The notes beneath the pieces were generated by a model, which saw nothing but the letters and a program-made list of their open reading frames with translations, made no database searches and was not told the DNA's origin. Below, one piece after another: positions 1-64,000 of a DNA stretch of 64,000 bases. Origin of the DNA: Halothiobacillus sp. (GTDB taxonomy: Bacteria > Pseudomonadota > Gammaproteobacteria > Halothiobacillales > Halothiobacillaceae); assembly GCA_024635755.1 (NCBI GenBank), contig JAGXIF010000029.1, positions 1 to 64,000 of the forward strand, in the 5' to 3' direction. Position 1 is the first letter of the stretch. Every line of letters starts with the position of its first letter. Made by a program: the position numbers and the translations under genes.

Positions 1-90
1 AAGCGCGCCGCTGTCGTCCGGCTGCCGAAAAGGCCGTCCTCTCGACCTCGGACCACACGTAGCTTAAATGGCAACGAATATTTAGCCATA

Positions 91-132
91 AGAAAACCCC
101 TGTCAGTTGGATTGGTGTCCAACTTTCAGGGG
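91..132 (-). terminator. Rho-independent terminator of acs
   Basis: Two stacked stems are visible: CCCCTG (97-102) pairs with CAGGGG (127-132), and AGTTGG (105-110) pairs with CCAACT (119-124), separated by a 2-nt internal loop. Read on the minus strand the hairpin is followed by TTTTCTT. It lies about 50 nt past the acs stop codon. Confidence 0.8.
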
Positions 133-183
133 TCAGTTCAAAAGGCTGCGGGGCTTTGCTCATTGCGACCGAGCCGTATCGAC

Positions 184-2148
184 TCAGTCTTTACCCATCA
201 GCTGATCAAGGATCGCCGGGTTCTCCAGGGTGGAGGTATCGCCTTCCGGCAGCTCGTCCTTGGCGATGCCGCGCAGCAGGCGGCGCATGATCTTGCCCGA
301 GCGGGTCTTGGGCAGATTGTCGCCAAAGCGGATCTCTTCCGGCTTGGCGATCGGTCCGATCTGCTCGGTGACCCAGTCGCGCAAGGTCTTGACCATGGCC
401 TCGGCGGCCTCGCCCTTCGGCCGGTCGCCCTTGACCACGACGAAGGCAACGATCGACTCACCCTTCACATCGTGCGGACGCCCCACCACAGCGGCCTCGG
501 CCACCTCCGGGTGCGCGACCAGCGCCGACTCGACCTCCATGGTGCCCAGGCGGTGGCCCGAGACGTTGATGACGTCGTCAATGCGACCCATGATCCAGAT
601 GAAGCCATCCTGATCACGACGCGCAGAGTCACCCGCCAGGTAGTAGCCCGGCAGGTTGTCGGGGAAGTAGGTGCGCTGGAAGCGCTCATCGTCGCCCCAG
701 ATGGTACGCAGCATCGACGGCCAGGGCCGCTTGATCACTAGGTTGCCGCCGCTCTCGGTCGGCACCGAGTGGCCTTGGTCGTCGACTACGTCGGCAATGA
801 CCCCCGGCAGCGGAAGGGTGCAGGAGCCCGGCACCAGATCGATTGCCCCCGGAATGGGCGCGATCAGGTGGGCGCCGGTCTCGGTCTGCCACCACGTGTC
901 GGTGATCGGGCAACGGCCGCCGCCGATGACCTGGTAATACCAGACCCAAGCCTCGGGGTTGATCGGCTCGCCCACCGTGCCCAGCAGGCGCAGGCTGGAG
1001 AGGTCGTACTTGCCTGGCACCTCGTCGCCAAGCTTCATCAGGGCACGGATAGCGGTCGGCGCAGTGTAGAACACGCTGACCTTGTGACGCTCGACCATGT
1101 CCCAGAATCGGCCGCCGTCCGGGTAGGTCGGCACGCCCTCGAAGACCACCTGGGTCACGCCCAGCGCGAGCGGGCCGTAGGTGACGTAGGTGTGGCCGGT
1201 GATCCAGCCAACGTCGGCGGTGCACCAGTAGACATCATCGTCGTTGAGGTCGAAGACCCAGGAGGAGGTCATCGCCGCGTTGACCAGATAGCCGCCCGAG
1301 GAATGCACGATGCCCTTGGGCTTGCCGGTCGAACCGGAGGTATAGAGGATGAACAGTGGGTGCTCGGCCTCGACCATCACCGGCTCGCACTCGGCCGGCT
1401 GGCCGTCGATGGCCTCGGCCCAGGTCAGCTCCTTCGCGCCGCCCGAGCCGTCGGTGCCCAAGCCGCCGATGTGCTCGAGCATGATCACGCTCTCGACCGA
1501 CGGGCAGCCATGCTGGAGGGCCTTGTCGACCTGCCCCTTGAGGATGACCTTCTTGCCGCCGCGCATGTTGCCGTCGGCGGTGATCACCATCTTGGCCTCG
1601 GTGTCGTTGATGCGATCGCGTAGCGCCTCGGCGGAGAAACCGCCGAAGACCACCGAGTGGATCGCACCGATCCGGGCACAGGCGAGCATGGCCACGGTCG
1701 CCTCGGGGATCATCGGCAGGTAGATGATCACGCGATCGCCCTTGCCGATGCCCTGGGCCTTCAGGCCATTGGCCAGTCGCGCGACGCGGTCGTGCAGTTC
1801 CTGGTAGGAGATGTGGCTGACCGTGCCATCGTCGGATTCCCCGATGATGGCGGTCTTCTCGGCCTTGGCCGGCAGGTGTCGGTCGATGCAGTTGACCGAC
1901 ACGTTCAGCCGCCCGTCGGCGAACCACTTGAAAAACGGCGCATTCGACTCGTCCAGGACCTCGGAAAACGGGGTGTCCCAGGTGACGAACTCGCGCGCGA
2001 GCCGCGCCCAGAAACCTTCGAAATCGCGCTCGGCCTCCGCGACCAACGCATCGAAGGCCGCCCGCGACCCGATTCTCGCCCGTTCGGAAAATTCCGGCGA
2101 CGGCGAGAAGACGCGTTTCTCGCTCAGCATGGACTCGAGGTTATCCAT
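184..2148 (-). CDS. acs: Acetyl-CoA synthetase (AMP-forming)
   Basis: Activates acetate with ATP and CoA to acetyl-CoA through acetyl-AMP in the cytoplasm. At 654 residues it has the usual Acs length. Visible motifs are the adenylate-forming loop [11 protein letters not shown] near residue 268 and the C-terminal PKTRSGK signature, in which K619 corresponds to the lysine that is reversibly acetylated in this family. The start is set by GGAG 8 nt upstream of ATG at 2148. The gene stands alone, transcribed away from xerD, and ends at a strong terminator. In an autotroph it would serve acetate assimilation or recycling, which is inference. The family assignment is secure; propionyl-CoA synthetase is less likely given the close match to Acs throughout. 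Confidence 0.96.
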
Positions 2149-2859
2149 AGAGACTCCATCGGTGTTCGTGAACTCGTTGATTCGCGCCCTTGCCGTCGGC
2201 GCACGTTAGGAAAAGACACTGATTAATCGGTGGCACCTCTGCGCGCTGGCCAGAGGCGTCACGGATTGACCAATGTTTCCCGAGGCGCAAGATTAGCAAA
2301 ATTCCCGGGGAATCTGGGAACCGTGAGCTCCGTCGTCCTCGGCGCCCGGCCCGACCTGCCACCGAGGCACCCGCCTTGGGCGCTCTCTGACGGGGATATT
2401 CCGAGACAATTTGGCTGGAATTCACGCTAAGCGACTGCCCCACAAGGGAAACGAAAGGCGATCACAAAGTTATGCACAAATACTGTGGACAACTTGGTGG
2501 AAAAGACGACGACAACCTTGCTGGGCGAAGACGGATCAGGGCTTTGCGCGGATTGTGCATTTTTTGGCCAACGTGACACCCCTTCCGTCGCACGCAACCT
2601 AACCTACTGTTTTACAATGCATACAAAATAAATTGGGCGAAATGTGCAAAACACGCCCTTTGGGACTTGGCGCCGCCCCCTGCTTGTGATACCGAAGCCG
2701 AATCAGATGTTCTTCTTGTGGATAAAACGGTGAACAAATAGCCGAAAAAGGTGGGGATCGACGCGGTTTTCCACCGGCAATCAGCCGCTTCCGTGCGTGC
2801 GCCTGCGCAACGGGCGGCCCAAGCGGCATAATGAACGGGTTACTTCCCAGGGCGGCGAC
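2149..2859. other. Long intergenic region between divergent acs and xerD
   Basis: About 710 nt without a credible gene. Short ORFs here show no protein-like composition. The half nearest xerD (about 2400-2800) is noticeably richer in A and T than its surroundings and carries several DnaA-box-like 9-mers, listed as a separate feature. The promoters of acs (minus) and xerD (plus) must lie here, but I could not pick convincing -35/-10 pairs. Confidence 0.6.
2470..2725. other. Cluster of DnaA-box-like 9-mers (possible origin or DnaA-titration site)
   Basis: Exact or near-exact matches to the DnaA box TTATNCACA are seen: TTATGCACA at 2470-2478 (plus), TGTGGACAA at 2484-2492 (reverse of TTGTCCACA), TGTGCAAAA at 2643-2651 (reverse of TTTTGCACA, one mismatch), and TGTGGATAA at 2717-2725 (reverse of the perfect box TTATCCACA). 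The first two face each other 5 nt apart. A weaker TTTTCCACC lies at 2767-2775. AT-rich stretches sit between them, for example around 2610-2635. Such clusters occur at oriC and at DnaA regulatory loci; which applies here is unknown. Confidence 0.5.
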
Positions 2860-3765
2860 ATGACCGACGACGAACTGATCACCGCATTCACGCAGGCCCT
2901 CTGGCTGGAGGAAAACCTCGCCGAGAACAGCCGCTCGGCCTATCGGTCCGACCTGGAACGCACGGCGCGCGCACTCTCCGGCCAGCCGGCGACCGACGAA
3001 ACCCGGGCACTGGCTTCGGCCGACGGCACCGCGCTGAACCGCCTGCTGGGCCAGCGCCTTGCCGACGGCGCCGCGCCCCGTTCGGTCGGCCGCATGCGCT
3101 CGGCCATCCGCCGCTTCTATGCCTGGGCCGGTCGCGAGGACCACATCCAACCCAATCCGGCCAACGACCTGCCGGCCCCGCGCCTGCCTCGCGCTCTGCC
3201 CACCGACATGGATGAAGCACAAGTCGAATCGCTACTCACCGCTCCCGACACCGGCACGCCGCTGGGGCTGCGCGACCGCGCCATGCTGGAGACCCTGTAT
3301 GCCACCGGACTGCGCGTCTCCGAGCTGGTTGGACTCACCTTGACCGAGATCAACCTCAATCACGGCGTGGCCCGCGTCAGGGGCAAGGGCGGACGCGAGC
3401 GCCTGGTGCCGATCGGCGACGAGGCCATCGCCTGGCTCAACCGCTATATCGCAGGCGCTCGGGGCCAGCTGCTGGGCCGCCGCCAGAGCAATGCGGTTTT
3501 CGTCACCGAACGCGGGACGGCGATGACCCGCCAGGCCTTCTGGTACCGGATCAAGCACCACGCGCGCACTGCCGGCCTGCGCCAGTTGCCCTCGCCGCAT
3601 ACACTGCGCCATGCCTTCGCCACGCACCTGCTCAATCACGGCGCCGATCTGCGCGCGCTACAGATGCTGCTCGGGCATGCCGACCTGTCGACCACCCAGA
3701 TATACACACACGTCGCCACCGCCCGCCTGCAGGCCCTGCACGCCGAACACCACCCGCGCGGTTAG
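2860..3765 (+). CDS. xerD: Site-specific tyrosine recombinase XerD
   Basis: Partner of XerC in resolving chromosome dimers at dif. At 301 residues it has the standard length. An N-terminal SAM-like core-binding domain is followed by the catalytic domain with R152 (ATGLRVSEL), the lysine in RGKGGRERLVP, H247 and R250 (HTLRH), H273 (LLGH) and the nucleophile Y282. The ORF is open further upstream to 2797, but the ATG at 2860 gives MTDDELI and the canonical length. The dsbC neighbour downstream matches the conserved xerD-dsbC order, which argues against a phage integrase. XerC is the only serious alternative, and the dsbC context favours XerD. Confidence 0.93.
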   Translation: MTDDELITAFTQALWLEENLAENSRSAYRSDLERTARALSGQPATDETRALASADGTALNRLLGQRLADGAAPRSVGRMRSAIRRFYAWAGREDHIQPNPANDLPAPRLPRALPTDMDEAQVESLLTAPDTGTPLGLRDRAMLETLYATGLRVSELVGLTLTEINLNHGVARVRGKGGRERLVPIGDEAIAWLNRYIAGARGQLLGRRQSNAVFVTERGTAMTRQAFWYRIKHHARTAGLRQLPSPHTLRHAFATHLLNHGADLRALQMLLGHADLSTTQIYTHVATARLQALHAEHHPRG

Positions 3766-3892
3766 ATAGAGCCTCTGATTGAATCGACGACGTCGAGGGC
3801 TGCACGCAGGCGCCGCGGAATGCGACAATGGAACCTAGGCCTCGGCCACCACTCCAACGGCTGATTCCATTCACACCCAGGTTCACGACACG

Positions 3893-4657
3893 ATGCCAAT
3901 GACTCTGCTGCACTCCCTGACCCCGCCTCCCCGCCATCGCCTGCTGGGCTCCGCCTTGGCCCTGTCGCTCGCGGCACCGTTTGCCGGGGCGATGGCCGAC
4001 GACAAGCAGATCGTCACCGACGCCCTCCAGCAGCACATGCCGGGCATCCCGATCGACTCGCTCGAGGAAAGCCCGGCCAAAGGCATCTACGAGCTGGTCT
4101 CCAACGGTCAGATCGCCTACGTCACGGCGGACGGCAAGTACCTGATCGCCGGCGACCTGATCGACATCGAGAACCGGCGTAATCTCACCCAGACCAAGCA
4201 GGACCAGCAGCGACTCGGCATGCTCGAAGGCATTGCCGACGACCGCAAGCTGGTCTACCCGGCCGAGGGCGAGAAAAAGCACGCCATCACCATCCTGACG
4301 GACCCGACCTGCCCCTTCTGCAACAAGCTGCACAAGGAGCTGCCCGCCCTGCGCGAGGCAGGCGTGGAAGTGACCTACATCCTCACGCCGCGCCAGGGTG
4401 CGGGCTCGAAAGGCTTCGATCTGTCCTCACGCGTGCAGTGCGCCGATGAACCCAAAAAGGCGCTCGAGCTGGCCATGGCCGGCAAGTCGGTCAGCAGCGA
4501 GGCCTGCAAGAACGACATGATCAAACAGAACATGGATCTGTCCGGCCGGCTGGGGATGAGCGGCACGCCGTACACCATCCTGCCGAGCGGCACGGCCCTC
4601 CCCGGCTACCGCCCGGCCGAGGTGATGCTCGAAGCCATCCGGTCGACCAGCGGCTGA
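3893..4657 (+). CDS. dsbC: Thiol:disulfide interchange protein DsbC
   Basis: Periplasmic disulfide isomerase that reshuffles wrong disulfides and is kept reduced by DsbD. The protein has 254 residues with an N-terminal signal peptide (hydrophobic stretch LLGSALALSLAAPFAGAMA). An N-terminal dimerisation domain is followed by a thioredoxin fold with the active site C140-P-F-C143 in DPTCPFCNK. E. coli DsbC has CGYC, so the dipeptide between the cysteines differs. A second cysteine pair is present near residues 183 and 204, as in DsbC. It follows xerD by about 130 nt and ends at a strong terminator. DsbG would be an alternative, but the xerD linkage favours DsbC. Confidence 0.92.
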   Translation: MPMTLLHSLTPPPRHRLLGSALALSLAAPFAGAMADDKQIVTDALQQHMPGIPIDSLEESPAKGIYELVSNGQIAYVTADGKYLIAGDLIDIENRRNLTQTKQDQQRLGMLEGIADDRKLVYPAEGEKKHAITILTDPTCPFCNKLHKELPALREAGVEVTYILTPRQGAGSKGFDLSSRVQCADEPKKALELAMAGKSVSSEACKNDMIKQNMDLSGRLGMSGTPYTILPSGTALPGYRPAEVMLEAIRSTSG

Positions 4658-4670
4658 TCCAGCCGCCGCC

Positions 4671-4705
4671 CGGGCCACTCAGGCCACTCAGGCCACCAGG
4701 GCCAC
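4671..4705 (+). repeat. Short tandem GGCCACTCA-type repeat
   Basis: Four near-copies of a 9-10-nt unit (GGCCACTCA, GGCCACTCA, GGCCACCAG, GGCCACC) run between the dsbC stop codon and its terminator. No function is apparent; it is probably replication slippage. Confidence 0.5.
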
Positions 4706-4707
4706 CT

Positions 4708-4738
4708 CCCCCGCCCACCATTCCGGCGGGGGTTTTTT
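4708..4738 (+). terminator. Rho-independent terminator of dsbC
   Basis: CCCCCGCC (4708-4715) pairs with GGCGGGGG (4725-4732) and is followed directly by six T residues (4733-4738). It lies about 50 nt after the dsbC stop. Confidence 0.9.
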
Positions 4739-4812
4739 ATGCCCAGTGAATGCCGCATTCTGCCCGCCGCCACGTGCCGGGCAGAATGCAGGGCGACAGA
4801 GCAGGAATCGGC

Positions 4813-4839
4813 TAAAGTCCGGCGCCCACCGACCGATAA
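4813..4839 (+). promoter_or_regulatory. Sigma-28 (FliA) promoter of the chemoreceptor gene
   Basis: TAAAGTCC (4813-4820), an 11-nt spacer and ACCGATAA (4832-4839) match the FliA consensus TAAAGTTT-N11-GCCGATAA at 13 of 16 positions with exact spacing. It lies about 100 nt upstream of the methyl-accepting chemotaxis gene, a typical member of the flagellar late-gene class. Confidence 0.8.
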
Positions 4840-4936
4840 CAGGTAGACCTGCCCGTGCCGGATTTCCGCCGGCCCGCGGCAACCCACGATCGTCAGTACC
4901 CGCACCAGAACTATAAAGAGGAGCGTCTGAACCGCC

Positions 4937-6577
4937 ATGACCATCAAGGTAAAACTGATTCTGTTGGTGATCCTGGCCGCGGCCGCGACCATCAGCGTGA
5001 GCATCTTCGGCATCCTCGCCGAAAAACACGGGCAGGTACTGGCAGAAAAGAACCACAACCTGCGGATCGTGCCCACCAACCACGTGGCCACCTCGATCCA
5101 GCTGATCAACCAGATGACCACCGAGTCGCTGCTCGCCCTGCAGCATGACCCCGAGGGCCGCACGGCGGCGATGCATAACCACGGCATCGAGCGCCATCTC
5201 GACGTTATCGAAAACAACCTCGCCAAACTCGAAACCGTCAACGCCAAGATCGCCGCCATCAGCCATCGCAAGCCCGTTTCCAACGAGGCCCAGCAGGCGC
5301 TGTTCGACACCCAGGAGACGCTGGTGGACGTCGCCTTCAAACCATTACGACAAAAGCTCGACCAGGGCAACTACGTCGGCGCCCAAGCCCTGCTGACCCT
5401 GACGCTTTCCGAGGCGCTGCCCGAGTTTGACCAGGCAGCGGATACCTACCAGGGAATCCTGCGCGACAACATGGAACGTGAACTCGAGCGCAGCGCGGAC
5501 AGTGTCCAGGTCGACATTTTCCGCTATATCGGCATCGCGCTGATCGGCATCCTGATCACCTGGGGCATCGCCATCTGGGTAATCCGCAGCATCACTCAGG
5601 GCCTGCGCGCAGCCGACCGCTTCGCCACCAACTTCGCCGAGGGCAACCTGAGCGAGCCGGTCGAGATGCAGAATCGCGACGAAATCGCCGAAATCATCAC
5701 CCACATGAACACCGCGCGCGAATCCTTGCGCGAAACCCTGCAGCAGATCGGCAACGCCTCCGGGCAACTGGCCTCGGCGGCCGAGGAGACCTCGGCCGTC
5801 TCCGAGCAGACCGACCGCGGCGTGGCGCGCCAGATGCAGGAAATCGAGCAGGTCGCCGCCGCCATGAACGAGATGACTGCGACGGTCGAGGATGTCGCCC
5901 GCAACGCCGCCGATGCGTCCACCGGGGCACAAGAGGCCAACGACTCGGCCAAGCAAGGCCAGCAGGTGCTCGGCAACGCGGTCAATGCCGTGGGCATCCT
6001 CTCCGACGAGATCCGTCAGTCCTCGGACACCATCGATTCGCTCAAGGCCGAGTCGGAGGAAATCGGCAAGGTACTCGACGTGATCGGCGCCATTGCCGAC
6101 CAGACCAACCTCCTCGCGCTGAACGCGGCCATCGAGGCTGCCCGGGCCGGCGAACACGGCCGCGGTTTCGCGGTGGTCGCCGAGGAAGTGCGCGCGCTCG
6201 CCTCGCGCACCCAGGGCTCCACCGAGGAGATCCACTCGATGATCGCCCGCCTGCAAGCACGCTCCGGTGACGCCGTGTCGGCGATGAAGCGGGCCCATGA
6301 CCAAGTCGATCAGAGCACCCGCGCCATGTCAGAGACCGAGGCGGCCCTGGGCGAGATCGCCAATGGCGTCAGCGGCATCAACGATCTCAACTTCCAGATC
6401 GCCAGCGCCGCCGAAGAGCAGAGCGCGGTCGCCGAGGAGGTCAACCGCAACGTTCAGACCATCTCGCAGATCAGTGAAGAATCGGCCCAGGGCGCCACCC
6501 AGACCAAGACCGCCTCCGCGGAACTCGCCCGACTGGCCGAGGAACTGCAGTCACAGATCAGTCGCTTCAGGCTTTGA
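4937..6577 (+). CDS. Methyl-accepting chemotaxis protein
   Basis: Inner-membrane chemoreceptor of 546 residues that signals to CheA/CheW. One membrane helix lies at about residues 4-22. A periplasmic helical bundle of about 170 residues is followed by a second helix (about 197-216), a HAMP linker (about 217-270) and a long cytoplasmic coiled coil. The coiled coil contains the highly conserved hairpin tip around residues 375-425 ([20 protein letters not shown]). The ligand is not predictable from sequence. No C-terminal CheR/CheB tether pentapeptide is visible. An AGAGGAG element lies 13 nt from the ATG, a rather long spacing, but the start places the first helix as expected. A FliA promoter upstream and a terminator downstream make it a single-gene unit. 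Confidence 0.95.
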
Positions 6578-6610
6578 TGCCCGGTAGCCGAACTGCCCGT
6601 CCGAGCCAAC

Positions 6611-6641
6611 AGATCCGCCCTCCGGCGGGTCTGTTTTTTTT
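6611..6641 (+). terminator. Rho-independent terminator of the chemoreceptor gene
   Basis: AGATCCGCC (6611-6619) pairs with GGCGGGTCT (6624-6632), with one G-T pair, followed by a run of eight T residues (6634-6641). Confidence 0.9.
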
Positions 6642-6912
6642 GCGGCTCACGAATATTCCCTGAAGAGAGATTCGCTACCCAGCGAGCGTTTCGTCGCAGC
6701 CGCGCGTGACCAGCCTCGCCGCCCGGCTAGAGCACTGAAGCGCCACCCATGGGCGCGACATCGAAGCACCACGTCGGGCGAGGCGAGCTGCAGGCGGAGG
6801 AATCAGCGGGCGACATGAGCGCGCTGCTCCGGCTCCGTCACGCCATGCATCGATCATCGGATGCTACGCTCTGCTGCGCCCCTTGAACTGAACCCTTGCG
6901 CCAGGTCGCAGA
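6642..6912. other. Intergenic region between the chemoreceptor terminator and the epimerase-like gene
   Basis: About 270 nt of ordinary high-GC sequence. I see no gene, repeat or convincing promoter here. Confidence 0.5.
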
Positions 6913-7818
6913 GTGACCGAGATGACCCCAGAGACCCACCCCATCGTGCTGATCGGCTATGGCGACATCGCCGGGCGAGTGGCCGCCCATCTCCCGGACC
7001 ATGCCATCACGACCATCGCCCGTCAGCATACCGAACCGTCCGAAGGGCACCGAGGCGACTGGCACTCGCTGGTCATCGACCTGGACCGGGACACCCCCAT
7101 CCCGGACGAAGCATTCCGCGCCGATGCCATCTGGGTGTACCTCGCTCCCCCACCCCGCACGGGCCAGGACGACCCGCGCGTGGCACGCTGGCTCCAAGAA
7201 GCCTCTGGCCCCCCCGCAGCGATGATCTACGTCAGCACCACGGGGGTCTACGGCGATCAGGGGGGCAAGCGGGTGGACGAATCCACGCCCCCGAGCCCCG
7301 GCCACGACCGGGGCTGGCGCCGTCTGGATGCGGAGAACCAATTCCGCGAACATGCCGCGGCCAACAACACACCCCTGACCTGCCTGCGCGTGACCGGCAT
7401 CTACAACTGCGAGCGCCTGCCACTGGCAAAGCTGCGCGCCGGCACACCCGTCCCCGGCGGCGAGCAAGCGCCCTGGTCCAACCGCATCCAAGCTGACGAC
7501 CTGGCCGACATCATCATCCGGCTGATCGCCCGGATCGATACGGGCCAACCGGTCACCGGCACCTTCAATGTCTCCGACAACCACCCAATGCGGATCAGCG
7601 AGGTCTACCGCCTCACCGCCGAGCACTTCGGCCTGGCCAGCCCGCCTGAGGCCGCCATGGAAGACGTGCTGGCCCAGGCCAGCCCCATGGCCCGCGAATT
7701 CTTGAGCGAATCACGCTGCATCGATGCCAGCGCCATCCAGCAGGCACTCGGCTGGCAACCTCGGTACCCGGACCTCAAGGCAACACTGGCCGCCTGCGGA
7801 GACACGCCAACCCAGTAG
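6913..7818 (+). CDS. NAD(P)-dependent epimerase/dehydratase-like protein (YeeZ-type SDR)
   Basis: Atypical short-chain dehydrogenase of 301 residues. The N-terminal strand-loop-helix IVLIGYGDIAGRVAAHL is a Rossmann nucleotide-binding loop. The motif TTGVYGDQGGKRVDE places the catalytic-type tyrosine, as in NAD-dependent epimerases. The C-terminal half carries the NVSDNHPMRISEVY segment seen in nucleotide-sugar-epimerase relatives of unknown substrate. GTG at 6913 or ATG at 6922 could start the protein; neither has a good ribosome site. It appears to be monocistronic. The family is clear; the substrate is not. Confidence 0.8.
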   Translation: MTEMTPETHPIVLIGYGDIAGRVAAHLPDHAITTIARQHTEPSEGHRGDWHSLVIDLDRDTPIPDEAFRADAIWVYLAPPPRTGQDDPRVARWLQEASGPPAAMIYVSTTGVYGDQGGKRVDESTPPSPGHDRGWRRLDAENQFREHAAANNTPLTCLRVTGIYNCERLPLAKLRAGTPVPGGEQAPWSNRIQADDLADIIIRLIARIDTGQPVTGTFNVSDNHPMRISEVYRLTAEHFGLASPPEAAMEDVLAQASPMAREFLSESRCIDASAIQQALGWQPRYPDLKATLAACGDTPTQ

Positions 7819-7954
7819 GACTGCCTTCACGCTGCCAGCCCAAGGCCCTCTCCATCGTCCGCAACCACTGCCGCTCCCGTTTCCGCCCACTGACCCGCTC
7901 GTAGCCACCCGGCAAGCCCTTTTCGTTGGCTCCACGGACTCCGCAATGCCAATG

Positions 7955-7981
7955 AAAAAAGGCGCCCGAAGGCGCCTTTTT
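7955..7981 (-). terminator. Bidirectional hairpin terminator after porin 1
   Basis: GGCGCC (7961-7966), a CGAA loop and GGCGCC (7971-7976) form a hairpin flanked by six A residues on the left and five T residues on the right, so it can work on both strands. It lies 25-50 nt beyond the stop of the minus-strand porin. An almost identical copy follows the second porin (9333-9357). Confidence 0.85.
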
Positions 7982-8005
7982 GGTCCAGGTCGATTCTAGG
8001 ATCGA

Positions 8006-9100
8006 TTAGAACTTATGGACGAGGCCCAGCGAGAAGGCGTTGTTGTCATTGCCCAGATCGGCGGTGTCGACTGCCGCGGACTCACCATGACCGGTCTTGT
8101 AACCCACGGCGTAGCTTCCGATGCCGCTCTCGTTCGACATCGCCGCGTAGGCAGCATAGATCTTGGTCTGCTTGCTCAGCTTGTAGTCGTAACCGATTGC
8201 CCAAAGATCAGCACCGGAGTCGGCGACGCTGTCGACTTCGCTGGCCTGAAAGTAGTGTGCCTTAACCATGCTCTTTCCGAAGGAGTAGGCGGCGCCTGCG
8301 CCCCACATGTCCATCTCGCCGCCATATGCGCCGGCAGCCGCTTGCGCCTCGGTCATGTAGTTGACGTTCTCGACGCCCTGGTAAAGACCCATCACCTTGA
8401 AGCCGCCCATCTTGTACTGAGCCGCGACGCGGTAGGCGCTCTGAGAGTCTTCTTCGCCAGCGACTTCCGAACGGTTGTGCTTCTCGTAGCCGGCGATGAT
8501 GCCGAAGCCGCCAACTTCGTAAGCAACGTTCGCGCTGACCGCGTCAGAATCGTTGTTGATGTTCGTTTTAGTATCGGAAACGTACGCGACAGTCGCCTGC
8601 AAGCCGCCAACGTCCGGGGTGATGTAGGCGACGGTGTTGTTGTAGCGCTGATCCCAGTTGTTATCCGAGCCACCAACCGAACGGCCACGCAGGATAGAGC
8701 GCGCATCACCGACAGTGTCACCGAACAGGTCGTACTTGCCACGCACGTCCTTAAAGGGCGTGTCATGGGCACCGGCGTACATCGTGCCCCAGTTGCCGGT
8801 AAAGCCGATAAAGGTATTACGGGTGTCGCTCGACTTCAGGCCTGCTGCGTTGTCGCCACCCCAGTCCAACTCGTTTTCCCACTGGTAGATCAGCGAGAGG
8901 TTTTCGGTGATCGCTTCCTTGCCCTTGATCCCGATACGCGACGAGTTGGACGCCAGGCTGTAATCGGCGTTGTCGGCCACGTCGCCGCCCCAGAAATCGT
9001 AGGACGCGTGGATCTTGCCGTACAGCGTGGTGTCGGCGATGGCTGCAGCCGGAGCGGCAACCGCGGCCGCAACGGCCATGGCGATGATGTGCTTTTTCAT
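8006..9100 (-). CDS. Outer-membrane general porin, copy 1
   Basis: Trimeric beta-barrel porin of the Gram-negative Porin_4 type, 364 residues, for passive diffusion across the outer membrane. It has a signal peptide (MKKHIIAMAVAAAVAAPAAAIA) ending at AxA before DTTLYGKIHAS, alternating hydrophobic barrel strands throughout and the terminal HKF, a typical C-terminal aromatic for BAM recognition. GGGAG lies about 10 nt upstream of the ATG. It is a tandem paralog of the gene at 9384-10451, nearly identical in the signal peptide and first strands but divergent in the loop regions. Solute specificity cannot be read from the sequence. Confidence 0.92.
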   Translation of the reverse strand: MKKHIIAMAVAAAVAAPAAAIADTTLYGKIHASYDFWGGDVADNADYSLASNSSRIGIKGKEAITENLSLIYQWENELDWGGDNAAGLKSSDTRNTFIGFTGNWGTMYAGAHDTPFKDVRGKYDLFGDTVGDARSILRGRSVGGSDNNWDQRYNNTVAYITPDVGGLQATVAYVSDTKTNINNDSDAVSANVAYEVGGFGIIAGYEKHNRSEVAGEEDSQSAYRVAAQYKMGGFKVMGLYQGVENVNYMTEAQAAAGAYGGEMDMWGAGAAYSFGKSMVKAHYFQASEVDSVADSGADLWAIGYDYKLSKQTKIYAAYAAMSNESGIGSYAVGYKTGHGESAAVDTADLGNDNNAFSLGLVHKF

Positions 9101-9294
9101 CAGTGAAACTCCCTAAATCACATGAAATTTGCAAAGGTCCGGACGGATAGGCCGTCAGACGCGAGGCATCGTGCGGTTAGGGAGTGACAAGATAATTACG
9201 ACACCACAGTGTTACCGGCAGCACGTGGCAAAAAAACAACGTTACTGGGTGGGTCAGATTGGCCACACACCGATTCCCTGTCCGTCGCTCGAAC

Positions 9295-9357
9295 ATAAAA
9301 AAAGCGCCCTGGCAGGCGCTTTCGCTCACAACAAAAAAGGCGCCCGAAGGCGCCTTT
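9295..9357 (-). terminator. Tandem terminators after porin 2
   Basis: Two hairpins lie in series on the minus strand. The first met by transcription is GGCGCC-CGAA-GGCGCC (9339-9354) with six A residues at 9333-9338, giving a U-tract in the minus transcript. The second is GCGCC (9304-9308) with GGCGC (9315-9319) and seven A residues at 9297-9303. The first has the same stem and loop as the porin 1 terminator. Confidence 0.85.
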
Positions 9358-9383
9358 GTCGTTCCGATCAATCTCAGGATTGA

Positions 9384-10451
9384 TTAGAACTTGTGAACAA
9401 CACCGACGGAGAAGGCGTTGCTATCCGGGCCGTCGAACGCTGCACGCTCGCCGTGGCCAGTGCCCTTGGTCAGCTGGTACGTGCCAACGTTGTCAGCCTC
9501 CATGGAACCGTAAACCGCGTAAACGCTGGTCTGCTTGCTCATCTTGTAGTCGTAACCGACGGCCCACAGCTCTGCAGCGGCGTCATCGGTAAAATCGAGG
9601 AACTCGGCGTCGTCAGCTACGTAGTACTGGCCCTTGATGGTGCTCTTGCCGAAGCTGTACGCAGCGCCCATGCCGTACATATCGACATCGGCACCGTCGG
9701 AGAAACCGAAGTCACTGATCGACTGCCACAGGCCGACGACCTTGAAGCCAGCCATCTTGTAGCCAGCGCCAATGCGGTAAGCGCTTTCCTCGTCGGTGGT
9801 GGCCGCGCCTGCAGCGCCATCGGTGTTATGAACTTCGTAGGCACCGTCGATCATGAAGCCTGCCATCTCGTAACCGACACGGGCACTGAAGGCGTCATAC
9901 TCGTTGTTGATGCGACCATCGCCGCTCCAGTTGGAGATGTAAGCGAGCGTGGCGTCGAAACCGCCCATATTCGGGGTCATGTAGGCAACGACGTTGTCGA
10001 TACGCTCGTCGAAACCGACGCTCTGGCTGTTTGCACGGCCACGCAGGATGGCGCGGGAGTCGCCAACGGTGTCACCGAACAGGTCGTACTTGCGGCTGAC
10101 CCGCTTCATCGGGGTGTCGTGACGACCGGCGATAGCAGTACCCCAGCCACCGGTGAAGCCGACGAAGGTGTTACGCGTCTCGCCACCGAGGCCGGCACCA
10201 GCTACGCCACCCCAATCGACGCCGTTTTCCCACTGGTAGATCAGGGACAGGTTGTCGGAAATCGCTTCCTTGCCCTTGATACCGATGCGCGAGGAGTTGG
10301 ACGACAGGCTGTAGTCCGAATTGTCTACGTTGTCACCGCCCCAGAAGTCGTAGGACGCGTGGATCTTGCCGTACAGGGTGGTGTCGGCGATAGCGGCTGC
10401 CGGAGCGGCAACTGCAGCGGCAACTGCCATTGCAATGATGTTCTTTTTCAT
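9384..10451 (-). CDS. Outer-membrane general porin, copy 2
   Basis: Second Porin_4-type porin, about 355 residues from MKKNIIAMAVAA. Its signal peptide and first strands are almost identical to copy 1, and it ends in HKF. The ORF is open five codons further, to 10466, but the MKKN start at 10451 matches copy 1 and has GGAG upstream (in GGAGATGGAACCG). Loop regions differ from copy 1 in sequence and length, suggesting a different pore lining or surface. A long upstream leader and its own terminator indicate a separate transcript. Tandem duplication including the terminator is the simplest origin. Confidence 0.92.
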   Translation of the reverse strand: MKKNIIAMAVAAAVAAPAAAIADTTLYGKIHASYDFWGGDNVDNSDYSLSSNSSRIGIKGKEAISDNLSLIYQWENGVDWGGVAGAGLGGETRNTFVGFTGGWGTAIAGRHDTPMKRVSRKYDLFGDTVGDSRAILRGRANSQSVGFDERIDNVVAYMTPNMGGFDATLAYISNWSGDGRINNEYDAFSARVGYEMAGFMIDGAYEVHNTDGAAGAATTDEESAYRIGAGYKMAGFKVVGLWQSISDFGFSDGADVDMYGMGAAYSFGKSTIKGQYYVADDAEFLDFTDDAAAELWAVGYDYKMSKQTSVYAVYGSMEADNVGTYQLTKGTGHGERAAFDGPDSNAFSVGVVHKF

Positions 10452-10796
10452 CGGTTCCATCTCCAATGTGGTTTGAGATTCACAAGTTTCCCTGAGCAGG
10501 GCTCCCCTTCAGGGATGACGACATCCTAGCCAACGTCTTCCGCGCCACAACCTTAAACCCGCCTTTTCTTTCAAAATGACTTCCCGACTGTGACATTTTT
10601 GCAACATCGCAGTGCGACAAAAACGGCAGCGCGCCAAGATGGGGCAGATAGCTGGTTCGGCATGTTTACAACAATCAGCCCACGAGAGGGACGGAAACCC
10701 ACACCGGATTAGGGTTCGCTCGACACAACCCACGCACACGAAGCGGCGAAAGGCACTTCACCGCACGGGATGTGCAACATCCCGCTCCCAAGCGGC
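10452..10796. other. Intergenic region between porin 2 and the end of lipA
   Basis: About 345 nt. It contains the probable porin 2 promoter (10523-10550). It also holds a perfect 8-bp inverted repeat, CGGGATGT (10766-10773) and ACATCCCG (10777-10784), about 13 nt past the lipA stop. That hairpin has no T-run on either strand, so it may protect the operon mRNA end rather than terminate on its own. No gene is seen. Confidence 0.5.
10523..10550 (-). promoter_or_regulatory. Candidate sigma-70 promoter of porin 2
   Basis: On the minus strand TTGTGG (10550-10545), a 16-nt spacer and TAGGAT (10528-10523) are found about 70 nt upstream of the start codon. Both hexamers match the consensus only partly. 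Confidence 0.35.
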
Positions 10797-11783
10797 TCAG
10801 GCGGGCCGGCGTGTCTGCTTGAGAACGTCGAAACCGCCCTGGTCGGCGTGGTATGAGGAACGCACCATGGGACCGGCGGCGACGTGGGTGAAGCCCAGTT
10901 CCTCGGCCTGGCGGCCGAGTTCGGCGAAGTGCTCGGGGGAGACGAAGCGCTTGACCGGCAGATGGTGCACCGAGGGCTGCAGGTACTGGCCGAGGGTGAG
11001 CATGTCGACGTGATGGGCGCGCATGTCGGCCAGTTCGCTGATCAGTTGCTCGTCGGTCTCGCCCAGGCCGAGCATCAGGCCGGACTTGGTGGGCACGTCG
11101 GGGCAGCGGCGCTTCATCTCGGCCAGCAGGTCGAGCGAGCCCTGGTAGCTGGCGCCGGGACGGGCGGCGCGGTAGAGATCGGGAACCGTTTCCAGGTTGT
11201 GGTTGAACACGTCCGGCGGTTCCTGGCTGAGGATGTCGACGGCCTTCTCCACCCGACCACGGAAATCCGGGGTGAGGATCTCGACGATCAGGCCGGGGTT
11301 TTCCGCGCGCAAGGCACGAATGACATCGGCGAAGTGCTGGGCGCCGCCGTCGCGCAGGTCGTCGCGATCGACCGAAGTGATCACCACGTATTTCAGGCCC
11401 ATGGCCTTGACCGTGCGGGCCAGGCGCGCCGGCTCGTCCGGATCGACCGGGCGCGGCTTGCCGTGGGCCACGTCGCAGAAGGGACAGCGACGGGTGCAGA
11501 TGTCGCCGAGGATCATGAAGGTGGCCGTGCCGCCGTTGAAGCATTCGCCCAGGTTGGGGCAGTTGGCCTCTTCGCAGACGGTGTTCAGGCCCTGTTCCTT
11601 GACCACGCGCTTGAGCCGCTGCACCTCGGCGCCGCCCTGGGGCTTGGCGCGAATCCAGCTGGGCTTGCGCATCGGCGCGCTGGGCTCGATCTTCACCGGG
11701 ATGCGGGAGACCTTCTCCGAGGAACGCATCGCCCGGGTAGGGCCGTCCGGCTGGGAGGTCGGGTTGTCGCTGCTCTGGCTCAT
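10797..11783 (-). CDS. lipA: Lipoyl synthase
   Basis: Radical-SAM enzyme that inserts two sulfur atoms into protein-bound octanoyl groups, completing the cofactor placed by LipB. About 328 residues from [10 protein letters not shown]. It carries both cluster motifs: the auxiliary cluster set [12 protein letters not shown] and the radical-SAM set CTRRCPFC (CxxxCxxC). The ORF is open upstream to 11978, but that extension translates a palindromic repeat and is not part of the protein. GGGAAGAG stands upstream of the ATG at 11783. It is the last gene of the mrdA-to-lipA operon and is separated from lipB by a repeat-bearing gap. Confidence 0.95.
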
Positions 11784-11874
11784 GCTGTGCTCTTCCCGTT
11801 TGGGGTTAAGTGCCCGGGGTTTTCTACCGGTTTTTGGGGCGGGCCGGACCGTCTGACTCAGAGGGCTCCGGTCG

Positions 11875-11903
11875 CTGGATTCCCGCCGGCGCGGGAATGA
11901 CGG
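11875..11903. repeat. dRS3-like palindromic repeat
   Basis: The core ATTCCCGCCGGCGCGGGAAT (11879-11898) is bounded by CTGG on the left and GACGG on the right. It has the ATTCCC-N8-GGGAAT shape of the dispersed repeats called dRS3 in Neisseria and of similar elements in other proteobacteria. Translated, it gives the recognisable SFPRRRES string. It lies between lipB and lipA. Confidence 0.7.
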
Positions 11904-11955
11904 CTTGGGTGCCACGTTGACGACTTCGGGCTGGGTGCCGTGTTGACGACTGGCT
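11903..11955. repeat. Imperfect direct repeat between lipB and lipA
   Basis: Two near-copies of about 22 nt, of the form TGGGTGCC-(A/G)(C/T)G-TTGACGACT, lie end to end right beside the dRS3-like element. No function is evident. Confidence 0.5.
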
Positions 11956-12027
11956 GGCCGCTCGGTCATTCGCCGCACACCGCTGAACGATTCCGCTGCC
12001 GCTCGTGTGCCTTCACGGACTCCCGGA

Positions 12028-12654
12028 TCAGTCGCCGCGCAATCCGGCGATTAAGCCATCGGCCAGCTCGCGGCCGATGGTCTGTGGACCGGCCGCGAGC
12101 TCCGGCTTGAGGCGACGCAGGTCGGTAACCGCCAACCCCTGATAGCCACAGGGATTGATCCGCCCGAATGGCGCCAGGTCCATGTCGACATTGAACGACA
12201 GGCCATGATAACAGCGCCCCCGGCGGATTTTCAGGCCCAGCGCGGCGATCTTGGCGCCGTCAACGTACACGCCCGGGGCATCTTCGCGACGCGCCCCGCC
12301 CACGCCCTGCCCTGCCAGCCAGTCGATCACGACCTGCTCGAGACGATGAACCCATTCGCGCGGGCCCAGGCCGGCGCGCTTGAGATCCACCAAGGTGTAG
12401 AGCATCAGCTGGCCGGGCCCATGGTAGGTCACCTGACCGCCGCGATCGCTGGGCACCACCGGGATGAAACCGGGCGACACCAAGTGCTCGGGCTTGCCCG
12501 CCAGCCCCTGGGTGAAGACCGGGGAATGGGTCAGCGCCCAGAAGGCGTCCGGGGTGTGCGGACCACGCTGTGCCGTGAACCGGCGCATGGCGGCCCAGGT
12601 GGCGCAATAGTCGCGACGCTCACCTAGCCAGTGGAATTCGGGAGAAGGAGACAT
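12028..12654 (-). CDS. lipB: Octanoyl-(acyl carrier protein):protein N-octanoyltransferase
   Basis: Transfers octanoate from acyl carrier protein to lipoyl domains of 2-oxoacid dehydrogenases and the glycine cleavage H protein; LipA then acts on the product. At 208 residues it has the family length. The conserved [20 protein letters not shown] block, the catalytic lysine in [11 protein letters not shown] and the catalytic cysteine in INPCGYQGL are all present. No good ribosome site precedes the ATG at 12654. The 119-nt gap to ybeD holds an inverted-repeat element, so coupling to the upstream genes is looser than elsewhere in the operon. Confidence 0.94.
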
Positions 12655-12656
12655 AA

Positions 12657-12772
12657 GAAATGAGATGTCAGATATCAGAGATCAGAGATCAGAAACGGCG
12701 CACGGGGAAACCCCTCTCTGACTCCTGGCCTCTGATCTCTTGTCTCTCTTTGGATCCGGGCCTTGAGCCCGA
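12657..12772. repeat. Nested inverted repeat with TCAGAGA units (ybeD-lipB gap)
   Basis: The left arm GAGATCAGAGATCAGA (12678-12693) pairs with TCTGATCTCTTGTCTC (12731-12746) at 14 of 16 positions. Inside the loop GGGG-AAA-CCCC (12704-12714) forms a second small hairpin. A CGGGC/GCCCG hairpin (12757-12771) abuts the ybeD stop. The left arm is itself built of direct TCAGAGA units. It could be an mRNA processing or stability element, or a small dispersed palindromic repeat. Confidence 0.55.
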
Positions 12773-12773
12773 A

Positions 12774-13121
12774 TCAAAGGCACATCTTGACGTCGGGATG
12801 GGCGGTGATCGCGCGGTAGACGTCGTCGATCTGGGCACGGGAGGTGGCGGTGAACGTGACGGTCAGGCCGACGAAGTTTCCCTTGCCGCTGCTGCGTTGG
12901 GACCAGGCCGATTCGGGCAGGCCGGGGATGACGCTGTCGACGGCCTGCTTGATGTCGCCGATGAAGGCGTCGGTCGCCGGCCCCATGATCTTGATGGGGA
13001 ACTCGCTGGGAAAGTCGATCAGCGTCTCGCGCTCAAGTGCGGCCTCGTCCTCGGCCACGCTGGGCTTGTCGAGGGGGTCGCAGCTCTTGCCGTCGCCCTT
13101 GTAATGAATGTCGTCGCTCAT
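12774..13121 (-). CDS. ybeD: YbeD/DUF493 family protein
   Basis: Small ACT-like ferredoxin-fold protein of 115 residues, always found with lipB and lipA in this part of the gammaproteobacteria and thought to modulate lipoate metabolism. The core TLIDFPSEFPIKIMGPATDAF and the closing strand VYRAITAHPDVKMCL (usually MVL in relatives) are typical of the family. The N-terminal 35 residues are a charged extension. The start codon overlaps the stop of the aminotransferase gene (ATGA at 13121-13118), so the two are translationally coupled. The biochemical function remains unproven in the family. Confidence 0.85.
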   Translation of the reverse strand: MSDDIHYKGDGKSCDPLDKPSVAEDEAALERETLIDFPSEFPIKIMGPATDAFIGDIKQAVDSVIPGLPESAWSQRSSGKGNFVGLTVTFTATSRAQIDDVYRAITAHPDVKMCL

Positions 13122-13990
13122 GCCGAACTCCGCTGCGATTGCTTGAATGCTTGAAAGGCCCGGTCGAGTCGCCGGGTGATCGGACCGGCCTTGCCGGCGT
13201 GCTCGCCTCGGCCCACCGACCGGCCGTCGATCTCGACCACCGGCCAGAGGTCCTTGGTCGAGCTAGTCAGAAAGACCTCGTCGGCCCGACTCAGGGCGCC
13301 GAGTGAGACGAAGGACTCCTCGACCTCCACCAGGGTCTGGTGACGGACCACATCCAGCAGCAGGCCGCGGGTGATGCCCGGCAGGATCTGCGGGCCGGTG
13401 GGTGCGGTGACCAGTCGACCGTCGAGCACGGCGAACAGGTTGGTGGCCGCGCCCTCGGTCACCAACCCGTCGCGGACCAGCACGGCCTCGTCACAGCCCT
13501 GCTCGAACGCCTGCTGGCGGGCCATGGTATTGGGCAGGAGGTTGATGCTCTTGATGTCGCAACGCGCCCAGCGCTGGTCGGGGGCGGTGATCACGCGGGC
13601 ATCCCGGCCCGGTCCGCCAATGGGCGAGACGGTTGCCATCACGCCCGGCTCGACGGCCGGCACCGGCCAGGCATGGTCGCGGCGCTCGGACGCCCCGCGG
13701 GTCACCTGCAGATAGATGGCCACGTCCTGGCCGTCATGGCCATCGAGCAATCGGTCGAAGACGCCCTGCCACTGGCTGGCAGCCAGCGGCTCGGTGATGC
13801 CGATCGCGGCGAGGCTGCGCGACAGTCGCGCCATGTGTTCGGCCAGGCCGAACAGCCGCCCGCCGAAGGCCGGGATGACCTCGTAGACGCCATCGCCGAA
13901 CAGGTAGCCGCGATCGAAGGCGGAGACGCGGGCCGTGGCCGTATCGCACCATTCCCCATTGAGGTAGACGGGGCGGGGGGCGTCGCTCAT
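13118..13990 (-). CDS. dat: D-amino-acid aminotransferase (class IV PLP)
   Basis: PLP-dependent transaminase of the BCAT/D-alanine aminotransferase fold, 290 residues from MSDAPRPVYL. The segment RVSAFDRGYLFGDGVYEVI is the class IV signature, and the catalytic lysine lies in RCDIKSINLLPN. It probably interconverts D-alanine and D-glutamate, supplying wall precursors, which fits its place between dacA and ybeD. The ATG at 13990 overlaps the dacA stop (ATGA). A GTG at 13999 is possible but less likely. Branched-chain aminotransferase and aminodeoxychorismate lyase share the fold; the operon context favours a D-amino-acid enzyme. Confidence 0.85.
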   Translation of the reverse strand: MSDAPRPVYLNGEWCDTATARVSAFDRGYLFGDGVYEVIPAFGGRLFGLAEHMARLSRSLAAIGITEPLAASQWQGVFDRLLDGHDGQDVAIYLQVTRGASERRDHAWPVPAVEPGVMATVSPIGGPGRDARVITAPDQRWARCDIKSINLLPNTMARQQAFEQGCDEAVLVRDGLVTEGAATNLFAVLDGRLVTAPTGPQILPGITRGLLLDVVRHQTLVEVEESFVSLGALSRADEVFLTSSTKDLWPVVEIDGRSVGRGEHAGKAGPITRRLDRAFQAFKQSQRSSA

Positions 13991-15165
13991 TCCCACCACA
14001 TCCAGACGGCATCGGTCAGGCGCTTGACCAGACCGCCCTCGGGATTGTCCGCCAGGGCCACCACCGGCCGTTCGGCGATGGCCTCGTCGGCGAGCTTGAC
14101 CACCAGCGTGCCGACGGCATCGCCCTCGGCGATCGGCGCGACCAGATCGGGATCGAGCTGCAGGCTGACGGTCAGGTCGTCACGTTGGTTCTTGGGCACC
14201 AGCACGGACAGGTCCTGGCGCAGGCCGACAGGCATCTGGTCGGTCTCGCCCTTGTAGACCCGCGGGGTGGCCAGTTGCTCGCCCGCGGCGCGCACGGGCA
14301 CCGTCTCGAAGAAGCGGAAACCGTAGTTGAGCAGAGCCTCGGCCTGGTTGTTGCGCGCCTCGTCACTGTCGGTCCCCAGCACCACGGCGATCAGGCGCAT
14401 GCCTTCCCGGGCCCCGGAGGTGGCTAGGCAGTAGCCGGCCTCCTCGGTATGGCCGGTCTTGCCGCCGTCGACCCAGTCGTTGCGGAACAACAGCTTCTCG
14501 CGGTTGAACTGCTTGATGCCGTTGAAGGTGTAGGACTTCTGGCGGAAGTACTTGTAGAGATCGGGGTATCCGTGGATCAGTCGCGAGAGCAGGGTCGCGA
14601 TGTCGCGCGCCGACATCTGGTGTCCCTCGGCCGGCCAGCCGGTGGGGTTCTCAAATTGGGTCTGGTCCATGCCCAGTCGCTCGGCGGCGGCGTTCATCTG
14701 CGAGACGAACGAGTCCTGATTGCCGCCGATGTACTCGGCCAGGGCGGTGGCGGCATCGTTGCCCGACTGGACGATCATGCCCTGCAGCAGTTCCTCGACG
14801 GTGACCACCTTGCCCACCTCGATGAACATGCGCGAGCCGCCCATGCGCCAGGCCTGCTCGCTGACGGTCACCTCGTCGTCGAGACTGATGTCGCCCGACT
14901 CGATCGCCTGGAACGTCAGGTAAGCGGTCATCAGCTTGGTGATGCTCGCCGGCGGCACCGGACTGTCCGCGTCCCGCTCCACGATCACTTGGTCGGTGGC
15001 GTAGTCCAGCAGCACGTAGGAACGGGCCGACAGGTCCGGCGCCCCCGGCGTGGGCAGCGCGGCCTGGGCGCCGGGCGCCAGCGCAAGGCAGCCCACCAGA
15101 AAAATGAGCGCCGGCAGCAGCCAGCCCCGGTCATTACGTCCATCGACAGGCCGAGCCTTGATCAT
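13987..15165 (-). CDS. dacA: D-alanyl-D-alanine carboxypeptidase (PBP5/6 type)
   Basis: Removes the terminal D-alanine of peptidoglycan pentapeptides in the periplasm. 392 residues with a signal peptide (hydrophobic LLPALIFLVGCLALAPGAQA). Active-site motifs are S74-I-T-K77, S134-G-N136 and K236-T-G238. The C-terminal beta domain is followed by an amphipathic tail ending in RLTDAVWMWWE, the usual membrane anchor of PBP5-type enzymes. Its start overlaps the rlpA stop (TAATG), and its stop overlaps the aminotransferase start. Confidence 0.95.
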   Translation of the reverse strand: MIKARPVDGRNDRGWLLPALIFLVGCLALAPGAQAALPTPGAPDLSARSYVLLDYATDQVIVERDADSPVPPASITKLMTAYLTFQAIESGDISLDDEVTVSEQAWRMGGSRMFIEVGKVVTVEELLQGMIVQSGNDAATALAEYIGGNQDSFVSQMNAAAERLGMDQTQFENPTGWPAEGHQMSARDIATLLSRLIHGYPDLYKYFRQKSYTFNGIKQFNREKLLFRNDWVDGGKTGHTEEAGYCLATSGAREGMRLIAVVLGTDSDEARNNQAEALLNYGFRFFETVPVRAAGEQLATPRVYKGETDQMPVGLRQDLSVLVPKNQRDDLTVSLQLDPDLVAPIAEGDAVGTLVVKLADEAIAERPVVALADNPEGGLVKRLTDAVWMWWE

Positions 15166-16019
15166 TACTTCACCACCATTTTTGCATCGTAAAAGCCAAG
15201 ACGCCTGAGCCGATCGATCACGGCATCAAGCTCATTCTGTGAGGCGAGCGGCCCGACCCGGACCCGCGTGAGATGGCCCGCCTCGGTGGTCACCGGGGCG
15301 ATACCCGCGCGATCCAGCCGCGAACGCACGGCGTGGGCATTGCCCGCGTCGCTGAACGCGCCGATCTGGACGAAGACGTTCTCGCCCCAGCGGGCGTTGG
15401 GCAACGCATCGCGCCCCCAGTTCCGTTCGCCGCGCCCATCATCATCCTCGGAGCGACCGATCTGGCCCGATTGGGCGGCCTGTCGTTGCCCGGGGCCGAC
15501 CACCTCGATATCCACCCGGGCGGTGCCCTTGGCGGTCATGTCGATCTTGTGCGCCGCGGCGTAGGACAGGTCGATCACGCGGTTGCCGACGAACGGGCCG
15601 CGGTCGTTGACGCGCACGATCACGCTCTTGCCGTTCTCCAGATTGGTGACGCGCACATAGGCCGGCAGGCGCAGCGACTTATGCGCCGCCGTCATCTCGT
15701 ACATGTCGTAGGGCTCGCCCGAGGAGGTCGGTCGGCCGTGGAACTTGGTGCCGTACCAGGAGGCCACGCCGCGCTGACGAAAGCCTGCGTTGCTGTCGCG
15801 CACCCGGTAGCGCTTGCCCAGCACCTTGTAGGTGTCGGGGTTACCCCGGCTGGTCGGCGCCTCGGCGCGCGGGACGGCATCGGCCGTGGCCACGCGTCCG
15901 GGCGACGGACTGCTCGAGCAGCCGACCAGCAGGGTCAACGCCGCAGCCATCGCCCAGGCGGCCGGTGCCGCGAGCCGAAGCCGAGGGTGCCGAACCTGGC
16001 GCGATCGCCGCCCGTTCAT
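15165..16019 (-). CDS. rlpA: Septal-ring lytic transglycosylase RlpA (lipoprotein)
   Basis: Outer-membrane-anchored lytic transglycosylase acting on stem-less glycan strands. About 284 residues from MNGRRSRQV. The lipobox LLVGC puts the lipidated cysteine at residue 34. A double-psi beta-barrel domain follows (GVASWYGTKFHGRPTSSGE to NDRGPFVGNRVIDLSYAAA) with the expected catalytic-type acidic residues. A C-terminal SPOR domain (VFVQIGAFSDAGNAHAV to the end) binds denuded septal peptidoglycan. The ATG at 16019 lies 1 nt after the mltB stop. The longer ORF to 16094 would hide the lipobox in the interior and is rejected. Confidence 0.93.
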   Translation of the reverse strand: MNGRRSRQVRHPRLRLAAPAAWAMAAALTLLVGCSSSPSPGRVATADAVPRAEAPTSRGNPDTYKVLGKRYRVRDSNAGFRQRGVASWYGTKFHGRPTSSGEPYDMYEMTAAHKSLRLPAYVRVTNLENGKSVIVRVNDRGPFVGNRVIDLSYAAAHKIDMTAKGTARVDIEVVGPGQRQAAQSGQIGRSEDDDGRGERNWGRDALPNARWGENVFVQIGAFSDAGNAHAVRSRLDRAGIAPVTTEAGHLTRVRVGPLASQNELDAVIDRLRRLGFYDAKMVVK

Positions 16020-16020
16020 C

Positions 16021-17070
16021 TCAGCCCCCGCTGCCCGACGAGTCGTCGAGACGGGCCTCGATCGCCTGTGCCAGCTGCCAGACGGCGGACGCATAGAGCA
16101 CGCTGTGATTGTACCGAGTGATCACGTAGAAATTGTTCATCCCGACATGGTGCTCCACGCGGTCGCCGTCGGTCAGGGTGAACAGCATCACCTCGAAGTC
16201 GTCCGGGATCGGCGCGTTCTCGGGCACTACCACGCCGCGCTCGCGCAGCTCGCCCAGGGTGGTCTTGGGCGCGAGATCGCGGGCACGGTTGAGCAGGTCG
16301 TCGATCTGCGCACCGTTGGCATCGACCTCGAACATCACCGGCTCGCCCTGCCCCCAGCCGTGCTCGACGAAGTAGTTGGCCACGCTGGCGAAGATATCGT
16401 GATGGCTGTCCCACAGGTCTCGGCGGCCGTCGCCGTCGCCGTCCACGGCGTAGTGGCGGTAACTCGACGGGATGAACTGCGGCATGCCCATGGCACCAGC
16501 GTAGCTGCCTTCGGCCTTGTCCATTTCCAGGCCTTCCTCGCCGGCCAGGCGAATGAAGTCGATCAGCTGGCCACGGAAGAACTCAGCACGTCGCGGATAA
16601 TCGAAGCCCAGCGTCGCCAGGGCATCGATGACACGATAGCCGCCGGTGATCCGGCCGTAGAACGTCTCCACGCCGATGATCGCGGTAATCACGGCCGGGG
16701 AGACCCCATAGGTCTGCTCGACCGACTCGAGCAGCTCAGCGTGTTCCCGCATGAAGGTCACCCCGCCCTGGATGCGCTTGTCGGTCAAAAAGATGGGCCG
16801 GTACTCGCCCCAGGTCTTCGATTCGGCCGGGCGGGTGATCGCATCGATGATGGTCTGCTGGTACTCGGCCCCGCCGATCCACTGCTCGACCTGCGCCCGC
16901 GGCACCCCGGTCTGCTCGACCGCCTGGTCGACGAAGGCGCGCACCTCGTCGCGCTCGAGGTAGTCTCCGGCGAGCGCCGGGGCGGCCACGGCCGTGCCAG
17001 CAACCGTCAAAAGCAGGACCGACAGCCCCGAACGAAGACGGCAAAAACCCCTTACCCATGCGTGTTTCAT
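16021..17070 (-). CDS. mltB: Membrane-bound lytic murein transglycosylase B
   Basis: Soluble or membrane-attached lytic transglycosylase of family GH103, about 349 residues from MKHAWVRG. A signal sequence (LSVLLLTVAGTAVAAPALA) is followed by the catalytic domain with the general acid glutamate in ITAIIGVETFYGRITGGYRVI. The motifs YAGAMGMPQFIPSSYRHYAVDGDGDG and DLWDSHHDIFASVANYF are diagnostic. No lipobox is visible, unlike E. coli MltB. The start overlaps the rodA stop (TGATG at 17072-17068). The upstream ORF extension to 17640 is antisense-like composition and is discarded. Confidence 0.93.
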   Translation of the reverse strand: MKHAWVRGFCRLRSGLSVLLLTVAGTAVAAPALAGDYLERDEVRAFVDQAVEQTGVPRAQVEQWIGGAEYQQTIIDAITRPAESKTWGEYRPIFLTDKRIQGGVTFMREHAELLESVEQTYGVSPAVITAIIGVETFYGRITGGYRVIDALATLGFDYPRRAEFFRGQLIDFIRLAGEEGLEMDKAEGSYAGAMGMPQFIPSSYRHYAVDGDGDGRRDLWDSHHDIFASVANYFVEHGWGQGEPVMFEVDANGAQIDDLLNRARDLAPKTTLGELRERGVVVPENAPIPDDFEVMLFTLTDGDRVEHHVGMNNFYVITRYNHSVLYASAVWQLAQAIEARLDDSSGSGG

Positions 17071-18209
17071 CAACGGTCGTGCCCCAGAAAACTGCGTTGC
17101 GTGCGGATGCTCATCAGCATACCCAAACCCACCATGATGGTCACCAACGCGGTGCCGCCGTAACTGAGCAACGGCAGCGGCGCGCCAACCACCGGCAGCA
17201 ATCCCAGCACCATGCCCGCATTGACCAGCACGTAGACCATGAAGGTCATCGAGATCGAGGCGGCCAGCAGGCGCCCCTCCACCGACTCGGCGTGCTCGGC
17301 GATGTACAGCCCGCGCCAGATCACGGCCAGGTAGAGGGCGAACAGCGCCAGCAACCCCACCAGGCCGAACTCCTCGGCGAACACCGCCAGGATGAAGTCG
17401 GTGGTCCCTTCTGGCAGGAAGTCCAGGTGCGACTGGGTGCCCTGCAGCCAGCCCTTGCCCCAGACCCCGCCCGAACCGATCGCGATCATCGACTGGATGG
17501 TGTGATAGCCGGCCCCGAGGGGGTCGCCCGCCGGGTTGAACAGCGTGAGCACCCGCTCCTTCTGGTAGGCATGCATGAAGAAGAACCACATCACCGGCAT
17601 GGCCGCCGCCGACAGGGCGGCAAAGCCGCCGATGTACCACCAGGACAGGCCGGCGAAGAACAGCACGAACAGCCCCGAGGCCATGATCAGCAACGACGAG
17701 CCCAGGTCCGGTTGGATGGCGATCAGCGCCGTGGGGATCATCACCGCCAGCATAGCCACCAGCACGTCCAGCGCACCCGGCGGCAGTGGCCGACGCGCCA
17801 GGAACCAGGCGATCGTCATCGGCATGGCCACCTTCATCAACTCGGCCGGCTGGAAGCGGATCACCCCTAGGTCCAGCCAGCGCTGGGCGCCGCCGCCCAT
17901 GTCACCCACCAGCCAGACGGCCACCAGCATCGACAGGACCATGACGAACAGCCAGGGCGCCACGACGAAGAACCAGCGCTGCGGGATCTGGGCGATCGCC
18001 AGCATCAGGGCGAACCCCAGCCCGAGCCGCAGGATGCTGCGCTCGACCCAAGCGGCGCTCTGCTCGGAGGCCGAGTAGCCCGCCACCACGCCGATCATCG
18101 CGATCAGGCTGATGAAAAACAGCAACAGCGGGTCGACCTTGAATACCGAGCGCAGCGTCATGCCGACCCGGTCGGTCCAGCGCGTGTCTTGCAGGCGGTC
18201 ACTGGCCAT
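17070..18209 (-). CDS. rodA: Rod-shape-determining glycosyltransferase RodA
   Basis: SEDS-family peptidoglycan polymerase that works with PBP2 in cell elongation. 379 residues with about ten membrane helices. Family motifs include WLDLGVIRFQPAELMKVAMP and LPEGTTDFILAVFAEEFGLVG, which contain the conserved acidic residue in the large periplasmic loop. The C-terminal helices contain LPLLSYGGTALVTIMVGLGMLMSI. It lies 3 nt after mrdA and overlaps mltB, consistent with one transcript and a fixed ratio to PBP2. Confidence 0.95.
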   Translation of the reverse strand: MASDRLQDTRWTDRVGMTLRSVFKVDPLLLFFISLIAMIGVVAGYSASEQSAAWVERSILRLGLGFALMLAIAQIPQRWFFVVAPWLFVMVLSMLVAVWLVGDMGGGAQRWLDLGVIRFQPAELMKVAMPMTIAWFLARRPLPPGALDVLVAMLAVMIPTALIAIQPDLGSSLLIMASGLFVLFFAGLSWWYIGGFAALSAAAMPVMWFFFMHAYQKERVLTLFNPAGDPLGAGYHTIQSMIAIGSGGVWGKGWLQGTQSHLDFLPEGTTDFILAVFAEEFGLVGLLALFALYLAVIWRGLYIAEHAESVEGRLLAASISMTFMVYVLVNAGMVLGLLPVVGAPLPLLSYGGTALVTIMVGLGMLMSIRTQRSFLGHDR

Positions 18210-18212
18210 GGA

Positions 18213-20051
18213 TCAGTCCCCGTACTCGGTGAATTCCGGCTGCACCTCGGCATCCGGCTCGACCCCCAGCCAGAAGTCCATCACCTGGCGGGCGATGGGC
18301 GCCGCGGTGCCCGAGCCGCTACCGCCGTGCTCGGCGATCACGGCCACGGACAGCTTGGGATCGTCAAAGGGCGCAAAGCCGACAAACAGGGCGTGATCGT
18401 GCAGCCGTCGCGCCAGCTCCTCGGAGTCGTACTCTTCATCCTGGGCCACCGAGAACACCTGCGCGGTGCCGGTCTTGCCGGCGATCGCGTAAGGCGCCTC
18501 GATCCGGCGGGCCGTGCCGCGCTCGTGGCCGACCACGGCGCGCATGGCCTCGCGGACCCGCCGCCAGTAGTCCGGACTCGACAACTCCACCTGGGTGGGC
18601 CGGGCCCGCTCCTCGGCCACCAGCCAGGGACGATGCCGGGTTCCGGAGAGCGCCAGTGTCGAGGTCATGTCGGCCAACTGCAGGATGCTCGTAAGCATGT
18701 AGCCCTGCCCGATACCGGCGATCACGGTCTCACCCGGAAACCACACCTGTTGCTTGACGCGTTGCTTCCACTCGCGCGACGGCACCAGACCGCTCGCCTC
18801 GCTGGGCAGGTCGATGCCCGTCTTCTGCCCCAGCCCGAAGTCGGTCAGGAACTGGTGCAGGCGATCGATGCCCATGCGATAGGCCAGATCGTAGTAATAG
18901 ACGTCGACGGAACGGAACACCGACTCCTTGAAATCGACCCAGCCGTGCCCCCACTTGCGCCAGTCACGGTAACGGTGCGTGTTGCCCGGGATCTGGTAGT
19001 AGGGCCCAGCGAAGAAAGGCTCGTCGGGATCGATCAAGCCGTATTCCATGCCGGCCAGCCCCATCACCGGCTTGATGGTCGAGCCGGGCGGGTAGGTGGC
19101 GGTGGTGGCACGGTCGTACAGCGGCCGGTCGGGATCGTCGAGCAGGGCCCGGTACGCCTCGTGGCCGATGCCGTCGACGAACAGATTGGGATCGAACGAC
19201 GGCCGCGAAACCATCGCCCGAATGGCTCCGGTTCGCGGGTCCTGGGCGACCACGGCACCGGTGTACTCACCCAGCGCCGCGGCCGCCACGCCCTGCAGCC
19301 CCACGTCGATGGTCAGCGCCAGATCACGCCCCGGGGTCGGCCGGACGGTCTCCAGCACCTTGATCTCGCGACCGAGCGCATCGACCTCGATCACCCGATG
19401 GCCCGGTTCGCCGTGCAGCCGGTCCTCGTACTGCCGCTCGATGCCGGTCTTGCCGATGTACTGGGTACCCCGATAGGCATCCGCATCGATGCGTTTGACG
19501 TCGGCGGCATTGATTCGCCCGACGTAGCCCACCACATGCGCGAGCAGCCCTCGGTAGGGGTAGACCCGCTTGAGACTGGAAACGATCTCGGTGCCGTGCA
19601 GCCAGGGCTTGAGTCGGGCGATGCGGGCCCGCTCGACCTCATCCAGGTCCGCCTTGATCAGGACGGGATCGAAACGCCGACCGACGCGAATGCGCTCGTT
19701 CAGCGCCTCCACCTCCGCCGCGTCCAGCCCCAGCACCTCGGTGAGCATGCGCAGCTCAGCGGCGATGTCGCGGCTGTGTTCGGGGGTGATCTGCACCTGA
19801 TACGAGGCGACATTGTCGGCCACCACCAGGCCTTGGGCATCGAAGATGCGCCCACGCTCGGGCGGCAGGACCACCACCCGGGTGCGGTTCTGTTCGGCCT
19901 TGCCCTGGTAATACTCGTGCTGGGCGATCTGCAGGTAGGCCGCCCGCCCCAGCAGCGTCAGGATGACGAGCAGGGACACCAGCGCGGCCAGCAGGATGCG
20001 CAGACGGAACACACGCCGGCCGCGGCCGTAGTCGTGCAGGCGGTCTAGCAT
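18213..20051 (-). CDS. mrdA: Penicillin-binding protein 2 (elongation-specific transpeptidase)
   Basis: Class B penicillin-binding protein, 612 residues. A single N-terminal membrane anchor (about 18-38) is followed by the pedestal domain (RGRIFDAQGLVVADN) and the transpeptidase with S324-T-I-K327 (PPGSTIKPVM), the SVDVYYYDLA motif in the SxN position, and KTGTAQ. It crosslinks lateral wall in the elongasome with RodA. First gene of the large minus-strand operon; the promoter should lie in the 118 nt before ppa. Confidence 0.95.
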   Translation of the reverse strand: MLDRLHDYGRGRRVFRLRILLAALVSLLVILTLLGRAAYLQIAQHEYYQGKAEQNRTRVVVLPPERGRIFDAQGLVVADNVASYQVQITPEHSRDIAAELRMLTEVLGLDAAEVEALNERIRVGRRFDPVLIKADLDEVERARIARLKPWLHGTEIVSSLKRVYPYRGLLAHVVGYVGRINAADVKRIDADAYRGTQYIGKTGIERQYEDRLHGEPGHRVIEVDALGREIKVLETVRPTPGRDLALTIDVGLQGVAAAALGEYTGAVVAQDPRTGAIRAMVSRPSFDPNLFVDGIGHEAYRALLDDPDRPLYDRATTATYPPGSTIKPVMGLAGMEYGLIDPDEPFFAGPYYQIPGNTHRYRDWRKWGHGWVDFKESVFRSVDVYYYDLAYRMGIDRLHQFLTDFGLGQKTGIDLPSEASGLVPSREWKQRVKQQVWFPGETVIAGIGQGYMLTSILQLADMTSTLALSGTRHRPWLVAEERARPTQVELSSPDYWRRVREAMRAVVGHERGTARRIEAPYAIAGKTGTAQVFSVAQDEEYDSEELARRLHDHALFVGFAPFDDPKLSVAVIAEHGGSGSGTAAPIARQVMDFWLGVEPDAEVQPEFTEYGD

Positions 20052-20169
20052 GCGCGGGGGATCATGGTCGGCATGGTGACTTCACCGGACACGGGTTGAC
20101 ACGCTGCCAGGGGCGACAACCGCGCGGCATCACCCGTTCGTTCCCCGGTCATCGCCACCCGCCGGCGGA

Positions 20170-20700
20170 TCACTGCTGCTCGTGACGGGCGATCGAGTCC
20201 TCGATTTCCTTGCAGGCCGAGGCCTTGTCTTCGAAGCCTTCGCACTCGACCCACTTGCCCGGCTCGAGGGCCTTGTACTGCTCGAAGAAGTGCTGGATCT
20301 GCTCGAGCAGGAAGCCCGGCAGGTCCTCGACCTTCTGCACGTTGTGATAGTGCGGGGTGAGCTTGTCGTGCGGCACGGCGATGATCTTGGCGTCGATGCC
20401 CGACTCGTCGGTCATCTTGAGCATGCCGACCGGACGAGCACGGATCACCGAACCGGGCTGCAGCGGCAAGGGCGCGACCAGCATCACGTCCACCGGGTCA
20501 CCATCCTCGGAGAGGGTCTGCGGGATGAAACCGTAGTTGGTCGGGTAGTACATCGAGGTCGCCATGAAACGATCGACCATCAGGGCGCCGGAATCCTTGT
20601 CCAGTTCGTACTTGACGGGCACGCCCTGCACCGGGATCTCGATGACGACGTTGATGTCTTCAGGCGGGTTCTCGCCGGCGGGAATTTTCGACAGGTCCAT
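20170..20700 (-). CDS. ppa: Inorganic pyrophosphatase
   Basis: Soluble family I pyrophosphatase, 176 residues, hydrolysing PPi to phosphate to drive biosynthesis. The signature [10 protein letters not shown] carries the metal-binding aspartates, and the catalytic [17 protein letters not shown] region is intact. GAGG about 10 nt upstream supports the ATG at 20700. The longer ORF to 20940 adds non-homologous residues. It is divergent from adk, with 196 nt between the two starts. Confidence 0.95.
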
Positions 20701-20896
20701 GGGGATCAGCCTCGGTTTCGAATGGTTTGAAGGTTGGATTGACGCAACCCATGGCAGGCCCGGCATCCCGGCGACAAAACGGATCGTTTTCGCCCGAAGC
20801 AAGGCAAGCCACGGCAATTTGGTTATGATACCGTTTTTCGCCGGTTGACCGGAGTCCCGGTCGGCAAAACACACGACAAACGTGATCTTGAAAACC

Positions 20897-21559
20897 ATGC
20901 GAATCGTACTTTTGGGCGCCCCCGGCTCGGGCAAGGGCACACAGGCGGCACGCCTGGTCGAGCACTACCAGGTCGTGCAGATCTCCACCGGCGACCTGCT
21001 GCGGGGCGCGGTGGCCGCCGGCACCGAGCTGGGCATCAAGGCCAAGGCCGCAATGGACGAAGGCCAGTTGGTCAGCGACGACATCGTGCTGGGCATGATC
21101 CGCGAACGCCTGGCCCAGCCGGACACCGAACGCGGCTTCATCCTCGATGGCTTCCCGCGCAACATCGCCCAGGCCGAGGCACTCGACCAGATGCTCGCTG
21201 ACCTGGGCCGGCCGCTGGAGATGGGTATCCTGCTGGACGTGCCGCTCGACGACCTGATGCAGCGACTCACGGGCCGGCTGACCTGCAGCGAGTGCGGGGC
21301 GGTCTTCAACCGCTATACCCACCCGCCGGAGACCGAGGGCGTCTGCGACAAGTGCGGTGGCGAGCTGGTCCAACGCGGCGACGACAACGAGGACACCGTC
21401 CGCCGTCGCCTGGAAGTCTTCCAGGAGCAGACCGCACCGCTGGTCGAGTACTACGAGCGCGACGATCGGCTGGCACGCATCGACGGCCAGCGCGACATCG
21501 AGCGGATCGCGGCGGATTTCCGCGAAATCCTCGACCCCATCGCCCCCGGCAAGCCCTGA
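20897..21559 (+). CDS. adk: Adenylate kinase
   Basis: Equilibrates AMP, ADP and ATP. 220 residues from [17 protein letters not shown], whose P-loop spans residues 7-15. The LID domain carries four cysteines (C130, C133, C150, C153), the zinc-binding form; E. coli Adk lacks these. The ORF is open 15 nt upstream to a GTG at 20882, but the ATG at 20897 gives the normal N-terminus. A TATGAT hexamer at 20824-20829 may be the -10 element. Followed 11 nt later by lptD. Confidence 0.95.
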
Positions 21560-21570
21560 GGCGATTACCC

Positions 21571-23877
21571 GTGACGTCAGGGAAGACACGACTCGCCGCC
21601 GGCATCGCCGCGGCAATGGGCCTCGGCGGACTGACCGGTGGCACGACCATGGTCGTCGCTGAAGAGCGGTCCGGCGATTTCGGCCTGTGCCCGGCCTTCG
21701 GCCCCGATCGACCCACCTACGAGCCGCTCGCCGCCGGGCTACCGGCCAAGGCGAGGGCCGATCAGGTGGAATATGACACCGATGGCGCGATCACCTTCTC
21801 GGGCGATGCGATCGTCGACGAACCAGGCCGACGCATCCGCGGCGAGACATTGATCTACCGCCAGGGCCAACAGACCACCGTGCGCGGTGAAGGCGGCATC
21901 TGGCTGCAGACGGCAGACATGAGCGTGCAGGCCGAACAGGGCCAGATCAACCTGGACACGGATGCCGGGCGCCTCGAGCGGGCCCGCTACTGGATCGACA
22001 GCCGCCACCTCTCCGGGGTCGCCGCGGCAATCACCCAGGCCGACCGGCAGCACTACCAGCTCGCCCAGGCCACGTTTTCAAGCTGCCCGATGCAAAAACG
22101 CAGCTGGGAATTCCGGTCCCGCGAGATCAATCTCAACCGGGAGACCGGGCGGGGCGAATCCTGGCACACCACCTTGCGTGCCGGCGGCGTGCCCGTGTTC
22201 TACGCCCCCTACCTGAGCTTCCCCCTCGACGACCGGCGTCAATCGGGCTTTCTCTATCCCACCTTGGGCAGCAGCTCCGAGGGCGGCTTCGAGTATGCCC
22301 AGCCCTACTACTGGAACATCGCGCCGAATCTCGACGCCACCATCACGCCCACCTTGGCCACCAAGCGCGGTCTGGGGCTGGGCGGACAAGTCCGCTGGCT
22401 GCACCAGTTCGACGAGCAGGACCGCGGTCGCGATCAACTGGACTTCTTCTATTTGCCCGACGACCGCGTCGAAGACCGCTCGCGCTGGTCGCTGGGTCTG
22501 GACAGCCGCGGGCGGATCAATCCGGCCCTGGACTACCGGGTGGACATCAACCGGGTCTCGGATGAGCGGTTCTTTCAGGAGTTCTCGGACACCCTCGACC
22601 AGGCCACCACCAGCCACCTGCGCAGCGACGTGCGCATCAACGCCCGACCTGGCGGCGGCTGGAACCTGGGCCTGCTGGCGCAGCGCTACCAGACCATCAA
22701 CCCCGACCTGGCCGAGCGGCAACACCCCTATCGGATCATGCCGCGGCTGACCGCCAGCAACCGCTTCGGGCTGGGGCCCTGGGGCGAGCAGTTCAATCCG
22801 TCGCTGGGCGTGCGTGCCGACGTCACCCGCTTTGCGCATCCCTCCGACGAGCGCATCGTCGGCGACCGGGCCCACGCGGCCGTCAGCCTGGGCCAGACCT
22901 GGTCCGACAGCTGGTACCGCTTGCGCCCCGAGGTCACGCTGGATGCCACCAGCTATCACCTCGATGAGCAGCTGGCCTCGAACGCCGACCAGTACGACAT
23001 GGGTGCGACGCGCACCGTGCCCATCAGCAGCCTTGACAGCAGCCTGTTCCTCGAGCGGGCCTATGGCGAAACCGGCCGGTATCGCGCCCTGCTCGAACCG
23101 CGGGCCTACTACCTGTACGTGCCGTACCGTGACCAGGACGACATTCCCCTGTTCGACACCGGCCAGACCACGCTCAGCTACAGCGAGCTGTTCCGCCCCA
23201 ACCGCTACGCCGGCGGCGACCGCATCGCCGACGAGAACGCCCTGACCTATGGGCTGTCCTGGTCGCTGCTCGACACCCAGCGGGGCACGGTGCCACTGTC
23301 GCTGCGCGTCGCCCAGCGCTACCGCTTCGAGGATTCGCAAACCACGTTGCGGCCCGGTCATACGGCCTCCTACGAAGAGGCGGGCGGAACGACCGTGCTC
23401 GCCGAGGTCTACAGCGACGTCACCCGGCACTGGCACGGCTCGTTTACTGCCGAATACGACACCGACAGAAACCAACTCGCCCGCTCGCAGACGCGCGTTG
23501 GCTACCGGGGCGAAGACGACCGCATCCTCAACCTGTCCTACTTCACCCGTGCGGGCATAAGCGATGACGACAGCGACTACCAGCAGGGTGATCTCTCGTT
23601 CGCCTGGCCACTCTCCCGGCGCTGGTCAATGCTCGGTCGTCTTGGTTATGACTTCGACTCCGAACAGGTGGTCCAATCATTGCTGGGCGTGGGGTACGAG
23701 TCCTGCTGCTGGGCGGCGCGACTGGCCTTCAAGCGCTACATCGTTCGCCCCGACGTCGGCTTTACCGGCGACGACGCGGAATACTCCAACGCCGTCGTCT
23801 TCCAGATCGAGCTCAAGGGCCTGGGCGGCTTCGGCGGCGACCAGCTGCGTGACGAGATTCTCGGCTTTCGCCCCTGA
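21571..23877 (+). CDS. lptD: LPS-assembly outer-membrane protein LptD
   Basis: Outer-membrane translocon that, with LptE, inserts lipopolysaccharide into the outer leaflet. About 768 residues from a GTG at 21571 (GAGG 9 nt upstream). An N-terminal signal sequence is followed by an OstA/beta-jellyroll domain (about 60-160) and a large C-terminal barrel. Four cysteines, C40, C172 and the adjacent pair C712-C713, match the arrangement that forms the essential long-range disulfides in E. coli LptD. DsbC, needed for that rearrangement, is encoded near the start of the window. Placement before surA-pdxA-rsmA-apaG-apaH is classic. Confidence 0.94.
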   Translation: MTSGKTRLAAGIAAAMGLGGLTGGTTMVVAEERSGDFGLCPAFGPDRPTYEPLAAGLPAKARADQVEYDTDGAITFSGDAIVDEPGRRIRGETLIYRQGQQTTVRGEGGIWLQTADMSVQAEQGQINLDTDAGRLERARYWIDSRHLSGVAAAITQADRQHYQLAQATFSSCPMQKRSWEFRSREINLNRETGRGESWHTTLRAGGVPVFYAPYLSFPLDDRRQSGFLYPTLGSSSEGGFEYAQPYYWNIAPNLDATITPTLATKRGLGLGGQVRWLHQFDEQDRGRDQLDFFYLPDDRVEDRSRWSLGLDSRGRINPALDYRVDINRVSDERFFQEFSDTLDQATTSHLRSDVRINARPGGGWNLGLLAQRYQTINPDLAERQHPYRIMPRLTASNRFGLGPWGEQFNPSLGVRADVTRFAHPSDERIVGDRAHAAVSLGQTWSDSWYRLRPEVTLDATSYHLDEQLASNADQYDMGATRTVPISSLDSSLFLERAYGETGRYRALLEPRAYYLYVPYRDQDDIPLFDTGQTTLSYSELFRPNRYAGGDRIADENALTYGLSWSLLDTQRGTVPLSLRVAQRYRFEDSQTTLRPGHTASYEEAGGTTVLAEVYSDVTRHWHGSFTAEYDTDRNQLARSQTRVGYRGEDDRILNLSYFTRAGISDDDSDYQQGDLSFAWPLSRRWSMLGRLGYDFDSEQVVQSLLGVGYESCCWAARLAFKRYIVRPDVGFTGDDAEYSNAVVFQIELKGLGGFGGDQLRDEILGFRP

Positions 23878-23902
23878 AACCTGACCAGTCCATCTAACCC
23901 GA

Positions 23903-23938
23903 CCGCGGCCAGACCCGATAATCGGTGTCCGGCCGCGG
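23903..23938. repeat. Long GC-rich inverted repeat between lptD and surA
   Basis: CCGCGGCC (23903-23910) pairs perfectly with GGCCGCGG (23931-23938). Inner arms GAC/GTC and CCGA/TCGG extend the stem almost to the apex, with one mismatch and one bulge. No T-run follows, so it is not a standard terminator. It may be an attenuator, an RNase-resistant mRNA boundary or a protein site. Confidence 0.6.
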
Positions 23939-24002
23939 ATACGTTATGATCGGCCGCAGATCACCAACCGATTCTTGAACCGCGCACAAAGCGAGTAGAT
24001 CC

Positions 24003-25400
24003 ATGCACTTCCTGCACGCCCTGACCGCCAGGCTCCCTCATCGCCCGCTGGCCGCACTGGCCGCCACGCTGCTGACCCTCTCGCCCATGGCGCCCGCCGC
24101 TGCGCAGGACATGGCCCAAGGCATGGAGGGATTCCAGCCACTCGATCGCATCGTCGCCGTGGTCGACGACCAAGTGATTACGCAGCGGGAGCTCGATCGC
24201 GAGGTCGTGCAGCTGGGCAGCCAGATCGATCTCAACGCCATGAGCGCATCCGATCGCCAGCGCCTGCAACAGCGTGTCCTCGACCGCATGATCACCGAGG
24301 CGGCCATGCTCGAGCGGGCCGACAAGATCGGCATCCAGATCGACGACACCCGCCTCAACCAGGCCCTCAACGGCATCGCCCAACGCAACGGCATGAACCT
24401 CGCCCAGCTGCGCCAGGCCGTGGTCAGCCAGGGGCAGGACTGGGCGGAGTTTCGCAACGGGATTCGCGAGCAGATGATCCTCGAGGAGCTGCAAAAGCGC
24501 GAGGTCTACAGCCAGATCAACGTCAGCGACCGCGACATCGATGCCTATATCGAACAGCGCACTGGCGCCTCGGCGGAACAGACCGAGTATCGCCTCGCGC
24601 AGATCCTGGTTTCGGTGCCGGAAAATGCCTCGCCCGAGGCGGTGGAGCAGGCCCGTGATCGGGCCAACGACATCCGCGAACGCCTAGTCGAGGGCGCGGA
24701 CTTCGCCACCGTCTCCGCGGAGCGTTCGGACGCGCTGAATGCCGACGAGGGCGGCGATCTCGGCTGGCGCGATCCCGCCCGCATCCCCTCGCTGTTCCTG
24801 CCGGTCGTCAAGGACATGCAGGCCGGCGAGGTCAGTGACGTGATCCGCAGCCCCAACGGCTTTCATATCGTCGCCGTCTCGGACACCCGCACGACCACCG
24901 GCGGCACGGCGGTCACGCAATATCTTGCCGAGCACGTGCTGCTGCGCCCGCAGGAAAATCGCGACCCGGCAGCCACCCGCCAGCTGGCCGAAAAGCTGCG
25001 CGAACAGGTCGTAAACGGCGAGGCATCGCTGGCCGACGTGGCCCGCGAGTTCTCCGACGACCCGGGTTCGGCTCAGCGCGGTGGCGACCTGGGTTGGGTC
25101 GACCCGGAACAGATGGTCCCGGCCTTCACCCGGATGATGCAGTCCGTCGATACCGGCACCGTCAGCCCGGTATTCGAAAGCGAGTTCGGTTTTCACTTCC
25201 TGCGTGTCAAGGACCAGCGTCGCCAGCAAGTGTCCGGCGAGGACCTGCGCCAGCAGGCGCGCAACGCCATTGGCGAGCGCCGCGCCGACGAGGAGCTGAC
25301 CAAGTACATCCGCCGGCTGCGCTCGGAGTCCTACATCGAGAACCGCCTGACGGGCACCGTCAACGACGCTGGTGGCCAGCGTGCGCTTGGTCGTCAGTAG
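24003..25400 (+). CDS. surA: Periplasmic chaperone / peptidyl-prolyl isomerase SurA
   Basis: Escorts unfolded outer-membrane proteins to the BAM complex. 465 residues. The signal peptide (LAALAATLLTLSPMAPAAA) precedes the N-terminal chaperone domain starting LDRIVAVVDDQVITQRELD. Two parvulin domains follow (about 175-275 and 285-390), each with the conserved GGDLGW motif, and a C-terminal helix completes the chaperone core. The protein is slightly longer than the E. coli one. Its last 29 nt overlap the pdxA start, indicating one transcript. Clients should include LptD and the two porins of this window. Confidence 0.94.
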   Translation: MHFLHALTARLPHRPLAALAATLLTLSPMAPAAAQDMAQGMEGFQPLDRIVAVVDDQVITQRELDREVVQLGSQIDLNAMSASDRQRLQQRVLDRMITEAAMLERADKIGIQIDDTRLNQALNGIAQRNGMNLAQLRQAVVSQGQDWAEFRNGIREQMILEELQKREVYSQINVSDRDIDAYIEQRTGASAEQTEYRLAQILVSVPENASPEAVEQARDRANDIRERLVEGADFATVSAERSDALNADEGGDLGWRDPARIPSLFLPVVKDMQAGEVSDVIRSPNGFHIVAVSDTRTTTGGTAVTQYLAEHVLLRPQENRDPAATRQLAEKLREQVVNGEASLADVAREFSDDPGSAQRGGDLGWVDPEQMVPAFTRMMQSVDTGTVSPVFESEFGFHFLRVKDQRRQQVSGEDLRQQARNAIGERRADEELTKYIRRLRSESYIENRLTGTVNDAGGQRALGRQ

Positions 25401-26355
25401 CGGCGAGCCGGCGGGCATCGGCCCCGACCTGCTTCTGGCTCTGGCCGTCGACCCCGACTTCACCCCGCCGGCCGAACTAATAGTACTCGGAGATCGCGAA
25501 GTCTTCGCCGCGCGCGCCGAGGCGCTCAACCTGCCGTTCGACTGGCCGGACTTCGATTCAAAAGCCTCGCCGGCCGCTGGGTTTCGCTTTGAGCACATGC
25601 CGGCACCGGAGCCGGTCACGCCGGGGCACCTGAATACGGCCAATGCCCGCCACGTACTCGACATGCTCGACTACGCCGCGGACGGCTGCCGGGAGGGCCG
25701 CTTCGACGCCCTGGTGACCGCGCCCCTGCACAAGGGCGTGATCAACGAGGCCGGCATCCCCTTCACCGGGCACACCGAATACCTGGCCGACCGGGTGGGC
25801 GGCCACCCGGTGATGATGCTGGTGGCCGACCGGCTGCGCGTCGCCCTGGTGACCACGCACCTGCCGCTGGCTGAGGTGCCCGCGGCAATCACCGGGGAAA
25901 CGCTGGCCGTCGTGCTCGACACCTTGCACGCCGCCATGCGCGAGTGGCTGGGCACACTCCGACCGCGCATCCTGGTGGCCGGGCTCAACCCGCACGCGGG
26001 CGAATCCGGCCACCTGGGCGACGAGGAGATCCGCGTGATCGGGCCCGCACTCGAGGCGGCCCGGACCCGGGGCATCCAGGCGATCGGCCCGTTGCCGGCA
26101 GACACGCTATTCACCCCGCGGCATCTCGAAGGCGCCGACGCGGTACTGGCGATGTTTCACGACCAGGGCCTGCCGGTGCTCAAGTACGCCGGCTTCGGTC
26201 GGGCGGTGAACGTCACCCTGGGGCTGCCGATCGTCCGCACCTCGGTCGACCACGGCACCGCCCTGGACCTGGCCGGCACGGGCCGTGCCGAACACGGCTC
26301 GCTCGCCGCGGCCATCGACCTGGCCTGCGAGCAGGCCGAACGACGGGCCGCTTGA
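25372..26355 (+). CDS. pdxA: 4-hydroxythreonine-4-phosphate dehydrogenase
   Basis: NAD-dependent, metal-containing enzyme of the DXP-dependent pyridoxal phosphate pathway. 327 residues from a GTG at 25372 that lies inside surA (29-nt overlap). Conserved elements are SSGEPAGIGPDL at the N-terminus, the TAPLHKGVINEAGIPFTGHTE metal/substrate segment and RTSVDHGTALDLAGTG near the C-terminus. Vitamin B6 supply is relevant to the PLP enzymes bioF and dat in this window, though no regulatory link is visible. Confidence 0.94.
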   Translation: MASVRLVVSSGEPAGIGPDLLLALAVDPDFTPPAELIVLGDREVFAARAEALNLPFDWPDFDSKASPAAGFRFEHMPAPEPVTPGHLNTANARHVLDMLDYAADGCREGRFDALVTAPLHKGVINEAGIPFTGHTEYLADRVGGHPVMMLVADRLRVALVTTHLPLAEVPAAITGETLAVVLDTLHAAMREWLGTLRPRILVAGLNPHAGESGHLGDEEIRVIGPALEAARTRGIQAIGPLPADTLFTPRHLEGADAVLAMFHDQGLPVLKYAGFGRAVNVTLGLPIVRTSVDHGTALDLAGTGRAEHGSLAAAIDLACEQAERRAA

Positions 26356-26357
26356 GC

Positions 26358-27200
26358 ATGAGCCGACAAAAGACATCCCAAAAGACGTCCAGGGGCATCC
26401 AGGACGGGCACCGGGCGCGCAAGCGTTTCGGCCAGAACTTCCTGGTCGACCCCGGCGTGATCGACCGCATCCTCTCCGCCATTCCCGAGCAGGAACCGGT
26501 GGTCGAGATCGGCCCGGGTCTCGGTGCGCTGACCCTGCCACTGGCGCGACGCAACGGGCAGCTGGTGGCCATCGAGCTCGACCGTGACGTGATCCGTCAC
26601 CTGCAGGTGACACTGGATGCCGAGAGACTCGGCCGGCAGGTCCGGCTGGTCCCGCAGGATGCCCTGCGCCTGGATATCGAGGCACTGGCCGAGGCGGAGC
26701 ACCTCGAACGCCCCCTGACCGTGGTAGGCAACCTGCCCTACAACATCGCCACGGCCCTGATCAGCCGGCTGCTCGAACAGGGCGAGTCGATCGAGCAGAT
26801 GGTCTTCATGGTGCAAAAGGAAGTGGCCAAACGCCTGGCCGCGGCGCCCAACGACTCGGCCTACGGCCGGCTGAGCGTGCTTACCACGATGCGCGCCGAG
26901 GTCGAGCATCTTTTCGACGTGCCGCCGGAAGCCTTCAACCCGCCGCCCAAGGTGGATTCGAGCGTCATCCGCATCACGCCGCGCGCCGAACCACTGGTCC
27001 CGCCGGCCGAGCAGGCCCGCTTTGAACGGCTGGTCACGGCCGCCTTCACCCAGCGGCGGAAAACCCTGCGCAACAACTTGAAACCCCTGATGCCAGCGTC
27101 AACAATCGAGGCGGTGGGCATCGACCCGTCATTGCGCGCCCAGGCGCTGGACATCCCAGCCTTCCTCACGCTCGCCCGCCAACTCGTTTCGGCGGACTGA
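26358..27200 (+). CDS. rsmA: 16S rRNA (adenine1518-N6/adenine1519-N6)-dimethyltransferase
   Basis: Dimethylates two adjacent adenines in the last helix of 16S rRNA late in 30S assembly. About 280 residues from MSRQKTSQ. The N-terminal RARKRFGQNFLVD signature, the SAM loop VVEIGPGLGALT and the catalytic NLPYNIA motif are intact. The ATG is 2 nt after the pdxA stop. The first 20 residues are a basic extension compared with many homologues. Confidence 0.95.
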   Translation: MSRQKTSQKTSRGIQDGHRARKRFGQNFLVDPGVIDRILSAIPEQEPVVEIGPGLGALTLPLARRNGQLVAIELDRDVIRHLQVTLDAERLGRQVRLVPQDALRLDIEALAEAEHLERPLTVVGNLPYNIATALISRLLEQGESIEQMVFMVQKEVAKRLAAAPNDSAYGRLSVLTTMRAEVEHLFDVPPEAFNPPPKVDSSVIRITPRAEPLVPPAEQARFERLVTAAFTQRRKTLRNNLKPLMPASTIEAVGIDPSLRAQALDIPAFLTLARQLVSAD

Positions 27201-27307
27201 CGCGCCCGGCACGGGTTCCTGCCGGCCCGCGTCCGGGGGACTATCCTTGGGTAGCCGAGCGCCGCGGCTCGTCGCGCCATTCACCCACAGGAAAGCAGCC
27301 ACCGGCC

Positions 27308-28027
27308 ATGTCCGAACAAGCCCAGTTCCATCGCAACCCCACCCCGGAGGCGGCCTTCGTCGCCTGTGCCGACTTCCTGGTCGACCGGCTTGCGCACGCC
27401 ATCGACGCGCGTGGGATTGCGCGCATCGCCCTGGCCGGCGGCAGCACGCCCCGACGCCTCTACCAGATGCTCGCCGAACACTACGCCGATGCGCTGGCCT
27501 GGGACCGGGTGGAGTTCTATTTCGGTGACGAGCGCAACGTGCCCCGGGATCATCCCGACAGCAATTTCCGCATGGCCCAGCGGGCACTGTTCAGGCCGCT
27601 GCGCATCCAGCCGCACCGGACGTTCCCGATGATTTCCGACCAGAAGCGCGATCCGGAACACGACGCCACCGCCTATGAGGCCTTGCTGCGGCAATGGGCC
27701 AGCAATGCCGTGCCGCACTTCGATGTCACCCTGCTCGGACTGGGCGAGGACGGCCATTTCGCCTCGCTGTTTCCCGACACGCCCGCGCTCGGCGAATGCA
27801 GCCGGCTGGCAGTGGTCAACCCGGTGGAAAAACTGCACGGCTATCGGCTGACCCTGACCTTTCCGATCTTCGAGGCCGCGCGCGCCGTGGTGTTCCTGGT
27901 GATCGGCAATGAAAAACGGGAGGCACTGGCGCGGGTTCAGAGCGGCCGCGAGGACCTGCCCGCCGAGCAACTGGCGGCCCGCCGGGCCACTCACTGGTTC
28001 GTCGACCAGGGGAGTCTGGGCACATGA
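27308..28027 (+). CDS. pgl: 6-phosphogluconolactonase
   Basis: Hydrolyses 6-phosphogluconolactone in the oxidative pentose phosphate pathway. 239 residues of the DevB/SOL family. The motif IALAGGSTPRRLYQML binds phosphate, and YFGDERNVPRDHPDSN and LLGLGEDGHFASLFP are characteristic. AGGAAAG lies upstream of the ATG. The stop overlaps the apaG start (ATGA). The partners zwf and edd are not in the window. Pairing of pgl with apaG is unusual compared with E. coli. Confidence 0.92.
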   Translation: MSEQAQFHRNPTPEAAFVACADFLVDRLAHAIDARGIARIALAGGSTPRRLYQMLAEHYADALAWDRVEFYFGDERNVPRDHPDSNFRMAQRALFRPLRIQPHRTFPMISDQKRDPEHDATAYEALLRQWASNAVPHFDVTLLGLGEDGHFASLFPDTPALGECSRLAVVNPVEKLHGYRLTLTFPIFEAARAVVFLVIGNEKREALARVQSGREDLPAEQLAARRATHWFVDQGSLGT

Positions 28028-28425
28028 ATGTCACCTCACACCCGGCCGATCAGCGGATCACGATCCTTCCGCGGGCCGTGTTCGTCCCCGAGCACAGTGA
28101 CATCACGCTCGACCACTATGCCTTCGGCTACGAAGTCGTGATCGAGAATCACGGTAACGAGACAGTAACCCTGACCGACCGGCACTGGGTCATCGATCAC
28201 GGCAACGGCTGCCTCAAGGAGGTTCGCGGCGAGGGCGTGGTCGGCCAGACCCCCCGCATCCCCCCCGGGGATCGCTTTAGCTATCGGTCGGGGGCGGTGA
28301 TCGAGTCGCCGGCCGGCCGGATGTGGGGCGATTACGGCTTTCTGAGCGACTCCGGCGAGCCGTTCCGGGTGAAAATACCCAGCTTCGACCTGGTCGCACC
28401 GGCCACTTTTCGATCGATCCAGTAA
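28024..28425 (+). CDS. apaG: ApaG (Co2+/Mg2+ efflux-associated) protein
   Basis: Fibronectin-III-like protein of 133 residues, conserved beside rsmA and apaH. The core includes YAFGYEVVIENHGNETVTL, LTDRHWVIDHGNG and the GEGVVGQTPRIPPGDRFSYRSG segment that defines the family. Function is unsettled: it has been linked to cobalt/magnesium resistance in Salmonella. The start codon overlaps the pgl stop. Confidence 0.93.
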   Translation: MNVTSHPADQRITILPRAVFVPEHSDITLDHYAFGYEVVIENHGNETVTLTDRHWVIDHGNGCLKEVRGEGVVGQTPRIPPGDRFSYRSGAVIESPAGRMWGDYGFLSDSGEPFRVKIPSFDLVAPATFRSIQ

Positions 28426-28557
28426 TCGGCCCAATATATAGACCCAATCATCGATGAACCGCCGCATCCGCACGCCAGGGACACGCCCGAGCGGCCAAGG
28501 TGCTAGCATTCCCGTTTTCTCGTCCCTGACACCCCATTCCACGACCGAAACGGACCC

Positions 28558-29394
28558 ATGGCGACCTACGCAATCGGTGACCTGCAAGGCTGTCTCGACC
28601 CGCTCGAGCAGCTTCTCGACCATATCGACTTCCAGCCATCACGCGACCGGATCTGGTTCGTCGGCGACCTGGTCAACCGTGGTCCCCAGTCGCTGGAAGC
28701 CCTGCGTTTCGTGCGCGACCTGGGCGACCGGGCGGTGACCGTGCTCGGCAACCATGACATCCACCTACTCGGTTGCCGCTATGGCAACCGGGTGCCCAAG
28801 GGGCGCGACACGCTCGCCCCGATCCTGAGCGCCGAGGACGGCGACGAGCTGCTTGAATGGCTGCGCCGCCAGCCGCTACTGCACCACGACCCGGACCTGG
28901 ACTGGACCCTGGTGCATGCCGGTATCGCCCCCGGCTGGGATCTCGAGCAGGCCAGCGCCGTCGCCCGGGAGACGGAGGCGGCCATGGGCGGCCCCGAGCC
29001 CGAGATCTTCTTCACCGACATCTTTGGCAACCGCAGCGACCACTGGGAGGAGGCCGCCACGGCACCGGAACGCCAGCGTTTTGCCGTCAATGCCTTCACC
29101 CGGATGCGCTATTGCCATCCCGATGGCCGGCTGGACTTCGACGAGAAGCGCCCTCCCGAGTCGGCGGCTCCGGGCCTGCGCCCTTGGTTCGACATGCCCG
29201 ACCGCCCCATGGCAAGTCGACGGATCGTGTTCGGCCACTGGTCGACGCTGGGCCCGGCCCGCTCGCGCAACAACGCCTGGGGCATCGACCAGGGCTGCCT
29301 GTGGGGGCATCGACTTACCGCCCTGCGGCTGGAGGACGAACGGCTGTTCGCCGTCGATTGTCCTTGCGCGCAGCAGCCGCGCAAGGACGGCTGA
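28558..29394 (+). CDS. apaH: Symmetrical diadenosine tetraphosphatase
   Basis: Cleaves Ap4A to two ADP and also acts on Np4-capped RNA in E. coli. 278 residues of the metallophosphatase fold. Metal ligands lie in YAIGDLQGCLDPL, FVGDLVNRGPQSLE and VLGNHDIHLLG, with the later WTLVHAGI motif. The start is the ATG at 28558, giving MATYAIGDLQG. A 132-nt gap separates it from apaG, so it may have its own promoter. Confidence 0.94.
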   Translation: MATYAIGDLQGCLDPLEQLLDHIDFQPSRDRIWFVGDLVNRGPQSLEALRFVRDLGDRAVTVLGNHDIHLLGCRYGNRVPKGRDTLAPILSAEDGDELLEWLRRQPLLHHDPDLDWTLVHAGIAPGWDLEQASAVARETEAAMGGPEPEIFFTDIFGNRSDHWEEAATAPERQRFAVNAFTRMRYCHPDGRLDFDEKRPPESAAPGLRPWFDMPDRPMASRRIVFGHWSTLGPARSRNNAWGIDQGCLWGHRLTALRLEDERLFAVDCPCAQQPRKDG

Positions 29395-29430
29395 GCATGC
29401 GCGGACGCGCGCATCACCCGAAGGCGGACC

Positions 29431-30780
29431 ATGTTTAGCACCGTGATGTCGGTGCAGTCGCTGCTGACCGGCATGGGCGTGCTGCTGGCCGGCTCGGGTC
29501 TGCTGGCCACATTGCTGGGGCTGCGCGCCGCCGAAGAGGGCTTTTCCGACATCACCATCGGCTTGGTGATGTCGGCGTTCTACGTTGGCTACGTGCTGGG
29601 CACGCTGACCATCCCGGCCATCATCCGCCGGGTCGGCCACATCCGCACCTTTGCCGCCCTGGCGGCGATTTCCTCGGCCGCCGCCATTCTTCATGGCCTG
29701 TGGGTAGAGCCCTGGTTCTGGATGGGACTGCGTCTGGTCGCCGGCGTGACGCTGCTGGGCCTGTACATGGTGATCGAGAGCTGGATCAACGAGAAGGTCA
29801 CCACCCACCGTGGTCAGGTCTTCGGCGTCTACATGATGGTCAGCCTGTTCGCCTATGGTGCCGGGCAGTTCCTGATCGGGATCTACGGCCCGATGGATGT
29901 GTCGACCTTCGCCATCGTCGGCCTGCTGTTCTCGTTGGGCCTGGTGCCGGTGGCCCTGACCCGGGTGACCCAGCCACCACCGATGGAGACGACCCGCCTG
30001 CCGCTGCGCGAACTGTTCCGACTGGCACCGACCGGGGTGATCGGCGCGGCGCTCTCGGGCACCATCACTGGCACCATCTACGGGATGGCGGCGGTGTACG
30101 CCAACCGTGTCGGCCTGCCCGACACCCAGGTGGCGGCCTTCGTCGCGGCCATCATCGTCGGCGGCGGGCTGCTGCAATGGCCGATCGGCCGACTGTCCGA
30201 CGGGCACGACCGACGTTACGCGCTGATCGCCGTCGGCGCACTGGGGGGCGTGTTCTCGGTGTTGCTGGCGATGCAGGGCTGGTTCCCCGCCTGGTCGCTG
30301 TTTGTGCTGGCCGTGATATTCGGCGGCTTTTCCTTCTCTCTGTACGCCGTGAGCGTGGCCCAGACCAACGACCGCCTGTCGAGCGACCAGGTTCTCGAGG
30401 GCACCCGCGGCCTGTTGATGGTCAACGGCGCCGGGGCCGTGACCGGCCCGCTGATCAGCGGCGTGGCCATGGGACTGTTCGGTGCGGCGGGCTTCCCGCT
30501 GTTCGTGCTCGCCGCCCTGATGGTGATGATCCTGCTGATCATCTGGCGCATCCTGGTCGACGATCCGGTGCCGAATGGCGAGCGTGGCGATTACGTCTTC
30601 ACTCACCGCACCTCGGCGGCCGGGCTCGAGCTCGACCCGCGAACCGCCGAGGACGAGGTGCCCGTGCCCGAGGAAGGGATCGAGGCGGCCGCCCCGCCGA
30701 TCTACGAGACCGATCCCGCCTGGGAGGACTACCAAGGGCCGGCCGGGGCGATCGACCGGGACGATCGACAAGGAACGTGA
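29431..30780 (+). CDS. MFS transporter (YcaD-like)
   Basis: Major-facilitator permease of 449 residues with twelve predicted membrane helices. The inter-helix motif in the second loop and a long cytoplasmic tail (about 60 residues, acidic, ending near DRDDRQGT) are visible. The N-terminal half, with GLRAAEEGFSDITIGLVMSAFYVGY and GLRLVAGVTLLGLYMVIESWI, resembles the YcaD group of uncharacterised exporters. The substrate is unknown. AAGGCGG precedes the ATG. It is transcribed from just after apaH and converges with the decayed SDR/NTF2 genes. Confidence 0.85.
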   Translation: MFSTVMSVQSLLTGMGVLLAGSGLLATLLGLRAAEEGFSDITIGLVMSAFYVGYVLGTLTIPAIIRRVGHIRTFAALAAISSAAAILHGLWVEPWFWMGLRLVAGVTLLGLYMVIESWINEKVTTHRGQVFGVYMMVSLFAYGAGQFLIGIYGPMDVSTFAIVGLLFSLGLVPVALTRVTQPPPMETTRLPLRELFRLAPTGVIGAALSGTITGTIYGMAAVYANRVGLPDTQVAAFVAAIIVGGGLLQWPIGRLSDGHDRRYALIAVGALGGVFSVLLAMQGWFPAWSLFVLAVIFGGFSFSLYAVSVAQTNDRLSSDQVLEGTRGLLMVNGAGAVTGPLISGVAMGLFGAAGFPLFVLAALMVMILLIIWRILVDDPVPNGERGDYVFTHRTSAAGLELDPRTAEDEVPVPEEGIEAAAPPIYETDPAWEDYQGPAGAIDRDDRQGT

Positions 30781-30791
30781 TCGAGGGGGGT

Positions 30792-31100
30792 TCAATCCCC
30801 CCGCGGAGCAGCGAGACGACGCCTGATGCGCCGCATCAGCCAGCCGAGCAGCGGCACGCGCTCATAGAGCTGGCGGGCGGAGACGACAAAACGCATGCTC
30901 GGGCACTGGGCAAACCCGTGGGCAAACACCGCGCGGATCGCCTGGATACCGCATACGTCATTGAACGGATCGACAACACGGGCATCGGCGGTCAACACGT
31001 CTGCCAAGCTGTCGAGGTTGTCCGCCCGCAACCCTTCCATGACCGCCACGTACCGCTCGAGCGCGGCGGCGCGGTTTAGACCGCTACCGGCGAGACTCAT
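30792..31100 (-). pseudogene. NTF2/SnoaL-like protein with internal deletion
   Basis: The 102-residue ORF starts like a nuclear-transport-factor-2-like protein (ALERYVAVMEGLRADNLDSL, DARVVDPFNDVCGIQAIRAVF). It then jumps from MRFVVS directly to the typical family end ARQLYERVPLLGWLMRRIRRRL. From memory, relatives are about 150 residues, so roughly 45-50 central residues forming part of the cone-fold sheet are missing. The reading frame is kept, so a shortened protein could be made but is unlikely to fold normally. The start codon overlaps the SDR stop (ATGA at 31100-31097), the usual coupling of these two genes. An alternative is a genuinely short variant. Confidence 0.65.
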
Positions 31101-31780
31101 TGTCCCGCCTCCTTGAGCATGCGACGGGTGATCGCAAAATACAGACGGCATGGCAGCAGGCGCAGCAGCTTCATCACCCAGTCGAACCCGCGCGGCACCA
31201 GGATCTCGAACTGCCGTCCGGCCAGCCCCCGGCAATCAGCCGACCGGCGACCTCGGGCTCGATGCGGCCGGGCATGGCGAAATCGTTCTTGTCGGTGAGT
31301 TGGGTGCGGACGAATCCCGGGTTGATCAGCCGGATCGCCACCCCGGCACGGGCCAGTTCGGGGCGCAGCGACTCGGCCAGGTTGATCATCGCCGCCTTGC
31401 TCGCCCCGTAGGGCGCTGCGTAGGGCAGGCCGCGATAACCGGCCACGCTGGCCGTGAGCACGATCTCGCCCGCGCCCCGCTCGACGAAATCGCGGCGCAC
31501 CGTCTCGATGCCGTTGACCGCCCCGAGGAAATTGACCCTGATGAGTCGCTCGAACACGGCCGGATCGAATCCCTACAGGTCCATGGGCCCATAATCGCCG
31601 GCATTGATAACCACCGAGTCGGGCATGCCCCACTGCGCGCAGAGCAGGCGATAGGGCGCGGCCAGCGAGTCGACATCCGTGACATCCGCGGCCAGGGCCA
31701 GCAACTGGTCCGGGTCTCGGGCCGCACGCTCGTCCAGTGCTGTCTGACGGCGCGCCGAAATCGCGACGCGATGGCGCTTG
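31097..31780 (-). pseudogene. Decayed short-chain dehydrogenase (SDR)
   Basis: Homology to an SDR runs along the minus strand but is broken three times. The expected N-terminal glycine-rich NAD(P) loop and start codon are missing; homology begins at HRVAISARR near 31778. A TAG stop at 31575-31573 interrupts VVINAGDYGPMDL-stop-GFDPAVFERL in the same frame. A one-base shift in a G-run near 31228 moves the C-terminus (EILVPRGFDWVMKLLRLLPC) to another frame. The SDR active site YGASKAA is still readable. It is divergent from the LitR-type regulator and coupled to the NTF2-like gene, as in the light-response loci of other proteobacteria. Confidence 0.8.
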
Positions 31781-31811
31781 TCGGACGAATTTGACTGAAT
31801 ACGGGGCGAGC

Positions 31812-31853
31812 TTAGACCAGGGTCTGCTACAATATCGATGCATAACTTGTACA
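31812..31853 (+). promoter_or_regulatory. Divergent regulatory region of the LitR-type gene
   Basis: Contains the palindrome AGACC-AG-GGTCT (31814-31825), a TACAAT -10-like hexamer (31828-31833) and CTTGTACAG with the palindrome TGTACA (31848-31853). TTAGACC and GGGTCTG recur upstream of the LOV gene, and TGTACA recurs at 44889-44894 in the second light-response block. These are candidate autoregulatory sites; no clear -35 was found. Confidence 0.4.
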
Positions 31854-31861
31854 GACACCGA

Positions 31862-32830
31862 ATGCTGCAGGTGGGAACGTTGTCCACGTCCGAAACCAAG
31901 TCCGTCGAGACCGACGCCCAGGGGCTGCTGCCGATTCGCGCGGTATCGCAGGTCACCGGCGTCAATCCCATCACGCTGCGCGCCTGGGAGCGTCGCTACG
32001 ACCTGATCCGGCCGACGCGGACCCCCGCGGGCCACCGCCTGTACAGCCAGCAGGACATCCGCACCATCCAGCGCATCCAGGAGCTGGCGGAGGGCGGCAT
32101 GGGCTTTGCCCAGATCGCCGCGCTGCTGGAGCAGGAATCCCAGGCCGCCCCCCCGGCATCCCAACCCGCGCCGGAACCCGTCGCCCCGCCACACTCCCTG
32201 CTCCAGCGCGTCATGCAAGCAACGATGAACCTTGACCCGGCCGAGCTGCGGGCCGCCGAGGTCAACGCCCTGCTGTGGCTTTCGCCGGAGGATTATCTGC
32301 GCGAGGTGCTGATCGAATCGCTGGCCTATCTGGAGGCACGGCCGGCCTGGCCGGACCGTGATGTCGGCCTGGCCTGGCTGTCCGAGTACATCAAGGGGCG
32401 TGCCGACTGGGTCGCCGATGCGCCCGGCAGACCCGTCGGCCCATTGGTGGTGATCGACCAGGTGGCACCCGGCCAGCCGCTCACCGCCAGCGCGCTTCGG
32501 CTGTTCACCGCCCTGCATGACGACCACTTGCGGGCCCGCCTGATCCCCACCGGCCTCGGCGAGAGCCAGCGCGCGCAATTGGCGCGCCGCTGGGACGCGC
32601 AGGCCTGGGTCCGGCTGGGCCGCCCCGACCAAGTGCCCAAGGCGGCCAGCGCCCGCATCGGGGCCAAGGTGTTCTGGTGCGACCTGCCCACCCTGCCTGC
32701 CAGCGGGGGCGAGCAGGCTGTCGATTTCATGCAGGGCTGGCGGCAAATCGTGGAGCAGGATATCCAGCGGTGCCGGCAACAGATCCGGACCACGCTGGAC
32801 GGCGGAACGGGCGACCGGAGCGGCGCCTAG
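31862..32830 (+). CDS. MerR-family light-response regulator, class II LitR/CarH-like
   Basis: Transcription regulator of about 320 residues. An N-terminal MerR winged helix (LLPIRAVSQVTGVNPITLRAWERRYDLIRPTRTPAGHRLYSQQDI) recognises DNA. A helical middle and a cobalamin-domain-like C-terminus follow. The stretch that carries the B12-ligating histidine in class I LitR/CarH (PGEQHE-type) reads PGQPLT here, so B12 binding is doubtful and the protein fits class II. Class II proteins in Pseudomonas putida act with a LOV photoreceptor, and a short LOV gene follows here. The start is uncertain: ATG at 31838 or 31862, or TTG at 31880, which alone has a good AGGTGGG site. Confidence 0.85.
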   Translation: MLQVGTLSTSETKSVETDAQGLLPIRAVSQVTGVNPITLRAWERRYDLIRPTRTPAGHRLYSQQDIRTIQRIQELAEGGMGFAQIAALLEQESQAAPPASQPAPEPVAPPHSLLQRVMQATMNLDPAELRAAEVNALLWLSPEDYLREVLIESLAYLEARPAWPDRDVGLAWLSEYIKGRADWVADAPGRPVGPLVVIDQVAPGQPLTASALRLFTALHDDHLRARLIPTGLGESQRAQLARRWDAQAWVRLGRPDQVPKAASARIGAKVFWCDLPTLPASGGEQAVDFMQGWRQIVEQDIQRCRQQIRTTLDGGTGDRSGA

Positions 32831-32835
32831 CGACT

Positions 32836-32878
32836 TTAGACCCAGTTTGCGAGCGGCCGGCTGGGTCTGTGTCACAAT
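32836..32878 (+). promoter_or_regulatory. Inverted repeat and -10 element upstream of the LOV gene
   Basis: AGACCCAG (32838-32845) and CTGGGTCT (32861-32868) form an 8-bp inverted repeat, followed at once by CACAAT (32873-32878), about 38 nt before the LOV ATG. A TTGCGA hexamer (32847-32852) would give a 20-nt spacer, the long kind that MerR-type activators use. GGGTCTG before a -10-like hexamer is shared with the regulator's own promoter region. It could also act as an RNA hairpin after the regulator gene. Confidence 0.4.
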
Positions 32879-32916
32879 GCGATCAGAACACCTGCAACCG
32901 GGGGACCCACGCGGCG

Positions 32917-33366
32917 ATGCTCGACGCGAATTTGCTTAAGAAGGCGGTCAATGCCTCCACGGACGGCATCGTGATCGCCGAGCAGGAAGGCTCGGACAAC
33001 ATCCTGATCTATGCCAACCGGGCCTTCGAGGAACTGACCGGTTACAGCGAAGGCGAGATCCTCTACCAGGACTGTCGCTTCCTGCAGGATAGCGATCGCG
33101 ACCAGCCTGCACTGGCCCAGATACGGGACGCCATCCACAGCGGCGAGCCGTCCCGGGCGGTCATCCGCAACTATCGCAAGGACGGCAGCCTGTTCTGGAA
33201 CGAGTTGTCGATTACCCCGGTCTTCAACGACGAGGATCACCTGACCTATTTCATCGGCATCCAGCGGGATGTCACCGAACTGGTCCGGATGCGCGAGGAA
33301 AACGAACGCCTGCGCGAGCGAGTGCGGGCACTCGAAACGGCCGCCGAGACAGCGCGCGGCACCTGA
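32917..33366 (+). CDS. Short LOV blue-light photoreceptor
   Basis: 149-residue flavin-binding LOV protein with no fused effector. The PAS/LOV core (about 15-120) carries the photoactive cysteine C53 in YQDCRFLQ, which forms the FMN adduct in blue light. NYRKDGSLFWNELSITPV and YFIGIQRDVTE are also typical LOV strands. An N-terminal cap helix and a C-terminal coiled coil (VRMREENERLRERVRALE) suggest dimer signalling. It resembles the Pseudomonas putida short LOV proteins, with the same Cys number as PpSB1-LOV as I recall it. R61 is kept but position 66 is Leu, so dark recovery may differ. It follows the LitR-type gene and probably relays light to it. Confidence 0.92.
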   Translation: MLDANLLKKAVNASTDGIVIAEQEGSDNILIYANRAFEELTGYSEGEILYQDCRFLQDSDRDQPALAQIRDAIHSGEPSRAVIRNYRKDGSLFWNELSITPVFNDEDHLTYFIGIQRDVTELVRMREENERLRERVRALETAAETARGT

Positions 33367-33479
33367 ACCCGGCACGCTTGTCAGGGCGCCGGTGAGCGGG
33401 CATGCTTTACGCTGTACGCCGCGCACCGATCCTGTCGGGCGCCTTTTGAAACATGGACGCGACAACTACAGGCGGATTG

Positions 33480-35177
33480 ATGAGCGCACTCCCCGTCAAT
33501 GGACTGCTCAACGCCCTGGTCCGGGAAGAGGCCATCTCCTCCGACCAGGCAAACACCATCCAGACGAAGGCCGACGGCAGCGACGAGTCGGTACTCAACA
33601 CCCTGCTGGGTGACGGCATCTCGCCGAAAATCATCGCCGAAACCGCCTCGAAGCGATTCGGCCTGCCGCTGGTGGATCTCGACGCCGTCGACACCAGCGA
33701 CCTGCCCCTCAAGCTCGTTCCGGAAAAGGTCCTTCGGGCCAATACCGCCCTGCCCCTGTTCAAGCGCGGGCGGCGGTTGACGGTGGCGGTGGCCGATCCC
33801 TCGGACACCGGCGCGATCGACGGCTTTCGCTTCTCGACCAACATGGCCATCGAGGCCGTGGTCGCCGAGGCGCCCAAGATTTCCCGCGTGCTGGAAGACG
33901 CGCTGAGCGACAGCATGGAGGCGCTCGGCGAAGGGCTGGACGACGACCTCAGCAATGTTGAGTTCGAGCGCGAGGAAGAGGAGGCCCACGATGTCGAGGA
34001 CTCCTCGATCCAGGACGACGTGGTGGTCAAGTTCGTCACCAAGCTCCTGACCGACGCCATCCGCAAGGGCGCCTCGGACATCCACATCGAGCCCTACGAG
34101 AAGCAGTTCCGCATCCGCTTTCGCGTCGACGGCATGCTTACCGAGAGCGCCAAGCCGCCGGCCAACCTCGCCGACCGGATCATCGCGCGGGTCAAGGTGA
34201 TGAGCCGCATGGACATCTCCGAGCGGCGGGTGCCGCAGGACGGCCGCATCAAGCTCAAGCTGTCGAAGAACCGCTCGATCGACTTCCGGGTGAACTCCTG
34301 CCCCACCCTGTTCGGCGAAAAGATCGTGCTGCGTATCCTCGATCCGACCAGTGCCCAACTGGGCATCGACCAGTTGGGTTACGAGCCCGAACAGAAACGT
34401 CTGTACATGGAGACCCTGGAAAAGCCCTACGGCATGATCCTGGTCACCGGCCCCACCGGTTCGGGCAAGACGGTCTCTCTCTACACCGGCCTGAACATCC
34501 TCAACTCGGGCGACCGCAACATCTCGACCGCCGAGGACCCGGCGGAAATCGTCGTGCCCGGCATCAACCAGGTCAACGTCAACCCCAAGGTGGGGCTGAC
34601 CTTCGCCAATGCCCTGCGCGCCTTCCTCCGTCAGGATCCGGACGTGATCATGGTGGGCGAGATCCGCGACCTGGAAACCGCCGAGATCGCGATCAAGGCC
34701 GCCCAGACCGGTCATCTGGTCCTGTCGACCCTGCACACCAACGATGCGCCGCAGACCCTGACGCGCATGGTCAACATGGGCGTGCCGGCCTACAACATCG
34801 CCTCCTCGGTCAGCCTGATCATCGCCCAGCGACTGGCGCGCCGGCTGTGCAATAATTGCCGCCAGCCGGACAAGATCCCGGAAGAAGAATTGCGCCGCGA
34901 GGGGTTTACCGAGGAAGACCTGGCCGACTCGCCACGCATCTTCAGGGCCGTCGGCTGTGACCAGTGCACCAACGGCTACAAGGGGCGAGTGGGCGTGTAC
35001 CAGGTCATGCCGGTCACCGAGGCGATGGGCCGCATCATCATGAAGGGCGGCAACGCCATGGACATTGCCGACCAAGCGCGCGAGGAAGGCGTCGACGACC
35101 TACGTCGCTCGGGCCTCAAAAAGGTCCTCGCCGGCATGACGAGCCTCGAGGAAATCAACCGCGTCACCAAGGACTGA
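33480..35177 (+). CDS. pilB: Type IV pilus assembly ATPase PilB
   Basis: Hexameric cytoplasmic ATPase that drives pilus extension. About 565 residues from MSALPVNG; AGGCGG 5 nt before favours this ATG, although the ORF is open 27 nt further to 33453. An N-terminal MshEN domain is followed by the GSPII_E core with Walker A GPTGSGKT near residue 324, the Asp box, Walker B DPDVIMVGEIRD and the zinc tetracysteine CNNC...CDQC. PilC and PilD follow, so this is the pilus core operon; pilA, pilT and pilMNOPQ are not in the window. Confidence 0.95.
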   Translation: MSALPVNGLLNALVREEAISSDQANTIQTKADGSDESVLNTLLGDGISPKIIAETASKRFGLPLVDLDAVDTSDLPLKLVPEKVLRANTALPLFKRGRRLTVAVADPSDTGAIDGFRFSTNMAIEAVVAEAPKISRVLEDALSDSMEALGEGLDDDLSNVEFEREEEEAHDVEDSSIQDDVVVKFVTKLLTDAIRKGASDIHIEPYEKQFRIRFRVDGMLTESAKPPANLADRIIARVKVMSRMDISERRVPQDGRIKLKLSKNRSIDFRVNSCPTLFGEKIVLRILDPTSAQLGIDQLGYEPEQKRLYMETLEKPYGMILVTGPTGSGKTVSLYTGLNILNSGDRNISTAEDPAEIVVPGINQVNVNPKVGLTFANALRAFLRQDPDVIMVGEIRDLETAEIAIKAAQTGHLVLSTLHTNDAPQTLTRMVNMGVPAYNIASSVSLIIAQRLARRLCNNCRQPDKIPEEELRREGFTEEDLADSPRIFRAVGCDQCTNGYKGRVGVYQVMPVTEAMGRIIMKGGNAMDIADQAREEGVDDLRRSGLKKVLAGMTSLEEINRVTKD

Positions 35178-35207
35178 TCCCGGCCGGGCATCATAGGGAG
35201 AGACAAG

Positions 35208-36440
35208 ATGGCCATAGCGGCAAAGAAGCAGAAGAACGCCGAAAAGCCCGTTTTCGCCTACGAGGCGCGCACCAAGGAAGGGCGCGTGATCAAGGGCGAG
35301 ATGGCGGCATTCAACGATACCGCCGTCCGCGCGGAAATACGCCGACTGGGGATGGCCCTGATCCGGGTCAAGCGCAAGTCCAAGCCGCTGTTCTCCAACT
35401 CCAAGCCGGTCCAGCCACGCGACATCTCCACCTTTGCTCGGCAACTGTCGACGATGATGAACGCCGGGCTGCCCGTCGTGCAGGCGCTCGACATCATCGC
35501 CCAGAGTGCCGAAAAGAAATCGATGAAAGACCTGATCAACGCGGTCAAGAACGACGTGGAGAGCGGCACCAACCTGGCCGACGCGCTCGATCGTCATCGC
35601 AAGCATTTCGACGAACTGTTCGTCAACCTGGTGCGTGCCGGCGAGCAGTCCGGTGCCCTGGAAGTGGTGCTCGACCGGATCGCCACCTACAAGGAAAAGA
35701 CCGAAAGCCTCAAGGGCAAGATCAAGAAAGCACTGTTCTACCCCACCGCCGTGCTGGTGGTGGCCTTTATCGTCACCGCGATCCTGCTGATCTTCGTCAT
35801 CCCGCAGTTCGAATCGCTGTTCCAGGGCTTCGGCGCGGACCTGCCCGCCTTCACCCAGTTCGTCATCGGTTTGTCCGACCTGTTCCGCGAGAACTGGTAC
35901 TGGATCTTCGGCGGCATCGCCGCGGTGATCTTCCTGTTCGTGTTCGTCAAGCGACGCTCGGACCGCTTCAATCACCTGCTCGACCGGTTGATCCTCAAGC
36001 TGCCGATCTTCGGCGCCCTGATCGAGAAATCGGCCATCGCCCGTTTCGCCCGTACCCTCTCCACCATGTTCTCCGCGGGCGTGCCGCTGGTCGAGGCCCT
36101 GCCGCCGACCGCCGGGGCCACCGGCAACGCCGTGTTCCATGATGCCGTCATGAGCATGCGCGACCTGGTCGCCGCCGGCTCGCCGCTGCGCATCGGCATG
36201 CAGCAGGCCAACCTGTTCCCGGTGATGGTGGTGCAGATGGTCGCGATCGGCGAGGAGACCGGCGCGCTGGACACCATGCTCGCCAAGGTCGCCGACATGT
36301 ACGAGGAAGAGGTCGACAACATGGTCGACGCCATGTCCAGCCTGCTCGAACCGATCATCATGGCCTTCCTCGGCGTCGTGGTCGGCGGCCTGGTCATCGC
36401 CATGTACCTGCCGATCTTCAAGCTGGGCGCCGTGGTCTGA
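35208..36440 (+). CDS. pilC: Type IV pilus inner-membrane platform protein PilC
   Basis: Polytopic inner-membrane protein that couples PilB to pilin assembly. 410 residues with the two tandem T2SSF domains, beginning DISTFARQLSTMMNAGLPV and IARFARTLSTMFSAGVPLV, and three membrane helices (about 185-205, 235-255, 385-405). It begins 30 nt after pilB, with AGGGAGAG before the ATG. Length and domain order are normal. Confidence 0.95.
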   Translation: MAIAAKKQKNAEKPVFAYEARTKEGRVIKGEMAAFNDTAVRAEIRRLGMALIRVKRKSKPLFSNSKPVQPRDISTFARQLSTMMNAGLPVVQALDIIAQSAEKKSMKDLINAVKNDVESGTNLADALDRHRKHFDELFVNLVRAGEQSGALEVVLDRIATYKEKTESLKGKIKKALFYPTAVLVVAFIVTAILLIFVIPQFESLFQGFGADLPAFTQFVIGLSDLFRENWYWIFGGIAAVIFLFVFVKRRSDRFNHLLDRLILKLPIFGALIEKSAIARFARTLSTMFSAGVPLVEALPPTAGATGNAVFHDAVMSMRDLVAAGSPLRIGMQQANLFPVMVVQMVAIGEETGALDTMLAKVADMYEEEVDNMVDAMSSLLEPIIMAFLGVVVGGLVIAMYLPIFKLGAVV

Positions 36441-36533
36441 CCACCGGCCCACCCGCTCGACCGGCGACGGCCCGCGCAAACGGGCCGTTTTCACGCCAGC
36501 CTCCCACTACTCCTTCAACTCGGCCCGCCCACC

Positions 36534-37424
36534 ATGTCCGAACTGCAAGCCTTTTTCACGCAACAGCCGATCCTGTGGATCGCGGTCGCCGCCCTTTTCG
36601 GCTTGCTGGTGGGCAGCTTTCTCAATGTGGTGATCAACCGGCTGCCGGTGATGATGGAGCGCGAGTGGCGACGGGAATGCCAACTCCTGCTGGCCGGAGA
36701 CGCAACCCAGGCTGGGCCGGCCGACGCCGACGAGCCCTTCAACCTGATCCGGCCGCGCTCCTGCTGCCCCCACTGCCAGCAGCCGATCCGGGCCTGGCAG
36801 AACATTCCCCTGCTCAGCTGGCTGTGGCTGCGCGGCCGCTGCGCGCGGTGCCGATCGCCGATTTCCTGGCAGTACCCCCTGGTGGAGCTCGCCTCCGCCG
36901 CGCTGGCGGGGCTGGCCGCCTGGCAATTCGGCCCCACGCCCTACGCCCTGGCGGTGTTCCTCTTCACCTGGGCGCTACTGGCCGCCGCCGTGATCGACCT
37001 CAAGACCCAGCTTCTGCCGGATAGCTTCACCCTGCCGTTGCTGTGGCTGGGGCTGCTACTGCCGCTCCTATTGCCGGACTACCACCTGTCGCTACAGGAT
37101 GCCGTGCTGGGTGCCACCTTCGGCTACCTCGCGCTGTGGTCGGTCTACTGGCTGTTCAAGCTGCTCACCGGCAAGGAAGGCATGGGGTACGGCGACTTCA
37201 AGCTGTTGGCGGCGCTGGGTGCTTGGCTGGGCTGGCAAATGCTTCCCCTGGTCATCCTGCTCTCGGCCCTGGCCGGCAGCGTGATCGGCCTGGCCATGAT
37301 CCTGCTGTTGCGCCATGATCGTCGCATCCCCATTCCCTTTGGCCCGTACCTGGCAGTGGCGGGACTGGTGGCGCTCTACCTGGGCGAACCGATCTTGGCC
37401 GCCTACCTCGGCGGCGTGACCTGA
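36534..37424 (+). CDS. pilD: Prepilin leader peptidase / N-methyltransferase PilD
   Basis: Membrane aspartyl protease that cleaves and N-methylates type IV prepilins and type II pseudopilins. 296 residues, about eight membrane helices. The cytoplasmic zinc loop has CPHC and CARC. The catalytic aspartates lie in AVIDLKTQLLPD and GYGDFKLLAALGAWLG. It follows pilC by 93 nt and precedes coaE, the conserved order. Confidence 0.95.
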   Translation: MSELQAFFTQQPILWIAVAALFGLLVGSFLNVVINRLPVMMEREWRRECQLLLAGDATQAGPADADEPFNLIRPRSCCPHCQQPIRAWQNIPLLSWLWLRGRCARCRSPISWQYPLVELASAALAGLAAWQFGPTPYALAVFLFTWALLAAAVIDLKTQLLPDSFTLPLLWLGLLLPLLLPDYHLSLQDAVLGATFGYLALWSVYWLFKLLTGKEGMGYGDFKLLAALGAWLGWQMLPLVILLSALAGSVIGLAMILLLRHDRRIPIPFGPYLAVAGLVALYLGEPILAAYLGGVT

Positions 37425-37441
37425 ACCGGCGGGCGGGCCCG

Positions 37442-38095
37442 ATGGCAGAACCGAAGCCCATACCCGACCGTCCGCCGGGGCGCATCCTGGGCCTGACCGG
37501 CGGCATCGCCAGCGGCAAGAGCCTGGTCGCCGCATTTTTTGCCGAGCTGGGCATCCCGGTACTCGATACGGACCGCATCAGCCGTGAACTGGTCGAGCCC
37601 GGCGGTGAGTGCCGTCCGGCCATCGAGACACGTTTCGGCAGCGAGGTATTCCGTCCGGACGGGGCGCTCGATCGCAAGGCGCTGCGCCGTCGCATACTCG
37701 CCGATCCGAGCGAGCGGGCCGCCCTCGAGGCCATCCTGCACCCGGCCATTCGCCGCCACGCCCGCCAGCGGGCCGTCGCGCAGGCCCAAAAAGCCCCTTA
37801 CGTGATCGTGGCGGTGCCCCTGCTCGCCGAGCCGCGGGTATGGCCTGCCTACCGGGACTGGCTCGACGGCGTGATCACCGTGGTCGCGAACCGGGCCACG
37901 CGTCGCGAGCGGCTACTCACCCGCCCGGGACTGGATGCCGAACAGGCAGACGGGCTGCTCGCCGCACAGACCGATGATGCCGCACGGCTGGCGATCAGCG
38001 ACTACCGACTGGACAATGAGGACAGTCCAGATGCCCTCAAACGGCAGGTGCTCGAACTGGACGGCCAGCTGCGCGGGACGCCGACCGGCCGTTGA
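37442..38095 (+). CDS. coaE: Dephospho-CoA kinase
   Basis: Last step of coenzyme A synthesis: phosphorylation of dephospho-CoA. 217 residues from MAEPKPIPD, slightly longer than usual at both ends. The P-loop GLTGGIASGKS and the CoaE motifs DRISRELVEPGG and PYVIVAVPLLAE are clear. It lies 17 nt after pilD. The usual followers zapD and yacG are absent from this position. Confidence 0.94.
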   Translation: MAEPKPIPDRPPGRILGLTGGIASGKSLVAAFFAELGIPVLDTDRISRELVEPGGECRPAIETRFGSEVFRPDGALDRKALRRRILADPSERAALEAILHPAIRRHARQRAVAQAQKAPYVIVAVPLLAEPRVWPAYRDWLDGVITVVANRATRRERLLTRPGLDAEQADGLLAAQTDDAARLAISDYRLDNEDSPDALKRQVLELDGQLRGTPTGR

Positions 38096-38106
38096 CAACC
38101 GGGGAC

Positions 38107-38578
38107 TCACCCCGCCTTGCTCAGAATGAGAAACCGCTGCAGACGCCACCAGCCGGCCGCCCCCAGCCGTCTGGGCGTCAGCCAGAGCGTCAGCCGCCCG
38201 GCCAGCGGGTCCTCGATCCGCAATCCCACCAACACCACGCTGGTCCACACCAGCCGTGCCTCGCCCCGCCACGGCGGACCATGCCGCGGCTCGAAGGCCA
38301 CGCGCCCATCCGACCAGACCAGCCGCCCGCCCGCCCCGAACAAAGCCCGTCGGGGGCCGGCGCGCCAACCGCCACAGTCCCAGCGCGGCCAGCGACCACA
38401 TGGCCATCCGCCACCATGGCTCCCCGGGCGGCGACTGATTTACGGCCGTCAGCACGGGCCATTACCAGACGAGCAGCCCCAGGCTCAGGCAGGCGGCCGC
38501 GAGCAGGGCCCACCAGAGGGCGAGCAGCACGGGATCGCGCCGCAGCGTTTCACGAAATCCTTGTGACGACGGCTTCAT
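38107..38578 (-). pseudogene. Broken ygfX-like membrane protein gene
   Basis: Minus-strand coding starts at MKPSSQGFRETLRRDP and gives one membrane helix (LLALWWALLAAACLSLGLLVW), then a TAA stop at 38464-38462. The same frame continues with a second hydrophobic stretch (WWRMAMWSLAALGLW). Near 38350 a one-base shift moves to the frame that reads GGRLVWSDGRVAF and ends LTLWLTPRRLGAAGWWRLQRFLILSKAG. Two helices plus this C-terminal fold match the YgfX family, which is divergent from ygfZ in many gammaproteobacteria. Its partner sdhE is not found here. Separate small genes are an alternative but a poorer fit. Confidence 0.6.
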
Positions 38579-38695
38579 GCTCTCCTTTCTACCACAGCCC
38601 TCGCCCAGTCCCCGGGGCGGGAATGCTATCCTTGCGGCAGCCAACAGTTGCACACGCGCCACCGACTCAGGGTGGTCAACGCCAGGGGGAGCAAG

Positions 38696-39748
38696 ATGTC
38701 TGACGCGATTCAACAGCAGTGGCACGAGCTGACCCAGCCATCGGGGACGGCCGCCGTCCCGGATGACGCCCCGTTGCTGATCGGCCTAGCCGATCGCCGC
38801 GTCATCGAAGTCAGCGGCAGCGAAGCGCGCGCCTTCCTCCAGGCCATCCTCACGCAGGACATCTTGGCCCTGGACGACCATGCCGCCACCTTCTCCGCCC
38901 TGTGTAACGCCAAGGGCCGGGCGCTGGGGCTGTTGCGCGTGGTCGGCCATGAAGGGCGCTTTTTCCTGATCACGCGGGCGGACATCGCCGAAAGCCTGCA
39001 GAAACGCCTGCAGATGTACGTGTTGCGCCGCGACGTCGAGCTGCGTCCGGCGGACCGCTGGGTCGCACTCGGCGTGATGCTGCCGGCAACGACCCGCTGC
39101 CCCTTCGACGATCATGCCGCATGCGAGGTGATCGAACGTCTGGCCCGCCAGAACGGCGGGGACGACGCCCCCCGCTGGCCAGCCGACGTCGACGAGCAGG
39201 GGCGATTGTTCCTGCGCGAGGACATCGGCGGCATGTGCCGGATTGCCATCTTGGGCGAACAGGACCGGATGGCGCCACTGGTCGAACACGCCCGCGACGC
39301 GTCGCTTGTCCCCCAGGCGGCCTGGGACCGCGCCGAAATCGAGGACCGACTGCCGGAGGTGACCTCGCAGACGGTCGAGCACTACGTGCCGCAGTGGATC
39401 AACCTCGACGAGCTGGGCGCCTTCAGCCTGAAAAAGGGCTGCTATCCGGGTCAGGAAGTGATCGCCCGCATGCATTACCTGGGCAAACCCAATCGTCGGC
39501 TGTTCGCCGGCCATGCACTTGCACTCGACCCGCCGGCGGCCGGCACACCGGTGGAAACGGCCGACGGCACCGCCGCGGGCGAGGTGGTCCGCAGCGCCCC
39601 CCTTTCCGACGACAGCGGCTCACGCCTGCTGGTGGTGATCAAACTCAAGCACCGGCATGACGCCCTGCGCATCGACGGGCTGGCCTTAAGCCTGGACCCC
39701 GCCGACACGCTCGCGGGCGACACCGCCCAGGCAGGGGCGCGACACTAA
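38696..39748 (+). CDS. ygfZ: Folate-binding protein YgfZ (iron-sulfur cluster repair)
   Basis: Tetrahydrofolate-dependent protein related to the glycine-cleavage T protein that supports assembly or repair of certain Fe-S enzymes, including MiaB and, in some species, radical-SAM proteins. About 350 residues from MSDAIQQQW. The invariant K-G-C-Y-x-G-Q-E motif appears in FSLKKGCYPGQEVIARMHYLGK. The ATG at 38696 lies downstream of GGGGGAGCAAG. LipA in this window is a possible client, which is inference. Confidence 0.92.
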   Translation: MSDAIQQQWHELTQPSGTAAVPDDAPLLIGLADRRVIEVSGSEARAFLQAILTQDILALDDHAATFSALCNAKGRALGLLRVVGHEGRFFLITRADIAESLQKRLQMYVLRRDVELRPADRWVALGVMLPATTRCPFDDHAACEVIERLARQNGGDDAPRWPADVDEQGRLFLREDIGGMCRIAILGEQDRMAPLVEHARDASLVPQAAWDRAEIEDRLPEVTSQTVEHYVPQWINLDELGAFSLKKGCYPGQEVIARMHYLGKPNRRLFAGHALALDPPAAGTPVETADGTAAGEVVRSAPLSDDSGSRLLVVIKLKHRHDALRIDGLALSLDPADTLAGDTAQAGARH

Positions 39749-39811
39749 GGACCTCCGACCAAATACACCGGGGCAGGCACCGCAGGCCGCCTGCCCGACC
39801 CTATTGATCCG

Positions 39812-40651
39812 ATGACCCAAGAGACCCATTCAAATCTCATGACTGATACCCACGCATCAGCCCGGCAACCGGGCAACGACGACCTGATCGTCGGCAGCCG
39901 CCGTTTCGGCTCGCGCCTGCTCACCGGCACCGGCAAGTTCAAGGACATGACCGAGACCCGCGAGGCGACCGACGCCGCCGGCAGCGAGATCGTCACGGTA
40001 GCCATCCGCCGCAGCAACATCGGCCAGAATCCCGACGAGCCCAATCTGCTCGACGTGCTGCCGCCGGAACGCTTCACGATCCTGCCGAACACCGCCGGCT
40101 GCTACACCGCCACCGAGGCGGTGCGCACCTGCCGCCTGGCACGCGAGCTGCTCGACGGCCACAACCTGGTCAAGCTCGAGGTCTTGGGCGACGAGAAGAC
40201 GCTCTACCCCGACGTCACCGCCACCATGGCCGCCGCCGAGACGCTGGTCGCGGACGGCTTCGAGGTGATGGTCTACACCTCCGACGATCCCATCGTGGCC
40301 AAGCGGCTCGAGGAAATCGGCTGCGTCTCGGTGATGCCGCTGGCCGCGCCGATCGGTTCGGGGCTCGGTATCCAGAACAAGTACAACCTCATGACCATCA
40401 TCGAGAATGCCGACGTGCCCATCATCGTCGACGCCGGCGTGGGTACCGCCTCCGATGCGGCCGTGGCCATGGAGCTGGGCTGCGACGGGGTCCTGCTGAA
40501 CAGCGCCATCGCCCACGCCAAGAACCCGGTGATGATGGCCTCGGCGATGCGCAAGGCGATCGAGGCCGGCCGCGAGGCGTTCCTCGCCGGGCGCATGCCG
40601 CGCAAGCGCTTCGCCAGCGCCTCGTCGCCGATCGACGGCCTGTTCTTCTGA
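39812..40651 (+). CDS. thiG: Thiazole synthase
   Basis: Builds the thiazole phosphate of thiamine from DXP, dehydroglycine and ThiS-thiocarboxylate. 279 residues (270 if the second ATG at 39839 is used). TIM-barrel protein with the Schiff-base lysine in [17 protein letters not shown] and the phosphate loop [21 protein letters not shown]. Neither start has a good ribosome site. The normal upstream partner thiS is not next to it; only 63 nt separate it from ygfZ. Confidence 0.94.
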
Positions 40652-40655
40652 TCCC

Positions 40656-41357
40656 ATGAGCGAGCCTACCGACAAGAGTGACGGCGTCCGCCGACGCATC
40701 CGCTCGTTCATCCGCCGCGAGGGCCGGCTGACGCCGGGCCAGCAGCGCGCGCTGAACGAACTGGGGCCCAAATACCTGATCGAGCCGACCGGCCCGGTGA
40801 TCGACCCGGCCGAACTGTTCGGCCGGCAGGCACCATTGACCCTGGAAATCGGCTTCGGCAACGGCGACAGCCTGGTGGAAATGGCCGCTCGTGCACCGGA
40901 AAGGGACTTCATCGGGATCGAGGTCCACCGTCCCGGGGTGGGCCATCTCCTTAATGGTATCGAGCACTTCGGTCTGACCAATCTCATGGCCGTCTGCGGC
41001 GATGCCGTGCCCTTCCTCGAACAGCGGTTGGCCGAGGAGAGCCTCGACCGGTTGCTGCTGTACTTCCCCGACCCCTGGCACAAGAAGCGCCACCACAAGC
41101 GGCGCATCGTGCAGACGCCGTTTGCCGACCTGGTCGCCCGCCGTCTCAAGCCCGGCGGCCTGTGGCACCTGGCGACCGACTGGGCCGAATACGGCGAGCA
41201 CATGCGCGCGGTGCTCGACCCGCACCCGGCCTTCGTCGCCGAGCATCGGGGAATCGGCGAAAACGCCCGTCCGGACTGGCGCCCCCGCACCAAGTTCGAG
41301 CGACGGGGCGAAGAGCGCGGCCACCAGGTCTTCGACCTGCTCTATCGCCGCCGCTGA
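40656..41357 (+). CDS. trmB: tRNA (guanine46-N7)-methyltransferase
   Basis: SAM-dependent methyltransferase making m7G46 in the tRNA variable loop. 233 residues. The SAM loop LTLEIGFGNGDSLVEMA, FIGIEVHRPGVGHLL and the catalytic DRLLLYFPDPWHKKRHHKRRIVQ block identify TrmB. It begins 4 nt after thiG, the widespread thiG-trmB pairing. Confidence 0.95.
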   Translation: MSEPTDKSDGVRRRIRSFIRREGRLTPGQQRALNELGPKYLIEPTGPVIDPAELFGRQAPLTLEIGFGNGDSLVEMAARAPERDFIGIEVHRPGVGHLLNGIEHFGLTNLMAVCGDAVPFLEQRLAEESLDRLLLYFPDPWHKKRHHKRRIVQTPFADLVARRLKPGGLWHLATDWAEYGEHMRAVLDPHPAFVAEHRGIGENARPDWRPRTKFERRGEERGHQVFDLLYRRR

Positions 41358-41468
41358 CCACCCGGCCGCCCATCACGAATGTCGTCATCGCCCTTCCAGC
41401 CCCGGGCCGACCGCGCTGGAGTGTGATCGGGGCCGCGGGCCGAGGGGCGACAATCGATAGGCGTCAAC

Positions 41469-41497
41469 TTGTCCCCGTGGGTGTAAACCCCTATTAT
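41469..41497 (+). promoter_or_regulatory. Sigma-70 promoter of prk
   Basis: TTGTCC (41469-41474), a 17-nt spacer and TATTAT (41492-41497) fit the housekeeping promoter consensus well. The palindrome GGGTGTAAACCC lies in the spacer, and a longer G/C-rich region sits upstream. The leader to the prk ATG is about 115 nt. Confidence 0.6.
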
Positions 41498-41621
41498 CGT
41501 GGGTTTTCGGCCATGGCGGACCCTAGGCCCACCTCGATCCCACGTGGCCACGCGTCCGACTGGGCGACCCAGTTTCCACCGCTTTCTTTCTTACTTTCGT
41601 TACTTTCCAGCAGGAGGGACC

Positions 41622-42515
41622 ATGTCCAAAAAGTATCCCGTTGTTGCGGTCACCGGCTCGTCTGGCGCGGGCACCACGACCGTCAAGACCGCCTTCCATC
41701 ACATCTTCCACCGCGAGAACATCTCCCCGGTGGTCGTCGAGGGCGACAGCTTTCACAGCCTCAACCGCAAGGAAATGCGCGAGCGGATGGCCGCCGAATC
41801 CGAGAAGGGCAACAACTACTTCTCGCACTTCGGTCCGGAAGCCAACCACTTCGACAAGCTGGGCGAGCTGTTCAAGAACTTCGGCGAGTCCGGTTCGGGC
41901 AAGAAACGCTACTACCTGCACAGCGACGAGGAAGCCGCCGAGCACAACGCGCGCCTGAACACCAACCTGGGCCCGGGCGAGTTCACCCCCTGGGAAGACA
42001 TCCCGACGGGCTCCGACCTGCTGTTCTACGAAGGCCTGCACGGTCTGGTGAAGACCGATGACGTCGACGTCGCCCAGCACGTCGATCTGGGCGTGGGTGT
42101 CGTGCCGATCGTCAACCTCGAGTGGATCCAGAAGATCTTCCGCGACAACGCCGAGCGGGGCTACTCCGCCGAGAAGATCGTCGACACCATCCTGCGCCGC
42201 ATGCCGGACTACGTGAACTACGTGACACCGCAGTTCTCGCAGACCGACGTCAACTTCCAGCGCGTGCCGACCGTCGACACCTCCAACCCGTTCATCGCCC
42301 GCGACATCCCGACCCCCGACGAGAGCGTGGTCGTGATCCGCTTCCGCGACCCGGATGAGTTCGGTGTCGATTTCCCGTATCTGCTCAGCATGATCCCGCA
42401 CTCGTTCATGTCCCGCTACAACACCATCGTGGTGCCGGGCGGCAAGATGAGCTATGCCATGGACCTGATCCTGACCCCGCGCATCCATCGCCTGATCGAG
42501 GAGCGCGGCCAGTAA
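41622..42515 (+). CDS. prk: Phosphoribulokinase
   Basis: Phosphorylates ribulose 5-phosphate to ribulose 1,5-bisphosphate, the RubisCO substrate, so the organism has a Calvin cycle. 297 residues of the class I (proteobacterial, octameric) type. The P-loop reads VTGSSGAGTTTVK. The VEGDSFHSLNRKEM, HSDEEAAEHN and YEGLHG motifs are intact. A perfect CAGGAGG site sets the ATG at 41622. The gene is alone on its transcript: no cbbL/S, cbbM or cbbR gene lies nearby, unlike cbb operons of many purple bacteria. Confidence 0.96.
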   Translation: MSKKYPVVAVTGSSGAGTTTVKTAFHHIFHRENISPVVVEGDSFHSLNRKEMRERMAAESEKGNNYFSHFGPEANHFDKLGELFKNFGESGSGKKRYYLHSDEEAAEHNARLNTNLGPGEFTPWEDIPTGSDLLFYEGLHGLVKTDDVDVAQHVDLGVGVVPIVNLEWIQKIFRDNAERGYSAEKIVDTILRRMPDYVNYVTPQFSQTDVNFQRVPTVDTSNPFIARDIPTPDESVVVIRFRDPDEFGVDFPYLLSMIPHSFMSRYNTIVVPGGKMSYAMDLILTPRIHRLIEERGQ

Positions 42516-42551
42516 GGCCCTACCCGCGGGGCATCCCCCCCCGTGATCATG

Positions 42552-42590
42552 AAAAAAGCCCCCGTCGGCAATGTGGCCGGCGGGGGCTTT
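42552..42590. terminator. Bidirectional terminator between prk and the diguanylate cyclase
   Basis: A 12-bp stem pairs 42558-42569 with 42576-42587 around a 6-nt loop. Six A residues precede it (U-run for the minus strand) and three T residues follow on the plus strand. It serves the two convergent genes. Confidence 0.85.
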
Positions 42591-42626
42591 GTCGTGTCGG
42601 GCGCCGCCTTCGACGCCACAGCCCGG

Positions 42627-44504
42627 CTATCGCGCCTTGCGCTGGTCGAAATAGCAGAAGGTACCGCGGCCGGCAGCCTTGGCGTCGTACATCGCCGCGT
42701 CGGCATGGTTGATCAGCGCCTCGGCGTCCGGGGCATGCTCCGGGAACACCGCGATGCCGATCGAGGCCCCCACCTTCACCTGCTCGCCATCCAGGACGAA
42801 CGGCTGGGTGAGCGCCTCGATAAGCTTTGCGGCCACCTGGCCGGCAAAGCGCGGCGCGGGCAGCCCCTCGAGCAGGATCAGGAACTCGTCGCCGCCCAGC
42901 CGACCGACGGTGTCCTCGTGACGCAGCAGCCGCAGGAGTCGTTGCGCCACCTCTTTGAGCAGGCGATCGCCCGCCGCATGGCCGAGCCGGTCGTTAACCT
43001 CCTTGAAGTGATCCAGATCGAGGAACAACACCGCCAGCGCCTCCTCGTCATGGTGGGCGCGAGCAACTGCCGCGGCAATACTATGCTTGAGCGCGCCCCG
43101 GTTGGGCAGATCGGTGAGCGAGTCGTGATGCGCCTGGTGGCGCATGCGACGCTCCGCCACCTTGTTCTCGGTGATGTCGTTGAAGATGTGGATGTAATGC
43201 CCAACGCGACCGCTCTCGTCGGTGACCCCACTGATGGTCTGCAACGCGGTCAGTCGCTCGCCCCACTTGTTTCGGTAGTCCATCTCGCCCTGCCAGCTGT
43301 GCTCGCGATGCAGTCGGTCACAGACATCCTGAAGCTGACCGGCATCGTCGTCGCCCAGCTGAAACAGTTCGGCAAGCGGCTGGCCGAGCACTTCCTCGAC
43401 CTCAAAGCCCGTGATGCGGGTAAAGGCGGGGTTGACGCGCAGGATGTGGTGATGGGGCGAGGTGATCATGATCGCCTCGCCGGTCCCCTCGAACACGCTC
43501 GCCGCCAGACGCAGCTCGTCGGCCGACCGTTCCAGCTCCTCGGCCTGGCTCGACAAGCGCCGCAACACCGGGCTCAGCGCCCGGCCCGACAGGAAGGCCA
43601 CCAAGGGCAGCAACAACAACACGACGCCCAGAGGCCACAACAGCCGGGTGACCACCGGTTGATAGAAACTCCAGAAAGGCGCCTCGACCAGCAACAGGCA
43701 GCGTCCGCCGCCCACCGGGGTATAGAACAGCACCTGGGTCTGGCCGTCGAACTGCGGCCAGACCACCCCGGGCCGATCGGGATCCACACGGTCGAGCCCC
43801 CCTGCAACGGAAGACGTCGCCTCCCGTATTACCAGCCCGTCACCGGCCTCGTTCACGCTCACAAGCCGGCGTTCGCGAAAATCGAGCAGGTAACCTCGCG
43901 CCGAAGGCTCCAGCGCGCGTGTGTCGACCAGCAGGCCCACCAGGCTGTCAACCTCGAAGAACAGCACGTCCGTGCCTAGGCGCCGGCCATTCGCATCGAT
44001 TATCGCGGCCGAGGCTCGCCAGAGTATCCGGCCATCGAGACGCACCAGGCGACTTTCCACCTCCACCAGCTCGTCCAACGCGGGATGGGCAGGCACCTCG
44101 GCGGTGGTGCCCGAGTCGGTGATCACCTCGCCGAATGGCCCCAGGCGCTGGACACCCACCAGTGCGGGCGAACTGTCGAGGGCGTCGGCCAGACGGGGCC
44201 GGGTGTATTCGATCAGTTCGGCCAGAGGGAGATCACCGTCGACATAGGCCTCCAGTCGGCGACGGATTTCCGTCCGGCTGACGATCTGGTGGGCGATGCC
44301 CTCGTAGCGCTGCACCAGGTTATCCAGCGCGGCCGCCTGGGCCTGGATGCCCATGAGGGTGCTGCGCTCGAGCCCCTCGCGTGACGACTGGTAGATCGGC
44401 ACGGCAGTGACCACGGCCACCAGCACGCCACTGATGAGGATCCCCAGCATGGAGAGCAACATTGCCTTGCGGCGGATCAGGCGAATGGCAGCGAGTTCAG
44501 ACAT
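42627..44504 (-). CDS. Membrane diguanylate cyclase with periplasmic sensor and PAS domain
   Basis: Makes c-di-GMP from two GTP. 625 residues: membrane helix at about 14-36, a periplasmic sensory domain of about 250 residues (Cache-like size), a second helix (about 288-310), a coiled coil, a PAS domain (about 335-450) and a GGDEF domain. The active-site loop GGDEF lies at 537-541, and an inhibitory I-site RHED sits at 528-531, so product feedback is expected. No EAL or HD-GYP domain is present. Targets may include the type IV pili of this window, which is speculation. Convergent with prk. Confidence 0.93.
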   Translation of the reverse strand: MSELAAIRLIRRKAMLLSMLGILISGVLVAVVTAVPIYQSSREGLERSTLMGIQAQAAALDNLVQRYEGIAHQIVSRTEIRRRLEAYVDGDLPLAELIEYTRPRLADALDSSPALVGVQRLGPFGEVITDSGTTAEVPAHPALDELVEVESRLVRLDGRILWRASAAIIDANGRRLGTDVLFFEVDSLVGLLVDTRALEPSARGYLLDFRERRLVSVNEAGDGLVIREATSSVAGGLDRVDPDRPGVVWPQFDGQTQVLFYTPVGGGRCLLLVEAPFWSFYQPVVTRLLWPLGVVLLLLPLVAFLSGRALSPVLRRLSSQAEELERSADELRLAASVFEGTGEAIMITSPHHHILRVNPAFTRITGFEVEEVLGQPLAELFQLGDDDAGQLQDVCDRLHREHSWQGEMDYRNKWGERLTALQTISGVTDESGRVGHYIHIFNDITENKVAERRMRHQAHHDSLTDLPNRGALKHSIAAAVARAHHDEEALAVLFLDLDHFKEVNDRLGHAAGDRLLKEVAQRLLRLLRHEDTVGRLGGDEFLILLEGLPAPRFAGQVAAKLIEALTQPFVLDGEQVKVGASIGIAVFPEHAPDAEALINHADAAMYDAKAAGRGTFCYFDQRKAR

Positions 44505-44941
44505 CGATGCGTACTGAAATCCGAAAGGCCCGAGGATGGGCGCGAGAGAGGCACCGGGGCGCGCGTCCTGCGTATCGCCGGCAAGGCCTGCGCATTATTC
44601 CAGATTTAGCCGGCGACGGCCACCACCGAAAACCACTGAAAAAGCAGGGAAAACCCGCAAAAATGCACGTTTTGTGCGGCAAAAGTGCGCCGATCACTCC
44701 TCCAGTCTTCCGAAACGCGCGCAGAGATCGCCACGCTCCTGCGGCCCGCTCGGCGTCAGCCGCTCGACTGCCTCCGCCAACGCCTGCTCCAGAGTGACGC
44801 CGATCGTCGGCCGGGTCGACAAAACGACGGTCGCGTTTGAACCAGATGACGAACCGGGGCATGGGCTTGAACATTTCTGTGCAAACCCTGTACACCGGTT
44901 ACACACTCCAAAACCAAAGTGCCCGTTACTGGAGAACACCA
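44505..44941. other. Gene-poor region with remnants between the GGDEF gene and the second light-response block
   Basis: About 440 nt. It holds the promoter side of the GGDEF gene, an unassigned minus-strand ORF end at 44694 and the possible photolyase stub described separately. A TGTACA palindrome (44889-44894) lies between that stub and the divergent amine-oxidase remnant. No complete gene is present. Confidence 0.5.
44694..44874 (-). pseudogene. Possible photolyase/cryptochrome stub fused to another remnant
   Basis: From 44874 the minus strand reads MFKPMPRFVIWFKRDRRFV, whose RFVIWFKRD looks like the conserved first strand of photolyases (LVWFKRDLR). After that the homology stops. A second frame ends at 44694 with a coherent-looking tail (TIGVTLEQALAEAVERL to ARFGRLEE) that I do not recognise. 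A photolyase gene often sits at this place in relatives, so a near-complete deletion is plausible, but 10-12 residues are thin evidence. Confidence 0.3.
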
Positions 44942-45548
44942 GTGCCGCTTACCCAACGCTTCCAACCCGCGGGTGACCAACCACTGGAGATTGCCGTGAT
45001 CGGCTCCGGGATCGCCGATGGCAAGATCTGGCTGTCCGTCTATCCGCGCGTGCTCGGTTATCAGTTCAACCCGCTGACGGTCTGGTACTGCCACGATCGC
45101 AACGGCGACCTGAATGGCGATTAACTGCGAGGTCAGCCACACCTTCGGCCAGCACCACCACTCCCTGCTGCACGACCATGGCCACCCCTCGCCGACCCGT
45201 GGCGGGCCCAGGCCGACAAGCTCTTCCTCGTCTCGCCGTTTCTCGACATGAACATGTACTACTATTTTTGTCTCAATCATCCGGGTGAGCAACTGTCGGT
45301 GGCCAAGGTCCGCAATGACTGAGGAGAGCCTCACGCTGGTGGCGACCCACACCGCGCGCCGCCGCGCATTGACCGACCGCCGTCTGTTCGGCGAGGCGCT
45401 GCGCATCCCGTTTCTCACCTTCAAAATAATCGGCCTAATTCACTGGCAGGCCCTCAAGATATGGCTCAAGGGCGGACGCTTTCACCAAAGCCCGCCACTA
45501 CCGGAATCGGAGGTCAGCTCATGCCCACCGCCCAGTCACGAAAACTGA
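44942..45548 (+). pseudogene. FAD amine oxidase / DUF1365 deletion fusion, frameshifted
   Basis: A GTG at 44942 with GGAG upstream starts the flavoprotein N-terminus PLEIAVIGSGIA, the Rossmann FAD motif of amine-oxidase-type proteins. After 11 motif residues it jumps straight into DUF1365 sequence (IWLSVYPRVLGYQFNPLTVWYCHD), so nearly the whole oxidase and the first part of DUF1365 are deleted. DUF1365 is then broken by frameshifts: VSHTFGQHHH, LFLVSPFLDMNMYYYFCLNHPGE and LTLVATHTARRRALTDRR fall in different frames. Its end overlaps the start of the cfa-like gene. Neither protein can be made intact. Confidence 0.8.
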
Positions 45549-46771
45549 GTTCGATCGACACGAATACGCCGACGGAAAGAGGGGCGCCGAACACGCTGCC
45601 GTTGACGGCCCGCTGGGTGAGCCATTTGCTCGACGATCTGCGCATCGGCCAGATACGCGTGACCACGGATAACGGCGGCCATGCCGCGTTCACGGGGCAG
45701 CAAATGCCCGAACTCGGTGCCCACTGTCATCTGCATCACCCGGCGCGATTGTCCTCGCGGATTGCCCGACTCGGTGACATCGGTATCGCCGAGGGCTTCA
45801 TCGCCGGGGACTTCTCCACCGATGACCTGCCCTCCCTGCTGGAGATCGGCGCACGAAACCACGAGGCGATCGCCGCCGACCTCCGCCCGGGCTTCTGGCC
45901 CCGCCTAGGCCATCGCTTCCAGCACGCCCTGCGGGCCAACCACCGCCGCGGCAGCCGGCGCAATATCGCCGCGCACTACGATCTGGGCAATGATTTCTAC
46001 CGGCTGTGGCTGGACGAATCGATGACCTACTCGGCGGCGCTGTTCAACCAGTCCGACGAACCGCTCGTCCTGGCCCAGCAACGCAAGTACGACCGACTCC
46101 TCGACCATCTCGACACCCGGCCAGGCGAGCGCCTACTGGAAGTCGGCTGCGGCTGGGGTGGCCTGGCCGAACGAGCGGCTCAACGCGGGCTGACCGTCGA
46201 CGGCCTGACCCTGTCCACCGAACAACTGGCTTACGGCCGCGACCGACTGGCACGCGCTGGCCTCGACGACCGGGCTCGCCTGCACCTGACCGACTACCGC
46301 GACCAGCAGGGGACGTACGATCACATCGTCTCGATCGAGATGTTCGAGGCGGTCGGCGAGCGCTATTGGCCCACCTATTTTCGCCACCTACACGAACGGC
46401 TGCGTTCCGGCGGCCGGGCGGCGATCCAGGTTATCACCATCGACGAATCCGCTTTCGAGGCCTATAGCCGCAAACCCGACTTCATCCAGCTCTATATCTT
46501 TCCTGGCGGAATGCTCCCCACGATCGGGCGGTTCCACGCCGAGGCACAGGCGGCCGGCCTTGTGGTGCGGGAAACCCACCTGTTCGGCCGCGATTACGCC
46601 CACACGTTGGCCCGCTGGCACGAACGCTTCGACGCCGCCGAGGAACAACTGGAGGCCATGGGTTTCGATCACGCCTTCCGTCAGACCTGGCGCTACTATC
46701 TGGCCTACTGTCAGGCAGGCTTTCTCACCGGGCGGATCAACGTCGCCCAGGTCATCCTAGGGAAACCGTGA
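45521..46771 (+). CDS. cfa: Cyclopropane-fatty-acyl-phospholipid synthase family methyltransferase
   Basis: SAM-dependent enzyme that methylates unsaturated acyl chains of membrane lipids. 416 residues, intact. GGAGG precedes the ATG at 45521. The SAM loop LLEVGCGWGGLAE, NIAAHYDLGNDFYRLWLDESMTYS and EMFEAVGERYW are family signatures. In the related photooxidative-stress loci of other bacteria, such proteins act with a flavin oxidase and DUF1365 in making methylated or furan fatty acids. Those partners are broken here, so a plain cyclopropane product or a reduced pathway is possible. Confidence 0.9.
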   Translation: MPTAQSRKLSSIDTNTPTERGAPNTLPLTARWVSHLLDDLRIGQIRVTTDNGGHAAFTGQQMPELGAHCHLHHPARLSSRIARLGDIGIAEGFIAGDFSTDDLPSLLEIGARNHEAIAADLRPGFWPRLGHRFQHALRANHRRGSRRNIAAHYDLGNDFYRLWLDESMTYSAALFNQSDEPLVLAQQRKYDRLLDHLDTRPGERLLEVGCGWGGLAERAAQRGLTVDGLTLSTEQLAYGRDRLARAGLDDRARLHLTDYRDQQGTYDHIVSIEMFEAVGERYWPTYFRHLHERLRSGGRAAIQVITIDESAFEAYSRKPDFIQLYIFPGGMLPTIGRFHAEAQAAGLVVRETHLFGRDYAHTLARWHERFDAAEEQLEAMGFDHAFRQTWRYYLAYCQAGFLTGRINVAQVILGKP

Positions 46772-48051
46772 TACCCGCCGGGAATCTGCCCCTCTGGCGG
46801 GTGCTGGCCTACGGCGCCCCGGGGATGCCGCTGGCACTGATGGGCATCCCCCTGCACGTCTACCTGCCCCCGTTCTACGCCAACGAACTGGGGCTGGGCC
46901 TGGCCGCGGTGGGCCTGGCCCTGATGCTCACCCGCCTGTGGGACGTGATCACCGACCCTGTGGTCGGCGTGCTCGCCGATTACATACCGGGGCGCCATCG
47001 CCGCAAAGTACTGATGGCCACGGGAATCCCGCTGCTGCTGGTGTCGCTCTGGTTCCTGCTGCGCCCCGGCGAGGAGGTGGGGCTCCGGCACCTGTACCTG
47101 TGGGGGCTGGCCGCGTTTTTCGGCTGGACCCTGATCCAGATCCCCTATACCAGCCTGGGGGCCGAGGCCGACCCCAGCCCGCACGGGCGCACCCGGCTGG
47201 CATCCAGCCGCGAGGGGATGGCACTGGTGGGCATCGTGCTAGCCGCCGCCCTACCGATCCTGCTGGGCACCGAGGACCCCGCCGACGTGCTCACCGCGGT
47301 GTTCTGGCTGATGGCCCTACTGCTGCCGGCGGGCTTTCTGCTGCTCGCCCGGGGGACGCCCGAGCCATCCCGCTACCAGGCGGTGACCAACTGGCGGTAT
47401 GGCTGGCCGCTGCTGATACACAACCGGCGCCTTCGCGCCCTGCTGGGCGGCCATTTCCTCAACACCCTGGCCAACGGCATTCATGCCGCCCTGTTCCTGA
47501 TGTTCGTCGCCGACCACCTGGGGGCGGAAGACTGGCTGGGGTGGCTGCTCCTGCTCTACTTCGGCGCCGGCATCGCCGCGCTGCCCGCCTGGACTTGGCT
47601 GGCCCGGCGGATCAACAAGCGCCGGAGCTGGGGGGTCTCCATTCTGCTCGCCGCCACCGCTTTCGCATTCACGCCGCTGCTGGGAACGGGGGACGTGGCG
47701 TGGTTCGCGCTGGTTTGCCTGGTATCGGGACTGAGCCTGGGGGCGGACATGGCACTGCCAGCATCCATCCAGGCCGACATTGCCGGCATCGACCGCGACC
47801 AGGGCGGCGGGGATCGCGCCGGGCTGTTCTTCGGCCTGCTGGGGCTGGTCACCAAGCTCGCCCTGGCGGTTGCCGTCGGGGTGGGCTACGGCCAGCTGTC
47901 GCTGGCCGGATTCGAGGCGGGCGACAGCGATACCACCGCGCTGGCACTGACCTACGGCACCCTGCCCCTGCTCTTCAAGCTGACCGCCGCCTGGCTGGTC
48001 TTCCACCGGCTCACCGACACCGAACCCCAACTGGGAGGGCCCCGCCCATAA
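46768..48051 (+). CDS. MFS transporter of the light-response block
   Basis: Polytopic carrier of 427 residues with about twelve membrane helices, related to the glycoside-pentoside-hexuronide/Na+ symporter branch (RLWDVITDPVVGVLAD, AFFGWTLIQIPYTSLGAE). The GTG start at 46768 overlaps the cfa stop (GTGA). Such permeases are regular members of the cfa/DUF1365/DUF3833 locus; their substrate is unknown. The reading frame is intact. The stop codon TAA overlaps the mutated ATA start of the DUF3833 pseudogene. Confidence 0.85.
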   Translation: MIPAGNLPLWRVLAYGAPGMPLALMGIPLHVYLPPFYANELGLGLAAVGLALMLTRLWDVITDPVVGVLADYIPGRHRRKVLMATGIPLLLVSLWFLLRPGEEVGLRHLYLWGLAAFFGWTLIQIPYTSLGAEADPSPHGRTRLASSREGMALVGIVLAAALPILLGTEDPADVLTAVFWLMALLLPAGFLLLARGTPEPSRYQAVTNWRYGWPLLIHNRRLRALLGGHFLNTLANGIHAALFLMFVADHLGAEDWLGWLLLLYFGAGIAALPAWTWLARRINKRRSWGVSILLAATAFAFTPLLGTGDVAWFALVCLVSGLSLGADMALPASIQADIAGIDRDQGGGDRAGLFFGLLGLVTKLALAVAVGVGYGQLSLAGFEAGDSDTTALALTYGTLPLLFKLTAAWLVFHRLTDTEPQLGGPRP

Positions 48052-48327
48052 CCCGACGACTCACCTTGGCGAGCGTGCTCTCGCCTTCACCCTGCTACTC
48101 ACCGGATGCAGCAGCATGAACCTCGAGCCATTCCGCGACACCCAACCGGCATTCGATCTGACCGAATACTTCCAGGGCAAGACCTGGGCCCATGGGGTGT
48201 TTCAGGGACGCAGTGGGGCGGTCAAGCGCAATTCCGGGTCGAGATCGACGGCTACTGAGAGGATGACGTCTTTGTCCTCGACGAGGCCTTCGAGCACCAG
48301 GACGGCGAGACTGACCAGCGTACCTGA
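48048..48327 (+). pseudogene. DUF3833 lipoprotein pseudogene
   Basis: Recognisable pieces are TRRLTLA, a lipobox stretch FTLLLTGCSS, then MNLEPFRDTQPAFDLTEYFQGKTWAHGVFQGR, then in another frame FRVEIDGY and EDDVFVLDEAFEHQDGETDQRT. Lesions seen: the start is ATA (48048-48050) where ATG would give the usual ATGA overlap with the MFS gene; a frameshift lies before the lipobox; about one base is missing near 48230; and TGA replaces the expected Trp codon at 48256-48258 and again at 48325-48327. The last two-thirds of the protein is deleted up to the next gene. It cannot be functional. Confidence 0.8.
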
Positions 48328-48880
48328 TGCTGGCCGCCTGCCTGACCACCTGTTTGGCCTGGAGTGCCACCCTACCCTGCCGGTGGCAGCGACAGACTTC
48401 GCGCGCGAGCGATCGCTGGCCGACACCGCGCTGGTCCTGCAGGGATCAGGCACGGCCAGCTACCTGGTTTGGAATGTCTGCGACGCCGTCCTCTACGCGT
48501 CAGCCGGTGCCATCGAGGCGACGATTGAAGCGGCCGAGGTGCCGATGAGCCTGGTGCTGGCCTACCATCGCCAGGTGGACATCGAGGATATCCGCAAGGC
48601 GACCTGGGCCGCGCTCGACCGGCAGGTCGACGCCGCGGGGCGCGCGGCGATCCGGCCGAAGATCGACGCGATCCAGAAGGCCATGGTGGATATCGGAGAG
48701 GGCGATCGTTACCGGCTGAACTGGCAGCCCGAAGCACGCCGGTTGGTGCTCTATCTCAACGGCGAGCCCCGCTTCGAGAGCGACGACGCGGACCTAACAC
48801 GGGCCTACTTCGGCATCTGGCTCGCCAAGCCGCTCTTGTCCAACAAGCTCCGCCAGGCACTGCTATCGCAGCGCGACTGA
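48327..48880 (+). pseudogene. Chalcone-isomerase-like protein with frameshifted signal peptide
   Basis: The mature part, from about 48395 (DFARERSLADTALVLQGSG) to the end (YFGIWLAKPLLSNKLRQALL), is an intact chalcone-isomerase-like domain of about 165 residues. The signal peptide (MLAACLTTCLAWSA from the ATG at 48327) is in another frame, so a shift near 48375 separates the two. A GTG at 48383 could start a cytoplasmic version. In the sequence the domain is also in frame with the DUF3833 remnant upstream, giving a chance 254-residue fusion ORF. Export is probably lost; residual activity cannot be excluded. Confidence 0.6.
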
Positions 48881-48908
48881 CCCGGTCCTGCCCGGACGGC
48901 AGCACGGC

Positions 48909-50084
48909 TCAACCGACGGCGGAAAACGGCGCGGGAGTCTGGCGCGACGGCAGGTAGTGCCACCATTCGACCGGCGGGCCGTCGGCGGCCATCGGCCGGA
49001 TGTAGCGGGCGTGTTCGGCTTCCTTGCCGGCGTTGTCGTAATTCATACCGTCCTTGCGGAACGAGGCCAGGATGCGCTGGCGCGAGATCTCTTCCTTGCC
49101 ATTGATCAGGCCTGGGTGATTGCGCAACACGAAGTCCGGCTGGAAGAAGAAGTAGGTGTAATCGAAACCGTAGGGATTGCGCGGGTGGTCCGCCGGGTAG
49201 CAGACACCGAAGGCCGTCAGAAACATGGTCTCGCCGGCCCACTCGAACTTCCAGCCGGCCTTGTCATCGACGTGCCGCAGGCAGTCTGACCCGGCCGGGT
49301 CGATACGGTTAAGGCCATCGAGCAGAACGGCGGTGGTCTCGGCCAGGCGCTCGATCGAGTCGCTCATCGAGGCGGGCAGCCGCAGTGCCAACCCCTTGAA
49401 CTTCTCCTTGTGCGCCACGGTCATGAAGTGGAACAGGTCCTCGGCGAACTGCTGCACGTTGGCATCCATGGCCCGGTCGGCATCGTAGTCGCGCGCCCCC
49501 CAGTACTTGCCCGACGGGGCGAAAATGCAGCGGGTCTTGTCGACCGCGCCCATGAACTCCAGGTGCGTGGGCGAGTACACCGGCACGTGCGCTCGCGTGC
49601 GGGGAAAGCGGGCTCGCAGCGCATCGGCCACCTCGACCCGCATCGCCTGGGCATGCACCTCGGTCATGTGCGCGGGGAAATGCGCGGCGATCACCGCGAA
49701 CAGGGTATTCGTCAGGCTCTGCAGACTGGCTAGACCATTGACCGGCAGCTGTGGGGCCAGCGTGGGCGTCTGGTCATAAAAGCGCAGCGTGGCGGCCAGA
49801 TCGGCCAGACGCTCGGGCAGCATGACGGCGGGAAACAGCGTCCGTCCCTCGTCGGACTGGCAGGTCTTGAGGGCCTTGTCCGCCTGTACGTAGTAACGGT
49901 GGGCAGTCTCCAGCACCAGGAACGAGAGCAGGGAAAGATCGAGATCATCGACCGCGCGCGGGGCCTGCCAATCCTGTTCCGCCAGGTACTCGGCCAGCCG
50001 GATCGCCGCCACGTCATCCAGCGTCACGCCCTGCTCGCGGGCCCAGCCACCCACCAGCCGGCGACCCAGCACAAACTGCTTCAT
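48909..50084 (-). CDS. Conserved hypothetical protein
   Basis: 391 residues from MKQFVLGRR, chosen because the longer ORF to 50225 adds low-quality sequence. I do not recognise the family with confidence. The N-terminal 150 residues are helical. The C-terminal part is rich in aromatic residues (GVCYPADHPRNPYGFDYTYFFFQPDFVL, EWWHYLPSR) and has an HPR...FQP pattern faintly like the YqcI/YcgG (GntA-type haem) family. No signal peptide or membrane helix is seen, so it is probably cytosolic. It converges with the chalcone-isomerase-like gene and has a 313-nt leader region. Confidence 0.75.
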   Translation of the reverse strand: MKQFVLGRRLVGGWAREQGVTLDDVAAIRLAEYLAEQDWQAPRAVDDLDLSLLSFLVLETAHRYYVQADKALKTCQSDEGRTLFPAVMLPERLADLAATLRFYDQTPTLAPQLPVNGLASLQSLTNTLFAVIAAHFPAHMTEVHAQAMRVEVADALRARFPRTRAHVPVYSPTHLEFMGAVDKTRCIFAPSGKYWGARDYDADRAMDANVQQFAEDLFHFMTVAHKEKFKGLALRLPASMSDSIERLAETTAVLLDGLNRIDPAGSDCLRHVDDKAGWKFEWAGETMFLTAFGVCYPADHPRNPYGFDYTYFFFQPDFVLRNHPGLINGKEEISRQRILASFRKDGMNYDNAGKEAEHARYIRPMAADGPPVEWWHYLPSRQTPAPFSAVG

Positions 50085-50397
50085 GATATTCAATGGCACG
50101 CCCCGTTCACTTGCTCGACCAACCACCCCACAAGCCACTGTTCTGTAACAACAAAAAACGACCTGCAGACGCCCCGCCGCGCCGAGCGGATCGCGCAATC
50201 TACCCGATAATCGATCCCGGCGCAAAAAGGCGCAGCAAAAGACGAAGACGGGGGCGGGTTAAACCGTTGCCAGGAAAAGGCTTTCTCGCCACCGTCCACC
50301 CGGAAAGACCGAGTAATCACGAAAGGGACAAGAAACCGGGTGGACACCCGACCAGGCCGCCGGGGAAGGGATGGCCTCGCAGGGCCAATCGCTCCGC
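50085..50397. other. Intergenic region between rluE and the hypothetical gene
   Basis: 313 nt. It holds a possible minus-strand terminator of rluE: CGGGTG/CACCCG at 50337-50350, followed on that strand by GGTTTCTTG. It must also hold the hypothetical gene's promoter, which I cannot place. The region is moderately AT-rich around 50130-50160. Nothing else is seen. Confidence 0.45.
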
Positions 50398-50943
50398 TCA
50401 GCCGTCGATTCGACGCCACTCGCCGGGGGCGAGCCCGTCGAGTCGATACGGCCCGATGGCCGTGCGGATCAGTCGCAGGGTGGGGAAACCCACGTGGGCG
50501 GTCATTCGGCGCACCTGGCGGTTGCGTCCTTCGGAGAGGGTCAGTTGCAGCCAGCTGGTGGGCACGCTCTTGCGGTAACGCACCGGCGGGTCACGCGGCC
50601 AGAGCCAGTCGGGCTCGGCCACCCGCTCGGCGCCCGCCGGACGGGTGAGGCCGTCCTTGAGGGTGACCCCGGAACGCAAGGCGGCCAGCGACTCTTCCCC
50701 GATCTCGCCCTCCACCTGGGCCAGGTACACCTTGGCGAGCTTGTGCCTGGGGTCGGTCAGTCGCGCCTGCAACCGACCGTCGTCGGTCAGCAGCAACAGG
50801 CCTTCGCTGTCGCGGTCGAGCCGACCGGCCGGATAGACGCCCGGGCACTCGATCCAGTCGGCCAGCGTGCCGGCCGGGCTGTCGGGCTCGGAGGTGAACT
50901 GGGAGAGACAGTTGAACGGCTTGTTGAAGGCGATCAGGGTCAT
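50398..50943 (-). CDS. rluE: 23S rRNA pseudouridine synthase RluE
   Basis: Isomerises U2457 of 23S rRNA in E. coli. 181 residues from [11 protein letters not shown]. The catalytic aspartate lies in [27 protein letters not shown] and [15 protein letters not shown] complete the RsuA-family pattern. No S4 domain is present, which fits RluE rather than RluB or RsuA. It lies 11 nt after the exonuclease gene. Confidence 0.9.
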
Positions 50944-50954
50944 GGCAACGGCCC

Positions 50955-51872
50955 TCAGGCGGTGCGCACCGCAGGCGCGTCCCATTGCTCCCAGCGCTCG
51001 ATCTGCGCGGGGTCGGCGCCAGCCTGTTCCAGCAGGCTGACGACGGCCGGACGGTCGATCCCCTGCCAGGGCTGCGGCGTCGAGGCCAGAGGCAGGTCGC
51101 AGACGATCTCGGTCAACCGCCGCGACAGGCGCACCTGCGCTTCGTACTCCTGCAGGAGGCGCTGGGCGCGTGGCGCACCGCGAAACTTCATGCCGTAGAC
51201 AGCCGAGAGGTTCTCGTAGATGCCGTCAATACTGCCGTGCTTGCGCAGCAGGCGGGCGGCGGTGCGCGGGCCGATACCCGGCACGCCGGGGATGTTGTCG
51301 GCCACGTCCCCGGTCAGCGCCAGCCAGTCGGCCACCTGCCCCGGCTTGACGCCGAAACGGCGCTCGACATCGCCGTAGGCCATCACCGTGCCGCGCATGG
51401 GGTTGTACCAGCGATCATCCGGCCCCAGCAGCTGGGCGAGGTCCTTGTCGCCGGTGACGATCGTGACCGCCCGCTCGCGATTGCGCAGCCGGCCGACCAA
51501 CGTGCCGATCACGTCGTCGGCCTCGAACTGGGGATGATCCAGCGAGCCGAATCCGGCGGCCTCGGCAAACTCGCGACAGCGTGGAAACTGCGCGGTCAGG
51601 TTCTCCGGCGCCGGCGGGCGATGCCCCTTGTAGTCGGCGTAGATGGCCTGGCGGTGACCGCGCCCGCAGGGTGCATCGAAAATGGCGGCGATCACCGGGG
51701 CCGGCTGGTTGGGCAGCCAGGTCGACTCGACCAGCGCGAGCAGGTAGTCGGCGAAACCCAGTACCGCGTTGACCGGGCGACCGGCGCGATCCACGCGCTC
51801 TTTGTCGTAGACATGCCACGCCCGCCAGATCTGGGCGTGGGCATCGATCAACCAGGCGCGCGCTTGACTCAT
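50955..51872 (-). CDS. 5'-3' exonuclease (PolA N-terminal-like / Xni-type)
   Basis: Flap-endonuclease-like nuclease of 305 residues. Metal-binding aspartates appear in [24 protein letters not shown] and [13 protein letters not shown]. The helix-hairpin-helix DNA clamp is [18 protein letters not shown]. No polymerase domain is fused. It may trim flaps or RNA primers together with DNA polymerase I. The start overlaps the malic enzyme stop (ATGA). Confidence 0.88.
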
Positions 51873-53143
51873 CGGCGCTCCGGCATCGGGTGGGGCCGGT
51901 ACGGCGTGCGGGCGACACCATCTTCGTGCGCCGCCCGTGCCACGGCGGCGGGGATGCGCTCGATCAGCCGCGGGTCGAAAGGCTTGGGCAGGATGTACTC
52001 CGGACCGAAACCCATCTCGTCGAGTTCGTAGGCCGCCATCACCGATGCCGGCACGGGCTCGCGGGCCAGCTCGGCCAACGCCTCGACGCAGGCAATCTTC
52101 ATGTTTGCCGTGATCCGCCGCGCGCGGCAGTCCAGCGCGCCGCGGAAGATGAACGGGAAGGCCAGGACGTTGTTGACCTGGTTGGGGTAGTCACTGCGCC
52201 CGGTGGCCATGATCAGGTCGTCGCGCACCTCGTGGGCGACCTCGGGCAGGATCTCGGGATCCGGATTTGCCAGGGCGAAGACCACGGGACGGTCGACCAT
52301 GCTGGCGAGCATCTCCGCTGTCAGCAGGTTGGCGGCCGAGACCCCGATGAAGGCATCGGCCCCGACCACCGCGTCGGCCAGCGTACGGGCCTCGGTGCGT
52401 GCGGCGAAGCGGTGGTGGTGCTCGGCCAGGTTGTCCCGCCCGACATGGATGACCCCGCCACGGTCGACCACCAGCAGGTTCTCGCGCTTGAGCCCCATGT
52501 CCAGCAACAGGTCGAGCGTGGCCGTGCCGGCCGCCCCGGCCCCGACCAGCACCAGCCGGGCATCCTCGAGGCGCTTGCCCTGCAGGCGCAGGGCATTGGT
52601 CAGGCCAGCGGCAATGATGATGGCCGTGCCGTGCTGGTCATCGTGGAAAACGGGGATATCCATCGCCTCGGTCAGCGCGGCCTCGACCTCGAAACAGCGT
52701 GGCGCCTGGATGTCCTCGAGGTTGATGCCGCCGAAGGAGGGCTCGAGCCGACGGACGGTGTCGATGAAGGCCGGAACGTCCTCGGCATCCACCTCCAGGT
52801 CGACCACGTCGATGTCCGCAAACCGCTTGAACAATACGCCCTTGCCTTCCATCACCGGCTTCGATGCCAACGGGCCGAGATTGCCCAGCCCCAGGATCGC
52901 CGAGCCGTCGGTAATCACCGCGACCAGGTTGCCGCGAGCGGTGTAGGTCCAGACGGCCTCGGGATCGGCGGCAATGGCTCGCACCGGCTCGGCCACGCCC
53001 GGCGAGTAGGCCAAGGCCAGATCGCGCGCGGTCTCGGTGGGCTTGGTGATTGCCGTGGCGATCTTCCCCGGCTGCGGCAGGGCATGGTAGTCGAGCGCTT
53101 CTTGGCGGCGCTGCTCGGCATCGGGACGGGTGGTGTCGGTCAT
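51869..53143 (-). CDS. maeB: NAD(P)-dependent malic enzyme
   Basis: Decarboxylates malate to pyruvate with reduction of NADP or NAD. 424 residues: the short form lacking the C-terminal phosphotransacetylase-like domain of E. coli MaeB. Key elements are [16 protein letters not shown], the catalytic lysine in [17 protein letters not shown], the metal-binding [18 protein letters not shown] and the NAD(P) loop [16 protein letters not shown]. It overlaps the exonuclease gene downstream. The cofactor preference is not decidable from sequence alone. Confidence 0.9.
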
Positions 53144-53228
53144 GAGGGTCGCGGGGCTGTGGAATTGGGGACGCCATGTTAACAGCGGGTCGCGCTGCCG
53201 TCAGAGCGACATGCGCTAATCTGCTCGG

Positions 53229-53726
53229 ATGAAACCCTTTGACCCCAACCGCCCGGCCACTCCGCCATGGCTCGCCATCGGCCTGCTCGCCGCATTGTTC
53301 ACCGCCTGGCTTGCGCTGCCGTCCGAGCCGGTGATGAGCGGCGAGACCCGCTCGATGACCCTCGCCGGCGAGCCATTCCGCGTCGAGCTGGCCAACGACC
53401 CGGCCAGCCGCCGCCAAGGGCTGATGGACCGTCCCACGCTGCCGGCGAACCGCGGCATGCTGTTCATCTACCCGGACGAGGCACCCCGCTCTTTCTGGAT
53501 GAAGGACGTCCGGTTTCCGCTCGACCTGCTCTTTCTCGATCGCCACTGGCGCCTGGTCCACCTGGTGGAACACGTCCCGCCTTGCACCGGGAACGACTGC
53601 CCCGGCTACGGCCGCGGCGTTGACGCGCAGTACGTGCTGGAACTGCCGGCCGGCACGGCGGCACGACTGGGCCTGGAAAACGGCTCGCGCCTCGAGCCAC
53701 CCGCGAGCCTCCCCGCCCGCAAATGA
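53229..53726 (+). CDS. DUF192 family exported or membrane-anchored protein
   Basis: 165 residues. One N-terminal hydrophobic helix (WLAIGLLAALFTAWLALP) is a signal or anchor. A DUF192 beta fold follows, with FRVELANDPASRRQGLMDR, GMLFIYPDEAPRSFWMKD and the cysteine pair PPCTGNDCPGYG. The function of the family is unknown. It sits divergent from the malic enzyme, with 85 nt between the two starts. Confidence 0.88.
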   Translation: MKPFDPNRPATPPWLAIGLLAALFTAWLALPSEPVMSGETRSMTLAGEPFRVELANDPASRRQGLMDRPTLPANRGMLFIYPDEAPRSFWMKDVRFPLDLLFLDRHWRLVHLVEHVPPCTGNDCPGYGRGVDAQYVLELPAGTAARLGLENGSRLEPPASLPARK

Positions 53727-53736
53727 CGCAGACATT

Positions 53737-53763
53737 AAAAAGGCCCGGGGGTTACCCGGGCCT
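53737..53763 (-). terminator. Terminator of the OmpA-family lipoprotein gene
   Basis: AGGCCCGGG (53741-53749) pairs with CCCGGGCCT (53755-53763) around GGTTA. Five A residues at 53737-53741 give a U-run on the minus strand. No T-run follows on the plus strand, so it mainly serves the minus-strand gene ending at 53798. Confidence 0.8.
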
Positions 53764-53797
53764 GCTTGCCGTCCGCTACTGGTTTCAGCGCCTGGGC

Positions 53798-54454
53798 TTA
53801 CTGCTGCTGGGGAAGGATCAGGATCTCGACGCGACGGTTCTGCGCCCGGCCCGCCGCCGTGTCATTGGTCGCGATCGGGCGGCTGAAGCCATAACCCACC
53901 GGCTGCAGGCGCGACAGTGAGACGCCCTGCTGGCTCAGGTAGCGCGTGACGCTCTCGGCCCGGTTGACCGACAGATTCTGGTTATAGCTCGCCGAGCCGG
54001 TGTTATCGGTGTGCCCCTCGACCCGCACTACCGTGTTCGGATACTGCTGGATCGAATAGGCCAACTGATTGAGCGCGCTCTGGAACTGCGGCTTGATCTG
54101 CGCGCTTTCCGTGTCGAAGGTGATCGATTCCGGCGCCTGCAGGCGGATGGTGTCACCCTGGCGCTGCACGTCGACACCGGTACCCGCCATATCCTGACGC
54201 AACTCACGTTCCTGCTGGTCCATCTGGCGGCCGACCAGACCACCCACGGTGGCGCCCACGGCGGCCCCGATCAGTGTCCCACCGGTCTTGTTGCCCGAGC
54301 CGGCAATCACGTTGCCGAGCAGGGCACCGGCCCCTGCGCCCACGGTCGCCCCAGTGGCGGTACGACTGTTATCACCCGTGTAGGGGTTCTGGGCGCAGCC
54401 GGCCAGAATCAGCGAACCCGCCACGGCGGCCATCATCACAAAACGTTTCATCAT
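53798..54454 (-). CDS. OmpA-family lipoprotein with glycine-zipper domain (YiaD-like)
   Basis: Outer-membrane lipoprotein that grips peptidoglycan. 218 residues from MMKRFVMMAAVAG. The lipobox LILAGC is followed by a glycine-zipper segment (ATVGAGAGALLGNVIAGSGN to GAAVGATVGGLVGRQMD), then an OmpA C-terminal domain with VVRVEGHTDNTGSASYNQNLS and NRRVEILI. GAGGAG stands 5 nt before the first of two tandem ATGs (54454). The longer ORF to 54538 would bury the signal peptide. Confidence 0.92.
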   Translation of the reverse strand: MMKRFVMMAAVAGSLILAGCAQNPYTGDNSRTATGATVGAGAGALLGNVIAGSGNKTGGTLIGAAVGATVGGLVGRQMDQQERELRQDMAGTGVDVQRQGDTIRLQAPESITFDTESAQIKPQFQSALNQLAYSIQQYPNTVVRVEGHTDNTGSASYNQNLSVNRAESVTRYLSQQGVSLSRLQPVGYGFSRPIATNDTAAGRAQNRRVEILILPQQQ

Positions 54455-54527
54455 CAACACTCCTCGGTTTGAGCAGTTACGCGCCTCGACCGACCGGCCA
54501 AGACATGCCCTACCTGTTCTTTTCACA

Positions 54528-55718
54528 TTACATTGCAACTTTAGTGCATGTTCGCAAGGTAGACAGGAGTTTTTGTATATCGTTCTCGTCGTGGGCCGCG
54601 CTGAAGGTAATCCGCAAGCGCGAACCGCCGCGAGGCACAGTGGGCGGCCGAATCGCCGGCACCACCAAACCCTCCTCGAGCAGCGCGTCGGCCATCGCCA
54701 TCGCCCGGGCGCTGTCGCCCACCAGCAAGGGCTGAATGGGCGTGCTCGAAGGCATCAGGGCCAGCCCGCCCATGCCGGCGACCTCGTCCCGAAAGCGGCT
54801 CACCAGTGCCTGCAAGTGGTGGCGCCGCGAGGGCTCGTCACGCACGATGGCCAGCGCCTGGCGCGATGCCTCGGCCACCGCCGGGGGCTGGGCCGTGGTA
54901 AAGAGATAGGTCCGGGCCCGCTGGAGCAATACCGCCAGCGGCTCGGCCGCCCCGGCGACGAACGCCCCGGCCGTGCCGAAGGCCTTGCCCAGGGTACCCA
55001 CCCGCAACACGCGCTCGCCCGGAGTGATCCCGGCGGCCTCGAAGCTGCCGCCCCCCTGGTCACCGAGCACGCCGAAGGCGTGGGCCTCGTCCACCACCAG
55101 CCAGGCATCGAAACGCTCGGCCAGATCAACCATTTCGGCGAGCGGTGCACAATCCCCGTCCATGGAGAACACGCCGTCGGTGAGGATCATCCGCTCGCCA
55201 CGGGCGTCACGCAGGCGACGCTCAAGATCGTCGAGATCATTGTGTCGATAGCGCGACAGCCGTGCCCCCGAAAGCCGAACAGCATCCACCAGGGAGGCAT
55301 GGTTGAGGCGATCGGCGACCACGGTATCGCCGCGTCCCATCAGGGCACCGACCACACCCAGGTTGGCCATGTAGCCGGTGGAGAACAGTTGCACGGCATC
55401 CACCGCCAGCCAGTCGGCCAACTCGACTTCCAGTTGCTGGTGCGGGGTGAAATGACCGTTGATCAGATGGGCCGCCCCGGCGCCCACGCCCCAGCGGTCG
55501 ATGCCGCGATGCATGGCCGCTGCCAGGCGCGGGTCATTGGCCAGCCCGAGGTAGTCGTTGCTACAGAAGGTCAGCCGGTCCTGCCTGTCGATCCGCATGT
55601 GCGGGGCCTGTGGCGAGTCGGCCACCTTAAGGCTCCGGGTCAGCCCATCGGCCTCGTGGCGGGCGAGCCACTGTGTCCAGTCATGCTTTGTGATAGCTTG
55701 ATCTCCCACTTGAATCAT
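54528..55718 (-). CDS. bioF: 8-amino-7-oxononanoate synthase
   Basis: PLP enzyme that condenses pimeloyl-ACP (or -CoA) with L-alanine, the first step of biotin ring assembly. 396 residues, family length. The PLP lysine is in RVGTLGKAFGTAGAF; DGVFSMDGDCAPL and VVDEAHAFGVLG are also characteristic. The rest of the bio operon is not adjacent, so bioF is detached here. It is divergent from the histidine kinase with only 32 nt between the starts. Confidence 0.9.
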   Translation of the reverse strand: MIQVGDQAITKHDWTQWLARHEADGLTRSLKVADSPQAPHMRIDRQDRLTFCSNDYLGLANDPRLAAAMHRGIDRWGVGAGAAHLINGHFTPHQQLEVELADWLAVDAVQLFSTGYMANLGVVGALMGRGDTVVADRLNHASLVDAVRLSGARLSRYRHNDLDDLERRLRDARGERMILTDGVFSMDGDCAPLAEMVDLAERFDAWLVVDEAHAFGVLGDQGGGSFEAAGITPGERVLRVGTLGKAFGTAGAFVAGAAEPLAVLLQRARTYLFTTAQPPAVAEASRQALAIVRDEPSRRHHLQALVSRFRDEVAGMGGLALMPSSTPIQPLLVGDSARAMAMADALLEEGLVVPAIRPPTVPRGGSRLRITFSAAHDENDIQKLLSTLRTCTKVAM

Positions 55719-55750
55719 GCCCCGCCGCCATCGGCCCCGAGGTCCGCCCC

Positions 55751-57763
55751 ATGCGTCTGCCGGTCAATATCTTCCTGTGGACCTTTACCGCCACACTGGT
55801 GCCGCTGGTGCTGCTGGTCTGGGGCGTGACCAGCTACAGCGAGCAGCGCTTCCAGGAAGAGATCACTCGCGAGATCGATGAAAACATCGACTCGGTGATC
55901 GGCGAGATGAGCAATCGGATGCGCTACGAGCGGCAAGTGGTCGAGGGCATCGGTCAGGCGCAGGAAATCCAGACGATGCTCAACGCGTTGATGGCATCGT
56001 CGGTGGGCATTCGACACCCCGAGCTGACCTCGATGCGGATCAACGCCAACCGCTTTCTCGCCGGCCTGCAGCGCACCGTTCCCGGGCTGGGCAGTATCCG
56101 CATTCTGGATGCGGCCGGCAACACGATCATCAAGGTGACCCTCGGCCGGGTGGCCTCGCCGGCCTTCGAGAGCCTCGGCCAGGTCAACTACGTCGAGGAG
56201 GAGTTCGACAACGAGGCCTTCCTGGAGCGACTACAGAGCCTGCCCTCCGACCAGATCAGCTTCATGACCCTGCCCATGGCCTTCGGTGACGCCCTGCCCG
56301 ACCGGGAGCCCAGCACGCTCTACGCCGTTCGGCCATTGCGCAATGTCGATGACCGCACCGCCGGCTACGTGGTGGTCAACACCTTCGGCGAGCACCTCGA
56401 CCAGATCCTGTCGTTCTCCCCCCGCCCGCGCGACGGCAAAATCATGATCATCGAACACAACCCCGGGCTGCCCGATCGCGATGGGCTGGTGCTCTACGAT
56501 GACGAGCGCAACCTGGGATTCATCTCGCCCTTCGAAAACGGCTCGGTACCCGCCGAATACAATGCCCGCCGCATCGACGATGGCGCCTTCTGGAACGCGG
56601 CCGTGGCCGAGTCGAACGGCGTCCACCTCGACGCGGACGCCGGCTCGCGCTACTACTATCAGGAATATCACCCCTACCCGCAGAGCCTGACGTCGTGGTT
56701 CGTGGCGTTCAAGTTGCCGGCCGACATCACCAGCGCCCCGTTCCGTGACATTCGCCTGAGCCTGTTCGGTTTCGGCCTGCTGGCCCTGCTCATGAGCCTG
56801 TTGCTCGCCGGACTGGGCGCACGCCACTTCGCCCGGCCGATCACCCGCCTGTCCCAGTCGCTCAAGCAGTTTGCCGACGGCCAGCGTGACCAACCGATCC
56901 CGGTCGACTCGAGCACCACCGAGGTGCGCCAGTTGCAGACCTCGTTCCGCTACCTGACCGAACAGCTCGCCAGCGAGGCCCGTCGGCGCGATCGGGCCGA
57001 GAAGAAGGCCCTCCAGCAGGCCAAGCTGGCCTCCATCGGCGAGATGGCGGCCGGGATCGGCCACGAGATCAACAACCCGCTCAACAACATCCTGACGCTC
57101 ACGCGCCTGATCGAACGACAGATCCCCTCGGAAGACCATGCCACGCACGAGGACATGCGGGATCTGCGCGCCGAGGCGCTGCGTGCCAGTCGCATCGTCC
57201 GCGGCGTCATGAACTTCGCCCGCCAACTGCCCCCCGAGCATGAAACCGTCGAACTGGCCGACTGGCTCGAGGAAGTCGTCGACCGCATGGAACCCGAGGC
57301 CATGGAGGCCGACGTGCACCTGGCCCTGCTCAGCGCCACGGCCCGGTGCCAGGCCGAATTCGACCCCGCGCAGATGGAGCAGGTCGTAACCAACCTGATT
57401 CGCAACGCGATCCACGCCAGCTCGGTGGGCGGACATATACTGATACAGGCCGAGTGCCTCGCGGACAGCATCCGCATCGAATTTCGCGACGAGGGCAGCG
57501 GCCTGCCGCCAGACCTGATCGATCAGATATTCGATCCGTTCTTCACCACCAAGGAAGTCGACAGGGGCACCGGGCTGGGTCTGTCGATCAGCCTCGGCAT
57601 CGTGCAATACCATGGTGGCGAACTGAGCCTGGCAAACCGCCGCGATGCCGGCGAGCCGGATGCCAGCGGCGTGATCGCACGCGTGACCCTACCCAAGAGC
57701 AAGGCCCGGCCGCGCGTGATCCAACAGAACGACACACCCAATCCCCCGACGGCCAGACCATGA
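55751..57763 (+). CDS. Membrane sensor histidine kinase (NtrB/DctB-like)
   Basis: Sensor of a two-component system, 670 residues. Membrane helix at about 8-28, a large periplasmic domain (about 30-335), a second helix (about 338-358), HAMP, then a HisKA domain with the phosphoacceptor H438 in GEMAAGIGHEINNPLNNIL and a HATPase domain (NLIRNAIHAS, FRDEGSGLPPDL, GTGLGLSISLGI). The stop overlaps the start of the NtrC-type regulator (ATGA). Position beside a sigma-54 promoter for soxYZ suggests that it senses a sulfur-related or redox signal, which is inference. Confidence 0.93.
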   Translation: MRLPVNIFLWTFTATLVPLVLLVWGVTSYSEQRFQEEITREIDENIDSVIGEMSNRMRYERQVVEGIGQAQEIQTMLNALMASSVGIRHPELTSMRINANRFLAGLQRTVPGLGSIRILDAAGNTIIKVTLGRVASPAFESLGQVNYVEEEFDNEAFLERLQSLPSDQISFMTLPMAFGDALPDREPSTLYAVRPLRNVDDRTAGYVVVNTFGEHLDQILSFSPRPRDGKIMIIEHNPGLPDRDGLVLYDDERNLGFISPFENGSVPAEYNARRIDDGAFWNAAVAESNGVHLDADAGSRYYYQEYHPYPQSLTSWFVAFKLPADITSAPFRDIRLSLFGFGLLALLMSLLLAGLGARHFARPITRLSQSLKQFADGQRDQPIPVDSSTTEVRQLQTSFRYLTEQLASEARRRDRAEKKALQQAKLASIGEMAAGIGHEINNPLNNILTLTRLIERQIPSEDHATHEDMRDLRAEALRASRIVRGVMNFARQLPPEHETVELADWLEEVVDRMEPEAMEADVHLALLSATARCQAEFDPAQMEQVVTNLIRNAIHASSVGGHILIQAECLADSIRIEFRDEGSGLPPDLIDQIFDPFFTTKEVDRGTGLGLSISLGIVQYHGGELSLANRRDAGEPDASGVIARVTLPKSKARPRVIQQNDTPNPPTARP

Positions 57764-59118
57764 ACAGCAACGCGCCTACCGACAAACAACCCGTGATCGC
57801 CTTCGTCGATGATGACGAACGCGCCTCTGACCTGTTCGCCCGCTACGCCCGCACCGAGGGGCTGACGGTGCACGGCTTCCAGTCGGTGGAAAGCGCCCAG
57901 GATTGGCTAACCGAGAACCCCGTCGACCTGGTGATCTCGGACCTCAAGATGCCGGGCATGAACGGCCTGGATTTTCTCGAATGGCTGCGTGGCCAGTGGC
58001 CGTCGCTGCCCGTGATCCTGATCACCGGCTACTCGACCATCGACAACGCCATCCAGGCGTTGCGCCTGGGGGCGAGCGACTTCATCAAGAAGCCCTACGA
58101 CCCCGAGTCGCTGATCGAGTTAGTCCACCGCCTGCTGGGGGACGAATCGGCTCCGCCGCCGACCGCGATCGACTCGACCGAGCGGGCCATGCTGGGCGCC
58201 TCCCCGGCCATCGAGGCGACCTACCGGATCATCGACAAGATCCGCGACGTGCGCATCAACGTGATGATCGAGGGCGAGTCCGGCTCGGGCAAGGAACTAG
58301 CCGCTCGCGCCACCCACGAGCGTTCGGACTTCGCCCACACCCCTTACATCGTGATCGACTGCGGCGCGCTGACCGACACCTTGTTGGAGAACGAGCTGTT
58401 CGGTCACGAGAAAGGCGCTTTCACCGGGGCGAACGCCGCCAAGACCGGATTGCTGGAGGTCGCCAGCGGCGGCACCGTCTTTCTCGACGAGATCGGCAAT
58501 ATCTCGGATGCCATGCAGGTCAAGCTGCTGCGGGTAGTCCAGGAGCAGGAAATCACCCGGGTTGGCGGCGTGCAGACCATCCCCATCGACGTGCGCTTCA
58601 TCGTCGCCAGCAATCGCAATCTCGCCGAGATGGTCCGGCTGGGCGAATTCCGCCACGACCTGTATCACCGGCTCAATGTCGTGCGCCTACAGATGCCGCC
58701 GCTGCGTGAACGGCGCACGGACATCCCCGTGCTCGCGCAGCATTTCATCGACGAGTTCGCCCGCCGCTTCCACCGTCCGGCAAAGGGGCTGACCGAACGG
58801 GCGCAAAAGGCCATCCTCGACTACCCGTGGCCGGGTAATGTGCGGGAACTGAAGAACGCGATCGAGCGCGCCGTGGCCCTGTCCGACAGCGAGGAAATCG
58901 ACCTCGAACTGGGCGGCGAGGCCACCGCCGCCACCGGCGGCTCCATCGAGACCACTGCCGCCATCGATGCCGACCACCCCACCCTCGAGGAGCTCGAGCG
59001 GCGGTACATCGAGAAAACGCTCGAACACGCCGAGGGCAACCGCGAGAAGACGGCCAGCATTCTCGGCATCAACAAGTCCACCCTGTGGCGCAAGCTGCAG
59101 GGCTACGAGAAGCGCTAG
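57760..59118 (+). CDS. NtrC-family sigma-54-dependent response regulator
   Basis: 452 residues. A receiver domain has phosphoacceptor D61 (DLVISDLKMPG). An AAA+ domain follows with Walker A GESGSGKE, the sigma-54-contacting loop GAFTGA at 219-224 and GGTVFLDEIG. A C-terminal Fis-type helix-turn-helix (NREKTASILGINKSTLWRKL) completes it. It activates RNA polymerase holding sigma-54 from upstream sites. The soxY promoter immediately downstream has a correctly spaced -24/-12 element, the obvious candidate target. The ATG at 57760 overlaps the kinase stop; the longer frame upstream is a shadow. Confidence 0.95.
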   Translation: MNSNAPTDKQPVIAFVDDDERASDLFARYARTEGLTVHGFQSVESAQDWLTENPVDLVISDLKMPGMNGLDFLEWLRGQWPSLPVILITGYSTIDNAIQALRLGASDFIKKPYDPESLIELVHRLLGDESAPPPTAIDSTERAMLGASPAIEATYRIIDKIRDVRINVMIEGESGSGKELAARATHERSDFAHTPYIVIDCGALTDTLLENELFGHEKGAFTGANAAKTGLLEVASGGTVFLDEIGNISDAMQVKLLRVVQEQEITRVGGVQTIPIDVRFIVASNRNLAEMVRLGEFRHDLYHRLNVVRLQMPPLRERRTDIPVLAQHFIDEFARRFHRPAKGLTERAQKAILDYPWPGNVRELKNAIERAVALSDSEEIDLELGGEATAATGGSIETTAAIDADHPTLEELERRYIEKTLEHAEGNREKTASILGINKSTLWRKLQGYEKR

Positions 59119-59139
59119 CCGGTCATGCCTCGGCGTTGG

Positions 59140-59185
59140 TTGCTGCAATGTTTGCCGAGCGTACATTGCATATTGCAATCTGCAA
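59140..59185 (+). promoter_or_regulatory. TTGCA-N3-TGCAA repeats upstream of soxY (candidate activator sites)
   Basis: Three dyads are seen: TTGC-T-GCAA (59140-59148), TTGCA-TAT-TGCAA (59166-59178) and TTGCA-ATC-TGCAA (59173-59185), the last two overlapping. An extra ATTGCA half-site lies at 59165. They stand about 55-95 nt upstream of the -24 element, a usual position for NtrC-type enhancer sites. Confidence 0.65.
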
Positions 59186-59235
59186 TCCGCGCCAGACCTC
59201 GCGCATACACTTTGCGTTTCAACGACTTGCATAGT

Positions 59236-59252
59236 TGGCACGCCCCATGCCT
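59236..59252 (+). promoter_or_regulatory. Sigma-54 promoter of soxYZ
   Basis: TGGCACG (59236-59242), CCCC, then ATGCCT (59247-59252) match TGGCACG-N4-TTGCW, with GG (59237-59238) and GC (59249-59250) exactly 12 nt apart. The predicted transcript would begin near 59262, with a leader of about 34 nt to the soxY ATG. Confidence 0.8.
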
Positions 59253-59295
59253 TATCTAGGGCGTGGACAACCACACATTAACGAGGAGTTAAGAT

Positions 59296-59766
59296 ATGCA
59301 AACCAAGCGTCGCGTATTTCTGAAGGGCAGCCTCGCTGCCAGTGCTGCTGGCCTGGCCGTTGGTGCCGGTCTGCTTTCCCCGCGCACTGTACTGGCCGCC
59401 GATTGGCCGCAGAGCGCATTCGATACCGAAGGCATGGACAACGCCATGGACGAGCTGTTCGGTTCCCATGACGTTGCCGATTCCGGCGACATCAGCGTCA
59501 AGGCCCCGGACATCGCCGAGAACGGCGCTGTGGTTCCGGTCACGATCGAGTCGTCCATTGCTGGCACCAACAAGATTGCGATCATGGTCGCTTCCAACCC
59601 GACCCCGCTGGTTGCTTCTTTCGACCTGATGGGTGCCAACCCGTTCGTCTCCACCCGTATCCGTATGGGTTCGACTGACAACGTGACTGGCGTGGTTCAA
59701 GCTGGTGGCAAGCTGTACAAGGCCGGCAAGGAAGTGAAGGTAACCATCGGTGGCTGCGGCGGCTAA
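59296..59766 (+). CDS. soxY: Thiosulfate-oxidation carrier protein SoxY
   Basis: Periplasmic carrier that holds sulfur intermediates on a C-terminal swinging arm during thiosulfate oxidation. 156 residues. The twin-arginine signal (KRRVFLKGS) exports it folded, usually together with SoxZ. The C-terminus GGCGG carries the sulfur-binding cysteine. A GAGGAG site precedes the ATG. Base composition is lower in G+C than its neighbours and codon use looks optimised, suggesting high expression. The pair stands alone: soxA, X, B, C and D are not in the window. Confidence 0.96.
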   Translation: MQTKRRVFLKGSLAASAAGLAVGAGLLSPRTVLAADWPQSAFDTEGMDNAMDELFGSHDVADSGDISVKAPDIAENGAVVPVTIESSIAGTNKIAIMVASNPTPLVASFDLMGANPFVSTRIRMGSTDNVTGVVQAGGKLYKAGKEVKVTIGGCGG

Positions 59767-59823
59767 TCAGCCTCTACGACCGAAGTCATTGAATACAGAC
59801 AGATAATCCAAGAGGTATAGATT

Positions 59824-60129
59824 ATGTCTACTATCCGCATGCGTATTTCCCCGGCTGGCGACGTTCTTGACGTGAAGGCCCTGGTCCGTCACCCGATGGA
59901 ATCCGGCAACCGCGAAGACAAGTCCACCGGCGAGAAGATCCCGGCGAACTACATCCAGGTACTCAACGTTGAGGTCAACGGTGAGCAGGTGATGCAGGGC
60001 AACCTGTCAGAAGCTGTCTCCAAGAACCCGTACATCAACATCAAGGTACCGGGCAAGAAAGGTGACGAGGTCACGATCTCTTGGACCTCCAACACCGGTG
60101 AGTCCGACGAGGCAAGCCAGGCTGCCTAA
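59824..60129 (+). CDS. soxZ: Thiosulfate-oxidation complex protein SoxZ
   Basis: Partner of SoxY, 101 residues with an immunoglobulin-like beta sandwich and no signal peptide; it is expected to be exported with SoxY by the Tat path. Conserved features are the start STIRMRI, VKALVRHPMESGNR and VPGKKGDEVTISWTSN. AGAGGT stands before the ATG. It follows soxY by 57 nt and ends at a strong terminator. Confidence 0.96.
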   Translation: MSTIRMRISPAGDVLDVKALVRHPMESGNREDKSTGEKIPANYIQVLNVEVNGEQVMQGNLSEAVSKNPYINIKVPGKKGDEVTISWTSNTGESDEASQAA

Positions 60130-60156
60130 GGCAGACTGACAGCGCACTTGATCGAC

Positions 60157-60184
60157 AAGCCCGCCATCCGGCGGGCTTTTTTTT
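60157..60184 (+). terminator. Rho-independent terminator of soxYZ
   Basis: AAGCCCGCC (60157-60165) pairs with GGCGGGCTT (60170-60178) around ATCC, within an eight-base T-run (60177-60184). Confidence 0.92.
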
Positions 60185-60201
60185 GCATCCGGTTTTCTGG
60201 C

Positions 60202-60651
60202 TCAAGGGGTGGGCGCCTCCAGCCAGAAGGTCACCGGTCCGTCGTTGACCAGTTCCACCTGCATGTCCGCGCCGAAACGTCCCGTAGCCACGCCCCCTGG
60301 ATGCGACTCTCGCAAGGCGGTGACAAACACGTCGAACAGCCGGCTGGCATCGGCCGGATCGGCCGCAGGGGTAAAACTGGGACGGTTGCCGCGCTGGGTA
60401 TCGGCCGCCAGCGTGAACTGCGGCACCGCCAGCACCCCGCCACCCTGATCGCGGACCGACCGATTCATGCGCCCGACCTCATCGGGGAACACCCGGTAGT
60501 TCATCACCCGCTCGGCCAACCGCCGTGCCTGGTCCGGGCCGTCGCCCTGCGCCACTCCCACCAGGCAGACCAGGCCCGGACCGATCTCGCCGATCGACTC
60601 GCCGCCCACCCGCACGCATCCATATGTCGCCCGCTGGATCAACGCAATCAT
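60202..60651 (-). CDS. dtd: D-aminoacyl-tRNA deacylase
   Basis: Removes D-amino acids and glycine mischarged on tRNA. 149 residues from [11 protein letters not shown]. The cross-subunit motifs are present as [10 protein letters not shown] (canonically SQFTLAAD, so Ser is Pro here) and GPVTFWLE. The start overlaps the pip stop (ATGA). The Ser-to-Pro change lies close to the active site and is worth noting. Confidence 0.92.
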
Positions 60652-61616
60652 GCCGAACCACCTCCGGAGGCGGACCACTGGTCGGCAAGACGGTCGGTCG
60701 CCCGCACCAATGCATCGATGATCCCCGGCTCACTGGCCGCATGCCCCGCATCGTCGACCACCTCGAAGCCCGCCGAGGGCCAGCGTTCATGCAGGGCATG
60801 GGCCTGGTCGACTGGACAGACCATGTCGTAGCGACCATGGACGATGTGCCCCGGAATATCGGCCAGGGCGTCCATCCCCTCGAGCAGCGGCCGATCAAGA
60901 AACGCGCCGTGGCTGAAGTAATGGTTCTCGATCCGGGCGATCGACAGGGCGTTGTGCGGGTTGGCAAAGTAGTCGACCACCTCGGCCTCGGGGCGCAACG
61001 TGGCGCAACGCCCCTCCCATACCGACCAGGCCTGCGCGGCGTGGTACTGGGCAATCTGATCCGGCCCATTTAGCAGCCGACGATAGGCGGCCACCAGATC
61101 ATCACGCTCCTCGACGGGGATCGGTTCGAGGTAGTCCTGCCAGTAATCCGGGAACACGCGGCTGGCGCCATGCTGGTAGAACCAGTGGATATCCTCGGCG
61201 CGACAAAGGAACACACCTCGCAGGATCAATCCCATCACGCGCTCCGGATGGGCCTGCGCGTAGGCCAGTGCCAGCGTCGACCCCCAGGACCCGCCGAACA
61301 CCAGCCAACGCTCCACCTCCAGTTCCTCGCGGATACGCTCGAGGTCGGCGACCAGGTCGGCGGTGGTGTTCGCCTCGAGCCCGGCGTGCGGGGTGGAACG
61401 CCCTGCCCCGCGCTGATCGGGCAAGATGATCCGGTAACGATCGGGATCGAAGAAACGCCGATGCATCAGCGTGCAACCCGCACCGGGCCCGCCGTGCAGG
61501 AACAGCGCCGGGATGCCGCTCAGGCGCCCGCATTCCTCGACATGCAGGACATGCCCATCGCCAACCGGCAGGCTGTGGTTGACCAGGGTCTCGACAGGGG
61601 GATAGAGCGAACGCAT
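60648..61616 (-). CDS. pip: Proline iminopeptidase
   Basis: Alpha/beta-hydrolase of family S33 that removes N-terminal proline from peptides. 322 residues from MRSLYPPVE. The oxyanion region HGGPGAG, the nucleophile elbow [10 protein letters not shown] and the late acid/base residues ([17 protein letters not shown]) are intact. The longer ORF to 61742 adds an unlikely N-terminus. Coupled to dtd by a 4-nt overlap. Confidence 0.93.
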
Positions 61617-61897
61617 TCGGGCAGACCTCGTTTGTCTCGGATGACGCACCGCCCCGCGCTTTGGGGGCGGACGGATCGATTCAAGTGTAAACCCTCGTCG
61701 GACGAGACTCATGGCCAGCACGCCAGCCCCATTCAGACGCATCGGGCGTCACGACCTGCCTCACGGCGGTGCACTCGGGCGGCCCGCCACCTGACCAGGC
61801 AGCTGACTATGCACCCGGCCGGGCGGCGGTCGACCCGGCGGCGCAGCTGGTCCACTTATTGCGCTACAGGCCCCCATCCACCAGCCGGAGCCCGCCC

Positions 61898-62164
61898 ATG
61901 TCACAACGCCAGGAAATGCAGCAATGGATCGCCCTCAAGCGCGCATTGGAGAAAGACATGGGGGGCGCGGTCGACATGCAGCGGTATGGCGTCCAGCAGC
62001 GGTTGCTGCGACTGGCCCGGGCCAGCGAAGACCCCGCGGTAATCTCGCTGGCCCGGGCGCTCGAACGTGGCCCCGCGTCGACGAGAGACCGCGAGAAAGA
62101 GCGCCTCGACGAGGGCGAACGCATCAAGGGCTATTACCGCGGTCGCCTCATCTACCGGGATTGA
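61898..62164 (+). CDS. Small hypothetical protein
   Basis: 88 residues from MSQRQEMQQW; GGAG about 10 nt upstream supports this ATG. The composition is highly charged and helical (ALEKDMGGAVDMQRYGVQQ, STRDREKERLDEGERIK), with the tail YYRGRLIYRD. No signal peptide, membrane helix or known motif is seen. I do not recognise the family. It lies before ttcA on the same strand. Confidence 0.6.
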   Translation: MSQRQEMQQWIALKRALEKDMGGAVDMQRYGVQQRLLRLARASEDPAVISLARALERGPASTRDREKERLDEGERIKGYYRGRLIYRD

Positions 62165-62236
62165 CCCCCCCCATGGTGGCTCGCCCGCATCGGCTGGTAA
62201 GATAGCGCGTCCACCAACCCCGCGACCGACACCTTC

Positions 62237-63088
62237 ATGCCCCCTTCCGTCGACACATTCCCCAGCCATTCGGACCATGCCTCCACACAGACGGCCGGCT
62301 GGGCCACGCCGGGCCGCGGACTGCAGAAACTGGTCTCCCGCGCGGTGATGCACTACCGCATGCTTCACCACGGCGACCGGCTGCTGCTGGGCCTGTCCGG
62401 CGGCAAGGACTCGTTGTCGCTGCTACATATCCTGCGGCACATCCAGCGGCGCGCGCCGATCGACTTCTCCATCGCGGCAGTGACCATCGATCCGATGGTG
62501 CCGGGCTTCGACCCCGGGCCACTGGCCGGCTACCTCGAATCCCTGGGCGTGACCTATCACCGGGTGCGCGAGGATATCGTCGGACTGGCCGACGAACACA
62601 TGAGCGGTGATTCCTACTGCTCGTTTTGCTCGCGCCTCAAGCGCGGACTGATCTACCGGCTGGCCCGCGACGAAGGCTACAACGTCCTCGCCCTGGCCCA
62701 GCATCTCGACGACCTGGCCGAGAGCTTCATGATGAGCGCCTTCCATGGCGGCAAGCTCAACACGATGAAGGCGCACTACCTCAATGACGCCGGCGACGTG
62801 CGCATCATCCGGCCGCTGGTCCACGTGCGCGAGTCGGCCCTGATCGATTTCGCCCGTCGCCATCGGCTGCCGGTGATCAACGACAACTGCCCCGCGTGCT
62901 TCGCCATGCCCACCCAGCGCGAGCACTTCAAGCAGTTGCTGGCACAGGAGGAGCAGGCCAACGGCCAGCTGTTCCACTCGCTGAAATCGGCCATGGGGCC
63001 ACTGATCGAGGAAGGAGCGCAGCGGGCGATTGCGCACGCCGAAGCCCAAGCCCATACCGCACCCCTGCCGCGGGATCGGCGCGCATGA
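62237..63088 (+). CDS. ttcA: tRNA 2-thiocytidine(32) synthetase TtcA
   Basis: PP-loop ATPase with an Fe-S cluster that thiolates C32 of certain tRNAs. 283 residues. The ATP loop is LLGLSGGKDSLSLLHIL. Cysteines in YCSFCSRLKRG and NCPACF bind the cluster and hold the active thiol. The stop overlaps the start of the acyltransferase gene (ATGA). Confidence 0.94.
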   Translation: MPPSVDTFPSHSDHASTQTAGWATPGRGLQKLVSRAVMHYRMLHHGDRLLLGLSGGKDSLSLLHILRHIQRRAPIDFSIAAVTIDPMVPGFDPGPLAGYLESLGVTYHRVREDIVGLADEHMSGDSYCSFCSRLKRGLIYRLARDEGYNVLALAQHLDDLAESFMMSAFHGGKLNTMKAHYLNDAGDVRIIRPLVHVRESALIDFARRHRLPVINDNCPACFAMPTQREHFKQLLAQEEQANGQLFHSLKSAMGPLIEEGAQRAIAHAEAQAHTAPLPRDRRA

Positions 63089-64000
63089 GCCGCAGCCGCG
63101 ACACCACCTGGCTCCGCCTGCGAGGGCGGCTGCGGGCGGCGGCTGCAGGGGTCGCGCTGGGGATGCTCGGCAAGCTGTCGCTGCGCGGCGCGCAGCGCCT
63201 GGGTCGCTGGCTGGGAAAACTGGCGTGGTGGATGAACGGCACAATCCGGCGCAACATCGAGGACAACCTCGCGCGCTGCCTGCCGGAGCTGGATCCCGAC
63301 CAACGCCGGGCACTCGCGCGGGAGAACCTGATCGAGACCGGCAAGACCCTGATGGAAACGGGGCCAGCCTGGCGCTGGCCGCGCGAGCGCATCGAGTCGA
63401 CCATCGCCGGCATGCCGGGTTTCGAGCCGATCGCGCAGGCAGTCAACGACGGCCGCGGCGCGATCCTGCTGGCCCCGCACCTAGGGTCTTGGGAGATCGG
63501 CGGACTGGCCACGGCCCTGCGCGTACCGACCACCGCCTTGTACCGGCCGCCGCGCGACCCCGCGATCGAGACATTGCTCGTCGAGGCTCGTTCACGCCTG
63601 GGCATGCAGCTGGCCCCCGCCAGTTTGGGCGGGGTGCGCAAGCTGCTGGCCGCACTCAAGCGCGGCGAGCTGGTTGCCATCCTGCCGGACCAGTCGCCGC
63701 GACGCGGTGAGGGCGTGCTGGCGCCGTTTTTCGCCCACGATGCGCTCACCATGACCCTGGTCCGCACCCTCTCCCGACGCAGCGGCGCGCCAGCCTTCAC
63801 CGGCTGGGCCGAGCGCCTCCCCGACGGCCGGGGTTTTCACATGCACTATGCCCCGGTGCGCGAGCCGATCAATCGCGACGACCCGGTGGAGGCAGCGGCC
63901 GCGCTCAATCGGGCGATCGAGTCACTGGTGCGCCAGCGTCCCGTGCAGTACCAGTGGAGCTATCGTCGCTTCCGTCGCCAGCACAGTGGGGCCGAGCGGC
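63085..64000 (+). CDS. LpxL/HtrB-type lipid A acyltransferase (cut by window end)
   Basis: Inner-membrane-associated acyltransferase that adds a secondary acyl chain to lipid A. 305 codons are visible and the frame is open at the window edge. An N-terminal hydrophobic region is followed by the catalytic HX4E motif in LLAPHLGSWEIGG, then AILPDQSPRRGEGVLAPFF. Length and motifs fit the LpxL/LpxM family; which acyl position it serves cannot be told. Coupled to ttcA by a 4-nt overlap. Confidence 0.9.
   Translation, partial: MSRSRDTTWLRLRGRLRAAAAGVALGMLGKLSLRGAQRLGRWLGKLAWWMNGTIRRNIEDNLARCLPELDPDQRRALARENLIETGKTLMETGPAWRWPRERIESTIAGMPGFEPIAQAVNDGRGAILLAPHLGSWEIGGLATALRVPTTALYRPPRDPAIETLLVEARSRLGMQLAPASLGGVRKLLAALKRGELVAILPDQSPRRGEGVLAPFFAHDALTMTLVRTLSRRSGAPAFTGWAERLPDGRGFHMHYAPVREPINRDDPVEAAAALNRAIESLVRQRPVQYQWSYRRFRRQHSGAER

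Follow-up and report, generated by a model that had tools for sequence, protein, structure and literature searches.

How is the supply of the SoxYZ carrier controlled when its genes lie apart from soxXAB, and does that control depart from what is known? In the 64,000-nucleotide stretch analysed here (the window), a histidine kinase gene is followed by an NtrC-type regulator, a group of dyads, a sigma-54 promoter, soxY, soxZ and a terminator (Table 1), and in this Guyparkeria genome soxXAB sits at a separate locus. On sequence grounds this is very probably a two-component sigma-54 switch for soxYZ, built around a regulator family separate from TspS/TspR. The initial annotation had presented such a circuit as a distinct way of controlling sulfur oxidation, a view that no longer holds: according to the available text of three papers, TspS/TspR is a sigma-54 two-component system that controls sox in the sox-II cluster of Acidithiobacillus caldus (PMC6335251, PMC10531304 and PMC12194929), and genes of this kind at a soxYZ locus were noted in 2024 (PMC11237559). 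As far as the available text of the sources goes, our literature search found sigma-54 control of thiosulfate sox genes solely for TspSR, plus that remark on a soxYZ locus.

Table 1. Features of the soxYZ locus, numbered from the first letter of the window
Feature	Position	Strand	Description
Sensor histidine kinase	55751..57763	+	670 aa; HAMP, HisKA (H438), HATPase_c
NtrC-family response regulator	57760..59118	+	452 aa; receiver, AAA+ with GAFTGA, Fis-type HTH
Degenerate upstream site	59136..59148	+	TTGGTTGCTGCAA; 8/10 positions matched
Putative UAS dyad 1	59166..59178	.	TTGCATATTGCAA; exact TTGCA-N3-TGCAA
Putative UAS dyad 2	59173..59185	.	TTGCAATCTGCAA; exact TTGCA-N3-TGCAA
IHF-like site	59217..59229	+	TTTCAACGACTTG; between UAS and promoter; position read by eye
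Sigma-54 -24/-12 element	59236..59251	+	TGGCACGCCCCATGCC; GG-N10-GC spacing exact
Predicted soxY transcript start	about 59259-59262	+	by spacing only
Candidate small 5' hairpin	59263-59274	+	GTGG-ACAA-CCAC; weak covariation
soxY	59296..59766	+	156 aa, GGCGG end; TIGR04488, 166.5 bits (cut-off 125)
soxZ	59824..60129	+	101 aa; TIGR04490, 116.3 bits (cut-off 76)
Intrinsic terminator 3' of soxZ	60157..60178	+	terminator scan

The kinase and regulator, whose genes overlap by 4 nt, both carry the domains expected of such a pair, and the GAFTGA motif is intact in the translation, as the initial annotation had read it. With matches to Response_reg, Sigma54_activat and HTH_8, the regulator has the plan of an NtrC-family two-component activator (bEBP); rpoN, its sigma-54 partner, has one match in the genome, and a predicted -24/-12 element with a putative UAS upstream stands at the target. 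The kinase is membrane-bound, judging by its sequence, and its periplasmic domain weakly resembles dCache_1, although all Pfam matches of the sensor region, this one included, lie below cut-off. A sequence comparison of the sensor with the PDB found no relative, and the domain was matched in 56 of 369 genomes of the class. Its signal is most likely a reduced sulfur compound in the periplasm, which we offer as a guess.

Downstream, SoxY and SoxZ exceed the curated cut-offs of both carrier families. The terminator after soxZ is the best of four terminator-like sites (0.9 expected) and the next gene lies on the opposite strand, which leaves soxY and soxZ as the sole genes of the unit, as had been claimed. 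Upstream of soxY, the exact GG-GC spacing of the proposed sigma-54 promoter stands, at 117 rather than 118 nt past the regulator stop codon; its -12 part reads ATGC, deviating from TTGC. The IHF-like site has one mismatch to the IHF consensus, WATCAANNNNTTR, and sites of this kind occur in 36 of 52 UAS-to-promoter intervals, with 5.2 expected from letter shuffles. The 5' hairpin is not claimed as a real element, because changes on both sides rest on one sequence in each of two of its four pairs and the covariation term is -0.02.

Three dyads had been proposed between regulator and promoter. Two are exact and overlap, with the middle half-site common to both; the third is retained as a half-site, since across 10 Guyparkeria genomes only its TGCAA half (59144-59148) never varies. 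In 2.23 Mb of Guyparkeria sequence (genome 88% complete) the exact dyad is found just twice, both times here, and its reversed-pattern control gives 0 matches, which argues against chance. Across the same 10 genomes, invariant positions number 17 of 20 in the doublet, 0 of 17 in each stretch flanking the third site, and 6 of the 50 that separate doublet from promoter. A distance of about 60-70 bp separates the doublet from the -24/-12 element downstream.

Loss of this arrangement in close relatives would have counted against the circuit, and it is instead retained. Of the 25 loci fetched from this bacterial order, 21 show the gene order kinase-regulator-soxY; in the remaining four the contig ends inside the regulator or within about 400 bp after it, and one of these genomes (G013) carries regulator-soxY-soxZ on another contig. 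Of 22 Halothiobacillaceae intergenic regions, 18 contain both exact dyads and 21 a sigma-54 element (no more than 2 mismatches). In L050-L052, where regulator and soxY stand about 1.4-1.6 kb apart, the dyads and the promoter are found next to soxY. This retention in related bacteria suggests that the arrangement is probably a genuine switch for sulfur oxidation.

The regulator family recurs in many Gammaproteobacteria, in most cases accompanied by TGCA-N3-TGCA sites ahead of soxYZ. Class-wide, 24 of 36 soxYZ-type loci have an exact dyad in the 420 bp that follow the regulator (0.9 expected; the other 12 do not), and so do 11 of 13 loci of a paralogous branch (0.24 expected). In 5 of the 14 loci of this branch that were read, a DsrE-like exported protein is encoded next to soxB or soxYZ. 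Among 40 fetched strong loci, 7 had no soxY match although sequence was present there, and the regulator adjoining sox in two Acidithiobacillus-like genomes is not the one that belongs to the family. The recognition helix of the present regulator, GINKSTLWRKL, follows a pattern, [NDSG][KR][ST]TLWR[KRW]L, shared by 41/41 and 14/14 family members compared, and found in 0/2 TspR and 0/6 other activators of the Guyparkeria genome. Dyad-to-promoter distances (n=31) fit a period of 11.3 best (R 0.76, a value that none of 2000 jitters reached), with R 0.62 at 10.5. This helical phasing is no more than suggestive: the period was a post hoc fit, loci with overlapping doublets (the present one among them) were excluded, each pair contributed both of its dyads, the distances were compiled by hand, and the genomes are related.

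Is the circuit dedicated to soxYZ, as the initial annotation proposed? Not strictly, since a second Guyparkeria promoter, that of a 112-residue cytochrome c, has the same dyad and sigma-54 element. A scan for this composite site (dyad plus sigma-54 element) in 27 genomes of the order found it in 23, with 45 matches and 0 in the reversed control; these fall at soxY and, in Guyparkeria, at the one cytochrome c gene, plus one stray match. The 27-genome pattern was composed after the soxY and cytochrome promoters had been seen, and the class-wide one after many class promoters, so matches at soxY, cytochrome c and class promoters are partly by construction; the paucity of matches elsewhere is not. 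A composite site likewise stands before each of two soxY copies (L261 and L262) whose 1.5 kb of upstream sequence contains no regulator. Dyads with one mismatch number 17 in the Guyparkeria genome, against 14 in the reversed control, and all but those at soxY and the cytochrome c gene we treat as background. Control of soxXAB by the same system finds no support: the 400 bp upstream of soxX contain neither a dyad (TGCA-N3-TGCA, at most 1 mismatch) nor a sigma-54 element (GG fixed, at most 4 mismatches).

In the mechanism we propose, the kinase would sense its periplasmic signal and, given the intact paired domains, phosphorylate the regulator. Conservation and the match between site and recognition helix suggest that the regulator would then bind the TGCA-N3-TGCA doublet, reach the sigma-54 RNA polymerase by DNA looping, perhaps with help from IHF, and use its GAFTGA ATPase to melt the soxY promoter. 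The expected output would be soxYZ mRNA, joined in Guyparkeria by a single small exported cytochrome c. Binding to the dyads is the step at which a different protein, whether repressor or nucleoid protein, might take the regulator's place and leave it to act elsewhere, and an overlapping doublet is indeed unusual for a Fis-type dimer. We think this improbable, however, as the site tracks the regulator family class-wide, at soxYZ-type and DsrE-type loci with a common recognition helix, and is tied to sigma-54 elements, the two occurring together in 22/36 and 9/13 of these loci, respectively. That soxYZ is instead constitutive, its sigma-54 element vestigial or minor, has been suggested in print for Guyparkeria as far as expression goes, yet it seems hardly credible against the conserved footprint of doublet and promoter. 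Moreover, a simple consensus scan of 59050-60250 for a sigma-70 promoter of soxY found no plus-strand site; the minus strand has one, with 0.5 expected. As regards the carrier subunits, the locus speaks against constitutive expression.

The system might also be an ortholog of the TspS/TspR already described in Acidithiobacillus, with which it shares its logic and position as a sigma-54 pair upstream of sox genes. Li et al. 2017, reportedly the primary TspSR paper, with a title said to name 'some chemolithotrophic bacteria', may list Halothiobacillus. Orthology is nevertheless very unlikely, as sensor, clade, recognition helix and site all differ. The TspR sequences of two genomes (G052 and G197), identified by the exact TspR site and cluster order, are 38-40% identical to the present regulator, against 49% for another regulator in each of these genomes; a remoter family member (L232) is 39% identical. 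In the tree these two TspR rows fall outside the present family, whose branch is supported at 100/99. The one TspS compared (G052) matches kinase residues 362-627 only, and its sensor is without detectable similarity to the present one; TspS weakly resembles sCache_3_2, which the present kinase does not, and the latter dCache_1, both below Pfam cut-offs. The TspR recognition helix reads ISRKQLRTKM, compared with INKSTLWRKL here, and the TspR site, TGTCCCAAATGGGACA in place of TGCA-N3-TGCA, is missing from the Guyparkeria genome at up to 1 mismatch.

Returning to the switch for soxYZ, we tentatively extend it to a wider reading, to which as a whole we give somewhat less than an even chance. An unnamed sigma-54 two-component family, apart from TspSR, may be the common Sox switch of Gammaproteobacteria, one branch acting on soxYZ and a paralogous one on the DsrE-like exported protein, both through TGCA-N3-TGCA UAS at helically phased distances. 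A Cache-like sensor would read periplasmic sulfur species, possibly the SoxYZ load, so that carrier supply tracks demand apart from the catalytic soxXAB. The locus would set the supply of SoxYZ, under signal-gated sigma-54 control, apart from the soxXAB enzymes, and it offers a precise regulatory site open to testing. A defined UAS also lets regulons be read from the genomes of sulfur oxidisers, marking, besides soxYZ, the cytochrome c, DsrE-like proteins and a YeeE/YedE-type sulfur transporter.

Among known systems, NtrBC, AtoSC and ZraSR have the kinase and activator domain plan of the present pair, but the regulator misses their curated cut-offs (412.9 bits versus 558.6 for the nitrogen regulator NtrC, 391.7 versus 714 for AtoC and 359.5 versus 760 for ZraR); none of the best 25 of 108 NCBIfam families reaches its own. 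SoxR, of the ArsR type, and related repressors control sox operons and thus act on similar genes, but by repression and, to our knowledge, with neither sigma-54 nor a kinase. Closer is the separate soxYZ locus of Thiohalomonadales lucinid symbionts, which in the available text of a 2024 paper has adjoining sigma-54 regulator and histidine kinase genes (PMC11237559). The symbiont regulator possibly belongs to the present family; that locus is described there by its genes alone, whereas for Guyparkeria we describe a predicted promoter, site and function. TspSR itself is aimed at soxXYZA-hyp-soxB, and the present pair at soxYZ alone: the circuit is a real, but differently built, relative of known sox control.

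Sequence and its conservation indicate that the sigma-54-dependent two-component circuit at soxYZ is real and conserved; it has a second target within the genus and belongs to a class-wide family. The locus runs from position 55751 through kinase, regulator, soxY and soxZ to a terminator, with bioF divergent upstream of the kinase and the gene next downstream of the soxYZ unit on the minus strand; the identities of SoxY and SoxZ were confirmed, and 177 nt of intergenic DNA separate regulator and soxY. As the kinase has matches at 83–84% identity whose named members are Guyparkeria (Guyparkeria hydrothermalis R3, Guyparkeria sp. SCN-R1 and WRN-7, besides two MAGs), we take the source genome, a 2.23-Mb draft of 51 contigs that is 88% complete and has one rpoN match, to be Guyparkeria. 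The initial annotation correctly saw the kinase, regulator and sigma-54 promoter as a circuit, and it is conserved. The domains, gene order, promoter spacing, conserved putative UAS and class-wide association of site and regulator are read from the sequence; in the probable mechanism the kinase would pass phosphate to the regulator, which would bind the UAS, loop the DNA and then activate the promoter. Because a periplasmic Cache-like sensor adjoins soxYZ, a reduced sulfur compound is our best guess for the signal; no solved structure resembled the sensor by sequence at E values up to 1.

Three tandem dyads had been proposed upstream of the promoter. Two are exact (TTGCA-N3-TGCAA) and are the sole such sites in the draft genome (reversed-pattern control, 0), whereas the third retains only its right half-site. 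Since the exact dyads overlap by 6 nt and share their middle half-site, the element consists of three half-sites in 7-nt register, not of a tandem of separate dyads. In an alignment of ten Guyparkeria intergenic regions, 17/20 positions of this doublet and 9/16 of the sigma-54 element are invariant, as are 6/50 between UAS and promoter and 0/17 in each flank of the third site, of which TGCAA is the sole invariant portion. The leader 3' of the promoter is likewise conserved (34/44), so the proposed sites do not account for all of the conservation. Scored against the IHF consensus, 36 of 52 UAS-to-promoter intervals, from related sequences, carry a site with at most one mismatch, where letter shuffles would give 5.2. 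A small hairpin, GTGG-ACAA-CCAC, lies where the soxY transcript is predicted to begin; its Halothiobacillus counterpart has the same stem and another loop (GTGG-TATT-CCAC), and covariation support for it is weak.

Features of the soxYZ locus and of the second target in the same draft genome (G000; C45, contig; L283, fetched locus)
Feature	Position	Strand	Remarks
Sensor kinase	starts 55751	+	670 aa; domains confirmed
NtrC-type regulator	4-nt overlap with kinase	+	452 aa; domains confirmed; GAFTGA in translation
Third site	59136-59148		upstream of the exact dyads
Exact dyads	59166-59178, 59173-59185		
IHF-like site	59217-59229		between UAS and promoter
Sigma-54 element	59236-59251		
Hairpin	59263-59274		
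Cytochrome c gene	G000:C45:13481-13813	minus	
Second target promoter and cytochrome c gene	G000:C45:13481-13984 (L283:13481-13984)	minus	carries dyad plus sigma-54 element; conserved within Guyparkeria

Within the order, 26 of 27 genomes contain the kinase, whole or partial; the remaining one, G006 (64% complete), gave generic kinase matches only, and the matches of G013, G021 and G023 contain one stop each inside the aligned stretch. Kinase, regulator and soxY follow one another in 21 of 25 fetched loci, and the remaining four lie on contigs that stop inside the regulator or at most about 400 bp past it; in one of these genomes (G013) regulator, soxY and soxZ lie on a different contig. Among 22 intergenic regions (the window and 21 others), 18 have both exact dyads and 21 a sigma-54 element with at most two mismatches. 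Of three regions labelled g4, two carry TGCA-N3-TGCA-like dyads as a pair spaced by about 23 bp and the third carries just one; in G021 a single near-exact dyad is present, and -12 reads GT in place of GC. In three Halothiobacillus loci (L050-L052) about 1.4-1.6 kb separate regulator and soxY, with dyads and promoter still immediately 5' of soxY.

Exact dyads alone number 78 in the 27 genomes, versus 10 with the reversed pattern. With a composite pattern (TGCA-N3-TGCA, 48-78 nt, TGGCA-N7-TGC), drawn up once the soxY and cytochrome promoters were already known, 45 matches turn up in 23 of the genomes, and the reversed control has none. Thirty-four are soxY promoters, several counted twice owing to the doublet and, in G014, with soxY itself cut off by the contig end; ten are promoters of a 112-residue c-type cytochrome, one per genome in ten Guyparkeria genomes; and one is stray (G008:C18:292536). 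Protein matches identify the cytochrome in seven (the draft genome, G001, G002, G003, G004, G007 and G008); in G005, G009 and G010 it was assigned from matched promoter sequence alone. In the draft genome its promoter carries a dyad with one mismatch, GTGCAAGATGCAA; one-mismatch dyads elsewhere there are at background level (17 versus 14). The system is therefore not strictly dedicated to soxYZ, contrary to the first proposal, and the cytochrome might, as a guess, be an electron acceptor of the Sox system. The genes soxX, soxA and soxB are grouped on contig C49, and the 400 bp upstream of soxX hold no promoter of the dyad/sigma-54 type. The cytochrome leader could also fold into a hairpin, CCGAGC-N8-GCTCGG by eye.

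Across the class, a sensor-domain profile matched 56 of 369 gammaproteobacterial genomes, four of them Guyparkeria; outside this genus the listed matches split by score into a strong group of 46 (E up to 4.9e-41) and a weaker one of 28. We fetched 40 of the strong loci: soxY is matched downstream of the regulator in 26, seven end inside the regulator or within 400 bp after it, and seven continue further without a soxY match, one of these also lacking a regulator match. Fourteen of the weaker loci were fetched, plus G197; a DsrE-like frame follows in all 13 of the 14 that bear a regulator (12 by eye, one, L224 = L248, by match; Pfam DsrE confirmed in three of three frames tested), and 5/14 have soxYZ nearby, or soxB as judged by eye or match. 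Within 420 bp past the regulator, an exact TGCA-N3-TGCA occurs in 24/36 strong and 11/13 weak loci (0.9 and 0.24 expected), and dyad plus sigma-54 element together in 22/36 and 9/13 (0.035 and 0.01 expected), where expectations come from Markov-resampled sequence, related loci are not independent draws, and L204, L211, L217, L181 and L234 (regulator cut, unclear or absent) are omitted. At L223-L233, L235, L236 and L288, paralogous kinase-regulator pairs of other Gammaproteobacteria precede a small DsrE-like exported protein, and most are accompanied by the dyad (L288 outside that 11/13). Draft contigs often break inside soxY right after the regulator at L185, L186, L187, L189, L190, L191, L210, L216 and L219, and two consecutive soxY matches occur at L196, L200, L202, L207, L208 and L209; duplicated soxYZ copies may cause such breaks.

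A genome-wide scan of the class with a composite requiring TTGC at -12, a variant that does not match the window's own promoter (ATGC), found 38 sites in 33 of the 369 genomes (reversed control, two sites). The sensor domain is present in 23 of the 33, which corresponds to 23/52 sensor positives outside Guyparkeria versus 10/313 negatives (Fisher p about 8e-15, relatedness ignored). Of 30 sites read as loci, ten precede soxY (L243 and L256 judged from a SoxY-like leader peptide only), three a DsrE-like gene and two (L252 and L253, with UAS and sigma-54 element) a YeeE/YedE-type sulfur transporter, called by Pfam Sulf_transp for L253 and from a similar start for L252; several of the other 15 appear unrelated. 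At the soxY sites L261 and L262 the preceding 1.5 kb hold no regulator match, suggesting control from a distance; the upstream sequence of L263, another soxY site, spans only 277 bp and is uninformative in this respect.

Sigma-54 two-component control of sox is already published for Acidithiobacillus caldus, as TspS/TspR, according to two reviews and one comparative paper, and lucinid symbionts have been noted to carry genes for a sigma-54 regulator and a kinase at a soxYZ locus. Guyparkeria is described as having a complete Sox pathway (PMC6504805), and a Guyparkeria pangenome paper suggests that its sox genes are always expressed. The literature searched, which did not extend to the 2017 TspSR primary paper, described neither the TGCA-N3-TGCA site nor the window's regulator family.

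One rival reading takes the window system to be TspSR itself. The TspR site, TGTCCCAAATGGGACA (PMC6335251), occurs exactly in two of the 369 genomes, G052 and G197, and with one mismatch in 14, a number similar to that of the reversed control. In both genomes it lies right after a regulator and before frames ordered soxX-soxY-soxZ-soxA-hyp-soxB (matches identify SoxY in both and SoxZ in G052; the others were assigned by position or eye); on this site and the described sox order we take them to be Acidithiobacillus-like. The TspR of these genomes shares 38-40% identity with the window regulator, against 49% for a second regulator in each, a member of the weaker group. A maximum-likelihood tree was built from 62 regulators, without L190 (too short) and L005; in it, a 100/99 branch separates the strong and weak groups jointly, with TspR outside; the strong group is a single clade (97/98), the weak group does not resolve into one, and long branches leave the placement of the draft genome's other activators unsure. 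The recognition-helix motif is present in 41/41 strong and 14/14 weak regulators, and in 0/2 TspR and 0/6 of those other activators. The TspS of G052 resembles the window kinase in the catalytic part only, and its sensor matches sCache_3_2 weakly, whereas three scanned kinases of the window family match dCache_1 weakly. Identity with TspSR is thus rejected, against two TspR and one TspS, on regulator identity, tree, recognition helix and sensor; the window pair, as a system of its own, probably works like TspSR.
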